Assembly (NCBI RefSeq): GCF_019448255.1
Contig: NZ_CP080410.1
Coordinates: 2,108,001-2,172,000 of the forward strand
Length of the DNA stretch: 64,000 nucleotides
DNA from: Qipengyuania flava
GTDB lineage: Bacteria; Pseudomonadota; Alphaproteobacteria; Sphingomonadales; Sphingomonadaceae
Direction of reading: 5' to 3'
In this document: in pieces, positions 1 to 64,000 of the stretch
Numbering within the stretch: position 1 is the first letter of the stretch
How the letters are laid out: each line of letters starts with the position of its first letter
Made by a program: the position numbers and the translations under genes
Notes under the pieces: generated by a model
Databases searched by the model: none
What the model was told of the DNA's origin: nothing
The model's input: only the letters and a program-made list of their open reading frames with translations

Positions 1-18
1 CTTTCTGCCGCTTCACTG

Positions 19-46
19 TTGCGAATGATTTGCAATAGCATATTAT
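19..46 (+). promoter_or_regulatory. Promoter with a Fur-like palindrome
   Basis: A 17-base imperfect palindrome TTGCGAATGATTTGCAA (19-35) has a 7-1-7 layout like iron-responsive Fur boxes. Its first half serves as a -35 (TTGCGA, 19-24), 16 bases before a -10 TATTAT (41-46). A ribosome site AAGGAG (56-61) and the ATG at 68 follow. A repressor bound here would block the promoter. The Fur assignment is by resemblance only. Confidence 0.5.
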
Positions 47-67
47 CGGGCAGGCAAGGAGACGCCC

Positions 68-481
68 ATGACCGACCGATCGGATTCGACCGCCCTCGAC
101 CTTCCCCTCCCCGCCCTGCGCAGCCAGACGCTGGGCCTCGTGCTCCTGCGCCGGATGGTGGCGCATGGCCTGCAGGATGCGCGCGCGACCATGCTTGCGC
201 TCGACGCGGCCGGGCCGGGCTTCCGCCGGCTGCTGGTCCTGACACGGGCGCTGGTGGTCGACCTTGCGCGCAGTTCACAGCGCAAGATCCGCCTCGCGCC
301 CTGCTGCGCGGCAGGCATGACGCGCGACGAAGGGCTGCTCATGGCCATGGTCGGCGGCGGCGGGCTCGACGTGCACGGCGCGCTGACCGACGACGCGCGC
401 TGCCGCACGGCGCTGACCACCGCGCACGCCCTTGGCGAGGAACTGGAAGCCGTCGCCCTGCGCAACGGCTGGCGACGTTAA
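68..481 (+). CDS. DUF6628 family protein
   Basis: Small soluble protein of 137 residues resembling the sphingomonad DUF6628 family, whose function is unknown. The family's paired-cysteine motif is visible as LAPCCAAGMT near residues 76-85, a possible metal or redox site. The start follows AAGGAG and a clear promoter. The stop overlaps the convergent metZ stop in the four bases TTAA. A Fur-like box in the promoter suggests iron control, which would fit a metal-related role, but that role is inference. No signal peptide or membrane segment is seen. Confidence 0.7.
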   Translation: MTDRSDSTALDLPLPALRSQTLGLVLLRRMVAHGLQDARATMLALDAAGPGFRRLLVLTRALVVDLARSSQRKIRLAPCCAAGMTRDEGLLMAMVGGGGLDVHGALTDDARCRTALTTAHALGEELEAVALRNGWRR

Positions 482-1683
482 AGCCCCGCGGCAGCGAGCG
501 CCTGGTCGAGGTCTTCCTTCAGGTCCTCGACATCCTCCAGCCCTACGTTGATGCGCAGCAGGCCTTCGGTCACGCCCATCTCGTCGCGCGCTTCGGCAGT
601 CATGCCTGCGTGGGTGGTGCTGGCCGGGTGGCACATCAGGCTGCGCGCATCGCCGATGTTGTTGGAGATATCGACCAGCTGCAGCGCGTCGAGCACGGCA
701 AAGGCGGTCGCCCGGTCGCCCACGTCGAAGGCGAAGATCGGACCCGTGGCGACCATCTGGCTTGTAGCGAGCGCATGGCGCGGGTGGCTGGCAAGGCCCG
801 GGTGCAGCATCTTGGGCACGCGGGGCTCCATGAACGCGCCGAGCGCCACCGCGTTCTCGCTCTGCCGGCGGGCTCGCAGGTCCAGCGTCTCGAGGCCCTT
901 CAAGACCACCCAGGCGTTGAAGGGCGAAATGTTCGGACCCGTGTTGCGCTGGAAGGGCAGCAGCACCTCATCGATCCAATCCTGGCTCGCGCAGACCGCG
1001 CCTGCGAGCACGCGGCCCTGCCCGTCCATCAGCTTGGTGGCGGAGTAGGCGACAACGTCCGCGCCGAACTCCATCGGTTTCTGCAGCGCGCTGGTGGCAA
1101 AGGCGTTGTCGACCACCGTGGTGATCCCATGCGCCTTGGCGACGGCGCAGACATGAGCAAGGTCGACCACGTCGAGCGTCGGGTTGGCCGGCGTTTCGAA
1201 GAAGAAGACCTTGGTGTTCGGCCGGATCGCGGCCTCCCAGGCGTCGTCATCGGCGCTGTCGACCACGGTGGTCTCGATCCCGAAACGCGGCAGCAGGCTG
1301 TCGAGCAGCCAGCGGCACGATCCGAAGGCGGCGCGCGCGCCGACCACGTGGTCGCCCGCCGAAAGCTGGCACAGGAGCGCGGTCGTCATCGCCGCCATGC
1401 CGCTTGCCTGCGCGCGGCAGGCCTCCGCCCCTTCCATCAGCGCGATGCGTTCTTCCAGCATGGCGACGGTCGGGTTCTGGAGACGCGAATAGGTCATGCC
1501 CTCGGCCTCGCCCGCGAACCGGTCGGCGACGGTCTGCGCGTTGTCGTAGGTGTAGCCGCTGGAGAGGAACAGCGCTTCGCTGGTCTCGCCATGCTCGGAG
1601 CGCCAGGTGCCGCCGCGCACAGCCTGCGTCGCGGGGCGCCACTTGGAGGTGATCGAACGGTCGGTGCCGGTGGTCTTCTTCAT
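478..1683 (-). CDS. metZ: O-succinylhomoserine sulfhydrylase (MetZ)
   Basis: PLP enzyme of the Cys/Met metabolism family (401 residues) that makes homocysteine from O-succinylhomoserine and sulfide, giving direct sulfhydrylation in methionine synthesis. The PLP lysine is Lys217 in YSATKLMDG. The N-terminus (MKKTTGTDRSITSKW) and the long stretch around AEGMTYSRLQNPT follow the alphaproteobacterial MetZ pattern, so this is preferred over cystathionine gamma-synthase or beta-lyase. The reading frame stays open further upstream, but the ATG at 1683 fits the family N-terminus. It is cytoplasmic. The neighbouring TetR gene lies upstream in the same direction with a 41-base gap. Confidence 0.9.
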   Translation of the reverse strand: MKKTTGTDRSITSKWRPATQAVRGGTWRSEHGETSEALFLSSGYTYDNAQTVADRFAGEAEGMTYSRLQNPTVAMLEERIALMEGAEACRAQASGMAAMTTALLCQLSAGDHVVGARAAFGSCRWLLDSLLPRFGIETTVVDSADDDAWEAAIRPNTKVFFFETPANPTLDVVDLAHVCAVAKAHGITTVVDNAFATSALQKPMEFGADVVAYSATKLMDGQGRVLAGAVCASQDWIDEVLLPFQRNTGPNISPFNAWVVLKGLETLDLRARRQSENAVALGAFMEPRVPKMLHPGLASHPRHALATSQMVATGPIFAFDVGDRATAFAVLDALQLVDISNNIGDARSLMCHPASTTHAGMTAEARDEMGVTEGLLRINVGLEDVEDLKEDLDQALAAAGL

Positions 1684-1724
1684 GGTGGCAGCGAATAGCA
1701 CGCGGGCGTGACGCGGCAAGCGGC

Positions 1725-2264
1725 TCAGCCTTCCAAGGCGGCAAGCCCCGCTTCGCCCATATCCCCGCGCCCGACCGCGCGCAGCATCTGCGATCCCTCG
1801 ATCGCGGTGAGGACGGCCCGGGCGCCGGCCTGCGGGTCGGGCTCGTCTTCGGGGAGATGGTCGACCACCCAATCGAGCAGCCGGTCCATGATCCGCCCGG
1901 CCGCTTCGAGATAGGCGGCGTTGCCGTTGGCGCAGCCCGAAACGATGTCCCACCACACCCGGAAGAACGGCGCGAAGGCCGGATCGCCGGTAATGGCATA
2001 GACCGTTTGCGCGCAGGCCCGGCGCGAGGCGCTGCGCTCGGCAGGAAAGGCGGTGTCGAGCGCCAGCGCGAATTGGTCGGCAAGGTAATCGAGCAGCGCG
2101 GCGACAAGCTGCCCCTTGCTGCCGAAATGGTAGATCAGCATCCGGTCGCTCGTCCCCGCGGCCTTGGCGAGCGGTCTCAGGGAGAGCTCGGCGAGCCCGT
2201 GCTGCATGACATGGGCGGCCAGCAGCGGGAGGAGCGTTTCGCGGGACATGCGGGAGGGTGCCAT
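1725..2264 (-). CDS. TetR/AcrR family transcriptional regulator
   Basis: Transcription factor of 179 residues. The N-terminal TetR helix-turn-helix spans about residues 8-55, with the usual recognition-helix wording SDRMLIYHFGSKGQLV. The C-terminal part is helical and ligand-binding, but the ligand cannot be read. It is divergent from a small membrane protein at 2340, and two copies of a 16-base palindrome lie between them. The simplest reading is a self-regulating repressor that also controls the membrane protein. metZ lies downstream in the same direction and might be co-transcribed, but nothing else links them. Confidence 0.85.
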   Translation of the reverse strand: MAPSRMSRETLLPLLAAHVMQHGLAELSLRPLAKAAGTSDRMLIYHFGSKGQLVAALLDYLADQFALALDTAFPAERSASRRACAQTVYAITGDPAFAPFFRVWWDIVSGCANGNAAYLEAAGRIMDRLLDWVVDHLPEDEPDPQAGARAVLTAIEGSQMLRAVGRGDMGEAGLAALEG

Positions 2265-2273
2265 GCGCGCACT

Positions 2274-2317
2274 TGTAGCGAGTGCTACATGAAGCTACAA
2301 GTGTAGCACTCGCTACA
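2274..2317. promoter_or_regulatory. Double TetR-type operator
   Basis: Two 16-base sites, TGTAGCGAGTGCTACA (2274-2289) and TGTAGCACTCGCTACA (2302-2317), are perfect reverse complements of each other. Each is itself a TGTAGC-N4-GCTACA palindrome. An extra half-site GCTACA lies between them (2294-2299). The pair begins 10 bases upstream of the TetR start and ends 23 bases before the divergent gene, as expected for an autoregulated TetR repressor. Confidence 0.75.
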
Positions 2318-2339
2318 TACGATTCGGGAGCCTGACGTC

Positions 2340-2732
2340 ATGACACCGTTCGAGTATCTCGCCGCCGGCGGCCTCCTCGCCGTAGTCTTCGTCCTGCTGC
2401 ATATCGCCATGACCCGCGAGGCGACGGGCAGCAGCGCGCTTGCCGCGGTCCTCTTCGTGCTGTTTCTCGGCTACTCTGTCATCACCATCGCCCGCGAAGG
2501 CATCCTTCCCGTGTGGGAGAACCACACGACGAACCTGTGGGGCGTGCAGGTCTGGTGGGACCTGCTCTTTGCTGTCGGGATCGCGACGTTCTTCATCGTG
2601 CCGCGCGCAAGGGCGCAGGGGATGAACATCCCTCTGTGGCTGCTCTTCATCGCCGCGACCGCCAGCATCGGCCTGCTCGCTATGATCGCGCGCCTGTTCT
2701 GGCTCGAAAAGCGCGGGCGCGCCGAAGCTTAG
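2340..2732 (+). CDS. Small membrane protein divergent from TetR
   Basis: Protein of 130 residues that I do not recognise. About four hydrophobic helices are visible (roughly residues 5-24, 35-50, 68-86 and 97-118), with a WENHTTNLWG loop after the second and a basic C-terminus. It is probably an inner-membrane protein. It shares its upstream region with the TetR gene and its double operator, so it is the likely regulatory target, perhaps induced by a small molecule. No transport motif can be identified. Confidence 0.65.
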   Translation: MTPFEYLAAGGLLAVVFVLLHIAMTREATGSSALAAVLFVLFLGYSVITIAREGILPVWENHTTNLWGVQVWWDLLFAVGIATFFIVPRARAQGMNIPLWLLFIAATASIGLLAMIARLFWLEKRGRAEA

Positions 2733-2772
2733 CGCTTGAAGCGCGGGCGGCGGCTTTCTACACCGCCGCTCC

Positions 2773-4044
2773 ATGACCCGCGCGCCGGAGCAACCCCAGG
2801 ATCCCCTGCGCTGGTGCGCCGCGCTGTCGCTCGCCTTCTGGGTGGCTTGCCTGCCACACCTCACCGCGATCCCGCACCCTTATTTCGACGAGGTCCATTA
2901 CCTGCCCGCCGCGCGCGAGCTGCTGGTCATGGGCGAGTTCACCAACCGCGAGCACCCGCTGCTGGGCAAGGTGCTGATCGCTGCCGGAATCGCGCTGTTC
3001 GGCGACAATCCCTGGGGCTGGCGCCTTGTCCCGACGCTGTTCGGCACGCTCGCCCTGTTCGGCGCCATGCGCGCGCTGTGGTTCGCGACCCAGAGCCGCT
3101 TTGCCACCCTCGCCTACGGCGTGCTGCTGGCGACCGGGTTCCACCTGTTCATCCACGCGCGCATCGCGATGCTGGACATATTCTACCTCGCCTTCCTCAG
3201 CCTAGCCGCCTGGCAGTTCGCCGCCGCGATCCGCCAGCCCGAGGAAGGCCGCTGGCGCCTTGCACTGACCGGCGTGGCGCTGGGCCTTGCGATGGGGTCG
3301 AAATGGAACGCGCTGGTGGTGGCGATGCTGCCGGGCCTCGTGTTCTTCTTCGCCCGCGCCGCCGCCGGCCGCCGCCGGCTATTTCTCAGCCGCAGGGGCG
3401 CGCCCGTGCCGGGGATCACGCTGGTGGAAGCCGCGCTGTGGCTCGGCCTCGTGCCGCTGGCAGTTTACGCCGCCACCTATACGCCCGCCTTCTTCTTCCG
3501 CTTCCACCCGATCACCGAGGGGCTCGTCTTCCACCACCAGTTCATGCTCTCGCAGCAGGAACAGGTGATCAAGGCGCATCCCTACCAGTCGACCTGGGAG
3601 CAATGGGTGCTGAATGCCCGCTCGATCTGGTATCTCTACGAGCCGATCGACGGGGTGCAGCGCGGCATCATGCTGATCGGCAACCCGCTGACGATGCTGC
3701 TGGGCCTGCCCGCCCTCGCCTGGTGCGCCTGGCATGGCGTGCTGCGCCGCCACTGGACGGCGCTTGGCGTGGCGGTGCTCTACGCGGTCAGCCTCGGCTT
3801 CTGGATCGTCGCGAGCAAGCCGGTGCAGTTCTACTACCACTACGCCCTGCCCAGCATGGCGCTGCTCGCCGCGCTGGCGCTGGCCTGCGACCGGCTATGG
3901 CAAAACGGCTGGCGCAAGAGCGCGCTGGCCCCGGTGGTGGCAAGCGCGCTGGTCTTTGCGTGGTTCTACCCGATCATCAGCGGCGACCCGCTGGCTGGAC
4001 CGGATAGTTTCGCGGTGTGGACCTGGCTGGAAAGCTGGAGATAG
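2773..4044 (+). CDS. Phospholipid carrier-dependent protein O-mannosyltransferase (PMT, GT39)
   Basis: Polytopic membrane glycosyltransferase of 423 residues in the PMT/GT39 family, which moves mannose from a polyprenyl-phosphate carrier to Ser/Thr of exported proteins. The family's acidic luminal motif appears as HPYFDEVHYLPAAREL near residues 34-49, followed by FTNREHPLLGK. About ten hydrophobic helices follow, and a conserved-looking KPVQFYYHYALPS block lies near residue 345. The convergent neighbour encodes the matching carrier-charging glycosyltransferase fused to GtrA. The actual sugar and acceptors are not shown by the sequence. Confidence 0.85.
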   Translation: MTRAPEQPQDPLRWCAALSLAFWVACLPHLTAIPHPYFDEVHYLPAARELLVMGEFTNREHPLLGKVLIAAGIALFGDNPWGWRLVPTLFGTLALFGAMRALWFATQSRFATLAYGVLLATGFHLFIHARIAMLDIFYLAFLSLAAWQFAAAIRQPEEGRWRLALTGVALGLAMGSKWNALVVAMLPGLVFFFARAAAGRRRLFLSRRGAPVPGITLVEAALWLGLVPLAVYAATYTPAFFFRFHPITEGLVFHHQFMLSQQEQVIKAHPYQSTWEQWVLNARSIWYLYEPIDGVQRGIMLIGNPLTMLLGLPALAWCAWHGVLRRHWTALGVAVLYAVSLGFWIVASKPVQFYYHYALPSMALLAALALACDRLWQNGWRKSALAPVVASALVFAWFYPIISGDPLAGPDSFAVWTWLESWR

Positions 4045-4069
4045 AGGGTTTTGGTTGGGGTGCGGTCAG

Positions 4070-4255
4070 GACATCCGTCGAAGGCTTGCTGTTCCAGCCC
4101 ACGCCCCCACCCGGCCACCCATTCAGGATAATTCCGTGGGTGGCCGGGTGGGGGCGTGGAACGGCACAGCTAAGGGAAGCGCGGAAGCGCTTCACGCACC
4201 GGAAAACTCAGGCGTGGGATGGCGCAGCCGCAAGCTATCGACGGATGTCGATAGC
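4070..4255. repeat. Nested palindromic element between convergent genes
   Basis: The gap between the O-mannosyltransferase and GtrA genes is almost entirely inverted repeats. A perfect 23-base arm (4099-4121 and 4137-4159, 15-base loop) lies inside a 12-base outer pair (4070-4081 and 4238-4249). Two further perfect hairpins follow: GAAGCGC-GGAA-GCGCTTC (4176-4193) and GCTATCGAC-GGAT-GTCGATAGC (4234-4255). No T run follows the long stem, so it is not a standard terminator. It could be a small palindromic mobile repeat or a bidirectional transcription barrier. Confidence 0.6.
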
Positions 4256-4269
4256 GCACACCTCGAACC

Positions 4270-5418
4270 TCAATACCGACCCCACACGAAGCGGCTCGAC
4301 AGGGCGTAGTTCCACACCGAGCCGATACCGATGCCAACCAGCGCAGCGAGCACCTCGTGCAGGCCCCGGTCGTGCAGCGTCGTGGCAACCGCGACATTGG
4401 CGAAAGCGCCGATCGAACAGGCCGCGATGAAGCTGACCCAGCCCCAGAAGACCTTGTCGGCATCCTTAAGGCGGCGGTCGCGATAGGTGAGGAAGTTGTT
4501 GAGCCAGAAGTTGAAGGTCATCGCCCCGAAGGTGGCGACCGCCTGGCTCCAGCTGAAGTTCGTGCCGGCGACCAGCAGGAAGGCGTAGAGGATCGCCATG
4601 TGCACGCCGATGCCGAGCACCCCGACCGTGCCGAACAGGGCAAAGCGGGTCGGGATGATGCGGCCGAAGCTCTTGTCGTAGAGCCCGGCGAGGAAATCGA
4701 GCGCGATGGCGCGGTCGAGTTTCGATTCGCCCGAACGGCGAGCGGAGAAATTCATCGGGAAGTCCTTCACCTTGAGCGGCGTTTCGGAAGTAGCGAGCAG
4801 GTCGAGCAGGATCTTGAAGCCGATGCCCGACAGGTTCGGCACCAGGCGGCGCGCGGTGGCAGCGGGCAGCAGGAAGAAGCCGCTCATCGGGTCGGACAGT
4901 TCCACCCCGGTCAGTTTGCGGGCGAGGAAATTGGCAACGCTCGACAGCTTCTCGCGGTCGGGGCGGCCCCATTCCTCCATGCTCGCGCCTTCGGCGAAAC
5001 GGCTGGCGACGGCGACTTCGGCCTCGCCCGATTTCACAGCTGCGAGCATGTCGACCAGCAGCTTGGGATCGTGCTGATGGTCGGCGTCCATCACCGCGAC
5101 ATAGGGCGCGGCGGTGGCGCAGAATCCTTCGATTGCCGCGCTCGACAGGCCGCGGCGGCCAATGCGCTGGATCACGCGCACGCGCGGATCGGTGAGCGAC
5201 AGGCGGCGGCCTTCATCGCTGGTGCCATCGGCCGAATTGTCGTCGACAATCAGCACTTCCCAGCCCGACACACCCAGCGCGCCCTCGATCCGCTCGACCA
5301 GCGGCTCGAGATTGTCGCGCTCGTTGAGCGTCGGCAGGATGATGGCAAGGTCCAGCGGCTTTGCGCTGGGCTCGGCGGCGGTAGCCATGGTGGGCTGCGT
5401 TTCCGGGTTCATATCCAT
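4270..5418 (-). CDS. Polyprenyl-phosphate glycosyltransferase (GT2) fused to GtrA domain
   Basis: Two-part protein of 382 residues. Residues about 23-250 are a GT2 domain of the dolichyl-phosphate mannose synthase type, with LPTLNERDN, VDDNSADGT and the metal-binding MDADHQHD (Asp111, Asp113). Residues about 255-380 form a GtrA-like domain with four membrane helices, as in proteins that handle or flip polyprenyl-phosphate sugars. It would charge the lipid carrier used by the convergent PMT at 2773. A second Met two residues downstream is an equally possible start. The sugar is inferred to be mannose from the partner gene. Confidence 0.85.
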   Translation of the reverse strand: MDMNPETQPTMATAAEPSAKPLDLAIILPTLNERDNLEPLVERIEGALGVSGWEVLIVDDNSADGTSDEGRRLSLTDPRVRVIQRIGRRGLSSAAIEGFCATAAPYVAVMDADHQHDPKLLVDMLAAVKSGEAEVAVASRFAEGASMEEWGRPDREKLSSVANFLARKLTGVELSDPMSGFFLLPAATARRLVPNLSGIGFKILLDLLATSETPLKVKDFPMNFSARRSGESKLDRAIALDFLAGLYDKSFGRIIPTRFALFGTVGVLGIGVHMAILYAFLLVAGTNFSWSQAVATFGAMTFNFWLNNFLTYRDRRLKDADKVFWGWVSFIAACSIGAFANVAVATTLHDRGLHEVLAALVGIGIGSVWNYALSSRFVWGRY

Positions 5419-5444
5419 TGCATGACCCGGTTATGCCGCAATCC

Positions 5445-6512
5445 TCAAGATATGGTTACCAGCTTCCTAACAATCGCATCGCCAACCTCCGCGGTGGAGG
5501 CGGTTCCGCCCAGGTCCCCGCCGAAGACGCTATCGGCCAGAATAGCTTCGACCGCGCGCTCGATCCGGGCCGCTTCCGCCTCGCGCCCCAGCGAATGGCG
5601 CAGCAGCATGGCGAGGCTGAGGACAGCGGCGACCGGGTTCGCCTTGCCCTCGCCCGCAATATCGGGCGCGCTGCCGTGGATCGGCTCATAAAGGCCGAAA
5701 GTGCCGAACTCGGTCTGCCGTTCGCCCAACGAAGCGCTGGCGAGCAGGCCGATCGAGCCGACGCAGGCGCTGGCCTGGTCGGAGAGGATATCGCCGAAGA
5801 GGTTGCCGGTAACGATGGTGTCGAACTGGCCGGGCGACTTCACCAGCTGCATGGCCGCGTTGTCGACATACATGTGGTCGAGCTCAACCTCGGGATACTC
5901 GCTCGCCACCTCGATAATCGTCTCGCGCCAGATGCGGCTGGTTTCCAGCACGTTGGCCTTGTCGACGCTGGTCAGGCGCTTGGACCGCCCCATCGCCGCA
6001 CGGAAGGCGGTGTGCGCAATGCGGCGCACCTCCGCCTCGTTGTAGCTCATCGCGTCCCAGCCCTCGCGACCGCCGGCGCTCTCGCGTTCGCCCTTGTCGC
6101 CGAAATAGACGTCGCCGTTGAGTTCGCGAACGACCAGCAGGTCGATGCTGCGCGCGACATCGGGCTTGAGCGACGACAGGTGCTCCAGCCCCGGGAAACC
6201 GGCGGCCGGACGAAGGTTTGCAAACAGGCCGAGTTCGCTGCGCAGGCCCAGGATCGCCTGTTCGGGCCGCAGGTTGCGCGGCAAATCGTCGCAGGAAAAA
6301 TCGCCCACCGCGCCGAACAGGATCGCATCGGCGGCGCGCGCCATCTCCAGCGTTTCTTCAGGCAGCGGGTGGCCGTGGCGGCGATAGGCGGCGGCGCCCA
6401 CATCGCCTTCGAACAGCGTCAGGCCGGGCAGCTCCAGCGCCTCAAGCACGCGCAGCGCCTGCGCCGTGACTTCAGGGCCAATTCCATCGCCTGCAAATAC
6501 CGCAATCTTCAT
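5445..6512 (-). CDS. leuB: 3-isopropylmalate dehydrogenase
   Basis: Leucine biosynthesis enzyme (355 residues) that oxidises and decarboxylates 3-isopropylmalate with NAD+. Visible are the N-terminal KIAVFAGDGIGPEV, the substrate-arginine region LGLRSELGLFANLRP, RELNGDVYFG, the DNAAMQLV block with catalytic Asp, and the nucleotide-binding EPIHGSAPDIAG. Length matches the family. The start is the ATG overlapping the recO stop (ATGA), so translation of leuB is probably coupled to recO. The frame remains open further upstream, but that part is antisense to nothing useful and lies inside recO. Confidence 0.95.
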   Translation of the reverse strand: MKIAVFAGDGIGPEVTAQALRVLEALELPGLTLFEGDVGAAAYRRHGHPLPEETLEMARAADAILFGAVGDFSCDDLPRNLRPEQAILGLRSELGLFANLRPAAGFPGLEHLSSLKPDVARSIDLLVVRELNGDVYFGDKGERESAGGREGWDAMSYNEAEVRRIAHTAFRAAMGRSKRLTSVDKANVLETSRIWRETIIEVASEYPEVELDHMYVDNAAMQLVKSPGQFDTIVTGNLFGDILSDQASACVGSIGLLASASLGERQTEFGTFGLYEPIHGSAPDIAGEGKANPVAAVLSLAMLLRHSLGREAEAARIERAVEAILADSVFGGDLGGTASTAEVGDAIVRKLVTIS

Positions 6513-7108
6513 TCCACCATCCGTGCCAAACGCTGCCGCAAGAGTTGCCGTGCAGCTAGGACGTCGGCGTGGGTGTCGGCAAGCAGGTAGCGCGCGATTA
6601 GCGGCTCCTGGCGGTCGAGAATTTCCAAGGCCTGCCCAAGGTTCGCTATTGCCGGACGCTCGCCGCCATAGCCCAGCTCGCGCAGCAGCAGCGCTTCGTA
6701 GATCGCCAGCGCCTCGACCCATTGGCGCGCGGCCTCGGCAGAGCAGATCGCGTCGAGCACCCCGCCGAGTGCGGCGTAGAGCGTGGGATAGGGGTTGCGT
6801 TCGGGCAGCGCGCTGGCGGTGAGCGCGGTGGCCCAGGCGATTGCCGCAGCGGGCAGCGGTTCCGACAGCCACGGCCCGCGGCTCTTTACCAGCTCAAGTC
6901 GGGCAAAGGGCAGCTGGCTGTCGGATTTCGCGCGGATTTCGGCCTGGACGAGGTTGCCCGGGATCACCACCGGGCGCAGTTGCCGCCCGCGCCCGCCCGC
7001 GACATAGGCGGCAACGACGCCGCTCTCTTCCGTCAGCAGGCGCGCGATGACCGCCGTCTCCCCATGCGGGCGCGCGGCAATCAATATGGCGGGTGCGGAA
7101 AGGTGCAT
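6509..7108 (-). CDS. recO: DNA repair protein RecO
   Basis: RecF-pathway mediator (199 residues) that binds single-stranded DNA and helps load RecA. The N-terminal OB-fold begins with APAILIAARPHGETAVIARLL, and the helical C-terminal part includes YEALLLRELGYGG. At 199 residues it is shorter than the usual 230-250. The zinc-finger cysteines of some RecO proteins are absent; only one Cys is present. It sits between ubiK and leuB rather than next to era, which is elsewhere in this window (21311). Its stop overlaps the leuB start. Confidence 0.88.
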   Translation of the reverse strand: MHLSAPAILIAARPHGETAVIARLLTEESGVVAAYVAGGRGRQLRPVVIPGNLVQAEIRAKSDSQLPFARLELVKSRGPWLSEPLPAAAIAWATALTASALPERNPYPTLYAALGGVLDAICSAEAARQWVEALAIYEALLLRELGYGGERPAIANLGQALEILDRQEPLIARYLLADTHADVLAARQLLRQRLARMVE

Positions 7109-7140
7109 GGCGCGTCCCTACCCTGCGGCAGGGGCGCGGG

Positions 7141-7386
7141 TCACTTGATCTTGGCTTCGAGCGCTTCGACGCGGGCCTTGAGGTCTTCCGCCTCTTCGCG
7201 GGCCTTGCTCGCAAGCGCCTTCACCGCGTCGAATTCCTCGCGGCTGACGAAGTCCATTCCGGCAAAGCTGCCCTTGGCCCGCTCACGCGCCGCATCGCGC
7301 GCCTCGCGGCCCATGCCAGCGAGCGTACCGGCCGCCGAATTGGCGAGTTTGACGAAGTCGGCGATCAGGGGGTTTTGAGATTGCAT
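7141..7386 (-). CDS. ubiK: Ubiquinone biosynthesis accessory factor UbiK (BMFP domain)
   Basis: Short coiled-coil protein of 81 residues. UbiK proteins stimulate aerobic ubiquinone assembly with UbiJ and trimerise through a C-terminal coiled coil. The N-terminal part contains NPLIADFVKLANSAAGTL, and the C-terminal FVSREEFDAVKALASKAREE continues as a regular coiled coil ending in ALEAKIK. The ATG at 7386 is preferred over an earlier one at 7428 because AAGGGGA lies just upstream of it and the family begins near there. It runs toward recO, with a 32-base gap. Confidence 0.85.
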   Translation of the reverse strand: MQSQNPLIADFVKLANSAAGTLAGMGREARDAARERAKGSFAGMDFVSREEFDAVKALASKAREEAEDLKARVEALEAKIK

Positions 7387-7436
7387 CCCGTCCCCTTGGG
7401 ACGCGCTGCGGATTTTGTCTAGCCTCAAGCGCCGGC

Positions 7437-7690
7437 GGCCGCGTCCGCGGCCTTAGGCTATCCTCGCTCATGCGACCTTGCGGTCGCGTCGCTGCGGGCG
7501 GCCAGTCGGCCTTGCCTCGCCTAGCGGCTCGGAACGCTGACCGAGATCGCAAGAGCACCGGGCCGGCGGAGGCCCGGCAAGGGCGGAAGTGCACCATAGG
7601 TGCGCTGGCCAAAGGCCACCTGCACGCCCGCCCGCAGCGGGTGCAGCTTGCTGCACGTCTAGCGAGGACGAACCCGCAGATGCGGGTTCG
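7437..7690. repeat. Array of about ten short perfect hairpins (intergenic)
   Basis: This 250-base gap between ubiK and tspO holds consecutive short stem-loops. Examples are GGCCGC/GCGGCC at 7437-7452, GCGACC/GGTCGC with loop TTGC at 7472-7487, and CCGGGCC/GGCCCGG at 7558-7577. Others are GCACC/GGTGC at 7591-7603, TGGCC/GGCCA at 7606-7618, GTGCAG/CTGCAC with loop CTTG at 7641-7656, and CGAACCCGC/GCGGGTTCG with loop AGAT at 7669-7690. Open frames on both strands look like by-products of the symmetry. A structured RNA or a dispersed repeat is likely. Confidence 0.55.
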
Positions 7691-7702
7691 CAAAACAAAA
7701 AA

Positions 7703-8251
7703 CTAAATCCTCACACGCTCCACCGCGCCGTCCGCGTTCCCGCCGTCAGCGTCCGGGTTCAGCTGCAGGAACTGGTAATTCAGCGCCGTCGCGAAGCAGA
7801 CCCAGGCGAGGTAGGGAATGAGCAGGACAGCGGCGAGCTTCCGCACGCGCCAGAACAGCGCCATCACCACCAGCAGCGACAGCACGATTGCGACCAGCAG
7901 GTACAGCGCCCCGCTGATCTGCTGCGCGCCGAAGAACACGTAGCTCCACGAGAGGTTCAGCACGAAGTGCACGGCGAATACCGAAAGCGCCGCCGTGCGC
8001 CCGCGCGCGCCCCAGGCCGAGGCGACCAGCGCAACCGACAGGCCGATCATGACGTAGAGGATGGTCCACACGATGCCGAACCACCTGGGCTCGGGATAGA
8101 TGCCAGGCTTTTCAAGCCCCTGGAACCAGGCCGTGTTGGGGCTGCCGAACATGCCGGAAAGGAACCCCAGAAGCACACACAGCGGCACCAGGAAAAGGGC
8201 CCAACGAAGGAAACTTGCGCGCAGCTGCCCGCGCGACGCCAGCATGTTCAT
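7703..8251 (-). CDS. tspO: TspO/MBR family tryptophan-rich sensory protein
   Basis: Integral membrane protein of 182 residues with five predicted helices. TspO proteins bind porphyrins and related ligands and, in photosynthetic alphaproteobacteria, influence pigment gene expression. Family wording is clear: LEKPGIYPEPRWFGIVWTILY after the first helix, FVLNLSWSYVFFG in the middle, and LIPYLAWVCFATALNYQF near the end. About twenty N-terminal residues precede the first helix. Its transcript would run into the hairpin array at 7437-7690. No photosynthesis genes lie nearby. Confidence 0.9.
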   Translation of the reverse strand: MNMLASRGQLRASFLRWALFLVPLCVLLGFLSGMFGSPNTAWFQGLEKPGIYPEPRWFGIVWTILYVMIGLSVALVASAWGARGRTAALSVFAVHFVLNLSWSYVFFGAQQISGALYLLVAIVLSLLVVMALFWRVRKLAAVLLIPYLAWVCFATALNYQFLQLNPDADGGNADGAVERVRI

Positions 8252-8352
8252 GCGAATACCCCGATTGCGATTCGTTTCCTGCGCCTTGTGACGAGGGCCC
8301 GGCCCTGTTGCAATGCGGCAAGGCCCGTTCGTCCCAAGGCGGTGCGGTCAGG

Positions 8353-9075
8353 TCAGAAGCGCAGCATCACCTTGCGCGCGAGGGCGGGCGATGCGGAGTG
8401 AACCGCTTTGAGTACCTTCACCATGCCGACATTGGCTTCCGCATGGCCCTTCTCCAGCGCATCGAGGATCTGCCGCGCGCATTCCTGCGGAGCCATCTTC
8501 TTGTTCGTCCGGCCGGCGGTCATCTGCGTGTCGACCACCGGCGGCAGCGCCTCGATCACCGCGACATTCGTATCGGCAAGCTGCGCACGAATGGCCTGCG
8601 TGTAGCTCCTGAGCGCCGCCTTGGTAGCGCAATAGACCGGCCCGCCCGCGCGCGGTGCAATCGCAAGTCCGCTGGTCACGTTGATGATCGCCGCCTCGGG
8701 CCGTTCCTTGAGGCGCGGCAGCAGCGCGGTGATCAGGCGGATCGGCGTGTTGAGATTGGCGTAGATGCAATCGTCGGCCGCGTCCGCATCGGGCGCTTCC
8801 TCGCGGAAATCATGGTCGACGCCCTGCCCCGCGTTGTTGATCAGCACATCGAGAGTGCGGCCGCCTAGCGCCTGCACGATCCGGTCCGCACCCAGCGGCG
8901 AATGCAGGTCCGCCTCGATCGCCTCGAACCCGGCCTTGCGCATCGCCTCCAGCTTCTTGAGCGAGCGGCCGGTGATGATCACCTCGGCGCCCTTGGCCTT
9001 GAGCTGGAGCGCCATCTGCTCGCCGATACCCGCCGTGCCTCCTGTGAGGAGCACGCGCTTGCCCGCCACCTCCAT
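8353..9075 (-). CDS. SDR family oxidoreductase
   Basis: Short-chain dehydrogenase/reductase of 240 residues. The NAD(P) Rossmann site reads LLTGGTAGIGEQMA, the next motif is NNAG, and the catalytic Ser and YxxxK appear as NVTSGLAIAP and VYCATKAAL. The substrate cannot be told; the wording resembles DltE-like SDRs of unknown substrate. The ATG at 9075 overlaps the stop of the upstream epimerase gene (TAATG), so the two are a coupled pair. An earlier in-frame start would lie inside that gene and is less likely. Confidence 0.85.
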   Translation of the reverse strand: MEVAGKRVLLTGGTAGIGEQMALQLKAKGAEVIITGRSLKKLEAMRKAGFEAIEADLHSPLGADRIVQALGGRTLDVLINNAGQGVDHDFREEAPDADAADDCIYANLNTPIRLITALLPRLKERPEAAIINVTSGLAIAPRAGGPVYCATKAALRSYTQAIRAQLADTNVAVIEALPPVVDTQMTAGRTNKKMAPQECARQILDALEKGHAEANVGMVKVLKAVHSASPALARKVMLRF

Positions 9076-10100
9076 TACGGCTTCACCACGCCGTGTTCGA
9101 TGAGGCTGCGTCCGCAATCGACGATGCTTTCTTCCTCGCTGCGGGTCTTCCAGCCGAGCCGCTCGAGCGCATGGCTCGCATCGACATGGCGGCTCTTGCC
9201 AAGCTCGCTCTTGATCGAGCGCACGCCCGCGTTGAACAGGCTGAGGACGGAGACCATCCAGTTGGGCATCACCTTGGTCGGCACCTTCTTCGTATGCTCG
9301 GCCGGCAGGCCGCGGCGCAGCGCCTCGCCCACTTCGATCATCCTGTAGAACTTGCCCGCGGCCAGGAACCGCTCACCCGCCAGCCCCGACTCTTCCAGGC
9401 ACCGCACATGCAGGTCCGCCACATCGCGCGTGTCGACGATGGCAAAACCGAGGTCAGGCGCCATCGGCATCGACCCGTTGAGCAATTGCTTCACCGCCTC
9501 GACCGAGGGGCTGAAGTCGGGATCGTCGACCGGGCCCAGCACCATCGCCGGGTTGACCGAGACGAATTCCATATCCCCGCCCTCGGCCGCCATCCAGTCG
9601 CGCGCGGCGCGCTCGGCGATGGTCTTCGACTTGACGTAAGGATAGACATCGGGGTGGCTGACATCGGTCCAGTCGCTCTCGTCGACGGTGTATTCCTTCT
9701 CGCTGCGGCCATAGGCGACCGCGGCCATGGAGCTCGTCTGGACGAAGCGTTTGACGCCCGCATCCCGCGCAAAGCGCAGCGCCCGCAGCGTGCCTTCGCG
9801 CGCGGGCACGATCATCTCGTTCTCGTCCTTGGGCGTGGAGGCCGCGATGGGCGAGGCGACATGCGCCACATGCGTGCAACCCGCGACCGCTTCGGCCCAG
9901 CCATCGTCGCTCATCAGCTCGGCCTCGAAGACCTTGAAACGGTCCTCGCCCGGATCGCCGACGCGGCTGCGCAGCAGCGCTTCGCTCTTCGCCTTGTTGC
10001 GGACGGTCGCATGGACGGTCCAGCCTTTCGCCAAGAGCTGGCGAATGAGCTCGCCTGCGATATAGCCCGTGCCCCCGGTTACCAGTACAGTGCCAGCCAT
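9075..10100 (-). CDS. NAD-dependent epimerase/dehydratase, dihydroflavonol reductase-like
   Basis: Extended SDR of 341 residues. Its Rossmann site VLVTGGTGYIAGELIRQL, the TSSMAAVAYG serine motif and the YPYVKSKTIAE catalytic Tyr/Lys place it with dihydroflavonol 4-reductase-like NADPH aldehyde or ketone reductases. The substrate is not deducible. It is the first gene of a two-gene unit with the SDR at 8353 and is divergent from the FAD oxidoreductase at 10175. The ATG at 10100 directly precedes the Rossmann motif, and upstream codons in the same frame belong to the divergent promoter region. Confidence 0.85.
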   Translation of the reverse strand: MAGTVLVTGGTGYIAGELIRQLLAKGWTVHATVRNKAKSEALLRSRVGDPGEDRFKVFEAELMSDDGWAEAVAGCTHVAHVASPIAASTPKDENEMIVPAREGTLRALRFARDAGVKRFVQTSSMAAVAYGRSEKEYTVDESDWTDVSHPDVYPYVKSKTIAERAARDWMAAEGGDMEFVSVNPAMVLGPVDDPDFSPSVEAVKQLLNGSMPMAPDLGFAIVDTRDVADLHVRCLEESGLAGERFLAAGKFYRMIEVGEALRRGLPAEHTKKVPTKVMPNWMVSVLSLFNAGVRSIKSELGKSRHVDASHALERLGWKTRSEEESIVDCGRSLIEHGVVKP

Positions 10101-10174
10101 CGGCCCGCTCCCCTTGTGTCTTTTGATGCAGGAGAGACTAGGCCGGTTGCGGCAGGCGAGCAACGGAGTCGCAA

Positions 10175-11278
10175 GTGAAGGCGGTCGATTTCCTCGTGGT
10201 GGGTGCCGGGATTGCCGGCCTCTCGGCAGCGGCGCGGCTGGCGCGGCATGGCGAGACCGTGGTGTGCGAGGCGGAAGCGGCGCCAGGCGTCCATTCCTCG
10301 GGCCGCAGCGCTGCTTTTGCGCATTTCGACATGGACAGCTGGCTGGTCCGCGCGCTGACGGCGGCGAGCATACCGCTGCTGGAAGAGCCGGGCGCGCGTC
10401 CACATCCGGCGCTGTTCCTGGCGCTCAAGGGGCAGGATGAGACGCTCGACGGGCTGGAGGCAAACTATCGCGAGTGGTCGGGCGATGTGCGGCGACTGTC
10501 GGTGGACGAGGCCCGCGAGCTTGTGCCAGTCCTGCGCGGGGATGCGATTGCCGGGGCGCTGCTCGATCCGGCTGGGCGCAAGCTCGACGCGCATGCGCTG
10601 CTCGAGACGCATCGCAAGGCGCTGGTCGCAGGTGGCGGACGGATTGCCGTCAAGGCGCCGGTGACGGCCCTGCATCACGACGGCAGCCGCTGGATCGTCG
10701 ACACTCGGGGGGAAAGCTTCGCCGCGCGGGTAGTGGTGAATGCTGCGGGGGCGTGGGTGGACGAGGTGGCGAGGCTCGTAGGCGTCGCGCCCATCGGCAT
10801 CCGTCCCTTGCGGCGCACGGTGATCACCTTCGACGTGAACGAAGACGTCTCCGCATGGCCCTTCACCAAGACGGTGGGCCCGGGCTTCTACATCGAGCCC
10901 GAAGGCAGCGGCCGCCTGCTCGCCTGCCCGATGGACGAACACCCGAGCGAGCCTTGCGACGCCCAGCCCGAGGAGGAGGACGTCGCCCTCGCCGCCTGGC
11001 GTGTGGAGGAAGTCACCACCCTCAACATCCCGCGCCTTGCGAGCAAATGGGCGGGCCTCAGGAGCTTTGCGCCCGATAGGCTGCCGGTGTGCGGGTTCGA
11101 CACGGAGGCGCCGGGCTTCTTCTGGCTGGCGGGCCAAGGCGGCTTCGGCTTGCAGACCTCGCCCGCGATGGCGTTGGCGGCGCAGGCGCTGGCGACGAGA
11201 AGCGAGTGGCCGGACGAATTGCGGGCTGTAGGGGTCGAAGCCGCCATGCTCTCGCCCCGCCGGTTGGAGCGCGCGTGA
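10175..11278 (+). CDS. FAD-dependent oxidoreductase, D-arginine dehydrogenase-like
   Basis: D-amino-acid-oxidase-type flavoprotein of 367 residues. The FAD site is VDFLVVGAGIAGLSAA at the N-terminus. HSSGRSAAF, NAAGAWVDEVA, WAGLRSFAPD and the C-terminal AMLSPRRL closely resemble Pseudomonas D-arginine dehydrogenase (DauA). It would oxidise a D-amino or imino acid to a 2-keto acid and pass electrons to a quinone. Substrate is inferred. The start is GTG at 10175 after CGGAG. The stop overlaps the ATG of the MOSC gene (TGATG), a coupled pair. Confidence 0.8.
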   Translation: MKAVDFLVVGAGIAGLSAAARLARHGETVVCEAEAAPGVHSSGRSAAFAHFDMDSWLVRALTAASIPLLEEPGARPHPALFLALKGQDETLDGLEANYREWSGDVRRLSVDEARELVPVLRGDAIAGALLDPAGRKLDAHALLETHRKALVAGGGRIAVKAPVTALHHDGSRWIVDTRGESFAARVVVNAAGAWVDEVARLVGVAPIGIRPLRRTVITFDVNEDVSAWPFTKTVGPGFYIEPEGSGRLLACPMDEHPSEPCDAQPEEEDVALAAWRVEEVTTLNIPRLASKWAGLRSFAPDRLPVCGFDTEAPGFFWLAGQGGFGLQTSPAMALAAQALATRSEWPDELRAVGVEAAMLSPRRLERA

Positions 11279-11820
11279 TGGGCGCGCAGGTGCTCGCGGT
11301 CGCCTCCGATGGCGCGCACAATTTCTCCAAGCAGGCCCGGGAGCGGATCGAGATCGTCGCCGGTCTCGGCGTGCGCGGCGATGCCCACTTGGGGGACCGC
11401 GTCCAGCATCGCTCGCGAGCCAGGGTCGATCCGACTCAGCCGAACCTGCGGCAGGTGCATCTCATCCACGCCGAGCTGTTTGACGAGCTTGCTGGCAAGG
11501 GCTTCTCGGTCCGCCCAGCGGATCTGGGCGAGAACATCACGACGCGCGGGATCGACCTGCTCGGCCTCGCGCGCGGCACTACCTTGCGTTTCGGATCGGG
11601 CGCGGAGCTGGAAGTCACGGGCCTGCGCAACCCCTGCGCGCAGATCGAAGCTTTCCAGAAGGGTTTGCTTGCTGCTGTCCTCGACAAGCGGCCCGATGGT
11701 ACGATCATCCGCAAATGCGGGATCATGGCCATTGCCCGCACGGGCGGGGTTATCCGCCCCGGCGATGCGATCGCGGTCGAGCCGCCGCCCCTGCCCCATC
11801 ACCCTCTCGAGAGGGTCTAG
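11278..11820 (+). CDS. MOSC domain-containing protein
   Basis: Protein of 180 residues resembling stand-alone MOSC domains, which bind a sulfur carrier or molybdenum cofactor. Family features are GLGVRGDAHLGDRVQHR near residues 30-46, VHLIHAELFDEL, LGENITTRGIDL, and the signature Cys in VTGLRNPCAQIEAF near residue 123. The start is the ATG that overlaps the stop of the D-arginine-dehydrogenase-like gene. The partner reaction is unknown. It converges on gor with a 10-base gap. Confidence 0.8.
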   Translation: MGAQVLAVASDGAHNFSKQARERIEIVAGLGVRGDAHLGDRVQHRSRARVDPTQPNLRQVHLIHAELFDELAGKGFSVRPADLGENITTRGIDLLGLARGTTLRFGSGAELEVTGLRNPCAQIEAFQKGLLAAVLDKRPDGTIIRKCGIMAIARTGGVIRPGDAIAVEPPPLPHHPLERV

Positions 11821-11830
11821 GAGCCGCGCG

Positions 11831-13183
11831 TCAGCGCATCAGCACCAGCTCTTCCGCCATGGTCGGGTGGATTGCCGTCGTCGCGTCGAAATCCTCTTTA
11901 GTGAGGCCGGCCTTCACCGCGATGGCGGCGGCCTGCATCATCTCGGCCGCTTCGGGCGCGATCATGTGGATGCCGACTATGCGGCCCGTGTCGCTGTCGC
12001 AGACCATCTTGAACAGGCTGCGTTCGTCGCGTCCGGCGAGTACGTTCTTCATCGGGCGGAAATCGGACAGGTAGACCTTCACGCTGCCGAGCTTGTTCTT
12101 GGCTTCGCCCTCGGTCATGCCGACCGCCGCAATCGGCGGGTGACTGAAGACCGCGCTCGGGATGCAGGAGTGATCGACCGCAATCGGCTCGTGCCCGCCA
12201 AAGACGGTGTCGGCAAAGGCCTGGCCTTCGCGGATCGCGACCGGGGTCAGCTGCACGCGGTCGGTCACATCGCCCACGGCGTAGATGTGGTCGACATTGG
12301 TCTTGGAGAAGCGGTCGACCTTGATCTCGCCCTTCTCACCCAGCTCGACGCCCGCGTTCTCCAGCCCCAGGCCTTCGGTGTTGGGCTTGCGGCCGGTGGC
12401 GAACATCACCTGGTCGACGATCTCCTCGTCGCAATCGGACAGCTTCACCTTGAAGCGGCCGTCCTCGGTCTTCTCGATGTATTCGAACACCGTGTTGAAC
12501 TTGAACTCGATGCCCTTTTTCAAGGAGATCAACAGCAGCCGTTCGCGCAGCGCCTCGTCATAGGAGCGCAGCAGCTGGTCGCCGCGATTGACCACGCAGA
12601 CCTTGCAGCCGAACTCGTTGAAGATGCCGGCGAATTCGTTGGCGATATAGCCGCCGCCCGCGATGATGATCTTCTTGGGCAGCTTTTCGAGATGGAACGC
12701 CTCGTTCGAGGTGATCGCGTGTTCGGCGCCCTTGCAGGTCGGCACCTGCGGGCGCGCGCCGGTGGCAATCAGGATGTGCTTGGCCGTCACGACCTTGCCG
12801 CTCGCCAGCGTGATCTCGTGCGGGCCGGTGATCTCGGCGCGTTCCTTGAACACGGTCACCTTGTGGTTTTCGAGCGTGTCGGTGTAGGCGCCCTCGAGCC
12901 GGTCGACATCCGCCAGCACGTTGTCGCGCAGGGTCTGCCAGTTGAAGCTCTTGCCCTCGACCTCCCAGCCGAAGCGTTTGCAGTCTTCCAAATCCTCGGC
13001 GAAATGCGCGCCGTAGACGAGCATCTTCTTCGGCACGCAGCCGCGGATGACGCAGGTGCCGCCCACGCGGTGCTCTTCCGCAATCGCGACCTTCGCCCCG
13101 TGGGCCGAGGACACGCGGCTGGCGCGCACGCCGCCCGATCCGGCGCCAATGGTGAAAAGGTCGTAGTCGTAAGTCTCGGACAT
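11831..13183 (-). CDS. gor: Glutathione-disulfide reductase
   Basis: FAD- and NADPH-dependent enzyme of 450 residues that reduces oxidised glutathione in the cytoplasm. The redox disulfide is Cys44/Cys49 in GGTCVIRGCVPKK. The FAD site is LFTIGAGSGGVRAS. The NADPH site IIAGGGYIANEFAG is followed by VNRGDQLLR, the arginine-containing segment expected for NADPH preference. The catalytic His-Glu pair is in HPTMAEELV at the C-terminus. Wording such as DVTDRVQLTPVA is typical of glutathione reductase rather than lipoamide dehydrogenase. The ATG at 13183 gives the normal length. Confidence 0.93.
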   Translation of the reverse strand: MSETYDYDLFTIGAGSGGVRASRVSSAHGAKVAIAEEHRVGGTCVIRGCVPKKMLVYGAHFAEDLEDCKRFGWEVEGKSFNWQTLRDNVLADVDRLEGAYTDTLENHKVTVFKERAEITGPHEITLASGKVVTAKHILIATGARPQVPTCKGAEHAITSNEAFHLEKLPKKIIIAGGGYIANEFAGIFNEFGCKVCVVNRGDQLLRSYDEALRERLLLISLKKGIEFKFNTVFEYIEKTEDGRFKVKLSDCDEEIVDQVMFATGRKPNTEGLGLENAGVELGEKGEIKVDRFSKTNVDHIYAVGDVTDRVQLTPVAIREGQAFADTVFGGHEPIAVDHSCIPSAVFSHPPIAAVGMTEGEAKNKLGSVKVYLSDFRPMKNVLAGRDERSLFKMVCDSDTGRIVGIHMIAPEAAEMMQAAAIAVKAGLTKEDFDATTAIHPTMAEELVLMR

Positions 13184-13262
13184 GCGGGCAGCTCCTCGGA
13201 TAGCGCGGGGGTGTTCGTAAGGAGCGCGCCAAAGATTACAAGCTAGCCAGAAACTTTCGCCC

Positions 13263-13301
13263 TGAAGCGGCATCCCCCCATAGGACAAGAGTGCCGCTTC
13301 A
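13263..13301. repeat. Perfect 10-base inverted repeat at a lipoprotein stop codon
   Basis: TGAAGCGGCA (13263-13272) and TGCCGCTTCA (13292-13301) are exact reverse complements with a 19-base loop. The right arm contains the stop codon and last codon of the lipoprotein gene at 13299. It could slow or end transcription on the minus strand, but no T run follows. Confidence 0.45.
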
Positions 13302-14261
13302 GCATCGAGCCAATAGCTTTTCGAGTGTTGCCGTTGTCCGCTCTTCTGGCTTGAGGCTCTCGAACGCAGTCGCCACCGAGCTTAGGCAGTTCGAGCGGTT
13401 CTTCGCCAGTTCCACGGACGAGTCGGCTACGCCACGAGCAAGGTTCTGGGCGGCTACACCAGTGCTGAAGCTTTTCCCAAGCCGTACGTTCGCACCGCTG
13501 TCCTGCCCAGCCGATCCGTTGATATCTCCAGAGAAGGTCCCAAAAACGGAAAGCGCATCATTTTGGCGCAGAGCGGTGCTGTTCTGAAGCGGCACGCTTT
13601 CCTCAAGCTTCTTCGCCAATTCCAAAAGACTCTGACGCCTCTCGTTCAAAGCCTGAAGTCGCCTTCCGGATTCCTGGCGCGAGCGCTCTACGGCGGTCTC
13701 CAAGCCAGCAAGACTGTCAGCCCGCGCCTTTTCCGTCCGATACTTTTCCTGGGCGTCCGGGGGCAGCTTACTGAAGTCGTCGCTCGCCTCGTCATACGCG
13801 AAGCTCTCGATGAAGCTCTTTGCAGCCTTCGCCTCAGTCAACTCCTTTTGCCTCGATTCCTCGTCGCTCAGCGCGGTTCTGTAGGCCGTATCCGCTTGCG
13901 AAATTTGCTCTTCCAACACGCGCGCTTCGGTTGCGATGCCGAGATACTTCTCACGATCGTTTTCCGTTACATCATTGGAGGTGCCGAATATCTTGGCTAT
14001 CTGTACCACGCTATCAACGCATCTGCTGAGGGCGTTGCCGGTTTGGTCATCGCACTTTCGCGCAACCGCGACCGGCACATAAGCCGCGTCCGTCAGGTCG
14101 ACACCGATCAGGATGCTGGCGCCCGGCGTTTCGGCAGAGCCGCTCTCCACATTCACCCCGACCTTCGCGGTCGACACGTAGACCAGCGGCACCTGATCGA
14201 CCGAGCTGCACCCGGTCACCGCCAGCGCGGCCAGCACCAATCCTGCTGCGTTCCTCTTCAT
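13299..14261 (-). CDS. Lipoprotein with coiled-coil region, unknown function
   Basis: Protein of 320 residues that I do not recognise. A lipoprotein signal is clear: MKRNAAGLVLAALAVTGC with the lipobox VTGC at residues 15-18. Residues about 110-230 are rich in Glu, Gln, Lys and Arg with heptad-like spacing and probably form a long coiled coil. The C-terminus ends in Cys. Base composition from the middle onward is visibly less GC-rich than the neighbours, which may mean recent acquisition. It starts one base after the stop of another small lipoprotein gene, so the two are probably co-transcribed. Confidence 0.7.
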   Translation of the reverse strand: MKRNAAGLVLAALAVTGCSSVDQVPLVYVSTAKVGVNVESGSAETPGASILIGVDLTDAAYVPVAVARKCDDQTGNALSRCVDSVVQIAKIFGTSNDVTENDREKYLGIATEARVLEEQISQADTAYRTALSDEESRQKELTEAKAAKSFIESFAYDEASDDFSKLPPDAQEKYRTEKARADSLAGLETAVERSRQESGRRLQALNERRQSLLELAKKLEESVPLQNSTALRQNDALSVFGTFSGDINGSAGQDSGANVRLGKSFSTGVAAQNLARGVADSSVELAKNRSNCLSSVATAFESLKPEERTTATLEKLLARC

Positions 14262-14262
14262 C

Positions 14263-14631
14263 TCACCCTCCCCTGCAAATCTGTCCGTCCTCGACGGCCT
14301 GGCCGAGCAACTCGGCGATCCTGCCCGCTTCCTCTTCATCGGGTTCGATCAGGATCAGCCGGCATTCTTCCGGATCCGAAACAGCCACGACGGTTTCGCG
14401 CGCGAAGCCCAGCGTCGCGCCGTTGCGTCCCGGGACGAGCCCGAAACCGCGCGCGGTGTAGGCGACCGTGGACGCATCCTCCGCCGGGAGGATACGCAAG
14501 ACACCGGGATAAGTGCGGGTAACGGTCGCCGGGCCATCGACGTTCACGACCGTGCATCCCGCGAGCGCGCAGGCAGCGCCCATCGCGCCAAGTGCACGCG
14601 CACGACGAAAGCCGTAATTGCCCCTGGCCAA
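14263..14631 (-). CDS. Small lipoprotein, unknown function
   Basis: Protein of 122 residues with a lipoprotein signal: arginine-rich N-terminus, then GAACALAGC with the lipobox Cys at residue 26. The remainder is short, acidic toward the end, and not recognised. The likely start is TTG at 14631, because GGGAGGGG lies just upstream and the basic n-region is needed; an internal ATG at 14583 would leave almost no signal peptide. It is immediately followed by the larger lipoprotein gene at 13299-14261, suggesting a two-gene envelope unit. Confidence 0.65.
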   Translation of the reverse strand: MARGNYGFRRARALGAMGAACALAGCTVVNVDGPATVTRTYPGVLRILPAEDASTVAYTARGFGLVPGRNGATLGFARETVVAVSDPEECRLILIEPDEEEAGRIAELLGQAVEDGQICRGG

Positions 14632-14711
14632 TCGCCCCTCCCCTTTGGCAGGAGAGACTAGCCATTGTGCGCGGTAAAGGTTTGGAAATTTACGCCATTT
14701 CGGCGGAGGGC

Positions 14712-16085
14712 TTATCGCCCGGAACGGCGTCGGTTGCGGTTGCGATTGCCTCCGGGCCGGCCGCCGCCGGGCTTGCCGCCGCCGCCGGCACCGTCGCGCT
14801 TGGGCGCGCCGGCGCGGCTCTGGTGCTTGTTCTTGGGCTTCGGCTTCTTGGCTGCACCGCCTGCGGGACGAACCTTGGGCTTGGCAAGACGCGGCTTCTG
14901 TTCGCGCTTCGTCGGGCCGACACCTTCGACCACCGCGCGGAAGTTGTCCGGTAGCGGCAGGCGCTCAAATTCGGCGTCGGTCTTCTTGCGGATGTCCTTG
15001 AGGTAATCGCGCTCGTCCTCTGCACAGAAGGCGATGGCGATGCCGTCCTTGCCGGCGCGCGCGGTCCGGCCGATGCGATGGACGTATTGCTCGGGCACGT
15101 TAGGCAGCTCGTAATTGATCACGTGGCTGACGCCCGGAATGTCGATCCCGCGCGCGGCCACGTCGGTCGCCACGAGGATCGGCGTGCGGGCCGAGCGGAA
15201 TTCGCCCAGCGCCCGCTCACGCTGGGGCTGCGACTTGTTGCCGTGGATGGCGTTGGCCGGAATGCCCTTCTGCGCCAGCTTTTTCACGATCCGGTCGCAG
15301 CCATGCTTGGTGCGCGCGAAGACCAGCACGCGCTCGAAATCGCCGGGCGTGTCGTGGCGTTCGGACAGGATCAGTTCGAGCAGCGTCTGCTTCTCGTCCT
15401 GCTGGACCATGAAGAGATACTGGTCGATCCGCTCGGCCGTCGTGCTCTCGGGCGTCACCGAGACATGCACCGGCGACTGGCAGTATTGCGCGGCGAGGTC
15501 CTTGATCGAGCGCGGCATGGTGGCGCTGAAGAACAGTGTCTGGCGTTCCTTGGGCACCAGCTGGCTGATGCGCTTGAGCGCATGGATGAAGCCGAGGTCG
15601 AGCATCTGGTCCGCTTCGTCGAGGACGAGGATTTCCACGCCGTCGAGCTTGAAGGCCTTCTGGTCGATAAGGTCGAGCAGGCGGCCCGGCGTCGCGACGA
15701 GGATGTCGGTGCCGCGGTGCAGCTTGTTGCGGTCCTTGTTTACGCTCGTACCGCCGACGATCGAATGCACCTTGAGGCCCGCGAGCGCGCCGTAATCCTT
15801 GGCGCTCTGGGCGATCTGGCCGGCCAGTTCGCGCGTCGGCGCAAGCACAAGCATGCGGCAGGACTTGAACGGCGTCTGCTTGTCCGCCTCGCGCAGCCGG
15901 TCGATGCTCGGCAGCATGAAGGCGGCGGTCTTGCCGGTGCCGGTCTGCGCGATGCCCATGAGGTCGCGCCCTTCGAGCACGGGCGGGATCGCCTGCGCCT
16001 GGATCGGCGTGGGTTCGGTGTAGCCCTTGAGGTCGAGGGCCTGGAGGACGGGCTGCGACAGCCCGAGGTCTGTAAACTGAGTCAT
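14712..16085 (-). CDS. DEAD-box RNA helicase (RhlE type)
   Basis: ATP-dependent RNA helicase of 457 residues. Visible in order are the Q motif (GYTEPTPIQAQAIP), motif I AQTGTGKT at 46-53, motif Ia APTRELAGQ, motif Ib ATPGRLLD, motif II LDEADQMLD, motif III SATMP, then in the second RecA domain ATDVAARGIDIP and HRIGRTARAG. The C-terminal 70 residues are a basic tail rich in Lys, Gly and Arg, typical of RhlE-type helicases in ribosome assembly or mRNA turnover. The ATG at 16085 is chosen over one five codons upstream because MTQFTDLGLS fits the family. Confidence 0.9.
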   Translation of the reverse strand: MTQFTDLGLSQPVLQALDLKGYTEPTPIQAQAIPPVLEGRDLMGIAQTGTGKTAAFMLPSIDRLREADKQTPFKSCRMLVLAPTRELAGQIAQSAKDYGALAGLKVHSIVGGTSVNKDRNKLHRGTDILVATPGRLLDLIDQKAFKLDGVEILVLDEADQMLDLGFIHALKRISQLVPKERQTLFFSATMPRSIKDLAAQYCQSPVHVSVTPESTTAERIDQYLFMVQQDEKQTLLELILSERHDTPGDFERVLVFARTKHGCDRIVKKLAQKGIPANAIHGNKSQPQRERALGEFRSARTPILVATDVAARGIDIPGVSHVINYELPNVPEQYVHRIGRTARAGKDGIAIAFCAEDERDYLKDIRKKTDAEFERLPLPDNFRAVVEGVGPTKREQKPRLAKPKVRPAGGAAKKPKPKNKHQSRAGAPKRDGAGGGGKPGGGRPGGNRNRNRRRSGR

Positions 16086-16301
16086 GATCACTCGCATAAA
16101 ACATGCGGCGCGCTCTCGGTTCCAAGGCGGAATCCGGGCGCGGTCGCGGAGGTTGTAACCACCCGCGTGAAAAGGGAAGTCTGGAAAAAATGGACCGAGG
16201 CGCGGCCGGGGCGATGGATGTATCGTCATCGCCGCTTCACGCTGGCTAGCGCGCTTCGATGGGCGTGCAGATGGGCCTGCGGGGGCCAGAAGTCAATTTG
16301 T

Positions 16302-16327
16302 TTCGCAGATGCGAACGATCATTTCGC
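16302..16327. promoter_or_regulatory. Candidate operator upstream of the NRAMP-like gene
   Basis: TTCGCAGATGCGAA (16302-16315) is a perfect 14-base palindrome, and a third half-site TTCGC follows at 16323-16327. The site lies 74 bases before the NRAMP-like start. The half-site TGCGAA resembles that of the Fur-like box at 19-35, so a metal-responsive repressor is possible but unproven. The rest of the 300-base gap (16086-16388) shows nothing else I can name. Confidence 0.35.
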
Positions 16328-16388
16328 TTGCGCGACCGGCAATTTCGGGCGCATCTTCGCCGCCGACGGAAGTTTGGGGGAACGACCG

Positions 16389-17630
16389 ATGACACGCGAT
16401 ATCCTGCGCCGCCTGGCGGGTCCGGGCCTGATCTTCACCGGCGCCGCCATCGGCACATCGCACCTCGTCCAGTCGACGCGGGCGGGCGCCATGTTCGGTG
16501 CGGCGCTGATGGGCGTGATCGTGCTGGCGACGCTGCTCAAATACCCCGCCTATCGCTTCGGGGTGGATTACGCCCATGTGCGCGGGCGCTCGCTCCTGTC
16601 GGGCTACCGCGAGCTGGGCGTGTGGGCCGTGCTCCTCTTCCTCATCGCGGTCCTCCCGCTGGTACCGATCGTTTATGCGGCGCTGGGCGCGGCGACGGCG
16701 GGGATCTTCGCGGCAATCGTAGGCCCGCTGCTGCCCATGCCCATGATGGCCTCGCTGGTGATCGCGCTCGCCTCGATCCTGCTGCTTGTGGGCGGATACC
16801 GCCTGCTCGACAAGGTCAACGGGGTGCTGCTCGCCTTCCTCGTGATCGCGACGGTCATTACCACCGTACTGGTCCTGCCGCGGGTCGAGTGGGGTACGCT
16901 GACCGATTTCGCCTGGACGCAGGAAACCGCCGCGCTGCTGTTCATCGTTGCCCTCGCCGGCTTCATGCCCAATCCGGTCGATGTCTCGGTCGCGCTCTCG
17001 CTGTGGAAGGTCGAGGCCGACCGCACCCTGCCCGAGGGGGCCCACCCGACGCTGGGCGAGGCGCGCAGCAGCTTCCTGTGGCCCTATGTCATGACCACGG
17101 TGATGGCCCTGTGCTTCTGCATCATGGGCGCCGGGGTTATGCACGCGCAGGATATCGCCCCGCTGTCCGACGCGCCGGGCTTCGCAGGGCAGCTGGTGAA
17201 CCTCTACCGCGAGGCGCTGGGGCCGAGTGCCGCCGCGCTTGCCGCCATTGCCGCGCTCTCGGTAATGCTGACCACGGTGATCGCCGCGATCGACGCCTAT
17301 GCCCGCACCGTCCCCGCCGCGATCCAGGTGCTGCGCGGGGCAGACCAGGAAAGCGGCACGCGCACGCAATACGCGGGTGCCACGCTGGTGCTGGCCGCGC
17401 TGGCGATGGTGGTCCTCTTCACCCTGATGCGCGAGTTCACCACCTTCCTCGACTTCGTGACGAGCGCCACCTTCGTCGTCGCCCCGCTGCTGGCGCTCCT
17501 CAACTACCTCGTGGTGACCCGCTGCGAGATGCCAGAGGATGCGCGGCCCAGCGCCGCAATGAAGGCGCTGAGCCTCACGGGCGTGGCAGTGATGGGCGCC
17601 CTGGCAGTGATGTATTTCGTGCTGGTTTGA
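16389..17630 (+). CDS. NRAMP-family-like divalent metal transporter
   Basis: Polytopic membrane protein of 413 residues, about eleven helices, resembling the NRAMP/SLC11 family. The first helix reads GPGLIFTGAAIGTSHLVQST, aligning with the family's GPG...IGPG...T pattern. The metal-binding DPGN of helix 1 is missing, and the helix-6 MPH motif is replaced by MPNPVDVSVAL. Such divergent members may carry other ions. The ATG at 16389 places the first helix normally; the frame continues upstream, antisense to the helicase gene, and is not part of this gene. A palindromic site lies in its promoter. Confidence 0.75.
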   Translation: MTRDILRRLAGPGLIFTGAAIGTSHLVQSTRAGAMFGAALMGVIVLATLLKYPAYRFGVDYAHVRGRSLLSGYRELGVWAVLLFLIAVLPLVPIVYAALGAATAGIFAAIVGPLLPMPMMASLVIALASILLLVGGYRLLDKVNGVLLAFLVIATVITTVLVLPRVEWGTLTDFAWTQETAALLFIVALAGFMPNPVDVSVALSLWKVEADRTLPEGAHPTLGEARSSFLWPYVMTTVMALCFCIMGAGVMHAQDIAPLSDAPGFAGQLVNLYREALGPSAAALAAIAALSVMLTTVIAAIDAYARTVPAAIQVLRGADQESGTRTQYAGATLVLAALAMVVLFTLMREFTTFLDFVTSATFVVAPLLALLNYLVVTRCEMPEDARPSAAMKALSLTGVAVMGALAVMYFVLV

Positions 17631-17646
17631 GCTGAGATATGCGTTA

Positions 17647-18069
17647 CTAGCCTGCAAGCGTGCCGATAAAAAACCCAGCGATAAACTTGATCAGGTCCCA
17701 TGCCTTTTCTGTCTCTGCCTTGGACTTTCCTGAGAAGATGGCAAAGTAAAGGCAGCCAAAAAGGGTAAGGTATACTCCGCCCATAAGTACCGGCTTATAC
17801 CAGTCTGGATTCTGCGGCTGGCTGACCCCAATGGCTCCCGTTGACGCATTCGCTGGGGAAGAGAATAGATTCGTCAACCCTCGAAAGAAGTCCGACAAGA
17901 TTTCCTCAACTCCGGACCCCGAGAACGATGAAACAAGGGAAAGAGTGCCAGCCAAAATCGCCAAAAAGGCAGCAGCCTTATCGAGTGACTTGGTTTTCGC
18001 CCAAGCAACCTCAATCAACTTGATTTTGCCTTCGACTTCTTCCGGATTCGAATCTTTATTTTGGTCCAA
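17647..18069 (-). CDS. Low-GC small membrane protein, unknown
   Basis: Protein of 140 residues that I do not recognise. Residues 1-30 are charged and soluble, followed by hydrophobic segments near 33-50, 93-112 and 124-138. The coding sequence is much richer in A and T than its neighbours and uses codons uncommon here, so it looks acquired. The start appears to be TTG at 18069, preceded by a GGGGGGG ribosome site; no ATG fits. It lies 31 bases after pgi on the same strand. A cell-surface or phage-related origin cannot be shown. Confidence 0.55.
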   Translation of the reverse strand: MDQNKDSNPEEVEGKIKLIEVAWAKTKSLDKAAAFLAILAGTLSLVSSFSGSGVEEILSDFFRGLTNLFSSPANASTGAIGVSQPQNPDWYKPVLMGGVYLTLFGCLYFAIFSGKSKAETEKAWDLIKFIAGFFIGTLAG

Positions 18070-18100
18070 ACTACCCCCCCAACTCTTTTCTAATCACATG

Positions 18101-19663
18101 CTAGCCAAGCCCAGCCGCCTTCACCAGCGCTTCCGTGCTCGCATCGAATTCCTCGCCGCCCTTTTCGATCGCTTTCGCCATCTGCTTGCCGAGTTCCACG
18201 CCGAACTGGTCGAAAGGGTTGATGCCCATCAGCACGGCGCTGGCGAACACGCGGTGTTCGTGGAAGGCGATGAGGGCGCCCAGCGCTGCCGCGTCGAGGT
18301 CGTCGCACAGGATCGTCGCCGAGGGGCGGTCGCCGGGGTAGTTGCGCGCGGGGTCCTCGCCCGCCTTGCCCGCCATCAGCGCGGCGCCTTGGGCAAAGCA
18401 GTTCATCAGCAGGATGCGGTGGTGCGCGGGGTCGAGATCGTCGCCCGGCGCGACGCTGGCGATGAAGTCGACCGGGATCAGATGCGTGCCCTGGTGGAGC
18501 AGCTGGAACACCGCGTGCTGCGCGTCGGTGCCCACCCCGCCCCAGGTGATCGGCGCGGTCGGGCCGTCGACCGGCTGCATGTCGGCGGTCACGCGCTTGC
18601 CGTTGCTCTCCATCTCCAGCTGCTGGAGATAGTCGGGAAACAGGCCGAGGCGCTCGTCATAGGCGAAGACCGCGCGCGTCTGGCAGCCGCGCACGCGGGT
18701 GTAGTAAAGGTCGGCAAAGCTTGCGCGCAGCACCAGGTTTGCCGCGCCGTCGGTATCGCGGAAATGCGCGTCCACCGCCTTGGCGCCTGCAAGCATGGCG
18801 CGGAAATCATCCATGCCGACCGCCATGGCGATGGGAAAGCCGATAGAGGACCAGATCGAATAGCGCCCGCCGACGCTTTCCTGGAACGGCAGGATGCGCG
18901 TTTCATCAACGCCCCATTCAACCGCACCGTCCGGATTGGCGGTGAGCGCGATCACCCGGCCGCCCGGGTCCGCCACGCCGTTGTCGGCAAGCCATTTGAG
19001 CGCGCTCTGGGCGTTGGTCATGGTCTCGATGGTGGTGAAGGTCTTGGAGGCGACCGCGATCAGCGTCTTGGCCGGATCGCATGCGGCAAAGGCCTGTTCC
19101 AGCGCGACACCGTCGATGTTGGAGACGACATGGACGTCGCAATAGGACAGGTCGCGGCTCAGCGCGTCGACACCCAGCGCCGGGCCCAGCGCGCTGCCGC
19201 CGATGCCGATGTGGATCAGGTGCTCGACCTCGCCCAGCGCGCCCTGGTGGATGGCTTCGACCAGCATGCCCATGCGGTCGATCAGCGCCATCGCCTCTTC
19301 CACCTTGGCTTCATCGCCCGTGCCGCGCAGCGTGGCGTGGTCGGCGGCGCGGCCTTCGGTAGGGTTCACCACCTCGCCGCCGAACAGCTTGGCGCGCATG
19401 CCGGCGAAATCCATCGTCTCGGCCAGCTCTTCGAACGCCGCGATCACCGCGCGGTCGAGATGCGTTTTCGACCAGTCGAACAGAATGCCGCCGTCTTCCG
19501 CACCCTCGCCCAGCTCGATCCGGCCCGAGAGCATGTCCACACGCTCCCTACCGCCCGGCTCGTCCGCGCCCTCGCCCCCGTCGCGGCCCGTGCTGAACAG
19601 TTCGCCCAGCGTCGGGCGCGGCAGGTCGGCGAGGCGGCTCCAGATGGTTGCAGGCGTGGTCAT
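18101..19663 (-). CDS. pgi: Glucose-6-phosphate isomerase
   Basis: Cytoplasmic enzyme of 520 residues interconverting glucose 6-phosphate and fructose 6-phosphate. Family signatures are clear: IGIGGSALGP for phosphate binding, ASKTFTTIETMTN, the GGRYSIWSSIGFP block with catalytic Arg, and the C-terminal INPFDQFGVELGKQMA containing the conserved Gln and Lys. Length is close to the proteobacterial norm. It is divergent from lepB with an 89-base gap. The downstream low-GC gene is on the same strand but does not look related. Confidence 0.93.
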   Translation of the reverse strand: MTTPATIWSRLADLPRPTLGELFSTGRDGGEGADEPGGRERVDMLSGRIELGEGAEDGGILFDWSKTHLDRAVIAAFEELAETMDFAGMRAKLFGGEVVNPTEGRAADHATLRGTGDEAKVEEAMALIDRMGMLVEAIHQGALGEVEHLIHIGIGGSALGPALGVDALSRDLSYCDVHVVSNIDGVALEQAFAACDPAKTLIAVASKTFTTIETMTNAQSALKWLADNGVADPGGRVIALTANPDGAVEWGVDETRILPFQESVGGRYSIWSSIGFPIAMAVGMDDFRAMLAGAKAVDAHFRDTDGAANLVLRASFADLYYTRVRGCQTRAVFAYDERLGLFPDYLQQLEMESNGKRVTADMQPVDGPTAPITWGGVGTDAQHAVFQLLHQGTHLIPVDFIASVAPGDDLDPAHHRILLMNCFAQGAALMAGKAGEDPARNYPGDRPSATILCDDLDAAALGALIAFHEHRVFASAVLMGINPFDQFGVELGKQMAKAIEKGGEEFDASTEALVKAAGLG

Positions 19664-19752
19664 CGCGTGAAAAATCCTTTCGTGAGTGCGGGTGCGCGAC
19701 TAGGGAACCGAGCCATGATTGCAAACCCGCAAATGTCTGGCGAGCGCCGTTC

Positions 19753-20646
19753 ATGACTACTGAGACCGCCCCCGTCGCGGACAAATCCGACAAGGGACCC
19801 GAAAAGCAAGAGGAAACGCTCGGCAGTTTCCTGTGGTTCGTCGCGAAACTTGTGATCGCGGTGCTGATCTTCCGCAGTTTCATCTTCTCGCCCTTCACCA
19901 TTCCCAGCGAATCGATGCTGCCCAACCTGCGCAACGGCGACTATCTGGTGGCGGCCAAGTGGCCCTACGGCTTCTCGCAATATTCGCTGCCGGGCGAGCC
20001 GGGCCTGTGGGAGGGACGCGTGTTCGCCGACCTGCCCGAACGCGGCGATGTCGCCATTTTCAAGCACCCTGTGACCGGGACCGATTACGTCAAGCGCGTG
20101 ATCGGCCTGCCGGGCGACACGGTGGCGGTGCGCGAAGGCGTGGTCATCCTCAACGGCACGCCCCTGCCCAAGGAAGAGGCGGGCTTCGCCGATATCCCGA
20201 TGAGCGAGAACACCGGCTGCCGCCGCGATGGCGGCCGCGTGGTGGACGGCACGATCTGCCGCTACCGCCAGTTCCGCGAAACGCTGCCTTCGGGCAAGAG
20301 CTACATGACCATCGACTTCGGCCCCGTGGGCGCGCGCCTGCTGGACGATGGCAACGGCGGCTTCCTGCTCGATCCCTCGGGCGACCCGGTGCGCATCGAT
20401 CCCGACAACACCGAGGCGGTCGTCGTGCCCGAAGGCCAGCTGTTCATGATGGGCGACAACCGCGACAATTCGCTCGACAGCCGCTTCCCCGCCGTGCGCG
20501 GCGGCGGCGTGGGGCTGGTCGATGCCGACCTCCTCGTCGGGCGCGCCAGCCGGGTGCTGTGGTCGACCGACGGCAGCGCCGAATGGCTGCTGCCCTGGAC
20601 CTGGTTCAGCGCCGCGCGCTGGAACCGGATCGGGAGCGACATATGA
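19753..20646 (+). CDS. lepB: Signal peptidase I
   Basis: Inner-membrane serine protease of 297 residues that removes signal peptides from exported proteins. One membrane helix lies at about 25-45. The catalytic Ser is Ser54 in IPSESMLPN and the general-base Lys is Lys114 in DYVKRVIGLPGD. MMGDNRDNSLDSR is the conserved box E. It is first in the conserved lepB-rnc-era unit, and its stop overlaps the rnc ATG in ATGA. The ATG at 19753 places a short cytoplasmic tail before the membrane anchor. Confidence 0.93.
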   Translation: MTTETAPVADKSDKGPEKQEETLGSFLWFVAKLVIAVLIFRSFIFSPFTIPSESMLPNLRNGDYLVAAKWPYGFSQYSLPGEPGLWEGRVFADLPERGDVAIFKHPVTGTDYVKRVIGLPGDTVAVREGVVILNGTPLPKEEAGFADIPMSENTGCRRDGGRVVDGTICRYRQFRETLPSGKSYMTIDFGPVGARLLDDGNGGFLLDPSGDPVRIDPDNTEAVVVPEGQLFMMGDNRDNSLDSRFPAVRGGGVGLVDADLLVGRASRVLWSTDGSAEWLLPWTWFSAARWNRIGSDI

Positions 20647-21314
20647 GCGCGCTCGAACAGGACGCGCGCGACTGGCTCGCCGAGACCGGCTTTACGGTGA
20701 AGGACGAGGCGCGCTGGTACGCCGCGCTGACCCACGGCAGCATGGGCGAGAAGCAGGATTACGAGCGCCTCGAATTCCTTGGCGACCGCGTACTGGGCCT
20801 GTCGATCGCCGACTGGCTCTACGCCCAGAGCGATGAGAACGAGGGCAAGCTCGCCCAGCGCCTCAACGCCATCGTCAGCCGTGAAATGTGCGCCACCATC
20901 GCGCGCGGGATCGGCCTTGCACCGCATATCCGCATTTCCAAGCAGGCAAGCAGCGACGGCGGGCGCGACAGCGACAATATCCTCGGCGATGTGATGGAAG
21001 CGCTGCTGGGCGCGCAATTCCTCGACAACGGCTTCGACGCGGCGCGCGATCTCGTGCGGCTGCTGTGGCGTCCGGCGCTCGAAAGCGGTGCAGGCAAGGC
21101 CAAGCACCCCAAGAGCGCGCTGCAGGAATGGGCTGCGGGCAACCAGCGCCGTCCGCCCGAATACGAAATGGTGGGCCGCAGCGGCCCCGATCACGCCGCG
21201 CGCTTCACCGTGCGGGTGAAAGTCCACAAGGTCGGCGAGGCGGAGGCCACCGCCGGCAGCAAGCAGGAGGCCGAGAAAAAGGCGGCCCGCGAATTCATGG
21301 AGAAATACGGGTGA
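20643..21314 (+). CDS. rnc: Ribonuclease III
   Basis: Double-strand-specific endoribonuclease (223 residues) for rRNA and mRNA processing. The catalytic signature is YERLEFLGDRVLGLSIADWL near residues 40-59, with the second acidic cluster in GDVMEALLGAQFLD. A C-terminal double-stranded-RNA-binding domain covers about residues 150-223, ending in AGSKQEAEKKAAREFME. It overlaps lepB by four bases upstream and era by four bases downstream, which points to coupled translation across all three genes. Confidence 0.94.
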   Translation: MSALEQDARDWLAETGFTVKDEARWYAALTHGSMGEKQDYERLEFLGDRVLGLSIADWLYAQSDENEGKLAQRLNAIVSREMCATIARGIGLAPHIRISKQASSDGGRDSDNILGDVMEALLGAQFLDNGFDAARDLVRLLWRPALESGAGKAKHPKSALQEWAAGNQRRPPEYEMVGRSGPDHAARFTVRVKVHKVGEAEATAGSKQEAEKKAAREFMEKYG

Positions 21315-22231
21315 GCGAAAGCGAAACCACCACGCGCTGCGGCGTTGTTGCCGTGCTGGGCGCGCCCAATGCGGGCAAGAGCACGCTGGTCAACCAGCTC
21401 GTCGGCCAGAAGGTCGCCATCACCTCGGCCAAGGCGCAGACCACCCGCGCCCGGATGATGGGCATCGCGCTGCACGAAAGCGCCGATGCGAACACGCAAA
21501 TGATCCTCGTCGACACGCCGGGCATCTTCGCGCCCAAGCGCCGCCTCGACCGCGCAATGGTGAGCGCGGCCTGGGAAGGCGCGGAAGCCGCCGACGCCGT
21601 GCTGTTGCTGGTCGATCCGGTGAAGCAGCGCCGCCACGAGCTCGAACCGCTGCTCGAACAGGTCGCCACGCGGCCCGAGCGCAAGATCCTCGTCCTCAAC
21701 AAGGTCGATGTGGCCAAGAAGGAGCCGCTGCTGGTCCTCGCGCAGGAGCTCACCGGCAAGGTCGATTTCGCCGAGGTCTACTTCGTCTCCGCGCTGACGG
21801 GTGACGGGGTTGCGGAAATGAAGGACGCGCTCGCCGCCCTCATGCCCGAAGGCCCGTGGATGTACCCCGAAGACCAGGTTTCGGACGCGAGCGAGCGCCT
21901 GCTCGCCACCGAGATCACCCGCGAACAGCTCTACAAGCAGCTTCACGAGGAACTGCCCTACGACAGCGCGGTGCGCCCGGAGAAGTACCTCCAGCGCCCC
22001 GACGGCAGCGTCGAGATCCACCAGCAGATCGTGGTCATGCGCGACAACCAGCGTGCCATCGTGCTCGGCAAGGGCGGTAGCCGCATCAAGGCCATCGGCG
22101 AAGCCGCGCGCAAGGAACTGACCGAGCTGCTCGGCCAGAAGGTCCACCTCTTCCTCCACGTGAAAACCGACGAACGCTGGAGCGAGGACAAGGAGATGTT
22201 CGAAGAAATGGGCCTCGACTGGGTGAAGTGA
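21311..22231 (+). CDS. era: GTPase Era
   Basis: Essential GTPase (306 residues) that binds 16S rRNA and helps mature the small ribosomal subunit. The G domain shows GAPNAGKST (G1), VDTPG (G3) and NKVD (G4). The KH RNA-binding domain in the last 90 residues includes VLGKGGSRIKAIGEAARKEL. The start is GTG at 21311, which overlaps the rnc stop as GTGA. No recO follows, unlike many genomes; recO is at 6509 in this window. Confidence 0.94.
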   Translation: MSESETTTRCGVVAVLGAPNAGKSTLVNQLVGQKVAITSAKAQTTRARMMGIALHESADANTQMILVDTPGIFAPKRRLDRAMVSAAWEGAEAADAVLLLVDPVKQRRHELEPLLEQVATRPERKILVLNKVDVAKKEPLLVLAQELTGKVDFAEVYFVSALTGDGVAEMKDALAALMPEGPWMYPEDQVSDASERLLATEITREQLYKQLHEELPYDSAVRPEKYLQRPDGSVEIHQQIVVMRDNQRAIVLGKGGSRIKAIGEAARKELTELLGQKVHLFLHVKTDERWSEDKEMFEEMGLDWVK

Positions 22232-22244
22232 TACAGCGGCGCTG

Positions 22245-23498
22245 ATGGACTGGACGGCGCAGGCAGGACAGCTGGGGGCAGCGCTGGCGATCGGGCTGAT
22301 GATCGGGCTTGAGCGCGGCTGGACCTTGCGCAAGGCCGAAGACGGCACGCGGGTGGCCGGCATCCGCACTTTCACCCTTTTCGCGCTGGTCGCGGGGCTT
22401 GCCGGGCTGCTGGCGCAGGCGGGGCAGGAGGTGGTGGCCGGGATCATCGTGGCCGGGGCGACCGCCATCGCGGCCATCGGCTATTCGCGCTCCATCACCG
22501 ATAGCGGAAAGCCCGATGCGACTTCGGCCGTGGCGGCCATGGTGACGCTGGCGCTGGGCTTCCTTGCCGGTCTTGGGCAAGCGGCGGTCGCGGTCGCGGG
22601 CGGCGCTGTGGTCACGGCCATCCTTGCGCTGCGCACCGAGGTCCACCGTTTCGTCGGGCGGCTCGACGAGGCCGATATCAAGGCGCTGGCGCGCTATGCC
22701 GTGATCGCGCTCGCCGTGTTCCCCTTCCTGCCCGAGGGGCGCTACGGCCCCTACGACGCGTGGGAGCCGCGCACCTTGTGGCTGGTGGTGATCATCGTCA
22801 CCGGCTTCAGCTTCATCGGCTACGCCGCCAACCGGATGTTCGGCGCGCGGCGCGGGACCATCGCCACGGCGGTGATCGGCGGGGCCTACAGCTCGACCGC
22901 GGTCACCCATTCCTTCGCCCAGCGGATCGGGGCCGGAGCGGGCGGCGGGGCCGAGAACGCCGGCATCGCTCTGGCGAGCGCGGTGATGTACCTGCGGGTC
23001 ATCATCCTCGTCGCCGTGCTTGCAACCAGCCTGCTGCCTCATTTCGTGCTCATCGTCGCGCCTGCACTGCTTGTCGGGTTCGGTGTCGCCTGGTGGCTTT
23101 TCCGCAAGGCACCCAGCGGCACCGGGGCGGCACCGCCGGGCAACCCCATCGCGATGCTGCCTGCGCTCACCTTCGTCACTTTCGTGGCCGTTGCCGCCGT
23201 GGCCGCCCGCTGGGCCGAAACGCGCTTTGGCGAGGAAGGGATCGCGGTGCTCCTGCTGCTGATGGGCAGCATGGACGTTGATGCCGCCATCGTCACCGCA
23301 GGCGGGTTGGAGCCGGGTACCATCTCCCCCGAGTTGGCCGCACTGGCCATAGCCGGGACAATCCTTGCCAACATGAGCGTGAAGCTCGGCGTGACGTTGG
23401 TTTACGGCAAGCGCGCCGCCCGTCCGGCCGCCGCAGCACTGGCCGCCAGCATGGCCGCGCTCGCCGCCAGCCTCATTGCGGGGTACCTAGCGCTCTGA
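22245..23498 (+). CDS. MgtC/SapB family membrane protein with DUF4010
   Basis: Polytopic membrane protein of 417 residues. The N-terminal third resembles MgtC/SapB proteins (LAIGLMIGLERGW and GIRTFTLFALVAGLAG), and the C-terminal two thirds are a DUF4010-like membrane domain, with about twelve helices in all. Function is unknown; MgtC proteins are linked to growth in low magnesium. It starts 13 bases after era and could be co-transcribed. Its last 12 bases overlap the end of the convergent CPBP gene. Confidence 0.8.
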   Translation: MDWTAQAGQLGAALAIGLMIGLERGWTLRKAEDGTRVAGIRTFTLFALVAGLAGLLAQAGQEVVAGIIVAGATAIAAIGYSRSITDSGKPDATSAVAAMVTLALGFLAGLGQAAVAVAGGAVVTAILALRTEVHRFVGRLDEADIKALARYAVIALAVFPFLPEGRYGPYDAWEPRTLWLVVIIVTGFSFIGYAANRMFGARRGTIATAVIGGAYSSTAVTHSFAQRIGAGAGGGAENAGIALASAVMYLRVIILVAVLATSLLPHFVLIVAPALLVGFGVAWWLFRKAPSGTGAAPPGNPIAMLPALTFVTFVAVAAVAARWAETRFGEEGIAVLLLLMGSMDVDAAIVTAGGLEPGTISPELAALAIAGTILANMSVKLGVTLVYGKRAARPAAAALAASMAALAASLIAGYLAL

Positions 23499-24455
23499 CG
23501 CCTGCTGCGGCTGTCCCGGATCCACGCCGATATCGTGCCCGCGATCCTCGCCAAGCCATTTCGCCACCAGCTTGATCGCCACGAAGGCCGCCGCGAGCGC
23601 AGGCAGGACGAGCACGCTGTTCTCCGGCCCGAAATCGCCGCCGCTCAGCCATTCGGGCCCGACGGGTTTCACGAGGATGATCGAGGCCATGTCGTTGCCG
23701 CTCGCGTTGTAATCGAGGACCACGCCCTGGAAGAAGTTCCAGCCCACGTGCATCCCGAAGGACAGCCAGATCGCGTTGGTCACCATCACGCCGTAAAGCG
23801 CCTTGAAGGAGAAGGCGACGATGATGAGCGAGGACAGCATGGTCGCGTTGGGGTTGGTGATGTGGATGAAGCCGAAAATCACGCCCGAGACGATGGCCGC
23901 GATCAGGAAGCTCGTCCCCTCGGCAAGGTTGCGCAGGAAATAGCCGCGAAAGAAGAGCTCTTCCCACCAGCTCACCACAACGGTCATGAAGAAGAACAGG
24001 CCAAGCGTGCCCCAGTTCATCGCGTCGAGCGAGGCGGAAAAGGCCGGCCAGGAGGCGAAATCGGGAGCGCCCTGCCCCCAGGCGATCCCGTGGAATTCCA
24101 CTACGCCGAACAACCAGGCAAGGGCGACGAAAATCCCCGCCATCATCCCGCTGATGAGGAACCCGGCAACAATGATCGGCAAGGTCTTCGCGTTGATGCC
24201 CAGGCCCAGGGACACGAGCGAGCGGCGGTCGAGGAAGCGGCGCGCAAGGATCACCGCAACGGTCATGGAAACCGCCATCATCACGATCAGGAGCGCGGTG
24301 TTCACATAGCGGCTCGCATCGGGAATCCCGCCGTTCCACCACTTGAGACCCGATTGCAGGCCAAGGTTGAGGGCCACGACAAGCGCCACCATCAGCAGGA
24401 GGCGCCACCCGGCGCGCAAACGCTCTTCCTGCGTGTTCAAGAACCAGCTCTTCAC
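23487..24455 (-). CDS. CPBP family intramembrane metalloprotease
   Basis: Membrane protein of 322 residues with eight or so helices. The family signature EExxxR is present as WWEELFFRGYF (Glu165, Glu166, Arg170). The second and third motifs contribute FIHITNPN and FGMHVGWNFFQG with the expected His residues. CPBP members are abortive-infection or prenyl-processing-type proteases, with substrates mostly unknown. The promoter region at 24511-24545 is unusually AT-rich. The gene overlaps the convergent DUF4010 gene by 12 bases. Confidence 0.85.
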   Translation of the reverse strand: MKSWFLNTQEERLRAGWRLLLMVALVVALNLGLQSGLKWWNGGIPDASRYVNTALLIVMMAVSMTVAVILARRFLDRRSLVSLGLGINAKTLPIIVAGFLISGMMAGIFVALAWLFGVVEFHGIAWGQGAPDFASWPAFSASLDAMNWGTLGLFFFMTVVVSWWEELFFRGYFLRNLAEGTSFLIAAIVSGVIFGFIHITNPNATMLSSLIIVAFSFKALYGVMVTNAIWLSFGMHVGWNFFQGVVLDYNASGNDMASIILVKPVGPEWLSGGDFGPENSVLVLPALAAAFVAIKLVAKWLGEDRGHDIGVDPGQPQQASER

Positions 24456-24510
24456 CAGACGATCTCCCGTTCAGGCTCGCGTGATGGCGAGCCATTCGGG
24501 ATGGCCTAGT

Positions 24511-24545
24511 GTATTATATCGGCGATACAGTCAAGATATATCGTA
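24511..24545 (-). promoter_or_regulatory. AT-rich promoter with palindromes before the CPBP gene
   Basis: Minus-strand TATAAT (24513-24518) is a perfect -10 about 58 bases before the CPBP start. It overlaps TATCG-G-CGATA (24517-24527), and a second palindrome GATATATC lies at 24535-24542. The composition is unlike the surrounding sequence, and two symmetric sites around a -10 suggest a repressor. No regulator gene is adjacent. Confidence 0.45.
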
Positions 24546-24551
24546 AGGTCG

Positions 24552-24923
24552 TCAGCTTGCGTCGGTGACGACCATCGTTTCTCCGTCGATCGAGCACGTA
24601 CCCGATACGCTGACGGCCGGATCGTCCCACTCGACCTCCCACCCGATAGCCGGATCGTCGTCCGACAGGCTGTCTTCGACGATCGAGACGGCGGCGTTGG
24701 GCAGGTCCTTGAAGCGCTCGTCCTCGAACCAGACCTTGTCGTGGCACGCCTGCGCGGCCGCGACGGTCGCCTCGTCGTACTCGCCTGAGACCTCCGGAGC
24801 CTCCGCCGGAGCGGCTTCGGCGGTTTCGGCCTCGGCTGCAGGAGGGTCCTCGCTGGCGGGCTGGCTGCAGGCAGCCGCGAGGGCCAGGGCCGGAAGGGCT
24901 GCGTAAAGTGTGAGCAGCTTCAT
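24552..24923 (-). CDS. Small acidic lipoprotein, unknown function
   Basis: Protein of 123 residues with a lipoprotein signal (LPALALAAAC, lipobox Cys at residue 19). A Pro/Ala/Glu-rich linker covers about residues 20-48. The acidic remainder contains two Cys residues (in QACHDK and SGTCSIDG) that could form a disulfide. No family is recognised. Its ATG overlaps the stop of the DUF805 gene (ATGA), so it is the second gene of a coupled pair. Confidence 0.7.
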   Translation of the reverse strand: MKLLTLYAALPALALAAACSQPASEDPPAAEAETAEAAPAEAPEVSGEYDEATVAAAQACHDKVWFEDERFKDLPNAAVSIVEDSLSDDDPAIGWEVEWDDPAVSVSGTCSIDGETMVVTDAS

Positions 24924-25282
24924 GCGGCGTCTCCCTCTTTGCTTGGCTGGACGTAGAAATAGAGCAGCACCAGGTTCACGAACGGGATAAGCCCGATCAG
25001 CAGCAACCAGGGCGAATAGCCCGCATCGCGCAGGCGCCGCAAGGCGACCGCTATGCTGGGGATGACGGTGGCAAGCGCGTAGAGAAAACTCAGCGGCCGC
25101 GACGTATCGTCAACCGTGGTATCGATGCCCAGAGCCGGATTGACGACAAAATTGTCGAGCAGGCCGAGCACAACGAAGATGAGGAACTGGGCAAGGACCC
25201 AGTACCAGAACTGCGGCCGCGAGGCGCGCCCGTGAAAGTTGGTGTAATTCGCGATCCCGTCGCGCCAGGCTTCGACAACCAT
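24920..25282 (-). CDS. DUF805 domain-containing membrane protein
   Basis: Inner-membrane protein of 120 residues in the DUF805 family, function unknown. Typical wording includes YTNFHGRASRPQFWYWVL at the N-terminus, then IAVALRRLRDAGYSPWLLL and a final hydrophobic helix ending in YFYVQPS. Three to four helices are predicted. The ATG at 25282 is chosen because GGGGAGGAG precedes it and the family starts close to this point; another ATG 30 bases upstream is possible. The stop overlaps the start of a lipoprotein gene. Confidence 0.82.
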   Translation of the reverse strand: MVVEAWRDGIANYTNFHGRASRPQFWYWVLAQFLIFVVLGLLDNFVVNPALGIDTTVDDTSRPLSFLYALATVIPSIAVALRRLRDAGYSPWLLLIGLIPFVNLVLLYFYVQPSKEGDAA

Positions 25283-25432
25283 GCTCCACTCCTCCCCATG
25301 AGTCGGGTGCAATCATCTCAAAAACCGCCGATTTTGTCACGTCGGGCTCCCGAGAGGTGGCAGCGCCACGCCGTTTGACGACCCGCCCGTGCCGTTCGCA
25401 GAGCAAGTCTCGCACCGCGCACACAGCCTTAT

Positions 25433-25448
25433 GATTACGTGTGTAGTC
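25433..25448 (+). promoter_or_regulatory. BlaI/MecI-like operator candidate
   Basis: GATTACGTGTGTAGTC is a near-perfect palindrome (GATTAC / GTAGTC, one mismatch) that resembles the BlaI/MecI operator core TACAnnTGTA. It lies 16 bases before the start of a beta-lactamase-fold serine hydrolase. The window has no BlaI gene, so the match is only suggestive. Confidence 0.35.
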
Positions 25449-25463
25449 AATACGGAGACTGTC

Positions 25464-26627
25464 ATGCGTAGCCTTATCCTGCCCGCTCTTGCCCCTGCCC
25501 TTGCCCTCGCCCTTGCACCTCCCGCCCTTGCCGCCAGCGAACCCACCCAGACAGCGTCCGAAATACGCGGCCCCGGCGATCTCGACCGTGCCGAACTGCT
25601 TGGCGAGGTGGAGGCGATCCTGGCCAAGCATGCCGTCCCCGGAGCGCATGTGACGCTCACCATGGGGCCCGACATCGTCCTGTCCCGCGCGTTCGGCACC
25701 GATCCTTCGGCGGGCGGAGCGCCTTACACCGAACAGACCCCGGCCCGCCTCGCCTCGGCCAGCAAGCTGCTGACCGCGCTGACGGTCCTGTCGATGGTGG
25801 AAGAAGGGACGCTGTCGCTCGACGAGACACTCGGCTCGCTCGACGCCGACCTGCCCGCGCATTGGCACGCCATCCCGATCTGGCGGGTGCTCAACCACAC
25901 CTCCGGCATCCCGATGATAGTCACGCGCGAGGATTTCAACGCGCTCTCGCAGGAAGAGCAGCTCGCGCTCACCCCGGCGGACCTGCTGGCCATGATCGGC
26001 TCCGAGCCGCTCGACTTCGCGCCGGGCGAAGGCTGGCATTACCAGCAGGGGGCCTATGCCCTGCTGACGCGCAGCCTCGAAAAGCGCACCGGCATGGCCT
26101 GGACCGACCTGGTCGCGCAGCATGTGACGGGCCCAACCGCCATGGCCAGCACGGGTTTCGCCCCGCTTGCCCAGCAGGCCGCGGCCTATGAGATCAAGGA
26201 TGGCGAGCTCGTCCAGCGCCCCGGCGTCTACCCCGCCATCTTCGCAGCCGCCGGCGGGATCGATACGACGCCGGCCGATGCAGCCGGTCTGCTCCTGGGC
26301 CTGTCGCAAGGCCGTATCCTGACCGAAGAAACGCTGCGCCACGTCGCGCTCGATGCCGAGCGGCTCCACCGCCTCGGCCGCGATGTCGAGGGCGAAGGCT
26401 ATGGCCTTGCCATGGTCGTCCAGCGCTTCGGCGACCTCACCTTCTTCGGCCACAGCGGCGGCGGGGGCCTTGCCGATATCCGCTACGCGCCGGGTCGCCA
26501 GCTCGGCATTGCCGTCCTGACCAATCGCGCGGGCGGAACAGGAGCGGCGACCGAAATCGCCGACCTGATCGCGACACGGCTGGTCGGTGACGCCCACCGC
26601 ACGCCGCGCGCGGCAACGGGAAGCTGA
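25464..26627 (+). CDS. Exported serine hydrolase, beta-lactamase class C fold
   Basis: Periplasmic or secreted protein of 387 residues. The signal peptide runs to about residue 24 (ending PPALAAS). The active-site SxxK is Ser98-Ala-Ser-Lys101. The second motif, usually YxN, is replaced by YQQGAY, and HSGGGG stands in place of KTG, as in many esterase or peptidase relatives. NHTSGIP is a family block. It is likely an esterase, D-aminopeptidase or carboxypeptidase rather than a true beta-lactamase; substrate unknown. The ATG at 25464 is set by the signal peptide. Confidence 0.8.
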   Translation: MRSLILPALAPALALALAPPALAASEPTQTASEIRGPGDLDRAELLGEVEAILAKHAVPGAHVTLTMGPDIVLSRAFGTDPSAGGAPYTEQTPARLASASKLLTALTVLSMVEEGTLSLDETLGSLDADLPAHWHAIPIWRVLNHTSGIPMIVTREDFNALSQEEQLALTPADLLAMIGSEPLDFAPGEGWHYQQGAYALLTRSLEKRTGMAWTDLVAQHVTGPTAMASTGFAPLAQQAAAYEIKDGELVQRPGVYPAIFAAAGGIDTTPADAAGLLLGLSQGRILTEETLRHVALDAERLHRLGRDVEGEGYGLAMVVQRFGDLTFFGHSGGGGLADIRYAPGRQLGIAVLTNRAGGTGAATEIADLIATRLVGDAHRTPRAATGS

Positions 26628-26732
26628 AGCGCTGACGGGTGTCTAGTGCAGGCAGGCTAGCACCCCTGCCCGATCCCGCCGGTTTCCGGAGCGGTCTAGT
26701 TCCAAAGTCCTCAACACCAAGGAGGACTAGCA

Positions 26733-26900
26733 ATGACCGAACTGAACACCTTCGAAATGGCTGCCGTGAGCGGCGGCACCGGCGACATCTTCAGCGAGCT
26801 GGAAGAGCGCTTCCCGGGCGGCGTCTGGTACAACGGCAGCTTCTATCCGAACGGCCTGCCCGACATGACCGATCCGCTCCGCGGCACCGAGCCCTGGTAA
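26733..26900 (+). CDS. Small double-glycine-leader peptide (bacteriocin-like precursor)
   Basis: Short gene of 55 residues with a strong ribosome site, AAGGAGG (26719-26725). The N-terminus MTELNTFEMAAVSGG matches the double-glycine leader pattern: Glu at -8, Met at -7, Val at -4, and Gly-Gly at -2/-1. Cleavage would release a 40-residue, Cys-free peptide rich in Gly, Pro and aromatic residues, with VWYNGSFYPNGLPD in its middle. A hairpin terminator follows at once. Such leaders are cut by PCAT-type ABC exporters, but none is in this window. A bacteriocin, signal peptide or RiPP precursor is inferred; no modifying enzyme is adjacent. Confidence 0.6.
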   Translation: MTELNTFEMAAVSGGTGDIFSELEERFPGGVWYNGSFYPNGLPDMTDPLRGTEPW

Positions 26901-26908
26901 GAAACGAA

Positions 26909-26943
26909 GGGGCGCCGGCCGGAGTAGCGGCGCCCCCTCTTTC
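26909..26943. terminator. Hairpin terminator after the leader peptide
   Basis: GGGGCGCC (26909-26916) and GGCGCCCC (26929-26936) form a perfect 8-base stem with a 12-base loop, followed by CTCTTT. It sits nine bases after the small peptide stop and in front of the convergent topA stop, so it can serve the plus strand. Confidence 0.6.
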
Positions 26944-26951
26944 CCCAAGCC

Positions 26952-29522
26952 TTACTTGGCCGCGGCCTTCTTGGTCGCGGCTTTTTTCTTGGCTGCGGGC
27001 TTCTTTGCCGCTGCCTTCTTCTTGGCCGGAGCCTTCTTGCGCGCGGTCTTCTTCTTGGCCGGGCCCTTAGCCACGCGCGCATCGATCAGCTCGATCGCCT
27101 GCGCTTCGGTCACGTCTTCGGGCTTCACGTCCTTGGGGATCGTCGCGTTGGTCGTGCCGTCGGTGACATAGGGGCCGTAGCGGCCCGGCATGACCTTCAT
27201 CTCGCCCCCGCTGGTCGGGTGTGCGCCGAGCGTCTTGATCGGCTCCGCCTTGCCGCGCCCCCCGCCCTTGCGGTTGGCCGCTTCGGCCAGCAGCGAGACC
27301 GCCGCGTTCATGCCGGTGTCGAACACATCGCGCGTGCTCTGCAGCTTGGCGTATTTACCATCGTGGCGCAGGTACGGGCCGTAACGTCCGATAGCCGCTT
27401 CGATTTCCTTGCCCGTTTCCGGATGCGCGCCGACGATGCGCGGCAGGCCGAGGAGCTTCAGCGCCCATTCGAGATCGAAATCGTCGAGGTCCTTGGGAAT
27501 GCTCGCGCGCTTGGCGTCCTTGCCCTCGCCCAGCTGGACATAGGGGCCGAAACGGCCGCTCTTGCGCTCCACCGGGAGGCCGGTTTCCGGATCCTCGCCC
27601 ATGACGCCGTCATCGGCACCGTCATCGCCCTGCCCGCCTGGCTTGGCGAACTGGCGGGTGTACTTGCACTCCGGATAATTCGCGCAGGCGACGAACGCGC
27701 CATAGCGGCCACCGCGCAGCGCCAGTCGGCCGCCCTCGCGCCCTTCGGTTTCGCACAGCGGGCAATGGCGCGGGTTCTTGCCGTCGGCCCGTTCGGGGAA
27801 GAGATAATCGGCCAGGAAGTCGTCGAGCACCTCGGTCACTTCGGAGGGCTTCTTGTCCATGACCTCTTCGGTCTTGGGCTTGAAATCGCGCCAGAAGGCT
27901 TCGAGCAGCTTCTTCCAGTTTTCCTTGCCATCGGAGACCACGTCGAGCTCGTCCTCGAGCCCGGCGGTGTAGTCGAAGGCGACGTATTGCGGGAAGAAGC
28001 GTTCGAGGAAGGCGGTCAGCAGGCGGCCCGATTCCTCAGCGTGGAAGCGGCTCTTTTCCATCCGCACATAGGCGCGGTCGCGCAGCGTCTGGATGGTGCT
28101 GGCGTAGGTCGAGGGGCGGCCGATGCCGAGCTCTTCCAGCCGCTTGACCAGGCTCGCTTCGGAGAAACGCGGCGGCGGTTGGGTGAAGTGCTGGTTCGCC
28201 TCGACCCCGGTCTTCAGCGGGCTGTCACCCTTGGAGATGGTGGGCAGCAGGCCCTCTTCATCGTCTTCCGGATCGTCGCGGCCTTCCTGGTAGACGGCGA
28301 GGAAGCCCGGATATTTCACCACCTGGCCGGTCGCGCGCAGCTCGTGCTGGCCGGTCGGATCGCGCAGGGTGATCGTCGTGCGTTCAAGGCTGGCGGCGGC
28401 CATCTGGCTGGCCATCGCGCGCTTGAAGACGAGGTCGTAGAGCTTACCCTCGTCACCCGAACCGGCGCGGTCGCGGGAGAAGTCGGTCGGGCGGATTGCC
28501 TCGTGGGCTTCCTGCGCGTTCTTCGCCTTCGTCTTGTACATGCGCGGGCTGTCGGGAAGCGCGTGGCCGCCGTAGCGGTCCGCCACGGCCTTGCGGCAGG
28601 CGGCAATCGCGCTGCCGTCCATGCTCACCCCGTCGGTACGCATGTAGGTGATCGCGCCCGCTTCGTAGAGCGACTGCGCCAGCCGCATGGTGTGGCTGGC
28701 GGAAAAGCCCAGCTTGCGCGCGGCTTCCTGCTGCAGGGTAGAGGTGGTGAACGGCGGCGCGGGGTTGCGCTTGAAGGGCTTGGTCTCGACCTCCTCGACC
28801 GTGAAGCGCGCATCCTCGACCGCCTTCTGCGCGGCCTTGGCGCTGCCTTCGTTGCCGAGAGTGAGCTTCTCGAGCTTCTTCCCGTCGTACTTTACCAGCC
28901 GCGCATCGAAACCGGTGCCGTCGTGCTGCAGCTTGGCGATGACCGACCAGTATTCGTCGGCGCGGAAATGCTCGATCTCGATCTCGCGGTCGACGATCAG
29001 GCGCAGCGCGACCGACTGGACACGCCCTGCGCTCTTGGCGCCCGGCAGGCGGCGCCACAGCACCGGCGACAGGGTGAAGCCATAGAGATAATCCAGCGCG
29101 CGGCGGGCGAGGTAGGCGTCGATCAAATCCTGGTCGAGCTCGCGCGGAGCCTTCATCGCATCGGTGACGGCCTGCTTGGTGATCGCGTTGAAGGTCACGC
29201 GGTCGACCTCGGCGGGCAGCGCCTTGCGCTTTTGCAGCAGCTCGCGAACGTGCCACGAAATCGCCTCCCCCTCGCGGTCGGGGTCGGTGGCGAGCACGAG
29301 CCGGTCGGCCTTCTTCGCGTTATCGGCGATTTCCTTGAAGCGCTTCTGCTTGTCCCGGTAGAGCTCCCAATCCATTTCGAAGCCTTCGTCCGGGCGCACG
29401 CTGCCATCCTTGGGCGGCAGGTCGCGGACGTGACCGTAGCTGGCGAGAACCTTGAAGTCCTTGCCGAGGTATTTCTCGATGGTTTTCGCCTTTGCAGGCG
29501 ATTCGACGATGACCAGTTGCAT
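26952..29522 (-). CDS. topA: DNA topoisomerase I
   Basis: Type IA topoisomerase (856 residues) that relaxes negative supercoils. The Toprim domain begins with LVIVESPAKAKTIEKYLG. The catalytic Tyr is in AITYMRTDGVSM near residue 300. A C4 zinc-ribbon-like segment (CPLCETEG to CANYPEC) lies near residue 590, followed by further Toprim-associated repeats of the form GRYGPYV. The last 45 residues are Lys/Ala-rich, a common alphaproteobacterial DNA-binding tail. It is the last gene of plsY-dprA-topA, 261 bases after dprA, and has its own promoter candidate. Confidence 0.95.
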   Translation of the reverse strand: MQLVIVESPAKAKTIEKYLGKDFKVLASYGHVRDLPPKDGSVRPDEGFEMDWELYRDKQKRFKEIADNAKKADRLVLATDPDREGEAISWHVRELLQKRKALPAEVDRVTFNAITKQAVTDAMKAPRELDQDLIDAYLARRALDYLYGFTLSPVLWRRLPGAKSAGRVQSVALRLIVDREIEIEHFRADEYWSVIAKLQHDGTGFDARLVKYDGKKLEKLTLGNEGSAKAAQKAVEDARFTVEEVETKPFKRNPAPPFTTSTLQQEAARKLGFSASHTMRLAQSLYEAGAITYMRTDGVSMDGSAIAACRKAVADRYGGHALPDSPRMYKTKAKNAQEAHEAIRPTDFSRDRAGSGDEGKLYDLVFKRAMASQMAAASLERTTITLRDPTGQHELRATGQVVKYPGFLAVYQEGRDDPEDDEEGLLPTISKGDSPLKTGVEANQHFTQPPPRFSEASLVKRLEELGIGRPSTYASTIQTLRDRAYVRMEKSRFHAEESGRLLTAFLERFFPQYVAFDYTAGLEDELDVVSDGKENWKKLLEAFWRDFKPKTEEVMDKKPSEVTEVLDDFLADYLFPERADGKNPRHCPLCETEGREGGRLALRGGRYGAFVACANYPECKYTRQFAKPGGQGDDGADDGVMGEDPETGLPVERKSGRFGPYVQLGEGKDAKRASIPKDLDDFDLEWALKLLGLPRIVGAHPETGKEIEAAIGRYGPYLRHDGKYAKLQSTRDVFDTGMNAAVSLLAEAANRKGGGRGKAEPIKTLGAHPTSGGEMKVMPGRYGPYVTDGTTNATIPKDVKPEDVTEAQAIELIDARVAKGPAKKKTARKKAPAKKKAAAKKPAAKKKAATKKAAAK

Positions 29523-29567
29523 GGGGGTGTTTGCAGTCCCTTACGTGTGCGTATGCGTATACGCGCG

Positions 29568-29597
29568 AAAATGGGGACCGGTCCCAAAGCACGTCAA
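29568..29597 (-). promoter_or_regulatory. topA promoter with a 12-base palindrome in the spacer
   Basis: On the minus strand, TTGACG (29592-29597) and CATTTT (29568-29573) are separated by 18 bases. That spacer contains the perfect palindrome GGGACCGGTCCC (29574-29585). The topA start is 46 bases from the -10. A regulator or supercoiling-sensitive spacer is possible. Confidence 0.45.
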
Positions 29598-29694
29598 GCG
29601 GCAAAAAAGGAGCGGGCCGCCCGTATTAGGAGGTACGAAGGCGGCCCGCCGCGAGCGCCTGTTGGGGGGCCCGCTTTACGATCTGAGGGGTAAA

Positions 29695-29766
29695 GAAGCG
29701 CGCGAATCGGCGCTTCTCACGGCGCAAACCATAAAGCGTGGCGGGCCTGCGCATTGCATCAATGCG
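29695..29766 (-). terminator. Two hairpins downstream of dprA
   Basis: CGCATTG-CAT-CAATGCG (29750-29766) and GAAGCGC/GCGCTTC (29695-29716, 8-base loop) are perfect stems. On the minus strand the second is followed by TTTACC. They probably end or attenuate dprA transcription before topA. The rest of the 261-base gap shows only the topA promoter. Confidence 0.4.
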
Positions 29767-29783
29767 TCAGTTTTGGAGGTTTT

Positions 29784-30893
29784 CTAGCTTGCGAGGCTCA
29801 CCCTGCCGCCGGCGTGGCGTTCCAGCCGGCCGGCGATGTCCAGTTCGAGGAGCGCCATTTGCACGGCCCCTGCGCTGGCGCCAGACTGGCGGATGAGTTC
29901 GTCCACTGCGACGGGCGCAGCGGTGAGCAGGCCGGCGATATCGGCAGGCCCGGCCTCAGCCAACTCCTCCGGTTCGAAGTCGAAGGCCTCGGCGGTTTCG
30001 CGGAAGGTCGAGCGCGGCAGGCCGTCGAAGCCGCTCAGCAGTTCGGCGACGTCCTCCACCGATTGCACCAGGACCGCGCCTTCGCGGATCAGGTGGTTGC
30101 AACCGTGGCTGCGCGGCTCGAGCGGGCTGCCGGGGATAGCCATGACCTCGCGCCCCGCCTCGCCCGCCAGCCGCGCGGTGATGAGGCTGCCCGACTTGAC
30201 CGCCGCTTCCACCACCAGCGTCCCGCTGGCGAGGCCTGCGATGATCCGGTTGCGGCTGGGAAAGTGGCTGCCGCGCGGTTCGGTGCCCGGCGGCTGTTCG
30301 GCCAGCAAAAGGCCTTCGCTGGCGATGCGCTCCTGCAGCTCTGCGTGCTGGGGTGGATAGGCGATGTCGATACCGCTCGCGATCACGCCGATCGTCTGCG
30401 GAAAGGCGCCTTCATGCGCCGCCCCGTCGATCCCGCGCGCCAGGCCCGAGACCACGGTGAAGCCCGCTTCTGCCAGCCCCACGGCAAAGTCGCGCGCCAG
30501 CTTCACCGCCGCCGCACTCGCATTGCGCGCGCCGACCGTGGCGACGCAGGGCCTTGCCGCCAGCGACAGGTCGCCCCGCCAGGTCAGGATCGGCGGCGCG
30601 CCTTCGATCTGGCCGAGCAGCGCGGGATAATCCGGCTGGTCGTGGAAGAGATATTTCGCCCCTGCCTTGCGCACCGCTTCCACCTCGCGCTCGATCCGCT
30701 CGGCCGCCACGGCGCGGTAGCTGCGCCCGCCTCGCTTGCCGAGATCGGGCAGCGCTTCGAGCGCCTCGGCCGCCGTGCCGAAGCGCTGCAACAGCATGGC
30801 GTAGGTGACCGGCCCGATGTTGGGCGAGCGCAGCAGGCGGATGCGCGCGAAAGCCTCGTCCTGCGAAAGCACCTGCGGAGCGGGAGCGTGCAC
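29784..30893 (-). CDS. dprA: DNA-processing protein DprA
   Basis: Protein of 369 residues that loads RecA on incoming single-stranded DNA in transformation. The Rossmann-like core shows VGARNASAAAVKLARDFA, TVVSGLARGIDGAAHEGA, GSHFPSRNRIIAGLA and EVMAIPGSPLEPRSHGCN. A helical domain precedes it, and a C-terminal winged-helix part ends the protein. The start is GTG at 30893, four bases after the plsY stop. Presence of dprA does not by itself show natural competence. Confidence 0.93.
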   Translation of the reverse strand: MHAPAPQVLSQDEAFARIRLLRSPNIGPVTYAMLLQRFGTAAEALEALPDLGKRGGRSYRAVAAERIEREVEAVRKAGAKYLFHDQPDYPALLGQIEGAPPILTWRGDLSLAARPCVATVGARNASAAAVKLARDFAVGLAEAGFTVVSGLARGIDGAAHEGAFPQTIGVIASGIDIAYPPQHAELQERIASEGLLLAEQPPGTEPRGSHFPSRNRIIAGLASGTLVVEAAVKSGSLITARLAGEAGREVMAIPGSPLEPRSHGCNHLIREGAVLVQSVEDVAELLSGFDGLPRSTFRETAEAFDFEPEELAEAGPADIAGLLTAAPVAVDELIRQSGASAGAVQMALLELDIAGRLERHAGGRVSLAS

Positions 30894-30897
30894 CCGC

Positions 30898-31503
30898 TCA
30901 GCTCTCCTTCGAGCCGCCGACCTTCGGTTCGGTTCCGGCCATCAGCCGCGTGATGTTTTCGCGGTGCAGCCAGATCACCAGCACGGCGATGATGGTCATG
31001 ACCTTCCACCAGGTCGGTTCGCCCAGCGCATAGGCGGCAATGGCCGCGCCCACGACCGCGCTCATCCCCGCAAGCGAGGAAATGCGGGTGATGGCCAGCA
31101 TCGCGATCCAGACCGCCGCGTAGGCAAGCCCGATGGGCCAGGCGAGGCCGAAGGCGACGCCCGCGTTGGTGGCGACGCCCTTGCCGCCCTTGAAGCCGAG
31201 CCAGACGGGGAAGCAGTGCCCGATGACGGCGAACAGCGCGGTCCAGCCGGCATCCTGCCAGAACAGCTCCTTGGCGATCAGCACGGGCACGAGGCCCTTG
31301 GCGAGGTCGAGCAGCAGGGTGGCGGCGGCCAGCCCCTTGCTGCCGGTGCGCAGCACGTTGGTCGCGCCGATGTTGCCGCTGCCGATGGAACGGATGTCGC
31401 CCTTGCCCCCGATCCTGGCAATCAGCAGGCCAAAGGGCACCGAGCCGAAAGCGTAGCCGAGCAATGCGGCGTAGAGCACGGTAATGGTCAGTTCGGTCGG
31501 CAC
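30898..31503 (-). CDS. plsY: Acyl-phosphate glycerol-3-phosphate acyltransferase PlsY
   Basis: Inner-membrane enzyme of 201 residues making lysophosphatidic acid from acyl phosphate and glycerol 3-phosphate, the first step of phospholipid synthesis. The three motifs are visible: IRSIGSGNIGATNVLR, IGHCFPVWLGFKGGKGVAT and LHRENITRLMAGTE. Five to six helices are predicted. The start is GTG at 31503 after GAGGGGA, giving the normal family length; longer versions would add a hydrophilic extension unlike PlsY. It is the first gene of plsY-dprA-topA and divergent from murI. Confidence 0.93.
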   Translation of the reverse strand: MPTELTITVLYAALLGYAFGSVPFGLLIARIGGKGDIRSIGSGNIGATNVLRTGSKGLAAATLLLDLAKGLVPVLIAKELFWQDAGWTALFAVIGHCFPVWLGFKGGKGVATNAGVAFGLAWPIGLAYAAVWIAMLAITRISSLAGMSAVVGAAIAAYALGEPTWWKVMTIIAVLVIWLHRENITRLMAGTEPKVGGSKES

Positions 31504-31617
31504 GGCGTTCCCCTCGCGTTGGGCCAGCAACCTTGTCGCAGGCTCGCTTTTGCGTTTTAGCGGCCTAGTAGATGGACCGGCCTGCGGGCAAGGTCGAGTC
31601 GCACCGAAAGGACCGCC

Positions 31618-32412
31618 GTGAACTCTTCTTCCCCCATCCTGCTGTTCGATTCCGGTGTCGGCGGACTGACAGTGCTGGGCGAAGTGCGCGCCGCGCTGCC
31701 GCAAGCGCCGGTGATCTACGCCGCCGACATGGCGGGCCTGCCCTATGGCACGAAGAGCGAGGCGGAGGTCGCCGCGCGCGTCGCCGGCCTCTTGGGCCGC
31801 ATGGCCGAACGTTACCAGCCGCGGCTGATCTGCATCGCCTGCAACACGGCGAGCACGATTGCGCTCGGCATGGTGCGCGAGGTGCTGGAAACCCCGATTG
31901 TGGGCACCGTCCCGGCGATCAAGCCCGCTGCAGCGCTAACCGAGACCGGCGTGTTCGGCCTGCTCGGCACCGAGGCGACGATGCGCCAGAAATACGTCGA
32001 CGACCTCGAACACGCCTTTGCCGTGGGCAAGCGCCTGCTGCGCCACGGCGCGAACGACCTCGTCCCGCTCGCCGAAGCCAAGCTGCGCGGCGAGCGTGTG
32101 AGCATTGATGCCGTGGCCGAGGCGGCGAAGGGCCTGGTTCTGCAGGAACACGGGCGCGAAATGGATACCATCGTCCTTGCCTGCACCCACTTCCCGCTGC
32201 TCGAGGACGAACTGCGCGAAGCCTATGGCGCGGACATGCGCTTCGTCCACGGAGCCGAGGGCATCGCCCGGCGCATCGCCTCGCTGACCGAAGGGCAGGA
32301 CTTCGAGCGAAGTGGCCCCGACCGCGCCATCACCACCGGCGAGCTAGAGGATTTCGAGCGGCTCGCACCGGCCTTCGCCCGCTACGGCCTCGACCGGCTG
32401 GAAAAGTTCTAG
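31618..32412 (+). CDS. murI: Glutamate racemase
   Basis: Cofactor-independent racemase of 264 residues supplying D-glutamate for peptidoglycan. FDSGVGGLTVL is the N-terminal signature. The two catalytic cysteines are Cys75 (ICIACNTAST) and one near 185 (LACTHFPLL). The start is GTG at 31618 after AAAGGA. The next gene begins eight bases later, so murI probably leads a unit that runs on to hemA. Confidence 0.94.
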   Translation: MNSSSPILLFDSGVGGLTVLGEVRAALPQAPVIYAADMAGLPYGTKSEAEVAARVAGLLGRMAERYQPRLICIACNTASTIALGMVREVLETPIVGTVPAIKPAAALTETGVFGLLGTEATMRQKYVDDLEHAFAVGKRLLRHGANDLVPLAEAKLRGERVSIDAVAEAAKGLVLQEHGREMDTIVLACTHFPLLEDELREAYGADMRFVHGAEGIARRIASLTEGQDFERSGPDRAITTGELEDFERLAPAFARYGLDRLEKF

Positions 32413-32419
32413 CCCCGCC

Positions 32420-32896
32420 ATGGCGACCGATCGCTCCGCCCTTGCGCAGCAAAGCCTCGAGCGGCTGGCCGAGGTCGGCGGCGACATCACCCAGCCGGTT
32501 CTGGAGGCCTATTATCGCGAGCATCCCGGCGCGCGCGAATCCTTCGTCCACCACGGCCTTGGCGAAACCGCCAAGCTGGAGGGGCGCATGGTGGCCGAGT
32601 GCCTTTACCTGCTGCTGACCTGGGTCGAGGACCCGGCGGCGGCGCGGATCGATCACGGCAGCGCGATCGTCCACCACAACGACACCATGCATATCCCGCC
32701 GCACTGGTACCTGGGCATGGTCGACGCCGCGCTCGAAGTGCTGCTCGCAACGCTCCCCGCCGATGCAGAGGCCGAACGCGAGCTGTGGCTCGACGTGCGC
32801 GGAGAGTTCGCCGAGTTCGTTCAATCCCTTCGCGCCGAGTTCGTCCACAGCGACGGGGGCGCTCCCCTGCCCGCCTTCCCTGTTGCAAAAATGTGA
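32420..32896 (+). CDS. Globin-like protein
   Basis: All-helical protein of 158 residues. Its layout follows bacterial globins: an A-helix SLERLAEVG, a B-to-CD segment [22 protein letters not shown] with Pro and Phe in the usual places, an E-helix-like [18 protein letters not shown], and His residues in [15 protein letters not shown] where a proximal haem His would sit. Its position eight bases after murI and 103 bases before hemA, the first haem-synthesis gene, supports a haem link. Haem binding is inferred, and the globin assignment is by eye. Confidence 0.5.
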
Positions 32897-32999
32897 GAAT
32901 GGCTCGCAAAGATCGCAGTGGCGAATTGCAACCGTTTCGATTAGGGCGGGCCGGATTGGACGGCCGCGAAAGGCGGCGCAGAGACGGGCGGCACCGCCA

Positions 33000-34220
33000 G
33001 TGAACTACGACCAGATTTTCGACGAAGCCATTGCACGGCTGCACGAGGAAGGCCGTTACCGGGTCTTCATCGACATCCTGCGCAACAAGGGCGCCTTTCC
33101 CAACGCGCGCTGTTTTGCCGGGCACAACGGGCCCAAGCCCGTCACCGTGTGGTGTTCGAACGATTATCTCGCCATGGGCCAGCACCCCAAGGTGATTTCC
33201 GCCATGGAAGAGGCGCTGCACGATGTCGGCGCCGGCTCGGGCGGCACCCGCAACATCGGCGGCAACACGCATTACCACGTCCAGCTCGAAGAAGAGCTGG
33301 CCGACCTCCACGGCAAGGAAGGCGCGCTGCTGTTCACCAGCGGCTATGTCTCGAACGACGCGACGCTCTCCACCGTCGCCAAGCTGCTGCCGGGCTGCGT
33401 CATCTTTTCCGACGAGCTCAACCACGCCAGCATGATCGCCGGTATCCGCAATTCGGGCTGCGAGAAGCGCGTCTTCCGCCACAACGACCTCGACCACCTC
33501 GAAGAGCTGCTGGCCGCCGAAGACAAAGCGACGCCCAAGCTGATCGCCTTCGAGAGCGTCTATTCGATGGACGGCGACGTCGCCCCGATCCACGCGATCT
33601 GCGACCTTGCGGAAAAGTACAACGCGCTCACCTATATCGACGAAGTCCACGCGGTCGGCATGTACGGCGAGCACGGCGGCGGCATTTCGGAGCGCGACGA
33701 AGCCGCGCACCGGATCGACATCATCGAAGGCACGCTAGGCAAGGCATTCGGCGTGATGGGCGGTTATGTCGCGGCCGATCGCAAGATCATCGACTGCATT
33801 CGCAGCTATGCGCCGGGCTTCATCTTCACGACTTCGCTCAGCCCTGCCCTCGTGGCCGGCGTGCTGGCATCGGTGCGCCACCTCAAGGAATCCTCGGTTG
33901 AGCGCGAAGGCCAGCAGGCTGCCGCCGAACTGCTCAAGCAGAAGATGCGCGATGCGGGCCTGCCGGTGATGAACAGCGTCACCCACATCGTCCCGCTGAT
34001 GGTCGGCGATCCGGTGCGCGCGAAGAAGATCAGCGACATCCTGCTCGCCGAATACGGTGTTTACGTGCAGCCGATCAATTTCCCGACCGTGCCGCGCGGC
34101 ACCGAGCGCCTGCGCTTCACGCCCGGCCCGGCGCACAGCGCGGAGATGATGGACGACCTCGTCGCCGCACTGGTCGAGATCTGGGACCGCATGGACTTGC
34201 AGCTCGCCAAGGCCGCGTAA
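33000..34220 (+). CDS. hemA: 5-aminolevulinate synthase
   Basis: PLP enzyme (406 residues) condensing glycine and succinyl-CoA to 5-aminolevulinate, the C4 route to haem used by alphaproteobacteria. The N-terminus [20 protein letters not shown] matches the family exactly in style. The PLP lysine is Lys248 in EGTLGKAFG, and the glycine-rich [13 protein letters not shown] loop is present. The start is GTG at 33000, since the frame runs open farther upstream through the globin-like gene. It is followed two bases later by a DUF6463 gene. Confidence 0.95.
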
Positions 34221-34222
34221 GC

Positions 34223-34588
34223 ATGTCTTTTGTCCATCGCCGTTGGAAAGGACGATGGATTGTCGGTGTTTCGATCCTGCACGTCATTGTCGGCCTCGGT
34301 TTCGCGATCGAAACGCTGGCGGGTATGGCAGGGCGCGGCTGGTTCGGCAGTCTTGAAGGCGTTCGCGACGCCTTCACTGTCTGGTTTCTCGCAATGTCTC
34401 CTGCGCTGTTTGCGATAGGCATCCTGACCGACCGGATCGAGGCGGACGGCGCGCCTGTGCCTCTTGCCGCCTCGCTGGCGCTGCTCGCGATGCTGGTCTT
34501 TATTCTCTCTCTCCAACCGGCCAATGGCGGGTGGCTGATCCTGCCTGCCGCATTGGCGATGCTGCTTTCGCGGAAAGCGACCGCGTGA
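34223..34588 (+). CDS. DUF6463 family membrane protein
   Basis: Membrane protein of 121 residues with four hydrophobic helices. RWKGRWIVGVSILHVIVG at the N-terminus and the Trp/Phe-rich AFTVWFLAMSPALFAIG segment resemble DUF6463 proteins, whose function is unknown. It begins two bases after the hemA stop, so it is probably co-transcribed with hemA. Confidence 0.72.
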   Translation: MSFVHRRWKGRWIVGVSILHVIVGLGFAIETLAGMAGRGWFGSLEGVRDAFTVWFLAMSPALFAIGILTDRIEADGAPVPLAASLALLAMLVFILSLQPANGGWLILPAALAMLLSRKATA

Positions 34589-34659
34589 CGGCGGGATAGA
34601 AATTCCGCGCAAAGCGGGACATACAGACGTGCATTGGGTCGCCTTGGGAGAGAAGGCCA

Positions 34660-36282
34660 ATGTACACCGTCGAGCTGACAGAGAGCTATTTTCCGGCCCA
34701 GACCGACATGGACGTGCGCGAAAGCACGGTCGGATCGATCCTGCGCGAAGCGGCGCAGACATGGCCGGACAATACGGCCCTGGTGGAGTCTGACGAAGCG
34801 GGCGAGACCGGCCGCAGCTGGACCTACACCGAATTGCTGGCCGATGCGGACGCGCTCGCCGATGCGCTGCTCACGCGGTTTCGCCCCGGCGAACGGATTG
34901 TCGTGTGGGCGCACAACATCCCCGAATGGATCCTGTGCGAATACGCCTTCGGGATCGCGGGCCTCGTGCTCGTCACTGCCAACCCCGGTTACCAGCCGCG
35001 CGAGCTCGCTTATGTGATCGGCCAATCGAACGCGGTCGGACTGTTCGTGGTCGAAAGCTTTCGCGGCAATCCGGTGGCGCGCATCGCCCGCGAAGTGGCT
35101 GCCGATATCCCGAGCGTGCGCGAGGTCACCGACCTGCAGAACCACGACCAGCTCTTCGCCCGCGGCGACATCGTGCAGGACCGGCCCGATGTCTCTCCAT
35201 CCGATATCGCGCAGATCCAGTACACCTCGGGCAGCACCGGCTTTCCCAAGGGCGTGCTGCTGCACCACCGCGGCCTGACCAACAATTCGCGCCACTACAC
35301 CCGTTTCCAGGGCATGCCCGAAACCCCGACCAGCCTGCTGATCGCGCCGCTGTTCCACACGGCGGGCTGCGCGATGATGGTGCTGGGACAGGGCCAGGCG
35401 GGCGGCACGATCATCGCTCCGCCGCTGTTCGATCCGGCGCTCGCGAACCTGCTGATCGAAAAGCACGACATTGCCGTTGCCGGCGGCGTACCGACCATGA
35501 TGATGATGATGATCGAGGCCGCCTCCGCAGAGCCGCGCGATTTCTCGTCCGTCACCCATATCACCGCGGGCGGTTCGATGGTCGCGCCTGAACTGATCAA
35601 GCGGATCGAGGAAACCTTCGGCTGCAGCTTTGCGACCGTCTACGGCCTCACCGAAACCTGCCCGCTGATCACCTCCGTCCGGCCCGAGGACAGCCTGGAG
35701 GACAAGGCCTACACCGTCGGCCAGCCGGTGCCGCAATGCGCGGTGTCGATCCGCAGCATCGACGACAACGCGGTCGTGCCCGTCGGCACGGTCGGCGAGA
35801 TCTGCGCACGCGGCTACAATGTGATGGAAGGCTATAACGACAACCCCGAAGCCACCGCCGCCACGATCGATGCCGATGGCTGGCTGCACACGGGCGACCT
35901 CGGCACGATGGACGCGCGCGGCTATGTGAAGATCACCGGCCGGGTGAAGGAGATGATCATTCGCGGCGGGGAGAACCTCTTCCCGGTCGAGATCGAGAAC
36001 GTCCTCCTCGAACACTCCGATGTCGCGCAGGTCGCGGTGGTCGGCCTGCCGGACGAGAAATGGGGCGAAATCGTCGCCGCCTTCGTGCGCGTGGCCGATG
36101 GCGCCGAATTCGATCCCGCAGCGCTCAAGGCGCATTGCCGCAGCATCCTTGCCGCGCAGAAGACGCCCAGCGTGTGGGTCGCGGTCAAGGACTACCCGAT
36201 GACCGGTTCGGGCAAGGTGCAAAAATTCCAGTTGCGCGACGCCTATCTCGCGGGCGACTATGGCGAGGAGGGAGCAGCTTAG
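34660..36282 (+). CDS. AMP-binding acyl-CoA ligase
   Basis: Adenylate-forming enzyme of 540 residues that would activate a carboxylic acid with ATP and join it to CoA. Motif A3 is YTSGSTGFPKG near residue 187, A5 is VYGLTETCP, A7 is TGDLGTMD, A8 is GRVKEMIIRGGENLFP, and the A10 Lys is in GSGKVQKF. It looks like the medium- to long-chain fatty-acyl or aryl ligase group; the acid is unknown. A TauD-type dioxygenase gene follows after 14 bases with its own ribosome site, suggesting a two-step pathway. Confidence 0.85.
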   Translation: MYTVELTESYFPAQTDMDVRESTVGSILREAAQTWPDNTALVESDEAGETGRSWTYTELLADADALADALLTRFRPGERIVVWAHNIPEWILCEYAFGIAGLVLVTANPGYQPRELAYVIGQSNAVGLFVVESFRGNPVARIAREVAADIPSVREVTDLQNHDQLFARGDIVQDRPDVSPSDIAQIQYTSGSTGFPKGVLLHHRGLTNNSRHYTRFQGMPETPTSLLIAPLFHTAGCAMMVLGQGQAGGTIIAPPLFDPALANLLIEKHDIAVAGGVPTMMMMMIEAASAEPRDFSSVTHITAGGSMVAPELIKRIEETFGCSFATVYGLTETCPLITSVRPEDSLEDKAYTVGQPVPQCAVSIRSIDDNAVVPVGTVGEICARGYNVMEGYNDNPEATAATIDADGWLHTGDLGTMDARGYVKITGRVKEMIIRGGENLFPVEIENVLLEHSDVAQVAVVGLPDEKWGEIVAAFVRVADGAEFDPAALKAHCRSILAAQKTPSVWVAVKDYPMTGSGKVQKFQLRDAYLAGDYGEEGAA

Positions 36283-36296
36283 GGGAGGAGAGAGGC

Positions 36297-37154
36297 ATGG
36301 CCACGGTTCTCGACAAGGACACGCTGGATACGGGCGCGCTCGACGTCCGGCCGATGACGCCGGCGATCGGCGCGGAAATTTACGGCATCGACCTGGGGGC
36401 GAACGATATCGCCAGCCGTATCCCGGAAATCCGGGCTGCCCTGCTCAAGCACGGGGTGATCTTCTTCCGCGACCAGGACATCACCAGCGAACAGCACATC
36501 GCCTTTGCCCGGCACTTCGGCGAGCTGGAAATCCATCCGGCCACGCCCAAGGACCAGCCCAATCCCGAAGTCCTGCGCATCGCGCACGGCCCCAAGAGCC
36601 GCGGGCAGGAGAACAACTGGCATTCGGATGTGACCTGGCGGGAAGAACCCTCGCTCGGCTCGATCCTGTTGGCGCGTGAAGTGCCCGAATGCGGGGGCGA
36701 CACGCTGTTTGCCAACATGCACCTCGCCTACGAACGCCTGTCGGACCAGATGAAGCGGTTCTGCGAAGGGCTGACGGCGGTCCACGATATCGCCCGCGTC
36801 TTCGCCAAGCGGCTCGGCAAATCGCCTGAAGAGCTGCACGAGCAATACCCGCCGATGCGCCATCCGGTGATCCGCACCCACCCCGAAACGGGCGAACGGG
36901 CGATCTATGTGAACACCGGCTTCACCAGCCATATCGAGGGCCTGTCGAAAGACGAGAGCGCCTGGCTGCTTGACCATCTCTACAAGACCGCCTGGGACGT
37001 GGAGATCCAGTGCCGCTTCCGCTGGCAGGCGGGCTCCATCGCCTTCTGGGACAACCGCGTGTGCCAGCACCTTGCCGTGTCGGACTATTTCCCGGCGCGC
37101 CGGGTGATGGAACGGGTCACGATTGCCGGCGACAAGCCCTATTTCACGCCCTGA
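36297..37154 (+). CDS. TauD/TfdA family 2-oxoglutarate-dependent dioxygenase
   Basis: Non-haem iron enzyme of 285 residues. The iron-binding triad is His109 and Asp111 in NNWHSDVTW and His258 in RVCQHLAVSDY, with Arg269 in ARRVMERV likely holding 2-oxoglutarate. HGVIFFRDQ is the usual N-terminal block. It could hydroxylate taurine, an aryloxy acid or an unusual lipid or amino acid. It is translated just after the acyl-CoA ligase at 34660 from a GGGGAGGAGAGAGG site. The substrate is not indicated by other genes. Confidence 0.85.
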   Translation: MATVLDKDTLDTGALDVRPMTPAIGAEIYGIDLGANDIASRIPEIRAALLKHGVIFFRDQDITSEQHIAFARHFGELEIHPATPKDQPNPEVLRIAHGPKSRGQENNWHSDVTWREEPSLGSILLAREVPECGGDTLFANMHLAYERLSDQMKRFCEGLTAVHDIARVFAKRLGKSPEELHEQYPPMRHPVIRTHPETGERAIYVNTGFTSHIEGLSKDESAWLLDHLYKTAWDVEIQCRFRWQAGSIAFWDNRVCQHLAVSDYFPARRVMERVTIAGDKPYFTP

Positions 37155-37192
37155 GGCTTTAAGCCGGCCCGATCCTCGCTAGATAGCGCTGG

Positions 37193-38377
37193 ATGGACGA
37201 GACTTCGCATCCCGCACCCGCTGCGCCGGACCGCACGCCGCTGGCGGCCTTTGCGGCGCTCGTCCTGCTGCCGATTCTCCTGCTAGCGGCGCTCGGCGGG
37301 TTCGGCACTCCGCACGTGGAGGAGTCGCGAGAGGACGCCCCTGCCCCGCTGCCCGAAGTGCCCGACCTCCCCGCAGCCGCAGACGACACCGTGGTGCTAT
37401 CCGAACTCGCTGCGGGCGACGCGCAGGCGCGCAACGCCGCAGTCGGTTTTGCGAGCGTCGGACCCGGCACTGCGCGGCCCTTCGCTTTTCGCGGGTCCTC
37501 CGACGACCGCGCCCGCGCGCGCGACTGCCTGGCGCTTGCCGGCATGGCCGAGGCAGGCGGCGGCGAGGCGGACCAGCGCGCGGTGATGCAGGTGATCCTC
37601 AACCGCGTGCGCCACCCCGCCTTTGCCGACACCGTGTGCGGCGTGGTCTTCGAAGGATCGCAGCGCCCGACCGGCTGCCAGTTCAGCTTCACCTGCGACG
37701 GGTCGCTCGCCCGGCGCTATTCCGACGCCGCCTGGCGCACGGCGCGCGCCCGGGCCGATGCGATGCTGGACGGCGCCACCGAGGCAAGCGTCGGCAATGC
37801 AACCCACTTCCACGCCGACTATGTCTATCCCTGGTGGAGCGACGAGCTCGACAAGGTGGCCAAGGTCGGCCCGCACATCTTCTTCCGCTGGCGCGGCTTC
37901 TGGGGCAGCCGCAATGCCTTGTCGGCGCGCTATGGCGGGGGTGAGCCCGATCCGCTGCGCCTGCGCCAAAGCGCGCTTGCCACGGCGGCCACTTCGCCCC
38001 TGCCCACGCTGCTTCAGAGCGGAGAGAGCGTGCGCAGCATCACCACGCCGAAGCCTTCCGCGCCGCCCGCGGGGACCGCCCCGGTGCGCAGCTCACCCGG
38101 TGCTGGCGTCCATTTCGTGCTGGTCTCGCCCGGCGATTCCCCCGCAGCGCTCGTCGAACAGGCGCGCAGCCTGTGCGCAGGCGGGGGCTATTGCCGGGTA
38201 CAGGGCTGGAGCGCGCAGGGCGATATTCCATCATCCCTGCCCCTTAGCTCCGAAGCCCGCCGCACGCTGCGTTTCAGCTTCGCGACCGAAGGCACCGGAG
38301 CGCCCGAAGCGGTATTTCTCGACTGCCGGGTCTTTCCCGCCCCCTCGGTCGGCACCTGTTTGCCCCCAAGGCCGTAG
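37193..38377 (+). CDS. SleB-type cell wall hydrolase (Hydrolase_2 family)
   Basis: Membrane-anchored protein of 394 residues. One membrane helix lies at about 18-37, followed by a Pro/Glu-rich linker. The catalytic domain (about 105-255) resembles SleB/CwlJ lytic enzymes, with MAEAGGGEADQRAVMQVILN, HPAFADTVCGVVF and the Cys-containing CQFSFTCDG, then GNATHFHADYVYPWW. About 130 C-terminal residues after the domain are Pro/Ser-rich and then unassigned. It probably trims peptidoglycan in the periplasm; sporulation is not implied. No partner gene is obvious. Confidence 0.82.
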   Translation: MDETSHPAPAAPDRTPLAAFAALVLLPILLLAALGGFGTPHVEESREDAPAPLPEVPDLPAAADDTVVLSELAAGDAQARNAAVGFASVGPGTARPFAFRGSSDDRARARDCLALAGMAEAGGGEADQRAVMQVILNRVRHPAFADTVCGVVFEGSQRPTGCQFSFTCDGSLARRYSDAAWRTARARADAMLDGATEASVGNATHFHADYVYPWWSDELDKVAKVGPHIFFRWRGFWGSRNALSARYGGGEPDPLRLRQSALATAATSPLPTLLQSGESVRSITTPKPSAPPAGTAPVRSSPGAGVHFVLVSPGDSPAALVEQARSLCAGGGYCRVQGWSAQGDIPSSLPLSSEARRTLRFSFATEGTGAPEAVFLDCRVFPAPSVGTCLPPRP

Positions 38378-38440
38378 CGGACTTTGCCCCCGCGCCAAGG
38401 CGCGCTACTCCTCGCGCAAACAGTTTGCAGGAGAGTGGGA

Positions 38441-39136
38441 ATGAGCGGCAATCCGGATATGACCTATGACGAGGTGGTGATGGGCCGCCGTTCGATCCGG
38501 GGCTATCTCGACAAGCCGGTTCCGCAAAAGCTGATCGAGGAAATCCTCGAGATGGCGATGCGCTCGCCGTCCTCGATGAACACGCAGCCCTATCACTTCC
38601 ACGTGATCACCGGCGAACCGCTCGACCGCATCCGCAAGGGCAACACCGAGCGCATCCTTGCCGGCGAGCCCGACAGCCGCGAGTTTCGCAAGGGCGGCCC
38701 CTTCCAGGGCGTCCACCGCGACCGGCAGGTCGGCTGCGCGATCCAGCTGTTCGAAGCGATGGGCATCGAACGCGACGACAAGGAAAAGCGGCAGGACTGG
38801 GTGCTGCGCGGCTTTCGCCAGTTCGACGCGCCGGTCTGCGTGATCATCACCTACGACAAGGAACTCTCCGACGCCGACGATACGGTGTTCGACTGCGGCG
38901 CGGTCACCACCGCGCTGGTCAACGCGGCGTGGAGCCGGGGCCTTGGCTGCGTGATCAATTCGCAAGGCATCATGCAATCGCCCGTCGTGCGCGAGCACGC
39001 CAGCATCCCCGATGACCAGGTGATCATGAAGGCTGTCGCAATGGGCTGGCCGGACGACAGCTTCCCAGCCAATCCGGTCAAGATCACTCGCCGCGAAGTG
39101 AGCGAAGCGGCGCGTTTCGTGGGATTCGGCGACTAG
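38441..39136 (+). CDS. Nitroreductase family protein
   Basis: FMN-dependent oxidoreductase of 231 residues. The N-terminal FMN-phosphate segment is GRRSIRGYLDKPVP, and MRSPSSMNTQPYHFHVITG is the conserved block near residue 45. Near the end, GLGCVINSQGIMQSP and AMGWPDDSFPANPVK are also family features. It would reduce nitro compounds, quinones or enoates with NAD(P)H. The ATG at 38441 follows AGGAG at 38428; an earlier in-frame ATG lies inside the end of the upstream gene. Confidence 0.87.
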   Translation: MSGNPDMTYDEVVMGRRSIRGYLDKPVPQKLIEEILEMAMRSPSSMNTQPYHFHVITGEPLDRIRKGNTERILAGEPDSREFRKGGPFQGVHRDRQVGCAIQLFEAMGIERDDKEKRQDWVLRGFRQFDAPVCVIITYDKELSDADDTVFDCGAVTTALVNAAWSRGLGCVINSQGIMQSPVVREHASIPDDQVIMKAVAMGWPDDSFPANPVKITRREVSEAARFVGFGD

Positions 39137-39350
39137 GCCGAGGCGCTTTTCGGGGCGCCTCTAAGGGCCCTCGCGGGCACGATTCAACGCGGCTGAGGCC
39201 CGAACCATCCCCCACCCGGGCGGGTGTTCGCATGCGTTCATCTGGCAGCAAGGCGCGCCCGCAAAGGCGTGGGCCCAGTCGCACACGGCATGGGGGTACC
39301 TCTTCCCATGGCGTTAAGAACACTTCTAAAGGGGGCTCTGACAGCTGGAT

Positions 39351-39398
39351 ACCATCGTTGGGGGATGGTGGGTCGCAACCCTGCAGGACTGCGCAGGG
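39351..39398 (+). promoter_or_regulatory. Structured leader upstream of the OmpA gene
   Basis: Two hairpins, ACCATC/GATGGT (39351-39369) and CCCTGC/GCAGGG (39379-39398), lie in the last 75 bases before the OmpA start. Such leaders often stabilise or regulate outer-membrane protein messages. The preceding 200 bases of the gap hold no feature I can name. Confidence 0.35.
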
Positions 39399-39425
39399 AT
39401 CCGGCGAATGCATGGAGCAAATACA

Positions 39426-40325
39426 ATGAAGAAACTGACCAAGAACTCGCCCGCGCTGGTCGCGCTGGGGCTGCTGGCCGCGCCCGTGGCCGGAGCCGCC
39501 GTCGCCCAGGCGCAGGAACTTCCGGCCGGTGGCTATGAAGCCCAGGCCAACGACATCACCGTCACCGGCACCATGCCGACCGACCTGTCCGAGCTTCCCG
39601 AAGGCCCGGAACTCGACGGCATCATCGCCGCGCGCAAGGGCAACAAGATCCAGGTCGTGCTGCCCGGCGGCGTGCGCCAGGTCGTGGCCATCAGCCCGGC
39701 GACCGAAATCCGCAGCAAGGGCGGCTTCCTCGGCATGAGCCGCGCCAGCCTGGGGCAGGATGACCTGCTCAACGGCCTGCCGGTCGAAGTGAAGACCGTG
39801 CAGTGGGCCGACCGCGGCCTGATCGCCACGCGCATCGCGCTCAAGTCGAAGGACCTCAAGACCGCGCAGATGATCCACCAGGGCACCGATGCCCGCTTCA
39901 CCGCCAACGAGGCGGCCACCGAAGCGCTGCGCGGCCGCGTCGCCAATATCGACGAGTACAATGTGAAGGGCGTGGCGAACGTCTATTTCGACACCGCCCG
40001 TTACAACCTGTCCTCCGAAGCGCGCTACGAGCTGTGCCGCGTGGCCGACCAGGCCCGCAACACCGACAACGCGCTGCTGCTGGTCGTCGGCTACACCGAC
40101 AGTGTGGGCGACTACGAATACAACCAGGAGCTGAGCGAGAAGCGCGCGGCCCGCGTGGTCAACTTCCTGCAGCAGGAATGCAGCTGGAAGCCCTACCGCA
40201 TGATGGTGCCCACCGGCATGGCCGAAGCGGACCCTGCGGCCGATAACTCGACCGAGGAAGGCAAGGCGCAGAATCGCCGCGTGGCGGTCAACATCCTCGT
40301 CAGCAAGAGCGTCGACGGGATGTAA
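39426..40325 (+). CDS. OmpA family protein with DUF5666-like domain
   Basis: Exported protein of 299 residues. The signal peptide ends near AVAQAQ at about residue 29. Residues about 55-150 look like a DUF5666-type OB-fold repeat (GPELDGIIAARKGNKIQVVL). The C-terminal 110 residues form an OmpA peptidoglycan-binding domain with NVYFDTARYNLSSEA, VGYTDSVGDYEYNQELSEKR and NRRVAVNILV, where Asp and Arg hold diaminopimelate. It has no eight-strand barrel, so it is a periplasmic anchor rather than a porin. A strong bidirectional terminator follows. Confidence 0.85.
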   Translation: MKKLTKNSPALVALGLLAAPVAGAAVAQAQELPAGGYEAQANDITVTGTMPTDLSELPEGPELDGIIAARKGNKIQVVLPGGVRQVVAISPATEIRSKGGFLGMSRASLGQDDLLNGLPVEVKTVQWADRGLIATRIALKSKDLKTAQMIHQGTDARFTANEAATEALRGRVANIDEYNVKGVANVYFDTARYNLSSEARYELCRVADQARNTDNALLLVVGYTDSVGDYEYNQELSEKRAARVVNFLQQECSWKPYRMMVPTGMAEADPAADNSTEEGKAQNRRVAVNILVSKSVDGM

Positions 40326-40354
40326 GGCTTCGCCTCGAAGTCACTCCTATCGAA

Positions 40355-40385
40355 GGGGGATCGGGGAGACCCGGTCCCCCTTTTT
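40355..40385. terminator. Rho-independent terminator (bidirectional)
   Basis: An 11-base stem (40355-40365 with 40370-40380, one G-U pair) and a GAGA tetraloop are followed by five T at 40381-40385. It ends the OmpA transcript and lies six bases from the convergent regulator stop. Confidence 0.85.
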
Positions 40386-40391
40386 CGTGGC

Positions 40392-41123
40392 CTAGCTGCC
40401 CGACGCGGGCGGCGCCTCGGCCACCACGCCCTCGCAATCGGCATCCTTCGCAGGGTCGTCGAGATAGGCCCGCAGGGCCGGGTCGATCGCGCTCGTGAAC
40501 TGCGAGGGGTCGCGCCTCAGTGAGCACACCGCGCCCAGCGCCGCCGGATTGGCCGTGACCATGCTCCAAGGCGCAAGGCCCACCACCAGCACCGACCGGC
40601 CGCGCACCTGCGCCGTCGCAATGGTGCCGAGCGAGGCATCGGCGTTGTCGAGACGCAGCGCGCCGTTTTCCGGGTCGAGCATGATCGGCGGCGGCCGGAC
40701 CGCCTGCCAGGCGATTGCCAGGAGCAGTACGAGCGCGGCCATGGCAGCAGCGCTCCATCCCGCCACCTTTCGCCAAGGCCTCTTGCGCGGCGCGGCATCG
40801 CCAACCGTGACCTCGTCCCGCGGCGCCACGAAGGCGTATCCCTTGCCGCGCACCGTGCGAATGTAGCGCGGATCGGTGGCATCATCGCCCAGCGCCCGGC
40901 GCACCATGGCGACACGCTGGGCAATGGTCTGGTCGGACACGAAGGGCTGCTGCCAGACGCTTTGCGCCAGCTGCTCGTTTGACACCGGTTCGGGCGCGTT
41001 GCGCGCCAGGCACAACAGCAGCTCGAAGCCGAGATCGGTCATGTCGACCGTTTCGCTGCGCCGGTGCACGCGGCGCGTTTGCGGATCGATCACGAGGTGC
41101 TGGAAGACAAGCGGTTCGGACAT
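40392..41123 (-). CDS. ToxR/CadC-like winged-helix membrane regulator
   Basis: Protein of 243 residues with an N-terminal OmpR-type winged helix (about 1-100: LVFQHLVIDPQTRRVHR, then AQRVAMVRRALGDDATDPRYIRTVRGKGYAFVAP cut by helices). A single membrane helix follows at about 119-141, and the last 100 residues lie in the periplasm. This is the one-component arrangement of CadC/ToxR sensors. The divergent gene encodes an exported serine hydrolase, with an exact 7-base direct repeat between them. The ATG at 41123 is used because an upstream start would add a disordered stretch. Confidence 0.85.
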   Translation of the reverse strand: MSEPLVFQHLVIDPQTRRVHRRSETVDMTDLGFELLLCLARNAPEPVSNEQLAQSVWQQPFVSDQTIAQRVAMVRRALGDDATDPRYIRTVRGKGYAFVAPRDEVTVGDAAPRKRPWRKVAGWSAAAMAALVLLLAIAWQAVRPPPIMLDPENGALRLDNADASLGTIATAQVRGRSVLVVGLAPWSMVTANPAALGAVCSLRRDPSQFTSAIDPALRAYLDDPAKDADCEGVVAEAPPASGS

Positions 41124-41165
41124 GGCGCTGCGCTGATGTGGCCGGGGGCGCGCAGCGTCAACGAT

Positions 41166-41182
41166 CTTCAAGAAACTTCAAG
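41166..41182. promoter_or_regulatory. Direct-repeat binding site for the winged-helix regulator
   Basis: CTTCAAG occurs twice, at 41166-41172 and 41176-41182, a period of 10 bases. OmpR-type winged helices bind head-to-tail repeats with a period near one DNA turn. The site lies between the divergent regulator (41123) and serine hydrolase (41242). Confidence 0.6.
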
Positions 41183-41241
41183 TGATCAAACCGGGCGAAG
41201 AGGCCAGTCCCGGACCGCATCAGTCACATGGAGTTTCGACA

Positions 41242-42354
41242 ATGTCCGGTCCCTTCGGAAAACCTCTCGCGTCCGCCCTCGCCCTCCTGCTCGCCTCGTC
41301 CCCGGCCCTGGCCGAGGGGCCGGCAAAGCCGCTGACCGCTACCGAGAAGGAGGCCGCCGTGCGCGAGAAGGCGCCCGTCTGGCTCGCCGAATTCGACGTG
41401 CCGAGCGTCGGCATTGCATACATCGAAGACGGCGAGATCGCCTGGGTGCGCCATTTCGGGTTCCAGCAATGGGGGTATCCGGCGAACGAGGAAACGCTCT
41501 ACAACGTCGCCTCGCTGACCAAGCCCGTCACCGCTGAGATCGTCATGCGGTATGTGGAGGCGGGCACGATCTCGCTCGACATGAAACTGGCCGACCACCA
41601 CGTTGAAGAGGACGTCGCAAACGACCCGCGCATCCACATGCTGACCCCGCGACTGGTCATGAACCACCGCACGGGTTTCACCAACTGGCGCTACCAGACG
41701 GATGACGTCCTCCAGTTCTCGCGCGATCCGGATACGGAGACCGAATATTCGGGCGAAGGCTACGAATGGATGATGAAGGCGGTCGAGAAAGCCACGGGCG
41801 AGGACTGGGTCGCGGCCTCCCGCGCGCTGGTGTTCGATCCCATCGGCATGAAGTTCACCAGCTACACCCGCACCAAGTATTTCGCCCACCGCACTGCCCT
41901 GCCTTACAAGGCGGGCGAGCCGGTGTTCGACCGCATCCATTCCGAACCGATCGCCTCCGATGACATGCGCACCACCGCGCGCGAATACGCGCGGTTCCTG
42001 CTCGATGTGTGGGAAGGCGATGCCGTGTCGCCCGGCCTTCGCCAGCAGCAGCGCACGATCAAGCACTATCTGACCTACAAACCGGCCTGCAAGGGCGAGG
42101 AGAAGGCCGCGTTCTGCCCGGTCAACGAAGGCTGGGGCCTCGGCTGGTTCATCTACCAATGGGACGATCGCACCGTCATCGAGCACAGTGGCGGCGATGT
42201 CGGCGAAGTGACCATCGCCTTCTACGATCCCGATGCGAAGCGCGGCGCGGTGATCCTCACCAACGGCGCCAATGGCAGCAAGGTCATCGACCGGCTGATC
42301 GGCGTGCTCGACGGCGAAGGCCATTTCGCGGACTACGTGATGTCGCCCTATTGA
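41242..42354 (+). CDS. Exported serine hydrolase, beta-lactamase class C fold
   Basis: Protein of 370 residues with a signal peptide ending at about residue 24 (LLLASSPALAE). The catalytic SxxK is Ser91-Leu-Thr-Lys94. The second motif appears as TEYSGEGYEWM and the third as EHSGGDVGE. Class C-fold esterases and peptidases share this pattern; the substrate is unknown. It is divergent from a ToxR-like regulator and is its likely target. An in-frame ATG 60 bases upstream would bury the signal peptide, so the ATG at 41242 is chosen. Confidence 0.82.
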   Translation: MSGPFGKPLASALALLLASSPALAEGPAKPLTATEKEAAVREKAPVWLAEFDVPSVGIAYIEDGEIAWVRHFGFQQWGYPANEETLYNVASLTKPVTAEIVMRYVEAGTISLDMKLADHHVEEDVANDPRIHMLTPRLVMNHRTGFTNWRYQTDDVLQFSRDPDTETEYSGEGYEWMMKAVEKATGEDWVAASRALVFDPIGMKFTSYTRTKYFAHRTALPYKAGEPVFDRIHSEPIASDDMRTTAREYARFLLDVWEGDAVSPGLRQQQRTIKHYLTYKPACKGEEKAAFCPVNEGWGLGWFIYQWDDRTVIEHSGGDVGEVTIAFYDPDAKRGAVILTNGANGSKVIDRLIGVLDGEGHFADYVMSPY

Positions 42355-42433
42355 GCGCTTGCCAAAAATCGCCGCGCCTGCGGGAAATTCGGGCACGAAC
42401 GCGCGTTGGTGCGCCAACAGGAGGAATTTCCCG

Positions 42434-43207
42434 ATGAGCGAGAAGCTGGTCCGTCTGGCGGACGATTTCTATTCGGTGCGCGGCGATTTTCGCATTGGCG
42501 GCGTGCTGAACCTTGGCACGCAGGCCGCGCTGGTGCGGCTGGCCGATGGGGACTTCGTCTTCCTCGACAGCTACACGCTGCCGAGCAAGGTGCGCTCCAG
42601 CATCGCGGGAATGACCGAGAACGGGCGCAAGGTGAAGGCGATCCTCAACCTGCACCCGTTCCACACGCTGCACTGCGAATGGATGCACAAGGCCTATCCC
42701 GAAGCCGCGCTTTACGGCACGGCGCGCCATATCGAGAAATTCCCCGACCTGCCCTGGCAGGAAACGAAGTGCGAAGACGCGGCGCTGGCCGAGGCCTTCG
42801 GACGCGATTTCGACTTCTCGGTGCCCGCCGGCGTCCCGCTCATTTGCGACGATGAAAGCGTGCACTTCTCCTCTGTGCTCGCCTTTCACCGCGCGAGCCG
42901 GACGATCCATGTCGACGACACCTTCGTCTATCTCGAAAAGGGCTTTCCGCTCTCGCTGCTCCCCATGACCGGAAGGCTCGGCTTTCACCCGACGCTGGAG
43001 AAGGCGTTGGAGAAGCGCGCCGGGGCGGCGGACGAATTTCGCGAATGGGCCATCGATCTCGGCACACAGTGGTCGGACGCGCGCCGCATCGCTGCTGCGC
43101 ACAACGCAGTGCTCGAACTGGAGGACGGCGAATTTCCCGATCTCGTGGGCGCGGCGCTCGGCCGGGTCAAACCCGTGCTCGACGCACACCGCGAGACCTA
43201 CGGCTAG
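42434..43207 (+). CDS. Metallo-beta-lactamase-fold-like protein
   Basis: Protein of 257 residues. The N-terminal beta-rich part (VLNLGTQAALVRLADGDFVFLDSY, read as two strands) and ILNLHPFHTLHCEWMH resemble a metallo-hydrolase fold, but the usual HxHxDH is reduced to HPFHTLH. HVDDTFVYLEK gives further Asp candidates. It may bind one metal or none. Function is not recognised; a similar domain arrangement occurs in DUF4336-type proteins. A GGAGGAA ribosome site precedes the ATG at 42434. It converges on the HCCA-isomerase gene with a four-base overlap. Confidence 0.65.
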   Translation: MSEKLVRLADDFYSVRGDFRIGGVLNLGTQAALVRLADGDFVFLDSYTLPSKVRSSIAGMTENGRKVKAILNLHPFHTLHCEWMHKAYPEAALYGTARHIEKFPDLPWQETKCEDAALAEAFGRDFDFSVPAGVPLICDDESVHFSSVLAFHRASRTIHVDDTFVYLEKGFPLSLLPMTGRLGFHPTLEKALEKRAGAADEFREWAIDLGTQWSDARRIAAAHNAVLELEDGEFPDLVGAALGRVKPVLDAHRETYG

Positions 43208-43818
43208 GCGAGCTGTTCGACCTTCTGGCGCACCAGCGGGAGCTGGTCGTTGCCGAAATACATGGCATCCTCGCCCACGAAGATCGTCGGCGAACCGAAA
43301 GCGCCGCGCGCGATGGCCTCTTCAGTGTTGGCGCGCAGGGCATCCTTGACCGGCTGGCTTGCCGCCTGTTCGCCCAGCGCCTTGCCATCGAAGCCCGCCT
43401 CGTCCGCCACCGCGACCAGCACCGCCGGATCGTCGAGATTGCGCGCGTCGGTGAAATAAGCCTCGAAGGCGGCGTGAGCGAAGCGTTCGAGCGCCTCCTG
43501 GTCGTCCTCCAGCGCGCAGCAAAAGCGCATGGCGTAGACCGATTTCAGCGGATGGAATTCGGACGGGAAGTTCATCCCCACGCCGGCGAGGTCGGCCCAC
43601 TGCTTGAGCCAGCCGAAGCTGCGCGCAAGCTTCGCCGCATTTTCCGGCTTGCGGCTCTCGTAAACCGACGGGTTAACCGCGTTGAACACCCCGCCGACGA
43701 GGAACGGCCGCCAGGTAATCGCGTAATCGAGCCCATCCAGCGTCGGCCGGATGTTGGCAAAGGCGAGCCGCGTCCACGGGCTCGACAGGTCGAAGAAAAA
43801 GTCGATCTTTACGGTCAT
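43204..43818 (-). CDS. 2-hydroxychromene-2-carboxylate isomerase family (kappa-class GST-like)
   Basis: DsbA-fold protein of 204 residues. The N-terminal KIDFFFDLSSPWTRLA places the active Ser at about residue 12. The C-terminal GAFGSPTIFVGEDAMYFGND is the family's cis-Pro region. These enzymes isomerise 2-hydroxychromene-2-carboxylate in naphthalene breakdown or act as kappa-class glutathione transferases. No aromatic-degradation genes are present, so the second role or a general detoxification role is more likely. Its ATG overlaps the stop of the GST gene (ATGA), so both are translated as a pair. Confidence 0.83.
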   Translation of the reverse strand: MTVKIDFFFDLSSPWTRLAFANIRPTLDGLDYAITWRPFLVGGVFNAVNPSVYESRKPENAAKLARSFGWLKQWADLAGVGMNFPSEFHPLKSVYAMRFCCALEDDQEALERFAHAAFEAYFTDARNLDDPAVLVAVADEAGFDGKALGEQAASQPVKDALRANTEEAIARGAFGSPTIFVGEDAMYFGNDQLPLVRQKVEQLA

Positions 43819-44513
43819 TGCACCCTCGCCCTGGCGGTCCCGAACAGGTTCTTGCGCTCTTCCTCGCTCATCTCCCCGCGCCGCGCCATGTCTGCGCCCA
43901 GCGCCACCCCGCGCCGCAGCCCCTCGCGCTGCTTGAGCGCATCGTACCAGCGTTTGACGTGGGGGAAGTCCTCGAGCGGGATGCCCTGCGCTTTCCATGT
44001 GCGCACCCAGGGGAAACAGGCCATGTCGGCCACGGTGTAGTCCGCCCCGGCGATGTATTCTTCCTGCCCCAGCTGGCGTTCCATCACGCCGTAGACGCGC
44101 AGCGCCTCGCGGTGGAAGCGCTCGATGGCGTAGGGCAGTTTTTCTTCAGCATAGAGATGGAAATGGCCGTGCTGGCCGAGCGTGGGGCCGAGGTGCCCAA
44201 CCTGCCAGAACAGCCACTGCCGCACGCGCGAAATTCCGCGCAGGTCGGTAGGCAGGAACTGACCCGATTTCTCCGCCAGATAGAGCAGCACCGCGCCGGA
44301 TTCGAAGACCGTCACAGGCTCGCCGCCATCATCGGGCGCGTGATCGGTGATCGCCGGGACCCGCCCGTTGGGGTTGATCGCGAGGTAGTCTTCGGTGTGC
44401 TGGTCGCCCGCAGCAAGGTTCACCCAGCGCGGCTCGTATTCGAGCCCGCACTCCTCCAGCATGATCGCGACCTTCCAGCCATTGGGCGCAGGCGCGGTGA
44501 AAAATTCGATCAT
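43815..44513 (-). CDS. Glutathione S-transferase family protein (YfcG/Ure2-like)
   Basis: GST of 232 residues. The N-terminal thioredoxin-like domain starts MIEFFTAPAPNGWKVAIML and contains INPNGRVPAI with the cis-Pro and FESGAVLLYLAEKSG for glutathione binding. The helical C-terminal domain includes YTVADMACFPWVRTW. The wording resembles the YfcG/Ure2 group, which reduces disulfides. It is first of a two-gene unit with the kappa-type isomerase. gor and trxB elsewhere in the window could supply the reducing power. Confidence 0.88.
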   Translation of the reverse strand: MIEFFTAPAPNGWKVAIMLEECGLEYEPRWVNLAAGDQHTEDYLAINPNGRVPAITDHAPDDGGEPVTVFESGAVLLYLAEKSGQFLPTDLRGISRVRQWLFWQVGHLGPTLGQHGHFHLYAEEKLPYAIERFHREALRVYGVMERQLGQEEYIAGADYTVADMACFPWVRTWKAQGIPLEDFPHVKRWYDALKQREGLRRGVALGADMARRGEMSEEERKNLFGTARARVQ

Positions 44514-44575
44514 GCGGCTCTCTCCCTTGTCTCTCTCGCGCGCAGCATTTCGCGCAGGCGCTTGGGATGCAAGAA

Positions 44576-44612
44576 AAAAGCCCCGGCAAGCGCGTGGCTG
44601 GCCGGGGCTTTT
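44576..44612 (-). terminator. Terminator for the PLP decarboxylase gene
   Basis: AAAAGCCCCGGC (44576-44587) and GCCGGGGCTTTT (44601-44612) form a perfect 12-base stem with a 13-base loop. On the minus strand a T run follows (reading CTTTTTTCTTGC), 22 bases after the decarboxylase stop. Confidence 0.85.
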
Positions 44613-44634
44613 CGAAACGATCAGGGCAAGCGGG

Positions 44635-45882
44635 TCAGCGCAGGCTCACCACATTGTCCGCAGCCGGGCGCAGGCGGCTGCCGTCGTAGAGGCTCGCCAT
44701 CGGCTCGTCCGTCACGATCACGCGCTCGGCGGCGCCGAAGCCGTTGAAGTCGGTCTTCATCGCCGCGCCATAAGCGCCGAGCATGCCGATCTCGAAATAG
44801 TCGCCGGCCTGAATGTCTTCGGGCAGCGGGAACGGGCCCTGCATATAGTCCGCATCGTCGCAGGTCGGGCCGTAGAAGGCGAAGTCCATCTCCGGCTTGA
44901 TGAGGTCGTCTTCCAGCGCACGGACGGGGAATTTCCAGTCCACGTGGGCTGCATCGAACAGCGCGCCATAAGCGCCGTCGTTGATGTAGAGTTCTTCGCC
45001 GCGGCGCTTCTCGACCTTGACGATCAGCGAGCTGTATTCGGCGCACAGCGCACGGCCCGGCTCGCACCAGAGCTCGGCGTTGTAGGCGACCGGCAGGTTG
45101 TAGAAGTTCTGGTGGATGATCTGGAAATAGTCCTCCAGCGGCGGAGGCTCCATGCCCGGATAGACGGACGGGAAACCGCCGCCGACATCGACCATGTCGA
45201 TGACCACCGATGCTTCGCCAATGGCAACGCGCACGCGCTCCAGCGCCTGGACATAGGCAAACGGCGTCATCGCCTGGCTGCCCACGTGGAAGCACACGCC
45301 GAGCCAGTCGGCATGCTGGCGCGTGAGCTGCAGCAGCTCGGGCGCTTCGGTCAGGTCGCAGCCGAACTTCGAGGCGAGGCTGAGCTCGGAATATTCGCTC
45401 GAGACGCGCAGGCGAATGCACAGGCGCAGGTCCTTTGCCGGTTCGCCATCCTCGCCGCGGCAGGCCTCGACGATCTTTTCCAGTTCCTCGACGCTGTCGA
45501 GGCTGAAGGTCTTCACGCCGTGCTGGTGATAGGCTTCGGCAATCGCGCGCGGCCCCTTCACCGGGTGCATGAAGCATAGCACGGCATCGGGCAGCGTGGC
45601 GCGCACCAGGCGCACTTCGGCGATCGAGGCCACGTCGTAATGCGTGACGCCGTTGTCCCACAGGATCTGCAGGAGATCGGGCGAGGGGTTCGCCTTCACC
45701 GCATAGAGCGACTTGCCCGGAAACTTCTCGACGAAGAAACGGGCAGCGCGCGCGGCGGCGTGCGGGCGATTGAGGATGATCGGTTCGTCCGGCGAAAGGG
45801 CGCGGACTACAGCCTTGGCGTCGGGAAATGTGCGCAACTCAAGGGACCCCCTAAACGGTCCGTGTGGACCATGAAACGACAA
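44635..45882 (-). CDS. Type III PLP-dependent ornithine/lysine decarboxylase
   Basis: Alanine-racemase-fold decarboxylase (up to 415 residues) that would make putrescine from ornithine. The PLP Lys is Lys63 in YAVKANPSPDL. VDVGGGFPSVYPG and EPGRALCAE bind the phosphate, and the catalytic Cys is in GPTCDDADYM. Two genes for making spermidine from putrescine follow within 7 kb (nspC and carboxynorspermidine synthase). The start is uncertain: ATG at 45882, or TTG at 45837, which has AGGGGG about nine bases upstream. Lysine or diaminobutyrate specificity cannot be excluded. Confidence 0.85.
   Translation of the reverse strand: MSFHGPHGPFRGSLELRTFPDAKAVVRALSPDEPIILNRPHAAARAARFFVEKFPGKSLYAVKANPSPDLLQILWDNGVTHYDVASIAEVRLVRATLPDAVLCFMHPVKGPRAIAEAYHQHGVKTFSLDSVEELEKIVEACRGEDGEPAKDLRLCIRLRVSSEYSELSLASKFGCDLTEAPELLQLTRQHADWLGVCFHVGSQAMTPFAYVQALERVRVAIGEASVVIDMVDVGGGFPSVYPGMEPPPLEDYFQIIHQNFYNLPVAYNAELWCEPGRALCAEYSSLIVKVEKRRGEELYINDGAYGALFDAAHVDWKFPVRALEDDLIKPEMDFAFYGPTCDDADYMQGPFPLPEDIQAGDYFEIGMLGAYGAAMKTDFNGFGAAERVIVTDEPMASLYDGSRLRPAADNVVSLR
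45857..45870 (-). promoter_or_regulatory. Hairpin at the decarboxylase start region
   Basis: GGTCC-GTGT-GGACC forms a perfect 5-base stem between the two candidate start codons of the PLP decarboxylase. If the TTG at 45837 is used, the hairpin sits just upstream of its ribosome site and could regulate translation. Confidence 0.35.
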
Positions 45883-46040
45883 GCTGCCTTGCGGTTAGGA
45901 AGTCCCCTTGGGGCAGCGGGAGCGGCGCATATAGACGGATTCTCATGGGCCGCAAGTGAATATGCAGCTTAAATGCGCAAGGACCGCAAAGGTTGCGCCG
46001 GGGCGCTTGTGCGGTGGGCTGTTGCCGGGAAAGGGCCTTG

Positions 46041-46598
46041 TTAGAAGGCGACCTGGGGGACCTGGTCGACCGTGCCCTTCTCGCTGTCGTCGAGGCGGTG
46101 GAAATCCGCCTCCTTGAAGCCGAGCGCACCGGCAAACAGGATCGCCGGGAAGCTTTCGCGCCCGGTGTTGTAGCGCGAAACGGCCGCGTTCAGCGCGCGG
46201 CGGGCGGCGGCCAGCTTGTCTTCCACATGGGTCAGTTCCTGCTGGAGTTCCTGAAAGTTGGCCGAGGCCTTGAGGTCGGGATAGGCTTCGCCCAGCGCCA
46301 GCAACCGGTCGAGCGCGACGCGCAGCTGCTGTTCATCGCCCGAGGACATCGGCCCGCTCGCGGCCTTGGCGCGTGCTTCGATCACCTGCTGGAGAGTTTC
46401 CTGCTCGTGGCCGGCATAGCCCTTCACCGTGTTGACGAGGTTGGGTATGAGATCGTGCCGCTGGCGCAGCTGCGCATCGATATCGGCCACACCCTGCCGC
46501 ACGTTCTGGCGCAGCGCGACCAGCCGGTTGTAGATACCGATGACGAGGATCACGAGCAGGGCAACTAGGCCCAGGATGACGAAACCAAAGAGATCCAC
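46041..46598 (-). CDS. LemA family protein
   Basis: Protein of 185 residues with one N-terminal membrane helix (about 4-22) and a helical extracytoplasmic or cytoplasmic domain. NRLVALRQNVRQGVADID and LRQRHDLIPNLVNTVKGYA are the family hallmarks, and AVSRYNTGRESFPAILFA closes it. Function of LemA is unclear. The start is GTG at 46598 after GGGGGG. It is divergent from a DUF3137 gene, a pairing seen in other bacteria, with a perfect palindrome between them. Confidence 0.9.
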   Translation of the reverse strand: MDLFGFVILGLVALLVILVIGIYNRLVALRQNVRQGVADIDAQLRQRHDLIPNLVNTVKGYAGHEQETLQQVIEARAKAASGPMSSGDEQQLRVALDRLLALGEAYPDLKASANFQELQQELTHVEDKLAAARRALNAAVSRYNTGRESFPAILFAGALGFKEADFHRLDDSEKGTVDQVPQVAF

Positions 46599-46617
46599 GT
46601 TTTACCCCCCATTTGCG

Positions 46618-46642
46618 ATTGCCCCGCTATGATAGGGGCAAT
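46618..46642. promoter_or_regulatory. Perfect palindrome between lemA and the DUF3137 gene
   Basis: ATTGCCCC (46618-46625) and GGGGCAAT (46635-46642) flank a 9-base centre that reads TATGAT on the plus strand and TATCAT on the minus strand. Both are -10-like and about 31-32 bases from the two starts, so this could be a shared promoter-operator. Confidence 0.5.
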
Positions 46643-46664
46643 GGGTTAACGGGGGAAGTAGGGC

Positions 46665-47615
46665 GTGATCGAGTATCCCGACGCCGACCGGCTGATGGCG
46701 GGCGATCTGGGCATGTGGCTGCAGGAGCAGGCGCAAACCCGCGCGGACGCCATCGCGCAGTCGTGGGACCGGGTCTGGAAGGCGGGCATGGTCCTGCTTC
46801 CGCTGGCGGCGTTCTTCCTCATCCTCGTCCCCTTCGAGCTCGGCCCCAAGCTGTGGCTGTGCGCGATCGCCTTTGGCGGTGCGTGGGTGTGGACGCAGGG
46901 GCCGAAGCGCGAAGCGAAAAAGCGGGTCAAGACGGGCATCAACGAAGCCATCGCCGGGGCGCTGGGGCTGCAGTACCATCACGATTGCGAAGACAGTGAA
47001 GCCTTCGAGACCGCCCGCGCCTTCGCGCTCCTGCCTAAGCACCAGAAGAGCGATTTCGAAGACCTGTGGGAGGGCGAGACCGCGGGCCACGCCTTCACCC
47101 TGCACGAAGCGCATCTGCAGGAGCGGCGCGGGTCAGGCAAGAACCGGCGCTGGGTCACCGTGTTTCGCGGCGCCATCGTGGCGATCCAGTTCGACCAGCC
47201 CTTCCACGGCACGACGCTGCTGGCGCGCAATGGGCAGTTCAAGCGCTTTTTCGGCGGGTCGAAGGACTCCATCAAATTGGACGGGATCGAGCTGCAGCGC
47301 GCCGACATGGTCAGCCCCCAGTTCGAGGATCGCTACGATGTCTACACCAGCGATCCCACCGAAGCGCGCTGGCTGATCCACCCCGAATATGTCGAGCGCC
47401 TGATGTCGCTGGAACACGCCTTCAAGGGCAAGAACAGCGCGGTGGTGTTCACCGGCGGGCGCATGGTGCTGGCGCTGGAAAGCGGCAACCAGTTCGAAAG
47501 CGGGTCGCTCGACCCCGGAGCCGACCGCGCGATGGTCGCCCAGACGATCGGGCAGTTCTCGCGCATCGCCGACCTTGCGCTGACACTGAACCGGATCCGA
47601 CCGGCCGAAGGCTGA
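46665..47615 (+). CDS. DUF3137 domain-containing membrane protein
   Basis: Protein of 316 residues in the DUF3137 family, function unknown. Two close hydrophobic helices (about 41-58 and 62-78) give a membrane hairpin near the N-terminus. The C-terminal domain includes FRGAIVAIQFDQPFHGTTLL, LDGIELQRADMVSPQFED and VYTSDPTEARWLIHPEYVE, all typical. LemA and DUF3137 proteins are often encoded together and may form an envelope-related unit. The start is GTG at 46665 after GGGGGAAGTAGGG. It converges on nspC with a 7-base gap. Confidence 0.85.
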   Translation: MIEYPDADRLMAGDLGMWLQEQAQTRADAIAQSWDRVWKAGMVLLPLAAFFLILVPFELGPKLWLCAIAFGGAWVWTQGPKREAKKRVKTGINEAIAGALGLQYHHDCEDSEAFETARAFALLPKHQKSDFEDLWEGETAGHAFTLHEAHLQERRGSGKNRRWVTVFRGAIVAIQFDQPFHGTTLLARNGQFKRFFGGSKDSIKLDGIELQRADMVSPQFEDRYDVYTSDPTEARWLIHPEYVERLMSLEHAFKGKNSAVVFTGGRMVLALESGNQFESGSLDPGADRAMVAQTIGQFSRIADLALTLNRIRPAEG

Positions 47616-47622
47616 GCGCTGC

Positions 47623-48801
47623 CTAGCTCAGTCGGTCGCGGAAGGTGTCGTAGCCGAACTCCTTCACCAGCTCGAGCTGGTCGGTGTCGCTGTCCCACAG
47701 GTAGATGCTGGGCAGCTGCACGCCGTTGAAGGTGTTGGTCTTGACCATCGAATAATGCGCCTGGTCGAGGAAGGCGAAGCGCTTGCCGACCTCGGCACCG
47801 CCGGCAATGCGGTAGTCGCCGATGACATCGCCCGCGAGGCAGGAGGGGCCGCCGATGCGCACTTCGGGCGTCTCGTGATCGGTGCTCTCGCCGAGCATGG
47901 CCGGGCGATAGGGCGCCTCGATCACGTCGGGCATGTGGCAGGTGGCCGAAATGTCCGCGACCGCGATGGGCACGCCGTTGAAGCCGGTGTCGAGGATGGT
48001 GCCGACGAGGATGCCCGCATCAAGCGCCACCGCCTCGCCCGGTTCGAGGTAGATTTCCGCGCCCGTGTCTTCCATGGCGTCCTTCAGGAACTCGACCAGC
48101 TCCTCGCGCTGGTAATCGGCGCGGGTGATGTGGTGGCCGCCGCCCATGTTGATCCACTTCAGATGCCCGAACCACGGCTCGATCGCGTCGAACACCTTGT
48201 CCCAGGTGGCGTGGAGAGGCTCGAAGTCCTGTTCGCACAGATTGTGGAAGTGGATGCCATCGACCTGCGCCATGATCTCGGGCGTCAGCTGGTCCATCGG
48301 GAAGCCGAGGCGGCTGCCGGGGCTGGACGGGTCGTAACGCGGCACCTCGCCGGTCGCGTGCATCGGGTTGATGCGCAGGCCGACATCGAAATCCTGCCCT
48401 GCCGCGCGCGCCTGTTCGAGGATCAGCGTGGCGCGTTCGAGCTGGCCGGGCGAATTGAAGATGACGTGGTCCGACAGGCGCAGGACCTCTTCCAGCTCTT
48501 CCGGCTTGTAGGCAGCCGAATAGGTCGCGATCTCGCCATCGTAGAATTCGCTCGCGAGGCGCGCTTCCCACAGGCCCGAGGTGCACACGCCGTCGAGATA
48601 TTCGCCGATGATCGGCGCGGTCGACCACATGGAGAAGGCTTTCAGCGCGGCGAGGACCTTGATGTCCGCTTCGTCGCGGATGTCGGCCAGGATCTGGCAA
48701 TTGGCCCGCAGCCGTGCAGCGTCCACGACGAATGCGGGGCTGTCGACGCGGTTGAGGTCGAAATGGGCGAAGGCGCCCGGGTCGCCGGCTTTGGTTTCCA
48801 T
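47623..48801 (-). CDS. nspC: Carboxynorspermidine decarboxylase
   Basis: PLP-dependent alanine-racemase-fold enzyme (392 residues) decarboxylating carboxyspermidine or carboxynorspermidine to spermidine or norspermidine. The PLP Lys is Lys54 in VLAALKAFSMW. Family wording includes SGLWEARLASEFYDGEI, IHFHNLCEQDFEPL and GGGHHITRADYQ, and GPSCLAGDVIGDY carries the catalytic Cys. It pairs with carboxynorspermidine synthase at 51470, three genes upstream on the same strand. Together they replace SpeD/SpeE in spermidine synthesis. Confidence 0.92.
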   Translation of the reverse strand: METKAGDPGAFAHFDLNRVDSPAFVVDAARLRANCQILADIRDEADIKVLAALKAFSMWSTAPIIGEYLDGVCTSGLWEARLASEFYDGEIATYSAAYKPEELEEVLRLSDHVIFNSPGQLERATLILEQARAAGQDFDVGLRINPMHATGEVPRYDPSSPGSRLGFPMDQLTPEIMAQVDGIHFHNLCEQDFEPLHATWDKVFDAIEPWFGHLKWINMGGGHHITRADYQREELVEFLKDAMEDTGAEIYLEPGEAVALDAGILVGTILDTGFNGVPIAVADISATCHMPDVIEAPYRPAMLGESTDHETPEVRIGGPSCLAGDVIGDYRIAGGAEVGKRFAFLDQAHYSMVKTNTFNGVQLPSIYLWDSDTDQLELVKEFGYDTFRDRLS

Positions 48802-48849
48802 GCCCGCGCCCCTAGCGCCTTCGCGTCCCCGCGAAAAGCGGTTGTGGGC

Positions 48850-49803
48850 CTACTCGGCCTTGGGCTTCGGCGTGCCGAAGGGATAGGTCCGGTGGAATTC
48901 GTTGAGGTCCTGCAGGTAAGAAGGATAGGACGTGCCGAAAGCGAAGTCGGAATTGTCGCCATAGAGCACGAGCACGCCTTCTAGCGGTTCATCCCCATCG
49001 TTGACGATCTTGTGCTTCACGAAGGGCGCGATGAAGATGCTCATGCCCTTCTCCATACGCATCGGCCCGTCGTTCGAATGCAGCGTGCCCTTGCCAGAAG
49101 TGACGATAAACAGATTCGGCACCTGGCCGAATTCGAGCCGCGCGTCCTCGTTCACCACCTCGCTTGCGCCGATGGTGAAATGCATCACGCGAAAACCCTT
49201 CATCATGTGCAGCGCGGTCGCCTGTGCGCCGTGGGTCTTGAGCGCATTGTCGCGGCCGAAGCGCGTCACTTCGGGCACGCCCTTTGTGAAGAAGTGCGAG
49301 AGCACGAGATACATGTCGCCCTCGTCGCCCGAAGTGGATTTGAAGCCGTCCATGTCGCGCGTCTCCACGCCCACGCGGTCGCTGCCGAAGCTCTGCATGG
49401 CGGCGGTGCCGGCGTTCACTTCGCCGCTGGCGATCTTTTCGAGCACGGCGAGGCTGGCAATCTCGAAATACCAGGTCGGGGTCGCAGGCTTGCCGGCCCG
49501 GAGCGCCACGCCGTGCGGCCCGAAGCTGTGATCGGTCAGGCGGCCGCGCGCCGAAGGGGTTTCCTTGCGCTCGACCGTCACCGTCCACCAGTGCTGGCCG
49601 AGCTTGATGCCGAAGGTCGCATCGATCGCCATGGGATCTGAGACATGCTCGCTCGCCAATTCGCGCAGCAGGGTTTCCGCCCGCGCGCGGTCCGCCTCGC
49701 TCACGACGGCCTGCTGTTCGACCTGGTTGTTGTCCTGGGCCATAGCCCCTCCCGGCACCGCCAGCGCGGCAAGGCCGGCCAGCATCATCGACGTCATACG
49801 CAT
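48850..49803 (-). CDS. Exported cupin-domain protein, unknown function
   Basis: Protein of 317 residues with a signal peptide (MRMTSMMLAGLAALAVPGGA, cleaved near AMAQ). The N-terminal half is unassigned. The last 110 residues look like a cupin: VPNLFIVTSGKGTLHSN, MEKGMSIFIAPFVKHKI and LEGVLVLYGDNS. It has few metal ligands. The preceding TetR gene ends 66 bases upstream on the same strand. A hairpin overlaps its ribosome site. No family name can be given with confidence. Confidence 0.65.
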   Translation of the reverse strand: MRMTSMMLAGLAALAVPGGAMAQDNNQVEQQAVVSEADRARAETLLRELASEHVSDPMAIDATFGIKLGQHWWTVTVERKETPSARGRLTDHSFGPHGVALRAGKPATPTWYFEIASLAVLEKIASGEVNAGTAAMQSFGSDRVGVETRDMDGFKSTSGDEGDMYLVLSHFFTKGVPEVTRFGRDNALKTHGAQATALHMMKGFRVMHFTIGASEVVNEDARLEFGQVPNLFIVTSGKGTLHSNDGPMRMEKGMSIFIAPFVKHKIVNDGDEPLEGVLVLYGDNSDFAFGTSYPSYLQDLNEFHRTYPFGTPKPKAE

Positions 49804-49811
49804 AACACACT

Positions 49812-49830
49812 CCCTATTGCTGTAATAGGG
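49812..49830 (-). promoter_or_regulatory. Hairpin at the cupin gene ribosome site
   Basis: CCCTATT-GCTGT-AATAGGG is a perfect 7-base stem. On the minus strand its second arm runs into GGGAG, the likely ribosome site nine bases before the ATG at 49803. It could hide that site or act as an operator. A second weaker symmetric stretch, TTTAAGCAAGCGTTTAA (49852-49868), lies near the TetR stop. Confidence 0.4.
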
Positions 49831-49869
49831 CGGTAATACACTCCGTCATATTTTAAGCAAGCGTTTAAT

Positions 49870-50478
49870 TTACTCCAAGGCGCGCTCCATGATCGTGGCG
49901 AGCCCGTCGGCAAACTGGTCGAGCGTAGGGGTGGAGACGCCTTCCACCTCGCGCATCACCGCTTCGCGCACCGGAGTGGCGACGAGGAAGAGGATCAGCG
50001 GCCCGACGATGGAAAGGTGGACGATCTGCGGGTCCCAGGACTTGGCCGGCGCGCCATCGGGCAGCGCATCCAGAACGCCGCGGGTCAGCTCCATCATGCC
50101 GAGCAGCGTGCGCGAGGTTTCGGGATTGAGCATCCGGTCGGGCGCCATGTATTCGCGCAGCAGCATCGGCACGAGATGCGGCGTCGAGCCGATGGCGCGG
50201 GCAAAGGTGTGCACCAGCGCGCGCACCGGATCGCCCTCACCCATGCCCTCGGCCGCGATTGCCTGCGCGCGGCCTACCGCATCGGCCAGGATTGCGTCGT
50301 AGAGCCCGCCCTTGCCGCCGAAATGGTAGGACACCAGCGCCTGGTTGCAGTCGGCCGCCTCGGCAATGTCGCGCACGCCGGTCTCGGCATAGCCCTTGGT
50401 CGCGAAGAGCTGCGCGCCCGCCGCCATGATCGCGGCGCGGGTGTCGAGCGTTCTCTGTTGCAGCTTGCGTGTTGCCAT
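49870..50478 (-). CDS. TetR/AcrR family transcriptional regulator
   Basis: Regulator of 202 residues. The helix-turn-helix is at about 12-58, with FATKGYAETGVRDIAEAAD and QALVSYHFGGKGGLY as recognition-helix wording. The C-terminal domain includes a hydrophobic LSIVGPLILFLVATPV and may bind a hydrophobic ligand. It lies between the NHL lipoprotein (45 bases upstream) and the cupin gene on the same strand. The target is not obvious. Confidence 0.85.
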   Translation of the reverse strand: MATRKLQQRTLDTRAAIMAAGAQLFATKGYAETGVRDIAEAADCNQALVSYHFGGKGGLYDAILADAVGRAQAIAAEGMGEGDPVRALVHTFARAIGSTPHLVPMLLREYMAPDRMLNPETSRTLLGMMELTRGVLDALPDGAPAKSWDPQIVHLSIVGPLILFLVATPVREAVMREVEGVSTPTLDQFADGLATIMERALE

Positions 50479-50522
50479 TGTGGTGCGGAGCCTAGCAGCG
50501 CCCCGCGCAATCGAACAGCGCG

Positions 50523-51470
50523 CTACTCGGCTGCGCGTGCGAGGCTGAAGCGGACCACCCGGTTGCCGTAGACATCGGTGACATAGGCGTAGCCGTCGCG
50601 TCCGATGGCGATATCGTGCCCGAGGCTCGCGCCCTCGCCCTCGAGCCCCACGTCGAAGGACCGGTCGAGCGCGCCGTCCGGGCGATAAACCCGCACGATT
50701 GCCCCGGTGCGGTCGGCCCCGTCGCGTCCCTCGACCGCAGCCAACCACCCGCCGCCCAGCGTCGCGAGGCCATAGGTGTAGTTGCCACCGGGGGAGCTGC
50801 GCGTTTCGAGCAGTTCGCCCTCAAGCGAGAAGACCTGGATACGCGCGTTTTCGCGGTCGGCGACATAGATGCGTTCTTCATCCACCGCGATGCCGTGGGC
50901 GGTCGAGAACTCGCCCCATTCGCGCAGGAAGGCGCCGCTGCGGTCGAACTCCGCCACGCGCGTGTTCACATAGCCATCGGCCACCAGCACCCGGTTGCCG
51001 AGGAAGGCAATATCCGCCGGCCGGCCGAAATGGCTATCGTCCTGCGCGCTGACGCCGCGTTCGCCGAGCACCATTTGCTCCTCGCCATCGTGGCTGAAGG
51101 CAAACACCTGCTCGTGCGCGACATCGGTGATCCAGATGGTGTCGCCTGCGTCGATCGAGAGGCCGTGCGGCATCACGAAAGCGCCCGCGCCCCATTTCGC
51201 CAGCAGCGCGCCGCCCGGCGAAAACATGAACACGGTCGGCTCGGCTATCGGTTCGGCAGGAAACGGCTCTTCCCATTCGCGCCCTGCGCGGTGGAGCACG
51301 AAAACATGGCCGTGGCTGTCGACCTCGACCGCGCTGACCTGCCCGAAGACCGCGCCTTCGGGAATGGTGGGCCAGCTCTCGTCGATGACCGCGCGCGGGG
51401 CCTCCTCGCGCTCGGGCGCACCGCAGGCCGCGAGCGCCAGAAGGACACTTGCGGCCAGCGCGCTGCGCAT
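50523..51470 (-). CDS. NHL-repeat lipoprotein
   Basis: Lipoprotein of 315 residues. The signal MRSALAASVLLALAACG has the lipobox Cys at residue 16. The rest is a beta-propeller of about six NHL-like repeats, such as PHGLSIDAGDTIWITDVAHE, TAHGIAVDEERIYVADREN and GHDIAIGRDGYAYVTDVYGN. The repeats resemble peptidyl-alpha-hydroxyglycine lyase propellers, but no catalytic assignment is possible. Its ATG overlaps the stop of the carboxynorspermidine synthase gene (TGATG), so it is translated as part of that unit. A link to polyamines is unproven. Confidence 0.78.
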   Translation of the reverse strand: MRSALAASVLLALAACGAPEREEAPRAVIDESWPTIPEGAVFGQVSAVEVDSHGHVFVLHRAGREWEEPFPAEPIAEPTVFMFSPGGALLAKWGAGAFVMPHGLSIDAGDTIWITDVAHEQVFAFSHDGEEQMVLGERGVSAQDDSHFGRPADIAFLGNRVLVADGYVNTRVAEFDRSGAFLREWGEFSTAHGIAVDEERIYVADRENARIQVFSLEGELLETRSSPGGNYTYGLATLGGGWLAAVEGRDGADRTGAIVRVYRPDGALDRSFDVGLEGEGASLGHDIAIGRDGYAYVTDVYGNRVVRFSLARAAE

Positions 51471-52681
51471 CAGAAGTCGACCGGGCCGCCGAGTTCCTTG
51501 ACCTGCCAGGGCAGGCCGTGGGCGTTGAGCATGTCCATGAAGGGATCGGGGTCCATTTCTTCCATGTTGAACACGCCGTCGCCTGCCCACTTGCCGGTGA
51601 CCATCATGGCGCTGCCGATCATCGCAGGCACGCCCGTGGTATAGGAAACCGCCTGGTTGCCGGTTTCCTCGTAGGCGGCCTCGTGGCTGCAGATATTGTT
51701 GATGTAGAAGGTCTTCTCACCCGACCCGTCGAGCGCTTCGCCGGTGGCGATAACACCGATGTTGGTGTTGCCCTTGGTCGTCTCGCCCAGCGTTTCGGGC
51801 TTGGGCAGCACGGCGGCGAGGAACTGCAGCGGGATGATGTCCTTGCCCTGGTAGCGGATCGGCTCGATCCCGGTCATGCCGACGTTCTGCAGCACGGTGA
51901 GGTGCTTGATGTACTCATCGCCGAAGGTCATCCAGAAGCGCGCGCGTTCGAGTTCGGGATTGAACTTTGCAAGGCTTTCGAGCTCCTCATGGTACATCAT
52001 GTACATGTTCTTCGGGCCCACGGCCTCGAAGTCGAACTCGACCTTCTTGCCCATCGCCGGGGTTTCGACCCACTCGCCGTCTTCCCAGTGACGCGCGGGC
52101 GCTGTCACTTCGCGGATGTTGATTTCCGGGTTGAAATTGGTCGCAAACGCCTGCCCGTGGTCGCCGCCGTTGCAGTCGAGGATGTCGAGCTGGCGGATGG
52201 TCTTCAGCTTGTGCTTCTTCAGCCACATGGTGAAGACGCTGGTCACGCCCGGATCGAAGCCCGACCCCAGCAGCGCCATCAACCCCGCTTCCTTGAAGCG
52301 GTCGTGATAGGCCCACTGCCACTTGTATTCGAACTTGGCCTCGTCCTTCGGCTCGTAATTGGCGGTGTCGAGGTAGTCGACGCCCGCTTCGAGGCAGGCG
52401 TCCATGATCGGCAGGTCCTGGTAGGGCAGCGCGAGGTTGACGACGAGGCTCGGCTGCACCTTGCGGATGAGGTTGACCATCGCGGGCACTTCTTCGGCGT
52501 CGATCTCGTAAGTCGCAACGCTCTCGCCCGTGCGCTCCTTCACCGAGGCGGCGATCGCCTCGCACTTCGACTTGGTGCGGCTGGCGAGGTGGATGTCGGA
52601 GAAGATGTCGGCGTTCATCGCCATCTTGTGGACGCAGACGGAGCTGACGCCGCCCGCACCGATCACCAGGACTGTCGACAT
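51470..52681 (-). CDS. Carboxynorspermidine synthase (saccharopine dehydrogenase family)
   Basis: Enzyme of 403 residues that condenses aspartate semialdehyde with putrescine or diaminopropane and reduces the product with NADPH. The Rossmann site is VLVIGAGGVSSVCVHKMA. Family wording includes VNLALPYQDLPIMDACLEAG, YLDTANYEPKDEA and LGSGFDPGVTSVFTMW. The last two blocks are characteristic of carboxynorspermidine dehydrogenase rather than saccharopine dehydrogenase proper. It leads a minus-strand run that ends in nspC. The divergent gene is a PLP dehydratase. Confidence 0.9.
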   Translation of the reverse strand: MSTVLVIGAGGVSSVCVHKMAMNADIFSDIHLASRTKSKCEAIAASVKERTGESVATYEIDAEEVPAMVNLIRKVQPSLVVNLALPYQDLPIMDACLEAGVDYLDTANYEPKDEAKFEYKWQWAYHDRFKEAGLMALLGSGFDPGVTSVFTMWLKKHKLKTIRQLDILDCNGGDHGQAFATNFNPEINIREVTAPARHWEDGEWVETPAMGKKVEFDFEAVGPKNMYMMYHEELESLAKFNPELERARFWMTFGDEYIKHLTVLQNVGMTGIEPIRYQGKDIIPLQFLAAVLPKPETLGETTKGNTNIGVIATGEALDGSGEKTFYINNICSHEAAYEETGNQAVSYTTGVPAMIGSAMMVTGKWAGDGVFNMEEMDPDPFMDMLNAHGLPWQVKELGGPVDF

Positions 52682-52748
52682 GGAAATTCCTCTTCGTAAA
52701 AATCGAATCTTGCGAGCGCCCCCTAGCGAAATGCGTTAGGCCCGCCAA

Positions 52749-53708
52749 ATGATCCACACCGATATGCGCAATCCGACCCGCGAAGGGGTTCTCGCCGCTG
52801 CCGATTCCATCGGCCGTATCCTTCCGCCGACGCCGCTCCTCCCGGTCGAGATCGACGGTGTGAACTGCCACGTGAAGGCCGAGAGCCTGCAACCGGTGGG
52901 CGCGTTCAAGATTCGCGGGGGCTGGTGGCGCCTGTCGAACCTGACGGACGAAGAGAAGGCGCGCGGTGTCGTCGCGGTCTCCTCAGGCAACCACGCGCAG
53001 GGCGTTGCCTGGGCCGCACGGCGGCTCGGCATCCGCGCGACCATCGTCATGCCGCGCAACGCGCCCAAGGTGAAGCTGGAGGCGACGCGCGCCCTGGGCG
53101 CAGACATCGTCCTTTACGAACGCCCGGGCGAGGACCGCGACGAGGTGGCTGCCAAGCTGATCGAGGAGAGCGGCGCGGTGCTGGTCCACGCCTTTGGCGA
53201 CCCCTGGGTGATCGAGGGGCAGGGAAGCGCGGGCGTCGAGATCGAAGACCAGCTCGGACGCAGCCCGTCGCGCCTTCTCGCCTGCTGCGGCGGAGGCGGC
53301 CTTGCCGCAGGCCTCGCCCTCGCCTGCCCCGAAGCGGCAATCCACGTGGTCGAGCCGGTCGGCTGGGACATGGTCGGCCAGGCGCTGGAGGCAGGCGAGG
53401 TGGTGCGCGTTGGCGAGGATCCACCCAGCACCATTTGCGACGCGCTGCAGCCCGATGCGACCAAGCCGATCAACCTTTCCGTCCTGTCAGACCGCGCCGA
53501 GCCGGGCGTTGCCGTCACCGACGAAGAGGTTCGCGCCGCGCAACGCTTTGCGTTCGCCAAGCTCAACCTCGTCGTCGAACCGGGCGGCGCGGCGGCGCTG
53601 GCAGCGGCGCTCGCAGGCAAGGTCGAGCTCGACGAGGACACGGTGATCCTCATCACCGGCGGCAACACCGATGCCGCAAGCTTTGCCGCGACGCTGGCAG
53701 GCGCCTAG
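52749..53708 (+). CDS. Threonine/serine dehydratase-like PLP enzyme
   Basis: Fold-type II PLP enzyme of 319 residues. The Schiff-base Lys is in QPVGAFKIRGGWW near residue 55. SSGNHAQGVAWAAR is the substrate-binding loop, and CCGGGGLAAGLALA the phosphate-binding glycine loop. This suits threonine or serine dehydratase or a related 3-hydroxyamino-acid lyase or racemase. It lacks a C-terminal ACT domain, so it is the short, non-biosynthetic type. It is divergent from carboxynorspermidine synthase. Confidence 0.85.
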   Translation: MIHTDMRNPTREGVLAAADSIGRILPPTPLLPVEIDGVNCHVKAESLQPVGAFKIRGGWWRLSNLTDEEKARGVVAVSSGNHAQGVAWAARRLGIRATIVMPRNAPKVKLEATRALGADIVLYERPGEDRDEVAAKLIEESGAVLVHAFGDPWVIEGQGSAGVEIEDQLGRSPSRLLACCGGGGLAAGLALACPEAAIHVVEPVGWDMVGQALEAGEVVRVGEDPPSTICDALQPDATKPINLSVLSDRAEPGVAVTDEEVRAAQRFAFAKLNLVVEPGGAAALAAALAGKVELDEDTVILITGGNTDAASFAATLAGA

Positions 53709-53775
53709 GATCGTTTGACAATCCCTCGGGCACACAGCAGTTTGCCAGCAAGGGTCGAGGAGGGAGAATACAACA

Positions 53776-54228
53776 ATGCTAGCCCAGATGCTTGCACCGG
53801 CAGCGGTGCTCGTCGCGTGGTCGCTCGTCATGCTGTTCTGGACCGCGTTCACGCGGTTCCCGGCCATGGCGAAGAGCGGCATGGACCTCAAGAACGCCAA
53901 GCCCGGTGGGCGCGGCCAGGACCTTGAAGGGGTGATCCCGGACAAGGTGAACTGGAAGTCGCACAATTACGCCCACCTGATGGAACAGCCGACGATTTTC
54001 TACGCGGCGGTGGTCATCATCGCCCTGATGGGTCCCAGCGCAACCGATGCGCTGGCGGCCTGGATTTATGTCGGCATCCGCATCGTCCACTCGCTCTGGC
54101 AAGCCCTCGTCAACGTGGTCGGCGTGCGTTTCGCGCTGTTCGTCCTCTCGACGCTGGCGCTTGTCTACCTTGCCTATCGCGCGGTCGCGCTGACCGTGTT
54201 CCACGATCCCGGCCTAGCACCGGCCTGA
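53776..54228 (+). CDS. MAPEG family membrane protein (copy 1)
   Basis: Membrane protein of 150 residues with four helices in the MAPEG family, which includes microsomal glutathione transferases. Family wording is KVNWKSHNYAHLMEQPTIFYA and WIYVGIRIVHSLWQAL, with Arg and Asn positions typical of the glutathione site. A second MAPEG gene follows 13 bases later and is clearly a paralogue. The role could be lipid-peroxide or hydrophobic-electrophile detoxification. Confidence 0.87.
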   Translation: MLAQMLAPAAVLVAWSLVMLFWTAFTRFPAMAKSGMDLKNAKPGGRGQDLEGVIPDKVNWKSHNYAHLMEQPTIFYAAVVIIALMGPSATDALAAWIYVGIRIVHSLWQALVNVVGVRFALFVLSTLALVYLAYRAVALTVFHDPGLAPA

Positions 54229-54241
54229 CGGAGATTTCCTG

Positions 54242-54676
54242 ATGATAGAGTCGCAAATCCTGCAGCCGGTCGTCGCGCTGCTTGCCTGGACCATGGTCAT
54301 GTGGCTGTGGATGTACGCCGTGCGTATCCCGGCGATGAGCAAGGCCGGTATCGAGCCGAACGACGCCCGCCAGACGGGCAAGCTCGACGAGGCGCTGCCC
54401 CCGGAAGCGCAGTGGAAAGCCCATAATTACAACCACCTGCACGAAGCGCCGACCGTGTTCTACGCGGTGGCGCTTGTGCTGGCGATGGTCGGGTATGGCG
54501 ACGGGATGAACGCCCTGATCGCGTGGATCTACGTGGGACTGCGCGTCATTCACTCGCTGGTCCAGGCGACCGCGAATGTCGTGATGGTGCGCTTCGTGCT
54601 TTACGCGCTGTCGAGCGTGGCGCTGATGGTGCTGATCTTCCACGCCGCCATCGTGGTGTTCGACATCCACCTCTAG
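54242..54676 (+). CDS. MAPEG family membrane protein (copy 2)
   Basis: Membrane protein of 144 residues, four helices, paralogous to the upstream gene: QWKAHNYNHLHEAPTVFYA and WIYVGLRVIHSLVQAT line up with the same blocks. The two may form a heterotrimer or have diverged in substrate. The strong hairpin at 54701 ends the transcript. Confidence 0.87.
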   Translation: MIESQILQPVVALLAWTMVMWLWMYAVRIPAMSKAGIEPNDARQTGKLDEALPPEAQWKAHNYNHLHEAPTVFYAVALVLAMVGYGDGMNALIAWIYVGLRVIHSLVQATANVVMVRFVLYALSSVALMVLIFHAAIVVFDIHL

Positions 54677-54700
54677 GACATCCACCTGTGACTAAGAAAA

Positions 54701-54739
54701 GGCCGGCCTCGCTTGGTGCGGGGCCGGCCATTCTTTTCT
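54701..54739. terminator. Bidirectional terminator between MAPEG and trxB
   Basis: A 12-base stem (54701-54712 with 54718-54729, one G-U pair, loop TTGGT) has A-rich sequence before it and TTCTTTTCTT after it. It serves both the MAPEG genes and the convergent trxB. Confidence 0.88.
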
Positions 54740-54751
54740 TCTAGCGAGAGC

Positions 54752-55735
54752 TTACTCCGCCGCTTCGGCCTCGTGCACATGGCCATCGGCGTCCATTTCC
54801 AGACCAGCAATGAAGCGCTCCGCGTCGAGCGCGGCCATGCAGCCCATGCCCGCCGCCGTCACGGCCTGGCGGTAGACGTGATCCGTCACGTCTCCGGCCG
54901 CGAACACGCCCGGCACATCGGTCTTGGGTGAACCCGCTTCGGTGAGCAGGTACCCGCTCTCGTCCATCGGCAGCTTGCCCTTGAACAGCTCGGTCGCAGG
55001 CGCGTGGCCGATGGCGACGAAGGCGCCGTCGACTTCCAGCGTGCTCGCATCGCCGGTCTGCGTGTCGCGCAGGTTGAGGTGGTGCAGCGCGCCATTGTCG
55101 CCAGCCTCGAAGCTGTCGACCGTCTTGTTCCAGATCACCGTGATCTTCGGGTGGTTGAGCAAGCGTTCCTGCAGGATCTTTTCCGCGCGCAGTTCGTCGC
55201 GGCGGTGGATCAGCGTCACATCGTCCGAATGGTTGGTGAGGTAGAGCGCTTCCTCGACCGCAGTGTTGCCGCCGCCGATCACGGCAACCTTCTTGCCGCG
55301 GTAGAAGAACCCGTCGCAGGTGGCGCAGGCCGAAACGCCCTTGCCGCCCAGCTCCTGCTCGCCCGGAACGCCAAGCCATTTCGCCTGCGCGCCGGTGGCA
55401 ATCACGAGGACGTCTGCGATATACTCGTCGCCGCTGTCGCCGACCGCCTTGAAGGGCGAGCCGTTAGAGACGTCGACATCGACGATCGTGTCCCACATCA
55501 TCCGCGTGCCGACATGTTCGGCCTGCTTCTGCATCTGCTCCATCAGCCAGGGACCCTGGATGACGTCGGCAAAGCCGGGGTAGTTCTCGACATCGGTGGT
55601 GATGGTCAGCTGGCCGCCGGGCTGGAGGCCCTGGACCACGATCGGCTCCATCATCGCGCGCGCGCCGTAGATGGCGGCGGAGTAGCCCGCCGGGCCCGAG
55701 CCGATGATGAGCATCTTGGTGCGATGGGTAGCCAT
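54752..55735 (-). CDS. trxB: Thioredoxin-disulfide reductase
   Basis: FAD/NADPH enzyme of 327 residues reducing thioredoxin. FAD binds at IIGSGPAGYSAAIYGARA. The redox pair is Cys137/Cys140 in SACATCDGFF. NADPH binds at VIGGGNTAVEEALYL, and the HRRDELRAEK segment follows. FAAGDVTDHVYRQAVTAAG is the C-terminal FAD block. Length is normal for the low-molecular-weight type. Confidence 0.94.
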   Translation of the reverse strand: MATHRTKMLIIGSGPAGYSAAIYGARAMMEPIVVQGLQPGGQLTITTDVENYPGFADVIQGPWLMEQMQKQAEHVGTRMMWDTIVDVDVSNGSPFKAVGDSGDEYIADVLVIATGAQAKWLGVPGEQELGGKGVSACATCDGFFYRGKKVAVIGGGNTAVEEALYLTNHSDDVTLIHRRDELRAEKILQERLLNHPKITVIWNKTVDSFEAGDNGALHHLNLRDTQTGDASTLEVDGAFVAIGHAPATELFKGKLPMDESGYLLTEAGSPKTDVPGVFAAGDVTDHVYRQAVTAAGMGCMAALDAERFIAGLEMDADGHVHEAEAAE

Positions 55736-55797
55736 GTCGTAAATTCCGTCAGTCTGAATGCGTGTTGCCCGCTATATGGGAAGCGTGGGGCGCTGAG

Positions 55798-56607
55798 TCA
55801 CGCCACGAAGCGTGCAATCAATGCATCTCGCAGCGCGTCATCCACACCTATCGCCTTTTCCAGATAGCCGTCGAAGCTGCCGTGTCGCTCGCTCGCGATC
55901 TCGAGATAGCGGTCGAGATACTCCTCGCGCACGCCGAGCAGGTCCTTCGCCGCGCCTTCGTCGAGCTTGCGCCCAAGCCGCGCCTCGATGCCGGGCAGCG
56001 ACTGGCGGGCAAGGATATCGAAGGTCGGGCTTTCGTTGGTGCGCAGGAACTCGCGGCGCTGGTCGTCTTCGGACACGCCGAGGATGTGGAGCAGCATGGT
56101 CGCCGCAACGCCCGTGCGGTCCTTGCCGGCGTAGCAATGGACGAGGCTCGCCCCTTCGCGTTCGACCAGGATGTTGAGATAGCGACCGAACATGTCGATC
56201 ATCGCCGGGTTGTCGGGCATGCGGGTGTAGACCGCCAGCATGCGTTCGCGCGCGAAGTCGCTCGCGGTCATCTCGGGATCGATATCCATGTGCGGGGGGC
56301 TGCTGGTGGTCTCGCCCTCGTAGAACACGACCTCGCCATCGAAGCCCTGCACCCGGCGGCAGGGGTTGGCCGAACGCTCGCTCTCTCCGCGCAGGTCGAT
56401 CACCGTGTGGATGCCGAGCGGCGCAATGGCAGCAAGGTCCTCGTCGGTCGCCTCGACATGATGGCCCGAGCGGTAGAGCAGGCCGGTCTTCACCGTGCCG
56501 CCCCCGCGCGTTTTCCAGCCGCCGTAGTCGCGGAAATTGTGGATGCCCTGGGTTTCGAGGAATGGATCGCGAATCATGCGCGCGACGGTGGCAGCGCGGC
56601 GGGACAT
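55798..56607 (-). CDS. Tyrosine-protein phosphatase
   Basis: Cysteine phosphatase of 269 residues. The signature HCX5R is HCYAGKDRTG with Cys158. NFRDYGGWKT near residue 24 and LYRSGHHVEATDEDL are typical of the bacterial lipid- or protein-tyrosine-phosphatase group (PTP/LipA-like). It could act on phosphotyrosine or phosphoinositides; substrate unknown. The ATG at 56607 is preferred because GGAGAATT precedes it. It is divergent from the response regulator at 56686. Confidence 0.85.
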   Translation of the reverse strand: MSRRAATVARMIRDPFLETQGIHNFRDYGGWKTRGGGTVKTGLLYRSGHHVEATDEDLAAIAPLGIHTVIDLRGESERSANPCRRVQGFDGEVVFYEGETTSSPPHMDIDPEMTASDFARERMLAVYTRMPDNPAMIDMFGRYLNILVEREGASLVHCYAGKDRTGVAATMLLHILGVSEDDQRREFLRTNESPTFDILARQSLPGIEARLGRKLDEGAAKDLLGVREEYLDRYLEIASERHGSFDGYLEKAIGVDDALRDALIARFVA

Positions 56608-56685
56608 GCGCAATTCTCCGTAGTCATCCGGATACCGGGCGGCCAAGCCTTGCGCCTATGCGGGCGGCGCAAGGAGATCGATTGT

Positions 56686-57141
56686 ATGGCCCATGTCCTG
56701 ATAGTGGATGACGATGAGATTGTTGCCGAAATCGCCGCCGGTGCGCTGATCGACGCCGGGCACGCCTGCGGCTGGGTGACGAGCGGCGAAGAAGCGCTCT
56801 CGCTGCTCAAATGGCGGCGGCCCGATCTCCTGCTCCTCGACCAGGACATGCCCGGCATGACCGGCGGCCAGGTGCTGCGCGCGCTGCGCAGTTCGGAGCG
56901 CAATTACGATCTTCCGGTGATCATGTTCACCGGCATTACCGGGGCCGAAGACGAGGCGGCGGCGCTGTACAACGGCGCGCAGGATTATTTGCGCAAGCCC
57001 TTCGATCCCAAGTTCCTGCTGCACAAGGTCAAGCTGGTGCTCGCCGCGCGGGCCGAACGGCCGCAACACCGCGACCTGCGCGATGTCCTGCGCGACAATT
57101 CCGGCTGGGGCGATGTGCCGCACCGACAGCGCGCGCTCTAG
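56686..57141 (+). CDS. Stand-alone response regulator receiver
   Basis: Single-domain CheY-like protein of 151 residues. The acidic pocket is VDDDEI near residues 7-12, the phosphoacceptor is Asp52 in LLLLDQDMPG, and the conserved Lys lies in LRKPFDPKF. About 25 extra C-terminal residues have no recognised domain, so output is likely protein-protein. A ribosome site AAGGAG precedes the ATG. No histidine kinase is adjacent. The stop overlaps the convergent otsA stop by four bases. Confidence 0.87.
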   Translation: MAHVLIVDDDEIVAEIAAGALIDAGHACGWVTSGEEALSLLKWRRPDLLLLDQDMPGMTGGQVLRALRSSERNYDLPVIMFTGITGAEDEAAALYNGAQDYLRKPFDPKFLLHKVKLVLAARAERPQHRDLRDVLRDNSGWGDVPHRQRAL

Positions 57142-58529
57142 GCCACGCCGAGGTCCTTGAGAAAGCCTCTCGTCCAGTCCTGCACATTGTCGTCGCGCAC
57201 GGTGGCGATCATCTTTTGATAGCGCGCCTTGCGCTCTTCCAGCGGCATGTCGAGCGCGGTGCGGATCGCATGGGCGATATCGTCCGGGCTGTGCGGATTG
57301 ACCAGCACCGCATCTTCGAGCTGCGCGGCAGCGCCGGCAAAGCGCGAGAGGATGAGAACGCCCGGGTCTTCCGGGTCCTGCGCCGCGACATATTCCTTGG
57401 CCACCAGGTTCATCCCGTCGCGCAGGGGCGTGACGAGGCCGATCTTGGAGGCGCGGAAGAACCCGTAGAGCTCGCCGTGGCTGTATCCGCGGTTCACATA
57501 ACGGATCGGCACCAGGTCGACTTCGCTGCGCGCGCCGTTGATCTGGCCGCACTTCTGTTCAAGCTCGGCGCGGATCTTCTGGTAGCTGTCGACATCCTCG
57601 CGGCTTGGCGGGGCGATCTGCACGAAGACAAGGTCGCGCACGCGTTCCTCGTTCTGGTCGAAGAAGCGCCCGATCCCGTCGATGCGTTCGGGAAGCCCCT
57701 TGGAATAATCGAGCCGGTCCACGCCGATCATAGCCGTACGGCCGCGGGTCGAGGCTACGAGCCGCTGCTCCGCCTTCCAGGCCTCCTTGGTATCGCCGAG
57801 CGCGGAGAAATGATCCCAGTCGATGCCGATGGGATAGGCCCGCGCGATGGTGGTGTGACCTTCGAAGGTGATCGTGCCCTTGGCCTTGTCGACCACCGCG
57901 CCGAACTCGTTCTCGCAATAGTGCAGGAAGCTGTCGAGCCACTCCTCGGTCTGGAAGCCGACCACGTCATAGGCCAGCAGCGTGCGCACCAGCCGTTCGT
58001 GATAGGGCAGCGAGACGAACAGGCGCGTGGGCGGCCAGGGTATGTGGAGGAAGAACCCGATCTTGTTCTTGAGCCCGCGCGCGCGCAGCCGCTCGCCCAG
58101 CGGGATCAGGTGGTAATCGTGCACCCACACCACGTCGTCGGGCTCGATCAGCGGAGCGGAAAGCTCGGCAAAACGTTCGTTGACGCGCTCATAGCCCTTT
58201 CCCGTCTCGCGCTCATATTGCGCGAGGTCGAGGCGGTAGTGGAACAGCGGCCACAGCGTCGAATTGGCGTAGCCGTTGTAATATTCCTCGATGTCGCGTT
58301 CCGACAGGTCGATCGTCGCGGTGGTCACGCCGTCGCTCGTCTGCGTGTCGATATTCCCGGTGCGCCCGCTTTCGCTTTGCTGGCCCGACCAGCCGAACCA
58401 CAAGCCCTTGCGCGATTTGAGCGCTGCGTGAAGCGCCCCGGCAAGGCCGCCCTGCGCTCCGGCGGCGCCGCGCGCCTTGGGCACCGCGACGCGGTTGGAA
58501 ATGACGACAAGACGGGATGGATCGGTCAG
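57138..58529 (-). CDS. otsA: Trehalose-6-phosphate synthase (apparent CTG start)
   Basis: GT20 enzyme of 463 residues joining UDP-glucose and glucose 6-phosphate. VVISNRVAVPK carries the N-terminal Arg that binds glucose 6-phosphate. WVHDYHLIPL, VDRLDYSKGLPER and PLRDGMNLVAKEYVAAQ are diagnostic. The first ATG/GTG in frame (GTG at 58484) would delete that N-terminal motif. An in-frame TGA lies just upstream, leaving CTG at 58529 as the only start that keeps it. That CTG overlaps the GH15 stop as CTGA. It is the last gene of otsB-GH15-otsA. Confidence 0.9.
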   Translation of the reverse strand: MTDPSRLVVISNRVAVPKARGAAGAQGGLAGALHAALKSRKGLWFGWSGQQSESGRTGNIDTQTSDGVTTATIDLSERDIEEYYNGYANSTLWPLFHYRLDLAQYERETGKGYERVNERFAELSAPLIEPDDVVWVHDYHLIPLGERLRARGLKNKIGFFLHIPWPPTRLFVSLPYHERLVRTLLAYDVVGFQTEEWLDSFLHYCENEFGAVVDKAKGTITFEGHTTIARAYPIGIDWDHFSALGDTKEAWKAEQRLVASTRGRTAMIGVDRLDYSKGLPERIDGIGRFFDQNEERVRDLVFVQIAPPSREDVDSYQKIRAELEQKCGQINGARSEVDLVPIRYVNRGYSHGELYGFFRASKIGLVTPLRDGMNLVAKEYVAAQDPEDPGVLILSRFAGAAAQLEDAVLVNPHSPDDIAHAIRTALDMPLEERKARYQKMIATVRDDNVQDWTRGFLKDLGVA

Positions 58530-60310
58530 CGCACTTCACTCCACGGTTTGCTCAACAGCCCGGCGCAGTTGATTATACCGACCAGCGAGTAGGTCTGCGG
58601 GAAGTTCCCCCACAGCTCGTCGGTTTCGTAATCGAGATCTTCGCTGAGCAGGCCGGAGCGCGTGGTGTGGCTTAGCATGGAACAGAAGATATCGCGCGCT
58701 TCCTCCTTGCGACCGACCAGGGTGAGCGCCTCGATCAGCCAGAAGGTGCACACATTGAACGCGGTTTCGGGCGCGCCGAAATCATCCTCGGCGGCATAGC
58801 GCAGCATGTGATTGCCGCGCCGCAAATCGCGCTCGACCGCGGCAAAGGTCTTCACGAAGCGCGCGTCATCGGGCTTGAGGAAGCGCAGCTCGACCATCTG
58901 CAACAGGCTCGCGTCGAGGTAGTTGCTTTCGAAGCTGGCGCCGTAGTGTTCGCCCTCCTCGTCCCAGGCCTCGCTTTCGATCTTGGCGCGGATCGCCTCG
59001 GCGCGCTTGGTCCAGAAGGTCACCCGGTCGCCCTTGCCCAGCCGCGCGGCGACATTGGCCAGCCGGTCGCAGGCCGCCCAGCACATGACGGCGGAATAGG
59101 TGTGCACTTCCTGCCGCGTGCGGAATTCCCACAGGCCCGCATCGGGCTTGTCGTGCTTGGCCCAGGCGGCTTCGCCAACCTCCTCGAGATGCGCAAAATC
59201 GCGCTCGTCCGCCATGCGCAGCAGGCGCGTGTCGAAGAAAGCCTGCGCCGTCGGCATGACGATCTGGCCGTAGCAATCGTATTGCACCTGCTTGTAGGCC
59301 GCGTTGCCCACCCGTACCGGGCCCATGCCGCGATAGCCGGCAAGGTTCTCAGCCTCGAACTCGTGCAATTCGTCCGCGCCCATGACCGAATAGAGCGGCT
59401 GGATCTGCCCGCCGCGCGCCTGGTCGACGATATTGCGCAGATAGGCGAGGTACTTTTCCAGCACGTCGAGCGCGCCGAGCCGGTTCAGCGCCTGCACCGT
59501 GTAATAGCTGTCGCGGATCCAGCAGTAGCGGTAATCCCAATTGCGCTGCGTGTTGGCGGCTTCCGGGATCGATGTGGTGAGCGCGGCGACGATCGCGCCG
59601 GTTTCCTCGTGCTGGCACAACTTCAGCGCAATGGCCGCGCGAATGACCTCTTCCTGCCATTCGAGCGGGATGTGCAGCCCGCGCACCCAGTGCTGCCAGT
59701 AACGCGCCGTCATCGCTTCCATGCGACGCGCTTCACTGCGGATGTTGCCGACGAAAGGCTCGTCGGGGCCGAGGAAGAAGTGCTGGTCGCTTTCGACCCG
59801 GTAGCTGCGCCCTTCGAGGACATAGCCCACCGGCGCATCGGTCGACAGGCGCAGCGCCTGCGGTCCGATCAGGTAACGGATATGGTTGGTGCCGTTGGTG
59901 GTCTCGGCAAGCGCGGCGCCGTAATCCTTCATCGGCGCCAGCACCACGCGCATGCGCGGCGCACCGGCGACGGGGCGCACGATGCGCGTGTAGGCGACCG
60001 GGCGGTACATCCGGCCCGAGCGTTCGAAACGCGGCGCGAAATCGTGGATCTCTACCGCGCTGCCGTCCTCGCTTTCCAGCCGGGTGACGAGGATCGCGGT
60101 GTTGCGCTCGTAACGCTGCGATGTGCGGGTCTGCCCTTCCAGCTCGAAGCGCCAGATGCCCCGGTCGCGCTCGCTGCCGTTGAGGAGCGAACAGAACACC
60201 GGATCGCCATCGACACGCGGCACGCAGCCCCACACGAAAGCGCCCGCGGTGTCGACCAGAGCGCTGACCTGGCAATTGCCGATGGGAGAAAGTTCAAGAT
60301 CCGCCTGCAT
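58526..60310 (-). CDS. GH15 family glycoside hydrolase (trehalase/glucoamylase-like)
   Basis: Protein of 594 residues in the GH15 family. The N-terminal beta domain begins ELSPIGNCQVSALVD, and the alpha/alpha-barrel contains NTQRNWDYRYCWIRDSYY, QIQPLYSVMG and DLDYETDELWGNFPQTYSLVG, which carry the family's acidic catalytic residues. Bacterial GH15 enzymes of this type include glucoamylases and trehalases. Its place between otsB and otsA favours trehalase or related turnover of trehalose. The ATG at 60310 overlaps the otsB stop (TGATG) and follows GGAG; earlier Met codons lie inside otsB. Confidence 0.88.
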   Translation of the reverse strand: MQADLELSPIGNCQVSALVDTAGAFVWGCVPRVDGDPVFCSLLNGSERDRGIWRFELEGQTRTSQRYERNTAILVTRLESEDGSAVEIHDFAPRFERSGRMYRPVAYTRIVRPVAGAPRMRVVLAPMKDYGAALAETTNGTNHIRYLIGPQALRLSTDAPVGYVLEGRSYRVESDQHFFLGPDEPFVGNIRSEARRMEAMTARYWQHWVRGLHIPLEWQEEVIRAAIALKLCQHEETGAIVAALTTSIPEAANTQRNWDYRYCWIRDSYYTVQALNRLGALDVLEKYLAYLRNIVDQARGGQIQPLYSVMGADELHEFEAENLAGYRGMGPVRVGNAAYKQVQYDCYGQIVMPTAQAFFDTRLLRMADERDFAHLEEVGEAAWAKHDKPDAGLWEFRTRQEVHTYSAVMCWAACDRLANVAARLGKGDRVTFWTKRAEAIRAKIESEAWDEEGEHYGASFESNYLDASLLQMVELRFLKPDDARFVKTFAAVERDLRRGNHMLRYAAEDDFGAPETAFNVCTFWLIEALTLVGRKEEARDIFCSMLSHTTRSGLLSEDLDYETDELWGNFPQTYSLVGIINCAGLLSKPWSEVR

Positions 60311-61053
60311 CATATCTCCAACCAATGGTGCACTGCAGCAACGTTGTCGAGGCGGTATCGTGCCCGCTCGCTCGCCCGTTCGCCCACGGCAATGCCGAAA
60401 CCGCCGAAGCGTTCGGCACCGCGAAAGCCGTCTTCGTCAGTTACATCGTCGCCCAGGAAGATCGGCGTCGCGCCGGCAAAGGGCGCATCGCTCATGAAGG
60501 CTTCGACCGCGCCTTCCTTGCTGGCTCCGGGCCGGACAAGCTCGGCAACCGCCTTGCCCCGCTTGACCGCAAGGCCGTGATCCTGCGCGATCGTTGCGGC
60601 GAAGTCCTGCGCCGCGTCCTCCCATTCGGGCCGCTGGCGATAATGCAGCGCGCCGCCATGGGCCTTGGTCTCATACCGCAGGCCGTGCTCTGCGGCGTAG
60701 GTGCGCAGGGCCTCGACCACCGCTTCGGGGAGCGGTTCGGGGGCCTCGCCCGCCGGGCGGCCGTTGGCGTGGAGCCGGTGGAGCCCATGCGATCCCGCGC
60801 GCGCAAGCTCCAGCGCACCGACATGGCGTTCGATATCGTCGAGCGCCCGCCCGCTGACCACGGCAAGCCGTCCGCCGATCCGCGCATCGAGGGCGTGGAG
60901 GCGGTCTGCCAGGCCTTGGGGGACATGGATGGCGTCAGGCGCCGGGGCGATATCCACCAGCGTGCCGTCGAAATCGAGGAACAGCGCAACCGGCCCATCG
61001 CCCAGCAACTGGCCGAGCGGCGGAGGGTCGGGAAGCGTCGTCGGGCCATCCAT
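60310..61053 (-). CDS. otsB: Trehalose-6-phosphate phosphatase
   Basis: HAD-superfamily phosphatase of 247 residues that finishes trehalose synthesis. The nucleophile motif is FLDFDGTLVD (Asp27, Asp29), then VVSGRALDDI, ELVRPGASKEGAV with the conserved Lys, and IFLGDDVTDEDGFR. The start is probably ATG at 61053; a TTG ten codons upstream would add PPKPLGLG. It leads otsB-GH15-otsA and follows the retropepsin gene by 46 bases. Confidence 0.92.
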   Translation of the reverse strand: MDGPTTLPDPPPLGQLLGDGPVALFLDFDGTLVDIAPAPDAIHVPQGLADRLHALDARIGGRLAVVSGRALDDIERHVGALELARAGSHGLHRLHANGRPAGEAPEPLPEAVVEALRTYAAEHGLRYETKAHGGALHYRQRPEWEDAAQDFAATIAQDHGLAVKRGKAVAELVRPGASKEGAVEAFMSDAPFAGATPIFLGDDVTDEDGFRGAERFGGFGIAVGERASERARYRLDNVAAVHHWLEI

Positions 61054-61099
61054 CGACCCAAGGCCTAGCGGCTTGGGCGGCAAGGTCCAACGCCGGATT

Positions 61100-61768
61100 T
61101 TACGAAATCGTATCCTCGGACTTGGGGACGAGGATCAGCGTGTTGTCCTCCACCCGCCACGAACCGAGCCGTGCGAGGACGTTCATGCCGATCACGTTGA
61201 AGTCGCCAAAGCTTTCCGCAACCGCCGCATCGGTGCCGCTGGCGCTGACATTGCCGAAGGTCAGGCTGTCGACCGTGGCGACATGGGCCTGCACCGTGCC
61301 GTTGGCCGTGCCGAGCATGATCGGGATGCCGCCACGGCGCGGTTCGAGCCCGGCGCGATCGGCCAGCGGTTCGGAAATCGCGGTGAGCGTGGCGCCGGTG
61401 TCGATCATGAAATTGCCAGGCACGCCGTTCACCTCGGCCCGGACCCAGAAATGCCCATCAGGCGACAGCGGGATGCGGGTCTCGCCGCCCCACACCACCT
61501 GTTCGGGAAGGCCGATCTGCGGCACCGCGACGTCGAAGCGCGGATCGAAACGCGAGAGCTGCAGAACCACCGTGATCAGGATGAGACCCAGCGCCAGCGA
61601 GCTTGCCATGCGCAGGATACCGCCGAGCGCCGAGCGCTTGGCCACGATCGCGCCGACCCAGCCCAGCAGCATGGCGGCCACCGCGGCGACCAGCAGCTCG
61701 CTGCGGGGGATCGCGCGAAGGGTGTCGGCGGCGGCGCTGAAGGCAGGCTCGAGTTCCATGAGAGGCAT
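61100..61768 (-). CDS. Membrane-anchored retropepsin-like aspartic protease
   Basis: Protein of about 222 residues (TIGR02281-like clan AA). Two hydrophobic segments lie near 26-43 and 55-72. The single active-site DTGA (Asp123, in NFMIDTGATLTAIS) requires dimerisation, as in retroviral proteases. FNVIGMNVLARLGSW is the second conserved block. Substrates are unknown. Two nearby ATGs (61768, 61759) could start it. It sits 46 bases downstream of egtD and upstream of otsB. Confidence 0.85.
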   Translation of the reverse strand: MPLMELEPAFSAAADTLRAIPRSELLVAAVAAMLLGWVGAIVAKRSALGGILRMASSLALGLILITVVLQLSRFDPRFDVAVPQIGLPEQVVWGGETRIPLSPDGHFWVRAEVNGVPGNFMIDTGATLTAISEPLADRAGLEPRRGGIPIMLGTANGTVQAHVATVDSLTFGNVSASGTDAAVAESFGDFNVIGMNVLARLGSWRVEDNTLILVPKSEDTIS

Positions 61769-61814
61769 ATAGGAACGCACCTATGGCGCGTCCATGAACC
61801 GCTTGGCGCTTTTG

Positions 61815-62813
61815 TCAGGGCGCCTCGCGCTGCTCGGTCGATTTGGCGAGGATAAGCGAGAAACGCTCCTCGCTGTCGAGCCAGCGCTTCACCGGGGTCC
61901 AGCCGCCTGCGAGCAGCAGCATATTCGCGCTGCGCCGGGTGAACTTGTGGCTGTTTTCGGTGTGGATGGTCTGGCCTTGCTTCATCGAGAAGCTCTCGCC
62001 CGACACCTCGAAAGCGATGTCGCGCGTGGCCTTCAGGTGCATCTCGATGCGCGCCAGCGTGTCGTTCCACACGGCCCGGTGCTCCAGCGCGTCTTCGGGA
62101 ATCGTGCCATCGAGCTCGCGGTTGATCCGCGTCACCAGGTTGGCGTTGAAGCGCGCGGTGATGCCCTTCGCGTCGTCATAGGCCGCTTCGAGTACCTTGC
62201 GGTCCTTCACCAGATCCATGCCGATGAGCAGCATGGGCCGCTCGCCCTCGTCCGCGCCGAGCGTTGCCCGCATCGAGCGCAGCAGGTCGACTGCGGTGCG
62301 CGGGACCATGTTGCCAATGGTCGAACCGGGGAAGAAGCCGAGCTTCTTGAGCGGGGCGACCGCATCGGGCAGGCGCACGCGGCGCATGAAATCGGCTTCC
62401 ACGGGATGGACGTCGAGATCGGGGAACTTCTCGCCCAGCGCAGCGGCGCTGGCGCGCAGGAAATCGCCCGAAATATCGAGCGGGACATAGGCCGCCGGAT
62501 CGATCGCGCGCAGCACGAGCGGTGTCTTGACCGAACTGCCCGAGCCGAATTCGACCACCGCGCGGCCCGGCCCGATCAGATCGGCAAAGGCTTCGCCCTG
62601 CGCGGTCAGGATCTCGGTCTCGGCGCGGGTGGGGTAGTATTCCTCGACCTTGGTGATCTCTTCGAAGAGGCGCGAGCCTTCCTCGTCGTAGAACCAGCGC
62701 GCGGGGATGGCTTTCTGCCGCTGGCGCAGGCCCGCCAGCACATCGGCACGAAACGCGCGGTCGACGCCGTCCTCGTCGAGGTCAACAAGGGCGATCCCGG
62801 AATTGGCGGTCAT
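61815..62813 (-). CDS. egtD: L-histidine N-alpha-methyltransferase
   Basis: SAM-dependent enzyme of 332 residues that trimethylates histidine to hercynine, the first step of ergothioneine synthesis. RWFYDEEGSRLFEEITKVEEYYPTRAE, cut into shorter blocks, is diagnostic of the N-terminal part. VVEFGSGSSVKT is the SAM site, and FFPGSTIGNMVP and THTENSHKF-like HTENSHKFT bind substrate. The ATG overlaps the egtB stop (TGATG). Both genes therefore make a coupled unit. A longer upstream start would lie inside egtB. Confidence 0.93.
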   Translation of the reverse strand: MTANSGIALVDLDEDGVDRAFRADVLAGLRQRQKAIPARWFYDEEGSRLFEEITKVEEYYPTRAETEILTAQGEAFADLIGPGRAVVEFGSGSSVKTPLVLRAIDPAAYVPLDISGDFLRASAAALGEKFPDLDVHPVEADFMRRVRLPDAVAPLKKLGFFPGSTIGNMVPRTAVDLLRSMRATLGADEGERPMLLIGMDLVKDRKVLEAAYDDAKGITARFNANLVTRINRELDGTIPEDALEHRAVWNDTLARIEMHLKATRDIAFEVSGESFSMKQGQTIHTENSHKFTRRSANMLLLAGGWTPVKRWLDSEERFSLILAKSTEQREAP

Positions 62814-64000
62814 CAAATGTCCTTTGCCAGCCTGAGGCCGGTGAACTGCCAGCGCTGGTGGGGGTAGAAGAAATTGCGATAGCTGGCGCGCGAATGGCCG
62901 CGCGCGGTGGCGCAGCTGGCGCCTTTCAGAACGAACTGGCCGCTCATGAACTTGCCGTTGTATTCGCCCACCGCGCCGGCCGCGGGCTGGAAACGCGGAT
63001 AGGGCAGGTAGGCGGAGCGGGTGAACTGCCAGCAATCGCCGAACAGCCCTTCGCTGCCTGAGGGAAGCGGAGGCGCGGCGCCGTCCAGCTGGTTTCCGCC
63101 GTGGGGGTCATGCGCGGCTGCCTCTCCCTCTTGTCCGCGGGCTATGGCTTCCCATTCGAACTCGGTGGGCAATCGGTTACCGGCCCAGGTCGCAAAGGCG
63201 TCGGCTTCGAAATAGGAGATATGCGTGACGGGCGCCTGCGGGTCGCGCTCCTGCCAGCCGGAATGGGTGAAGTGTTCGCCCTCGCGCCAGTAGAGCGGTG
63301 CAGCAATGCCGTTCTCGCGCACCCAGGCCCATCCGTCGGAGAGCCACAGGCTCGCAGTCGCGTAGCCGCCATCGGCGATGAAGGCGTCCCATTCCGCGTT
63401 GGTGACCAGCCGCGAAGCAAGCGCAAAAGGTTCAAGCAAAACGCGGTGCGCGGGGCCTTCGTTGTCGAAGGCGAAACCGTCGCTCTGGTGGCCGATCCGC
63501 GCCACGCCGCCGGGGTGGCTGTGCCAGCCCTGCTCGCGGGTCGTAGCCTGTTCGGGCGCGCCATCCCACATGGCGACGCCGAGCGGGTTCTGGAACAGCG
63601 CATGCTTGATATCGGTCAGCAGCAATTCCTGGTGCTGCTGCTCATGCGAGAGGCCTAGCTCGATCAGCGGGGCCAGCTCCTCACGGTCGAACAGCGGCTC
63701 CATCGCCGCATCGACATGCGCGCGCCAGCCGAGGATCTCCTCCAGCGTCGGGCGCGAGAGCATCCCGCGCGAGAAACGCGCAATCCGCTCGCCCTCCGCC
63801 TCGTAATAGGAGTTGAAAACGAAGGGCCAGTCATCGTTGTAGAGCCGGTAGCCTGCCGCATGGTCACGCAGCAGGAAGGTTTCCCAGAACCAGGTCGTGT
63901 GCGCGAGATGCCACTTGGCAGGGCTCGCATCCTCCATCGACTGGATCGTCGCATCGGCATCGGACAGCGGGGCGACCAGCGCCTCGCTCAGCGTGCGCAC
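62813..64000 (-). CDS. egtB: Ergothioneine synthase EgtB (5' end outside the window)
   Basis: Non-haem iron sulfoxide synthase that joins a thiol (glutamylcysteine or cysteine) to hercynine. The DinB-like N-terminal part has the iron ligands in WHLAHTTWF and GLSHEQQHQELL (HxxxHxE). The C-terminal FGE-sulfatase domain includes NRLPTEFEWE and FVLKGASCATARGHSR. At least 395 codons are present; the gene continues past the window edge. With egtD it makes ergothioneine; no egtC or egtE is visible here. Confidence 0.92.
   Translation of the reverse strand: MRTLSEALVAPLSDADATIQSMEDASPAKWHLAHTTWFWETFLLRDHAAGYRLYNDDWPFVFNSYYEAEGERIARFSRGMLSRPTLEEILGWRAHVDAAMEPLFDREELAPLIELGLSHEQQHQELLLTDIKHALFQNPLGVAMWDGAPEQATTREQGWHSHPGGVARIGHQSDGFAFDNEGPAHRVLLEPFALASRLVTNAEWDAFIADGGYATASLWLSDGWAWVRENGIAAPLYWREGEHFTHSGWQERDPQAPVTHISYFEADAFATWAGNRLPTEFEWEAIARGQEGEAAAHDPHGGNQLDGAAPPLPSGSEGLFGDCWQFTRSAYLPYPRFQPAAGAVGEYNGKFMSGQFVLKGASCATARGHSRASYRNFFYPHQRWQFTGLRLAKDI

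Follow-up and report, generated by a model that had tools for sequence, protein, structure and literature searches.

A dispersed double-glycine peptide gene of Qipengyuania flava and its probable partner, a distant PCAT exporter

Class II microcins of the MccV type combine a double-glycine (GG) leader with a C39 exporter and an HlyD partner. The peptide gene described here lies in a 64,000-nucleotide stretch of the Qipengyuania flava genome (the window), and two peptides encoded at a distant exporter locus match MccV weakly, under its cut-off. The window gene differs from such microcins in that its protein has no match in Pfam at E <= 1 and that no immunity gene was recognized beside it in a by-eye reading of the ORF list of 22000-32000, which could overlook a small unrecognized one.

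PCAT/GG-peptide systems with substrate pools common to several exporters are known, and the substrates of ComAB, BlpAB, and RtgAB resemble the window peptide in having a leader that ends in GG and is hydrophobic at positions -15, -12, -7, and -4 and in being co-regulated with their exporter, as the window gene may be (PMC7018657, in part). Unlike in these systems, the organism is an alphaproteobacterium, a CHASE2 kinase and a LuxR-type regulator are encoded beside the exporter, and the gene lies far off. The contact-dependent bacteriocin system Cdz of Caulobacter (CdzABCDI) is likewise alphaproteobacterial and pairs a type I exporter with small glycine-zipper peptides, a likeness that concerns the exporter-locus peptides, whereas a glycine zipper is absent from the window core and no immunity gene was recognized next to the window gene (PMC5380434, in part). 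The terms "two-component," "Sphingo," and "Erythrobacter" do not occur in the main text of that paper. In Synechococcus, several small GG proteins (EbfG1-4) depend on one C39 transporter (PteB), and EbfG serves biofilm formation; the likeness was drawn without a comparison of cores, and the description of EbfG/PteB, as far as it is drawn on here, shows no CHASE2/LuxR pair or CTAG element (PMC4997328, in part). Among open-licence PubMed Central papers, none was found that describes a CHASE2/LuxR-controlled PCAT regulon, a phased CTAG element, or an era-topA peptide family.

The original prediction had placed an unlisted 55-residue gene with a double-glycine leader at the locus, preceded by a strong ribosome site. 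The open reading frame, its homologues, and their dN/dS values confirm that this gene is real, and its anatomy is as follows.

26733-26900, plus strand: 55-codon precursor gene (stop codon 26898-26900), backed by homologues and dN/dS
26733-26777, plus strand: leader MTELNTFEMAAVSGG, 15 residues, with predicted cleavage after Gly15
26778-26897, plus strand: core TGDIFSELEERFPGGVWYNGSFYPNGLPDMTDPLRGTEPW, 40 residues, with the family motif RxPxGxWxxxxxxPNGxP (13 intact copies aligned)
26719-26725, plus strand: Shine-Dalgarno sequence AAGGAGG, 7 nt 5' of the ATG
26643-26660, plus strand: promoter element CTAG-N10-CTAG, 72 nt upstream of the ATG, one of 10 exact sites genome-wide
26667-26674, plus strand: downstream box TGCCCGAT (YGNCCNAT), 6 nt past the second CTAG
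26909-26936, plus strand: GC hairpin 3' of the stop codon, a possible terminator with a weak U-tail

The translation agrees with the predicted leader, which ends in GG and has Val at -4 and Glu at -8, and with a Cys-free core of 40 residues. The PCAT signal consists of hydrophobic residues at -4, -7, -12, and -15 and a GG, GA, or GS end (PMC7018657, in part), and the window leader, with V, M, L, and M at these positions, has the pattern of a PCAT substrate. A strict filter (ATG, Shine-Dalgarno sequence, 30-100 aa, GG-leader pattern), which was composed after the ORF had already been seen, retained one ORF in the 64-kb window and none in any of 60 windows simulated with an order-2 Markov model. 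The NCBIfam model bacteriocin_sig (TIGR01847) scored the window protein at 15.2 bits, near its cut-off of 15.7, and the locus including its frame neighbors at 16.8 bits; in a whole-genome scan, only the window locus was listed at E <= 10, with an E value of 0.18 and 15.4 bits.

A terminator right after the gene had also been proposed. The hairpin is present, with GC arms of 9 bp (26909-26917 and 26928-26936) and an MFE of -25 kcal/mol (z -2.1), but a terminator is plausible rather than clear because its U-tail is weak and the hairpin is missing from the output of a consensus terminator scan. The gene is flanked by a serine-hydrolase-like ORF (25389-26627, plus strand) and a convergent topA (26952-29522, minus strand); these names, as well as era, tesB, and cysN below, are readings of translations and not family tests. 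Beside the gene, no RiPP modification enzyme was recognized by eye among the ORFs of 22000-32000, in line with the original prediction; one may be encoded at a distance.

Conservation was followed in relatives, which are designated by G numbers (G000 is the source genome), with L numbers for the stretches of loci that were read. The window protein alone as a query against genome contigs gave no confirmed relative. A first relatives search returned five matches, among them one in G055 that lies antisense inside a 372-aa ORF; G042, with one in-frame TGA, was left out. An alignment of three copies (A1) was then used to search 60 genomes of the genus and found the intact peptide in G000, G036, G069, G075, and G077 as well as a copy in G002 that has lost its GG; matches in G010, G006, G083, G012, and G082 were dropped (E 0.05-0.07). 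A family draw of 397 genomes yielded 10 matches at E <= 0.001, spread over 7 of 96 genera, all of which were used except one in G136 (E 6e-4) with an in-frame TGA. The resulting intact set comprises 13 copies from 12 genomes, i.e., the five of the genus and G414 (two copies), G124, G269, G214, G464, G109, and G203.

All 13 intact copies keep GG or GA at the leader end and have the core motif in common. The gene order era-peptide-topA was found in 12 of the 13 genomes read (11 of the 12 with an intact copy and G002 with its decayed one), with neither era nor topA in the 12-kb stretch around the peptide of G464. Among G036, G069, G075, and G077, five of the six pairs have dN/dS values of 0.12-0.19, and the sixth differs by two nonsynonymous changes only. 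Constraint on the peptide is thus shown for the relatives but not for the G000 branch, because pairs with G000 give values of about 1.0.

The absence of an exporter beside the gene, as originally predicted, finds its complement in a whole-genome search for Peptidase_C39, which detected a single gene (G000:C1:463997-466123) about 1.67 Mb from the window gene, with C39 (PF03412, E 1.2e-30), ABC_membrane, and ABC_tran domains. It is accompanied by genes for an HlyD protein, a GerE (LuxR-type) response regulator, and a CHASE2 histidine kinase, and by six small GG/GA-leader genes (L008:9513-12124, corresponding to G000:C1:467513-470124). The genome has at least eight short-leader GG/GA genes, two of them located away from the exporter: the window gene and MKILDTKEIASVGGA... 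(L050:1606-1836; G000:C1:1071837-1072067), which has a glycine-rich core and was found via the promoter element. A leader model built from all eight G000 leaders (A2: the six from the exporter locus and those of the window gene and of the gene at 1071837) recovered these at E <= 0.009, by construction, so that only the absence of a further good match is informative (the next, at E 0.99, lies inside a 296-aa frame). Leader similarity alone does not prove a link between peptide and exporter, since a model built on 16 foreign leaders picked up four leaders of the exporter locus but not that of the window gene.

Among the 60 genus genomes, an exporter of >=85% identity is present in G000, G036, G069, G075, and G077. 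All five of these have the intact peptide and none of the other 55 does (5/5 against 0/55), a comparison that is confined to the genus, ignores relatedness, and involves five carriers that may be one clade. More distant C39 exporters occur without the peptide in G023 (52%), G061 (50%), and G024 (44%, plus a 52% fragment). In G002, only PCAT fragments are left between tesB and cysN (L205:9294-10126), the site of the full locus in G036, and kinase, regulator, and HlyD were not found at this old locus. The peptide copy of the same genome (L040:6234-6416) reads LNVATFD where G036 has LTVAGGN, so that ATF replaces AGG, and it has no ATG, with TTG as its only start. Peptide and exporter have decayed together in this genome; counting against the explanation favored below, G002 keeps the CTAG element and a long-leader GG peptide despite the lost exporter.

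These data bear on a rival reading in which the GG is fortuitous and the small protein either works within the cell or exits by another route. The distance of the gene from the exporter and the failure of the foreign-leader model to find its leader would suit such a reading, but the retention of GG or GA in every intact copy, the coincidence with the exporter, and the loss of GG where the exporter is lost make it very improbable. The original proposal of an orphan precursor served from elsewhere is supported by the sole C39 exporter, the co-occurrence, the joint loss in G002, and a rare promoter element that the gene and the exporter locus have in common.

This element, CTAG-N10-CTAG, was first spotted by eye at the window gene and the exporter. 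The window has a single copy, while shuffling produced at least one in 12 of 100 trials, and its exact form has 10 sites in the 2.85-Mb genome. Four of them are at the exporter locus, 81-116 nt upstream of three of its peptide genes, one lies 87 nt upstream of the second dispersed peptide, and one 75 nt upstream of the Cys-rich gene of a long-leader GG-peptide operon (L044:687-1425, near G000:C1:423418), in which a Cys-rich gene with a weak DUF2387 match (E 0.044) is followed by the peptide gene. In G036, G069, G075, G077, and the exporter-less G002, too, the Cys-rich gene has an element upstream. Three of the 10 sites (637448, 2281044, and 2657047) have no peptide nearby, which counts against a regulon. 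The corresponding proportions in relatives are 2/5 in G036, G069, and G075 each, 1/4 in G077, and 5/6 in G002 and G061, with a site near a doubtful leader (L212) in G061 taken as lacking a peptide. The Cys-rich operon was scored as having a peptide in these counts, although only in G000, G077, and G002 did the reading extend to the GG peptide downstream, the stretches of G036, G069, and G075 ending there; the search for peptides at the other element loci used a regular expression and a Shine-Dalgarno filter that can miss genes, as it did the G077 copy.

The homologues provide an independent view, as they were picked by protein similarity irrespective of their promoters. The exact element precedes the ATG by 68-72 nt in 5 of the 13 intact copies (G000, G077, both G414 copies, and G124) and with one mismatch in G075 and G203, whereas only a lone CTAG precedes the gene in G036, G069, G269, and G214 and none in G464 and G109. 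Six of the 13 intact copies thus lack the element even at one mismatch, which counts against co-regulation, the more so as the exporter carriers G036 and G069 are among them. The CTAGs recur in 14-nt steps, and the four found within 85 nt before the window gene were matched in 10 of 5,000 random placements. The downstream box YGNCCNAT, drawn by eye from the peptide promoters and three G000 sites, matches in 6/6 letters 6 nt after the element at the window gene, 423418, 470206, and 1071732; of these, G000 423418 was kept out of its derivation, as was L110 7179, which likewise scores 6/6. The box reached <=4 at the exporter-locus peptides of G036, G075, and G077 and at the G069 and G061 peptides.

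The element is associated with the regulator in that it occurs at 7/9 exporter loci with a regulator gene (12 among 49 exporter-locus rows, nine after dropping three duplicates) and at 2/37 loci without one, a count that takes no account of relatedness and in which several of the 37 are short contigs whose regulator could sit off the end. CTAGs are also clustered beside the regulator gene in G000 and in L098. An unlikely alternative is that the element belongs to another regulator and that co-regulation with the exporter locus is indirect. This would accommodate the two regulator-less loci that have the element and the sites that G002 keeps with the regulator gone from its old locus. In addition, the element extends beyond exporter carriers, as 48 of the 60 genus genomes have at least one (median 2, mean 2.15, G000 having the highest count). 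The contrast between loci with and without the regulator and the clusters beside its gene argue against this alternative. In L098, from an uncultured Erythrobacter, five CTAG boxes stand at exact 14-nt steps (L098:5787-5846) upstream of the response regulator gene.

Taken together, it is probable, with appreciable room for doubt, that the window gene encodes a dispersed precursor co-regulated with and exported by the distant PCAT exporter. The LuxR-type regulator beside the exporter, driven by the CHASE2 kinase, would bind CTAG-N10-CTAG and switch on the peptide genes. The leader would then dock in the C39 domain of the single PCAT exporter and be cut after Gly15, and the core would leave via the PCAT-HlyD channel and an outer-membrane factor. 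The product is probably a secreted, linear 40-residue peptide. Outside the cell, its aromatic/Pro/Gly-rich core might meet a conserved partner, the most tentative step of this scheme. If this scheme holds, orphan GG precursors in Gram-negative genomes could be assigned to an exporter by promoter signature instead of neighborhood, and the CHASE2 kinase would gain testable candidate ligands and binding sites.

As to the role of the peptide, a cell-cell signal or a community or surface effector appears somewhat likelier than a killing peptide. That the mature peptide is an antibacterial effector resembling class II bacteriocins or microcins, with regulation and export as above, is possible but doubtful. 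Such a function would be in keeping with the bacteriocin_sig score close to the cut-off, with weak glycine-zipper or MccV matches in two exporter-locus peptides (L008:9513-9716 and 9772-9954), and with the killing by glycine-zipper peptides in Caulobacter (PMC5380434, in part), but the window core, conserved across genera, has no zipper by Pfam (E <= 1), unlike these two, and no immunity gene was recognized by eye beside its gene. The exporter-locus peptides as a whole include short Trp/Pro-rich peptides as well as glycine-zipper types that resemble Cdz or MccV toxins.

In nine loci, mean identity is 43.9% for the CHASE2 sensor half, 61.5% for the kinase core, 75.5% for the regulator, and 84.9% for the exporter, and the fast divergence of the sensor would fit a receptor that tracks changing ligands. 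It is nevertheless unlikely that the window peptide is the pheromone sensed by the kinase in a positive loop: kinase, regulator, exporter, and peptides are linked, and the sensor half diverges fastest, as expected of such a receptor, but conservation is seen in the window core and not in the sensor, fast divergence has other causes, and CHASE2 ligands are called unknown (PMC5192318, in part). The diverse exporter-locus peptides, these sequence comparisons suggest, suit the role of sensor ligand better, and the window peptide is for this reason favored as a conserved signal or effector whose partner stays constant.

A wider reading, which we put forward as speculative, is that of a dispersed peptide-communication regulon in Erythrobacter/Qipengyuania-type bacteria, in which the CHASE2 kinase would sense a GG peptide after its export, and the LuxR-type partner of the kinase would bind CTAG boxes in 14-nt phase and activate peptide genes at the exporter and at far sites, e.g., the era-topA interval, with the conserved window peptide as one of the targets. 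CHASE2 would then be a peptide receptor, and alphaproteobacteria would possess a peptide-based quorum circuit like those of Gram-positives.

The CHASE2 kinase of the source genome (L008:12234-14414) has a C-terminal receiver-like stretch that scores under Pfam's cut-off. Further dispersed GG-leader peptides with different cores follow a CTAG element in G069 (L187:882-1130) and G036 (L182:425-634). In G414, the era-topA peptide is duplicated in tandem (L227:1018-1221 and 1498-1677), and each copy has its own CTAG-N10-CTAG.
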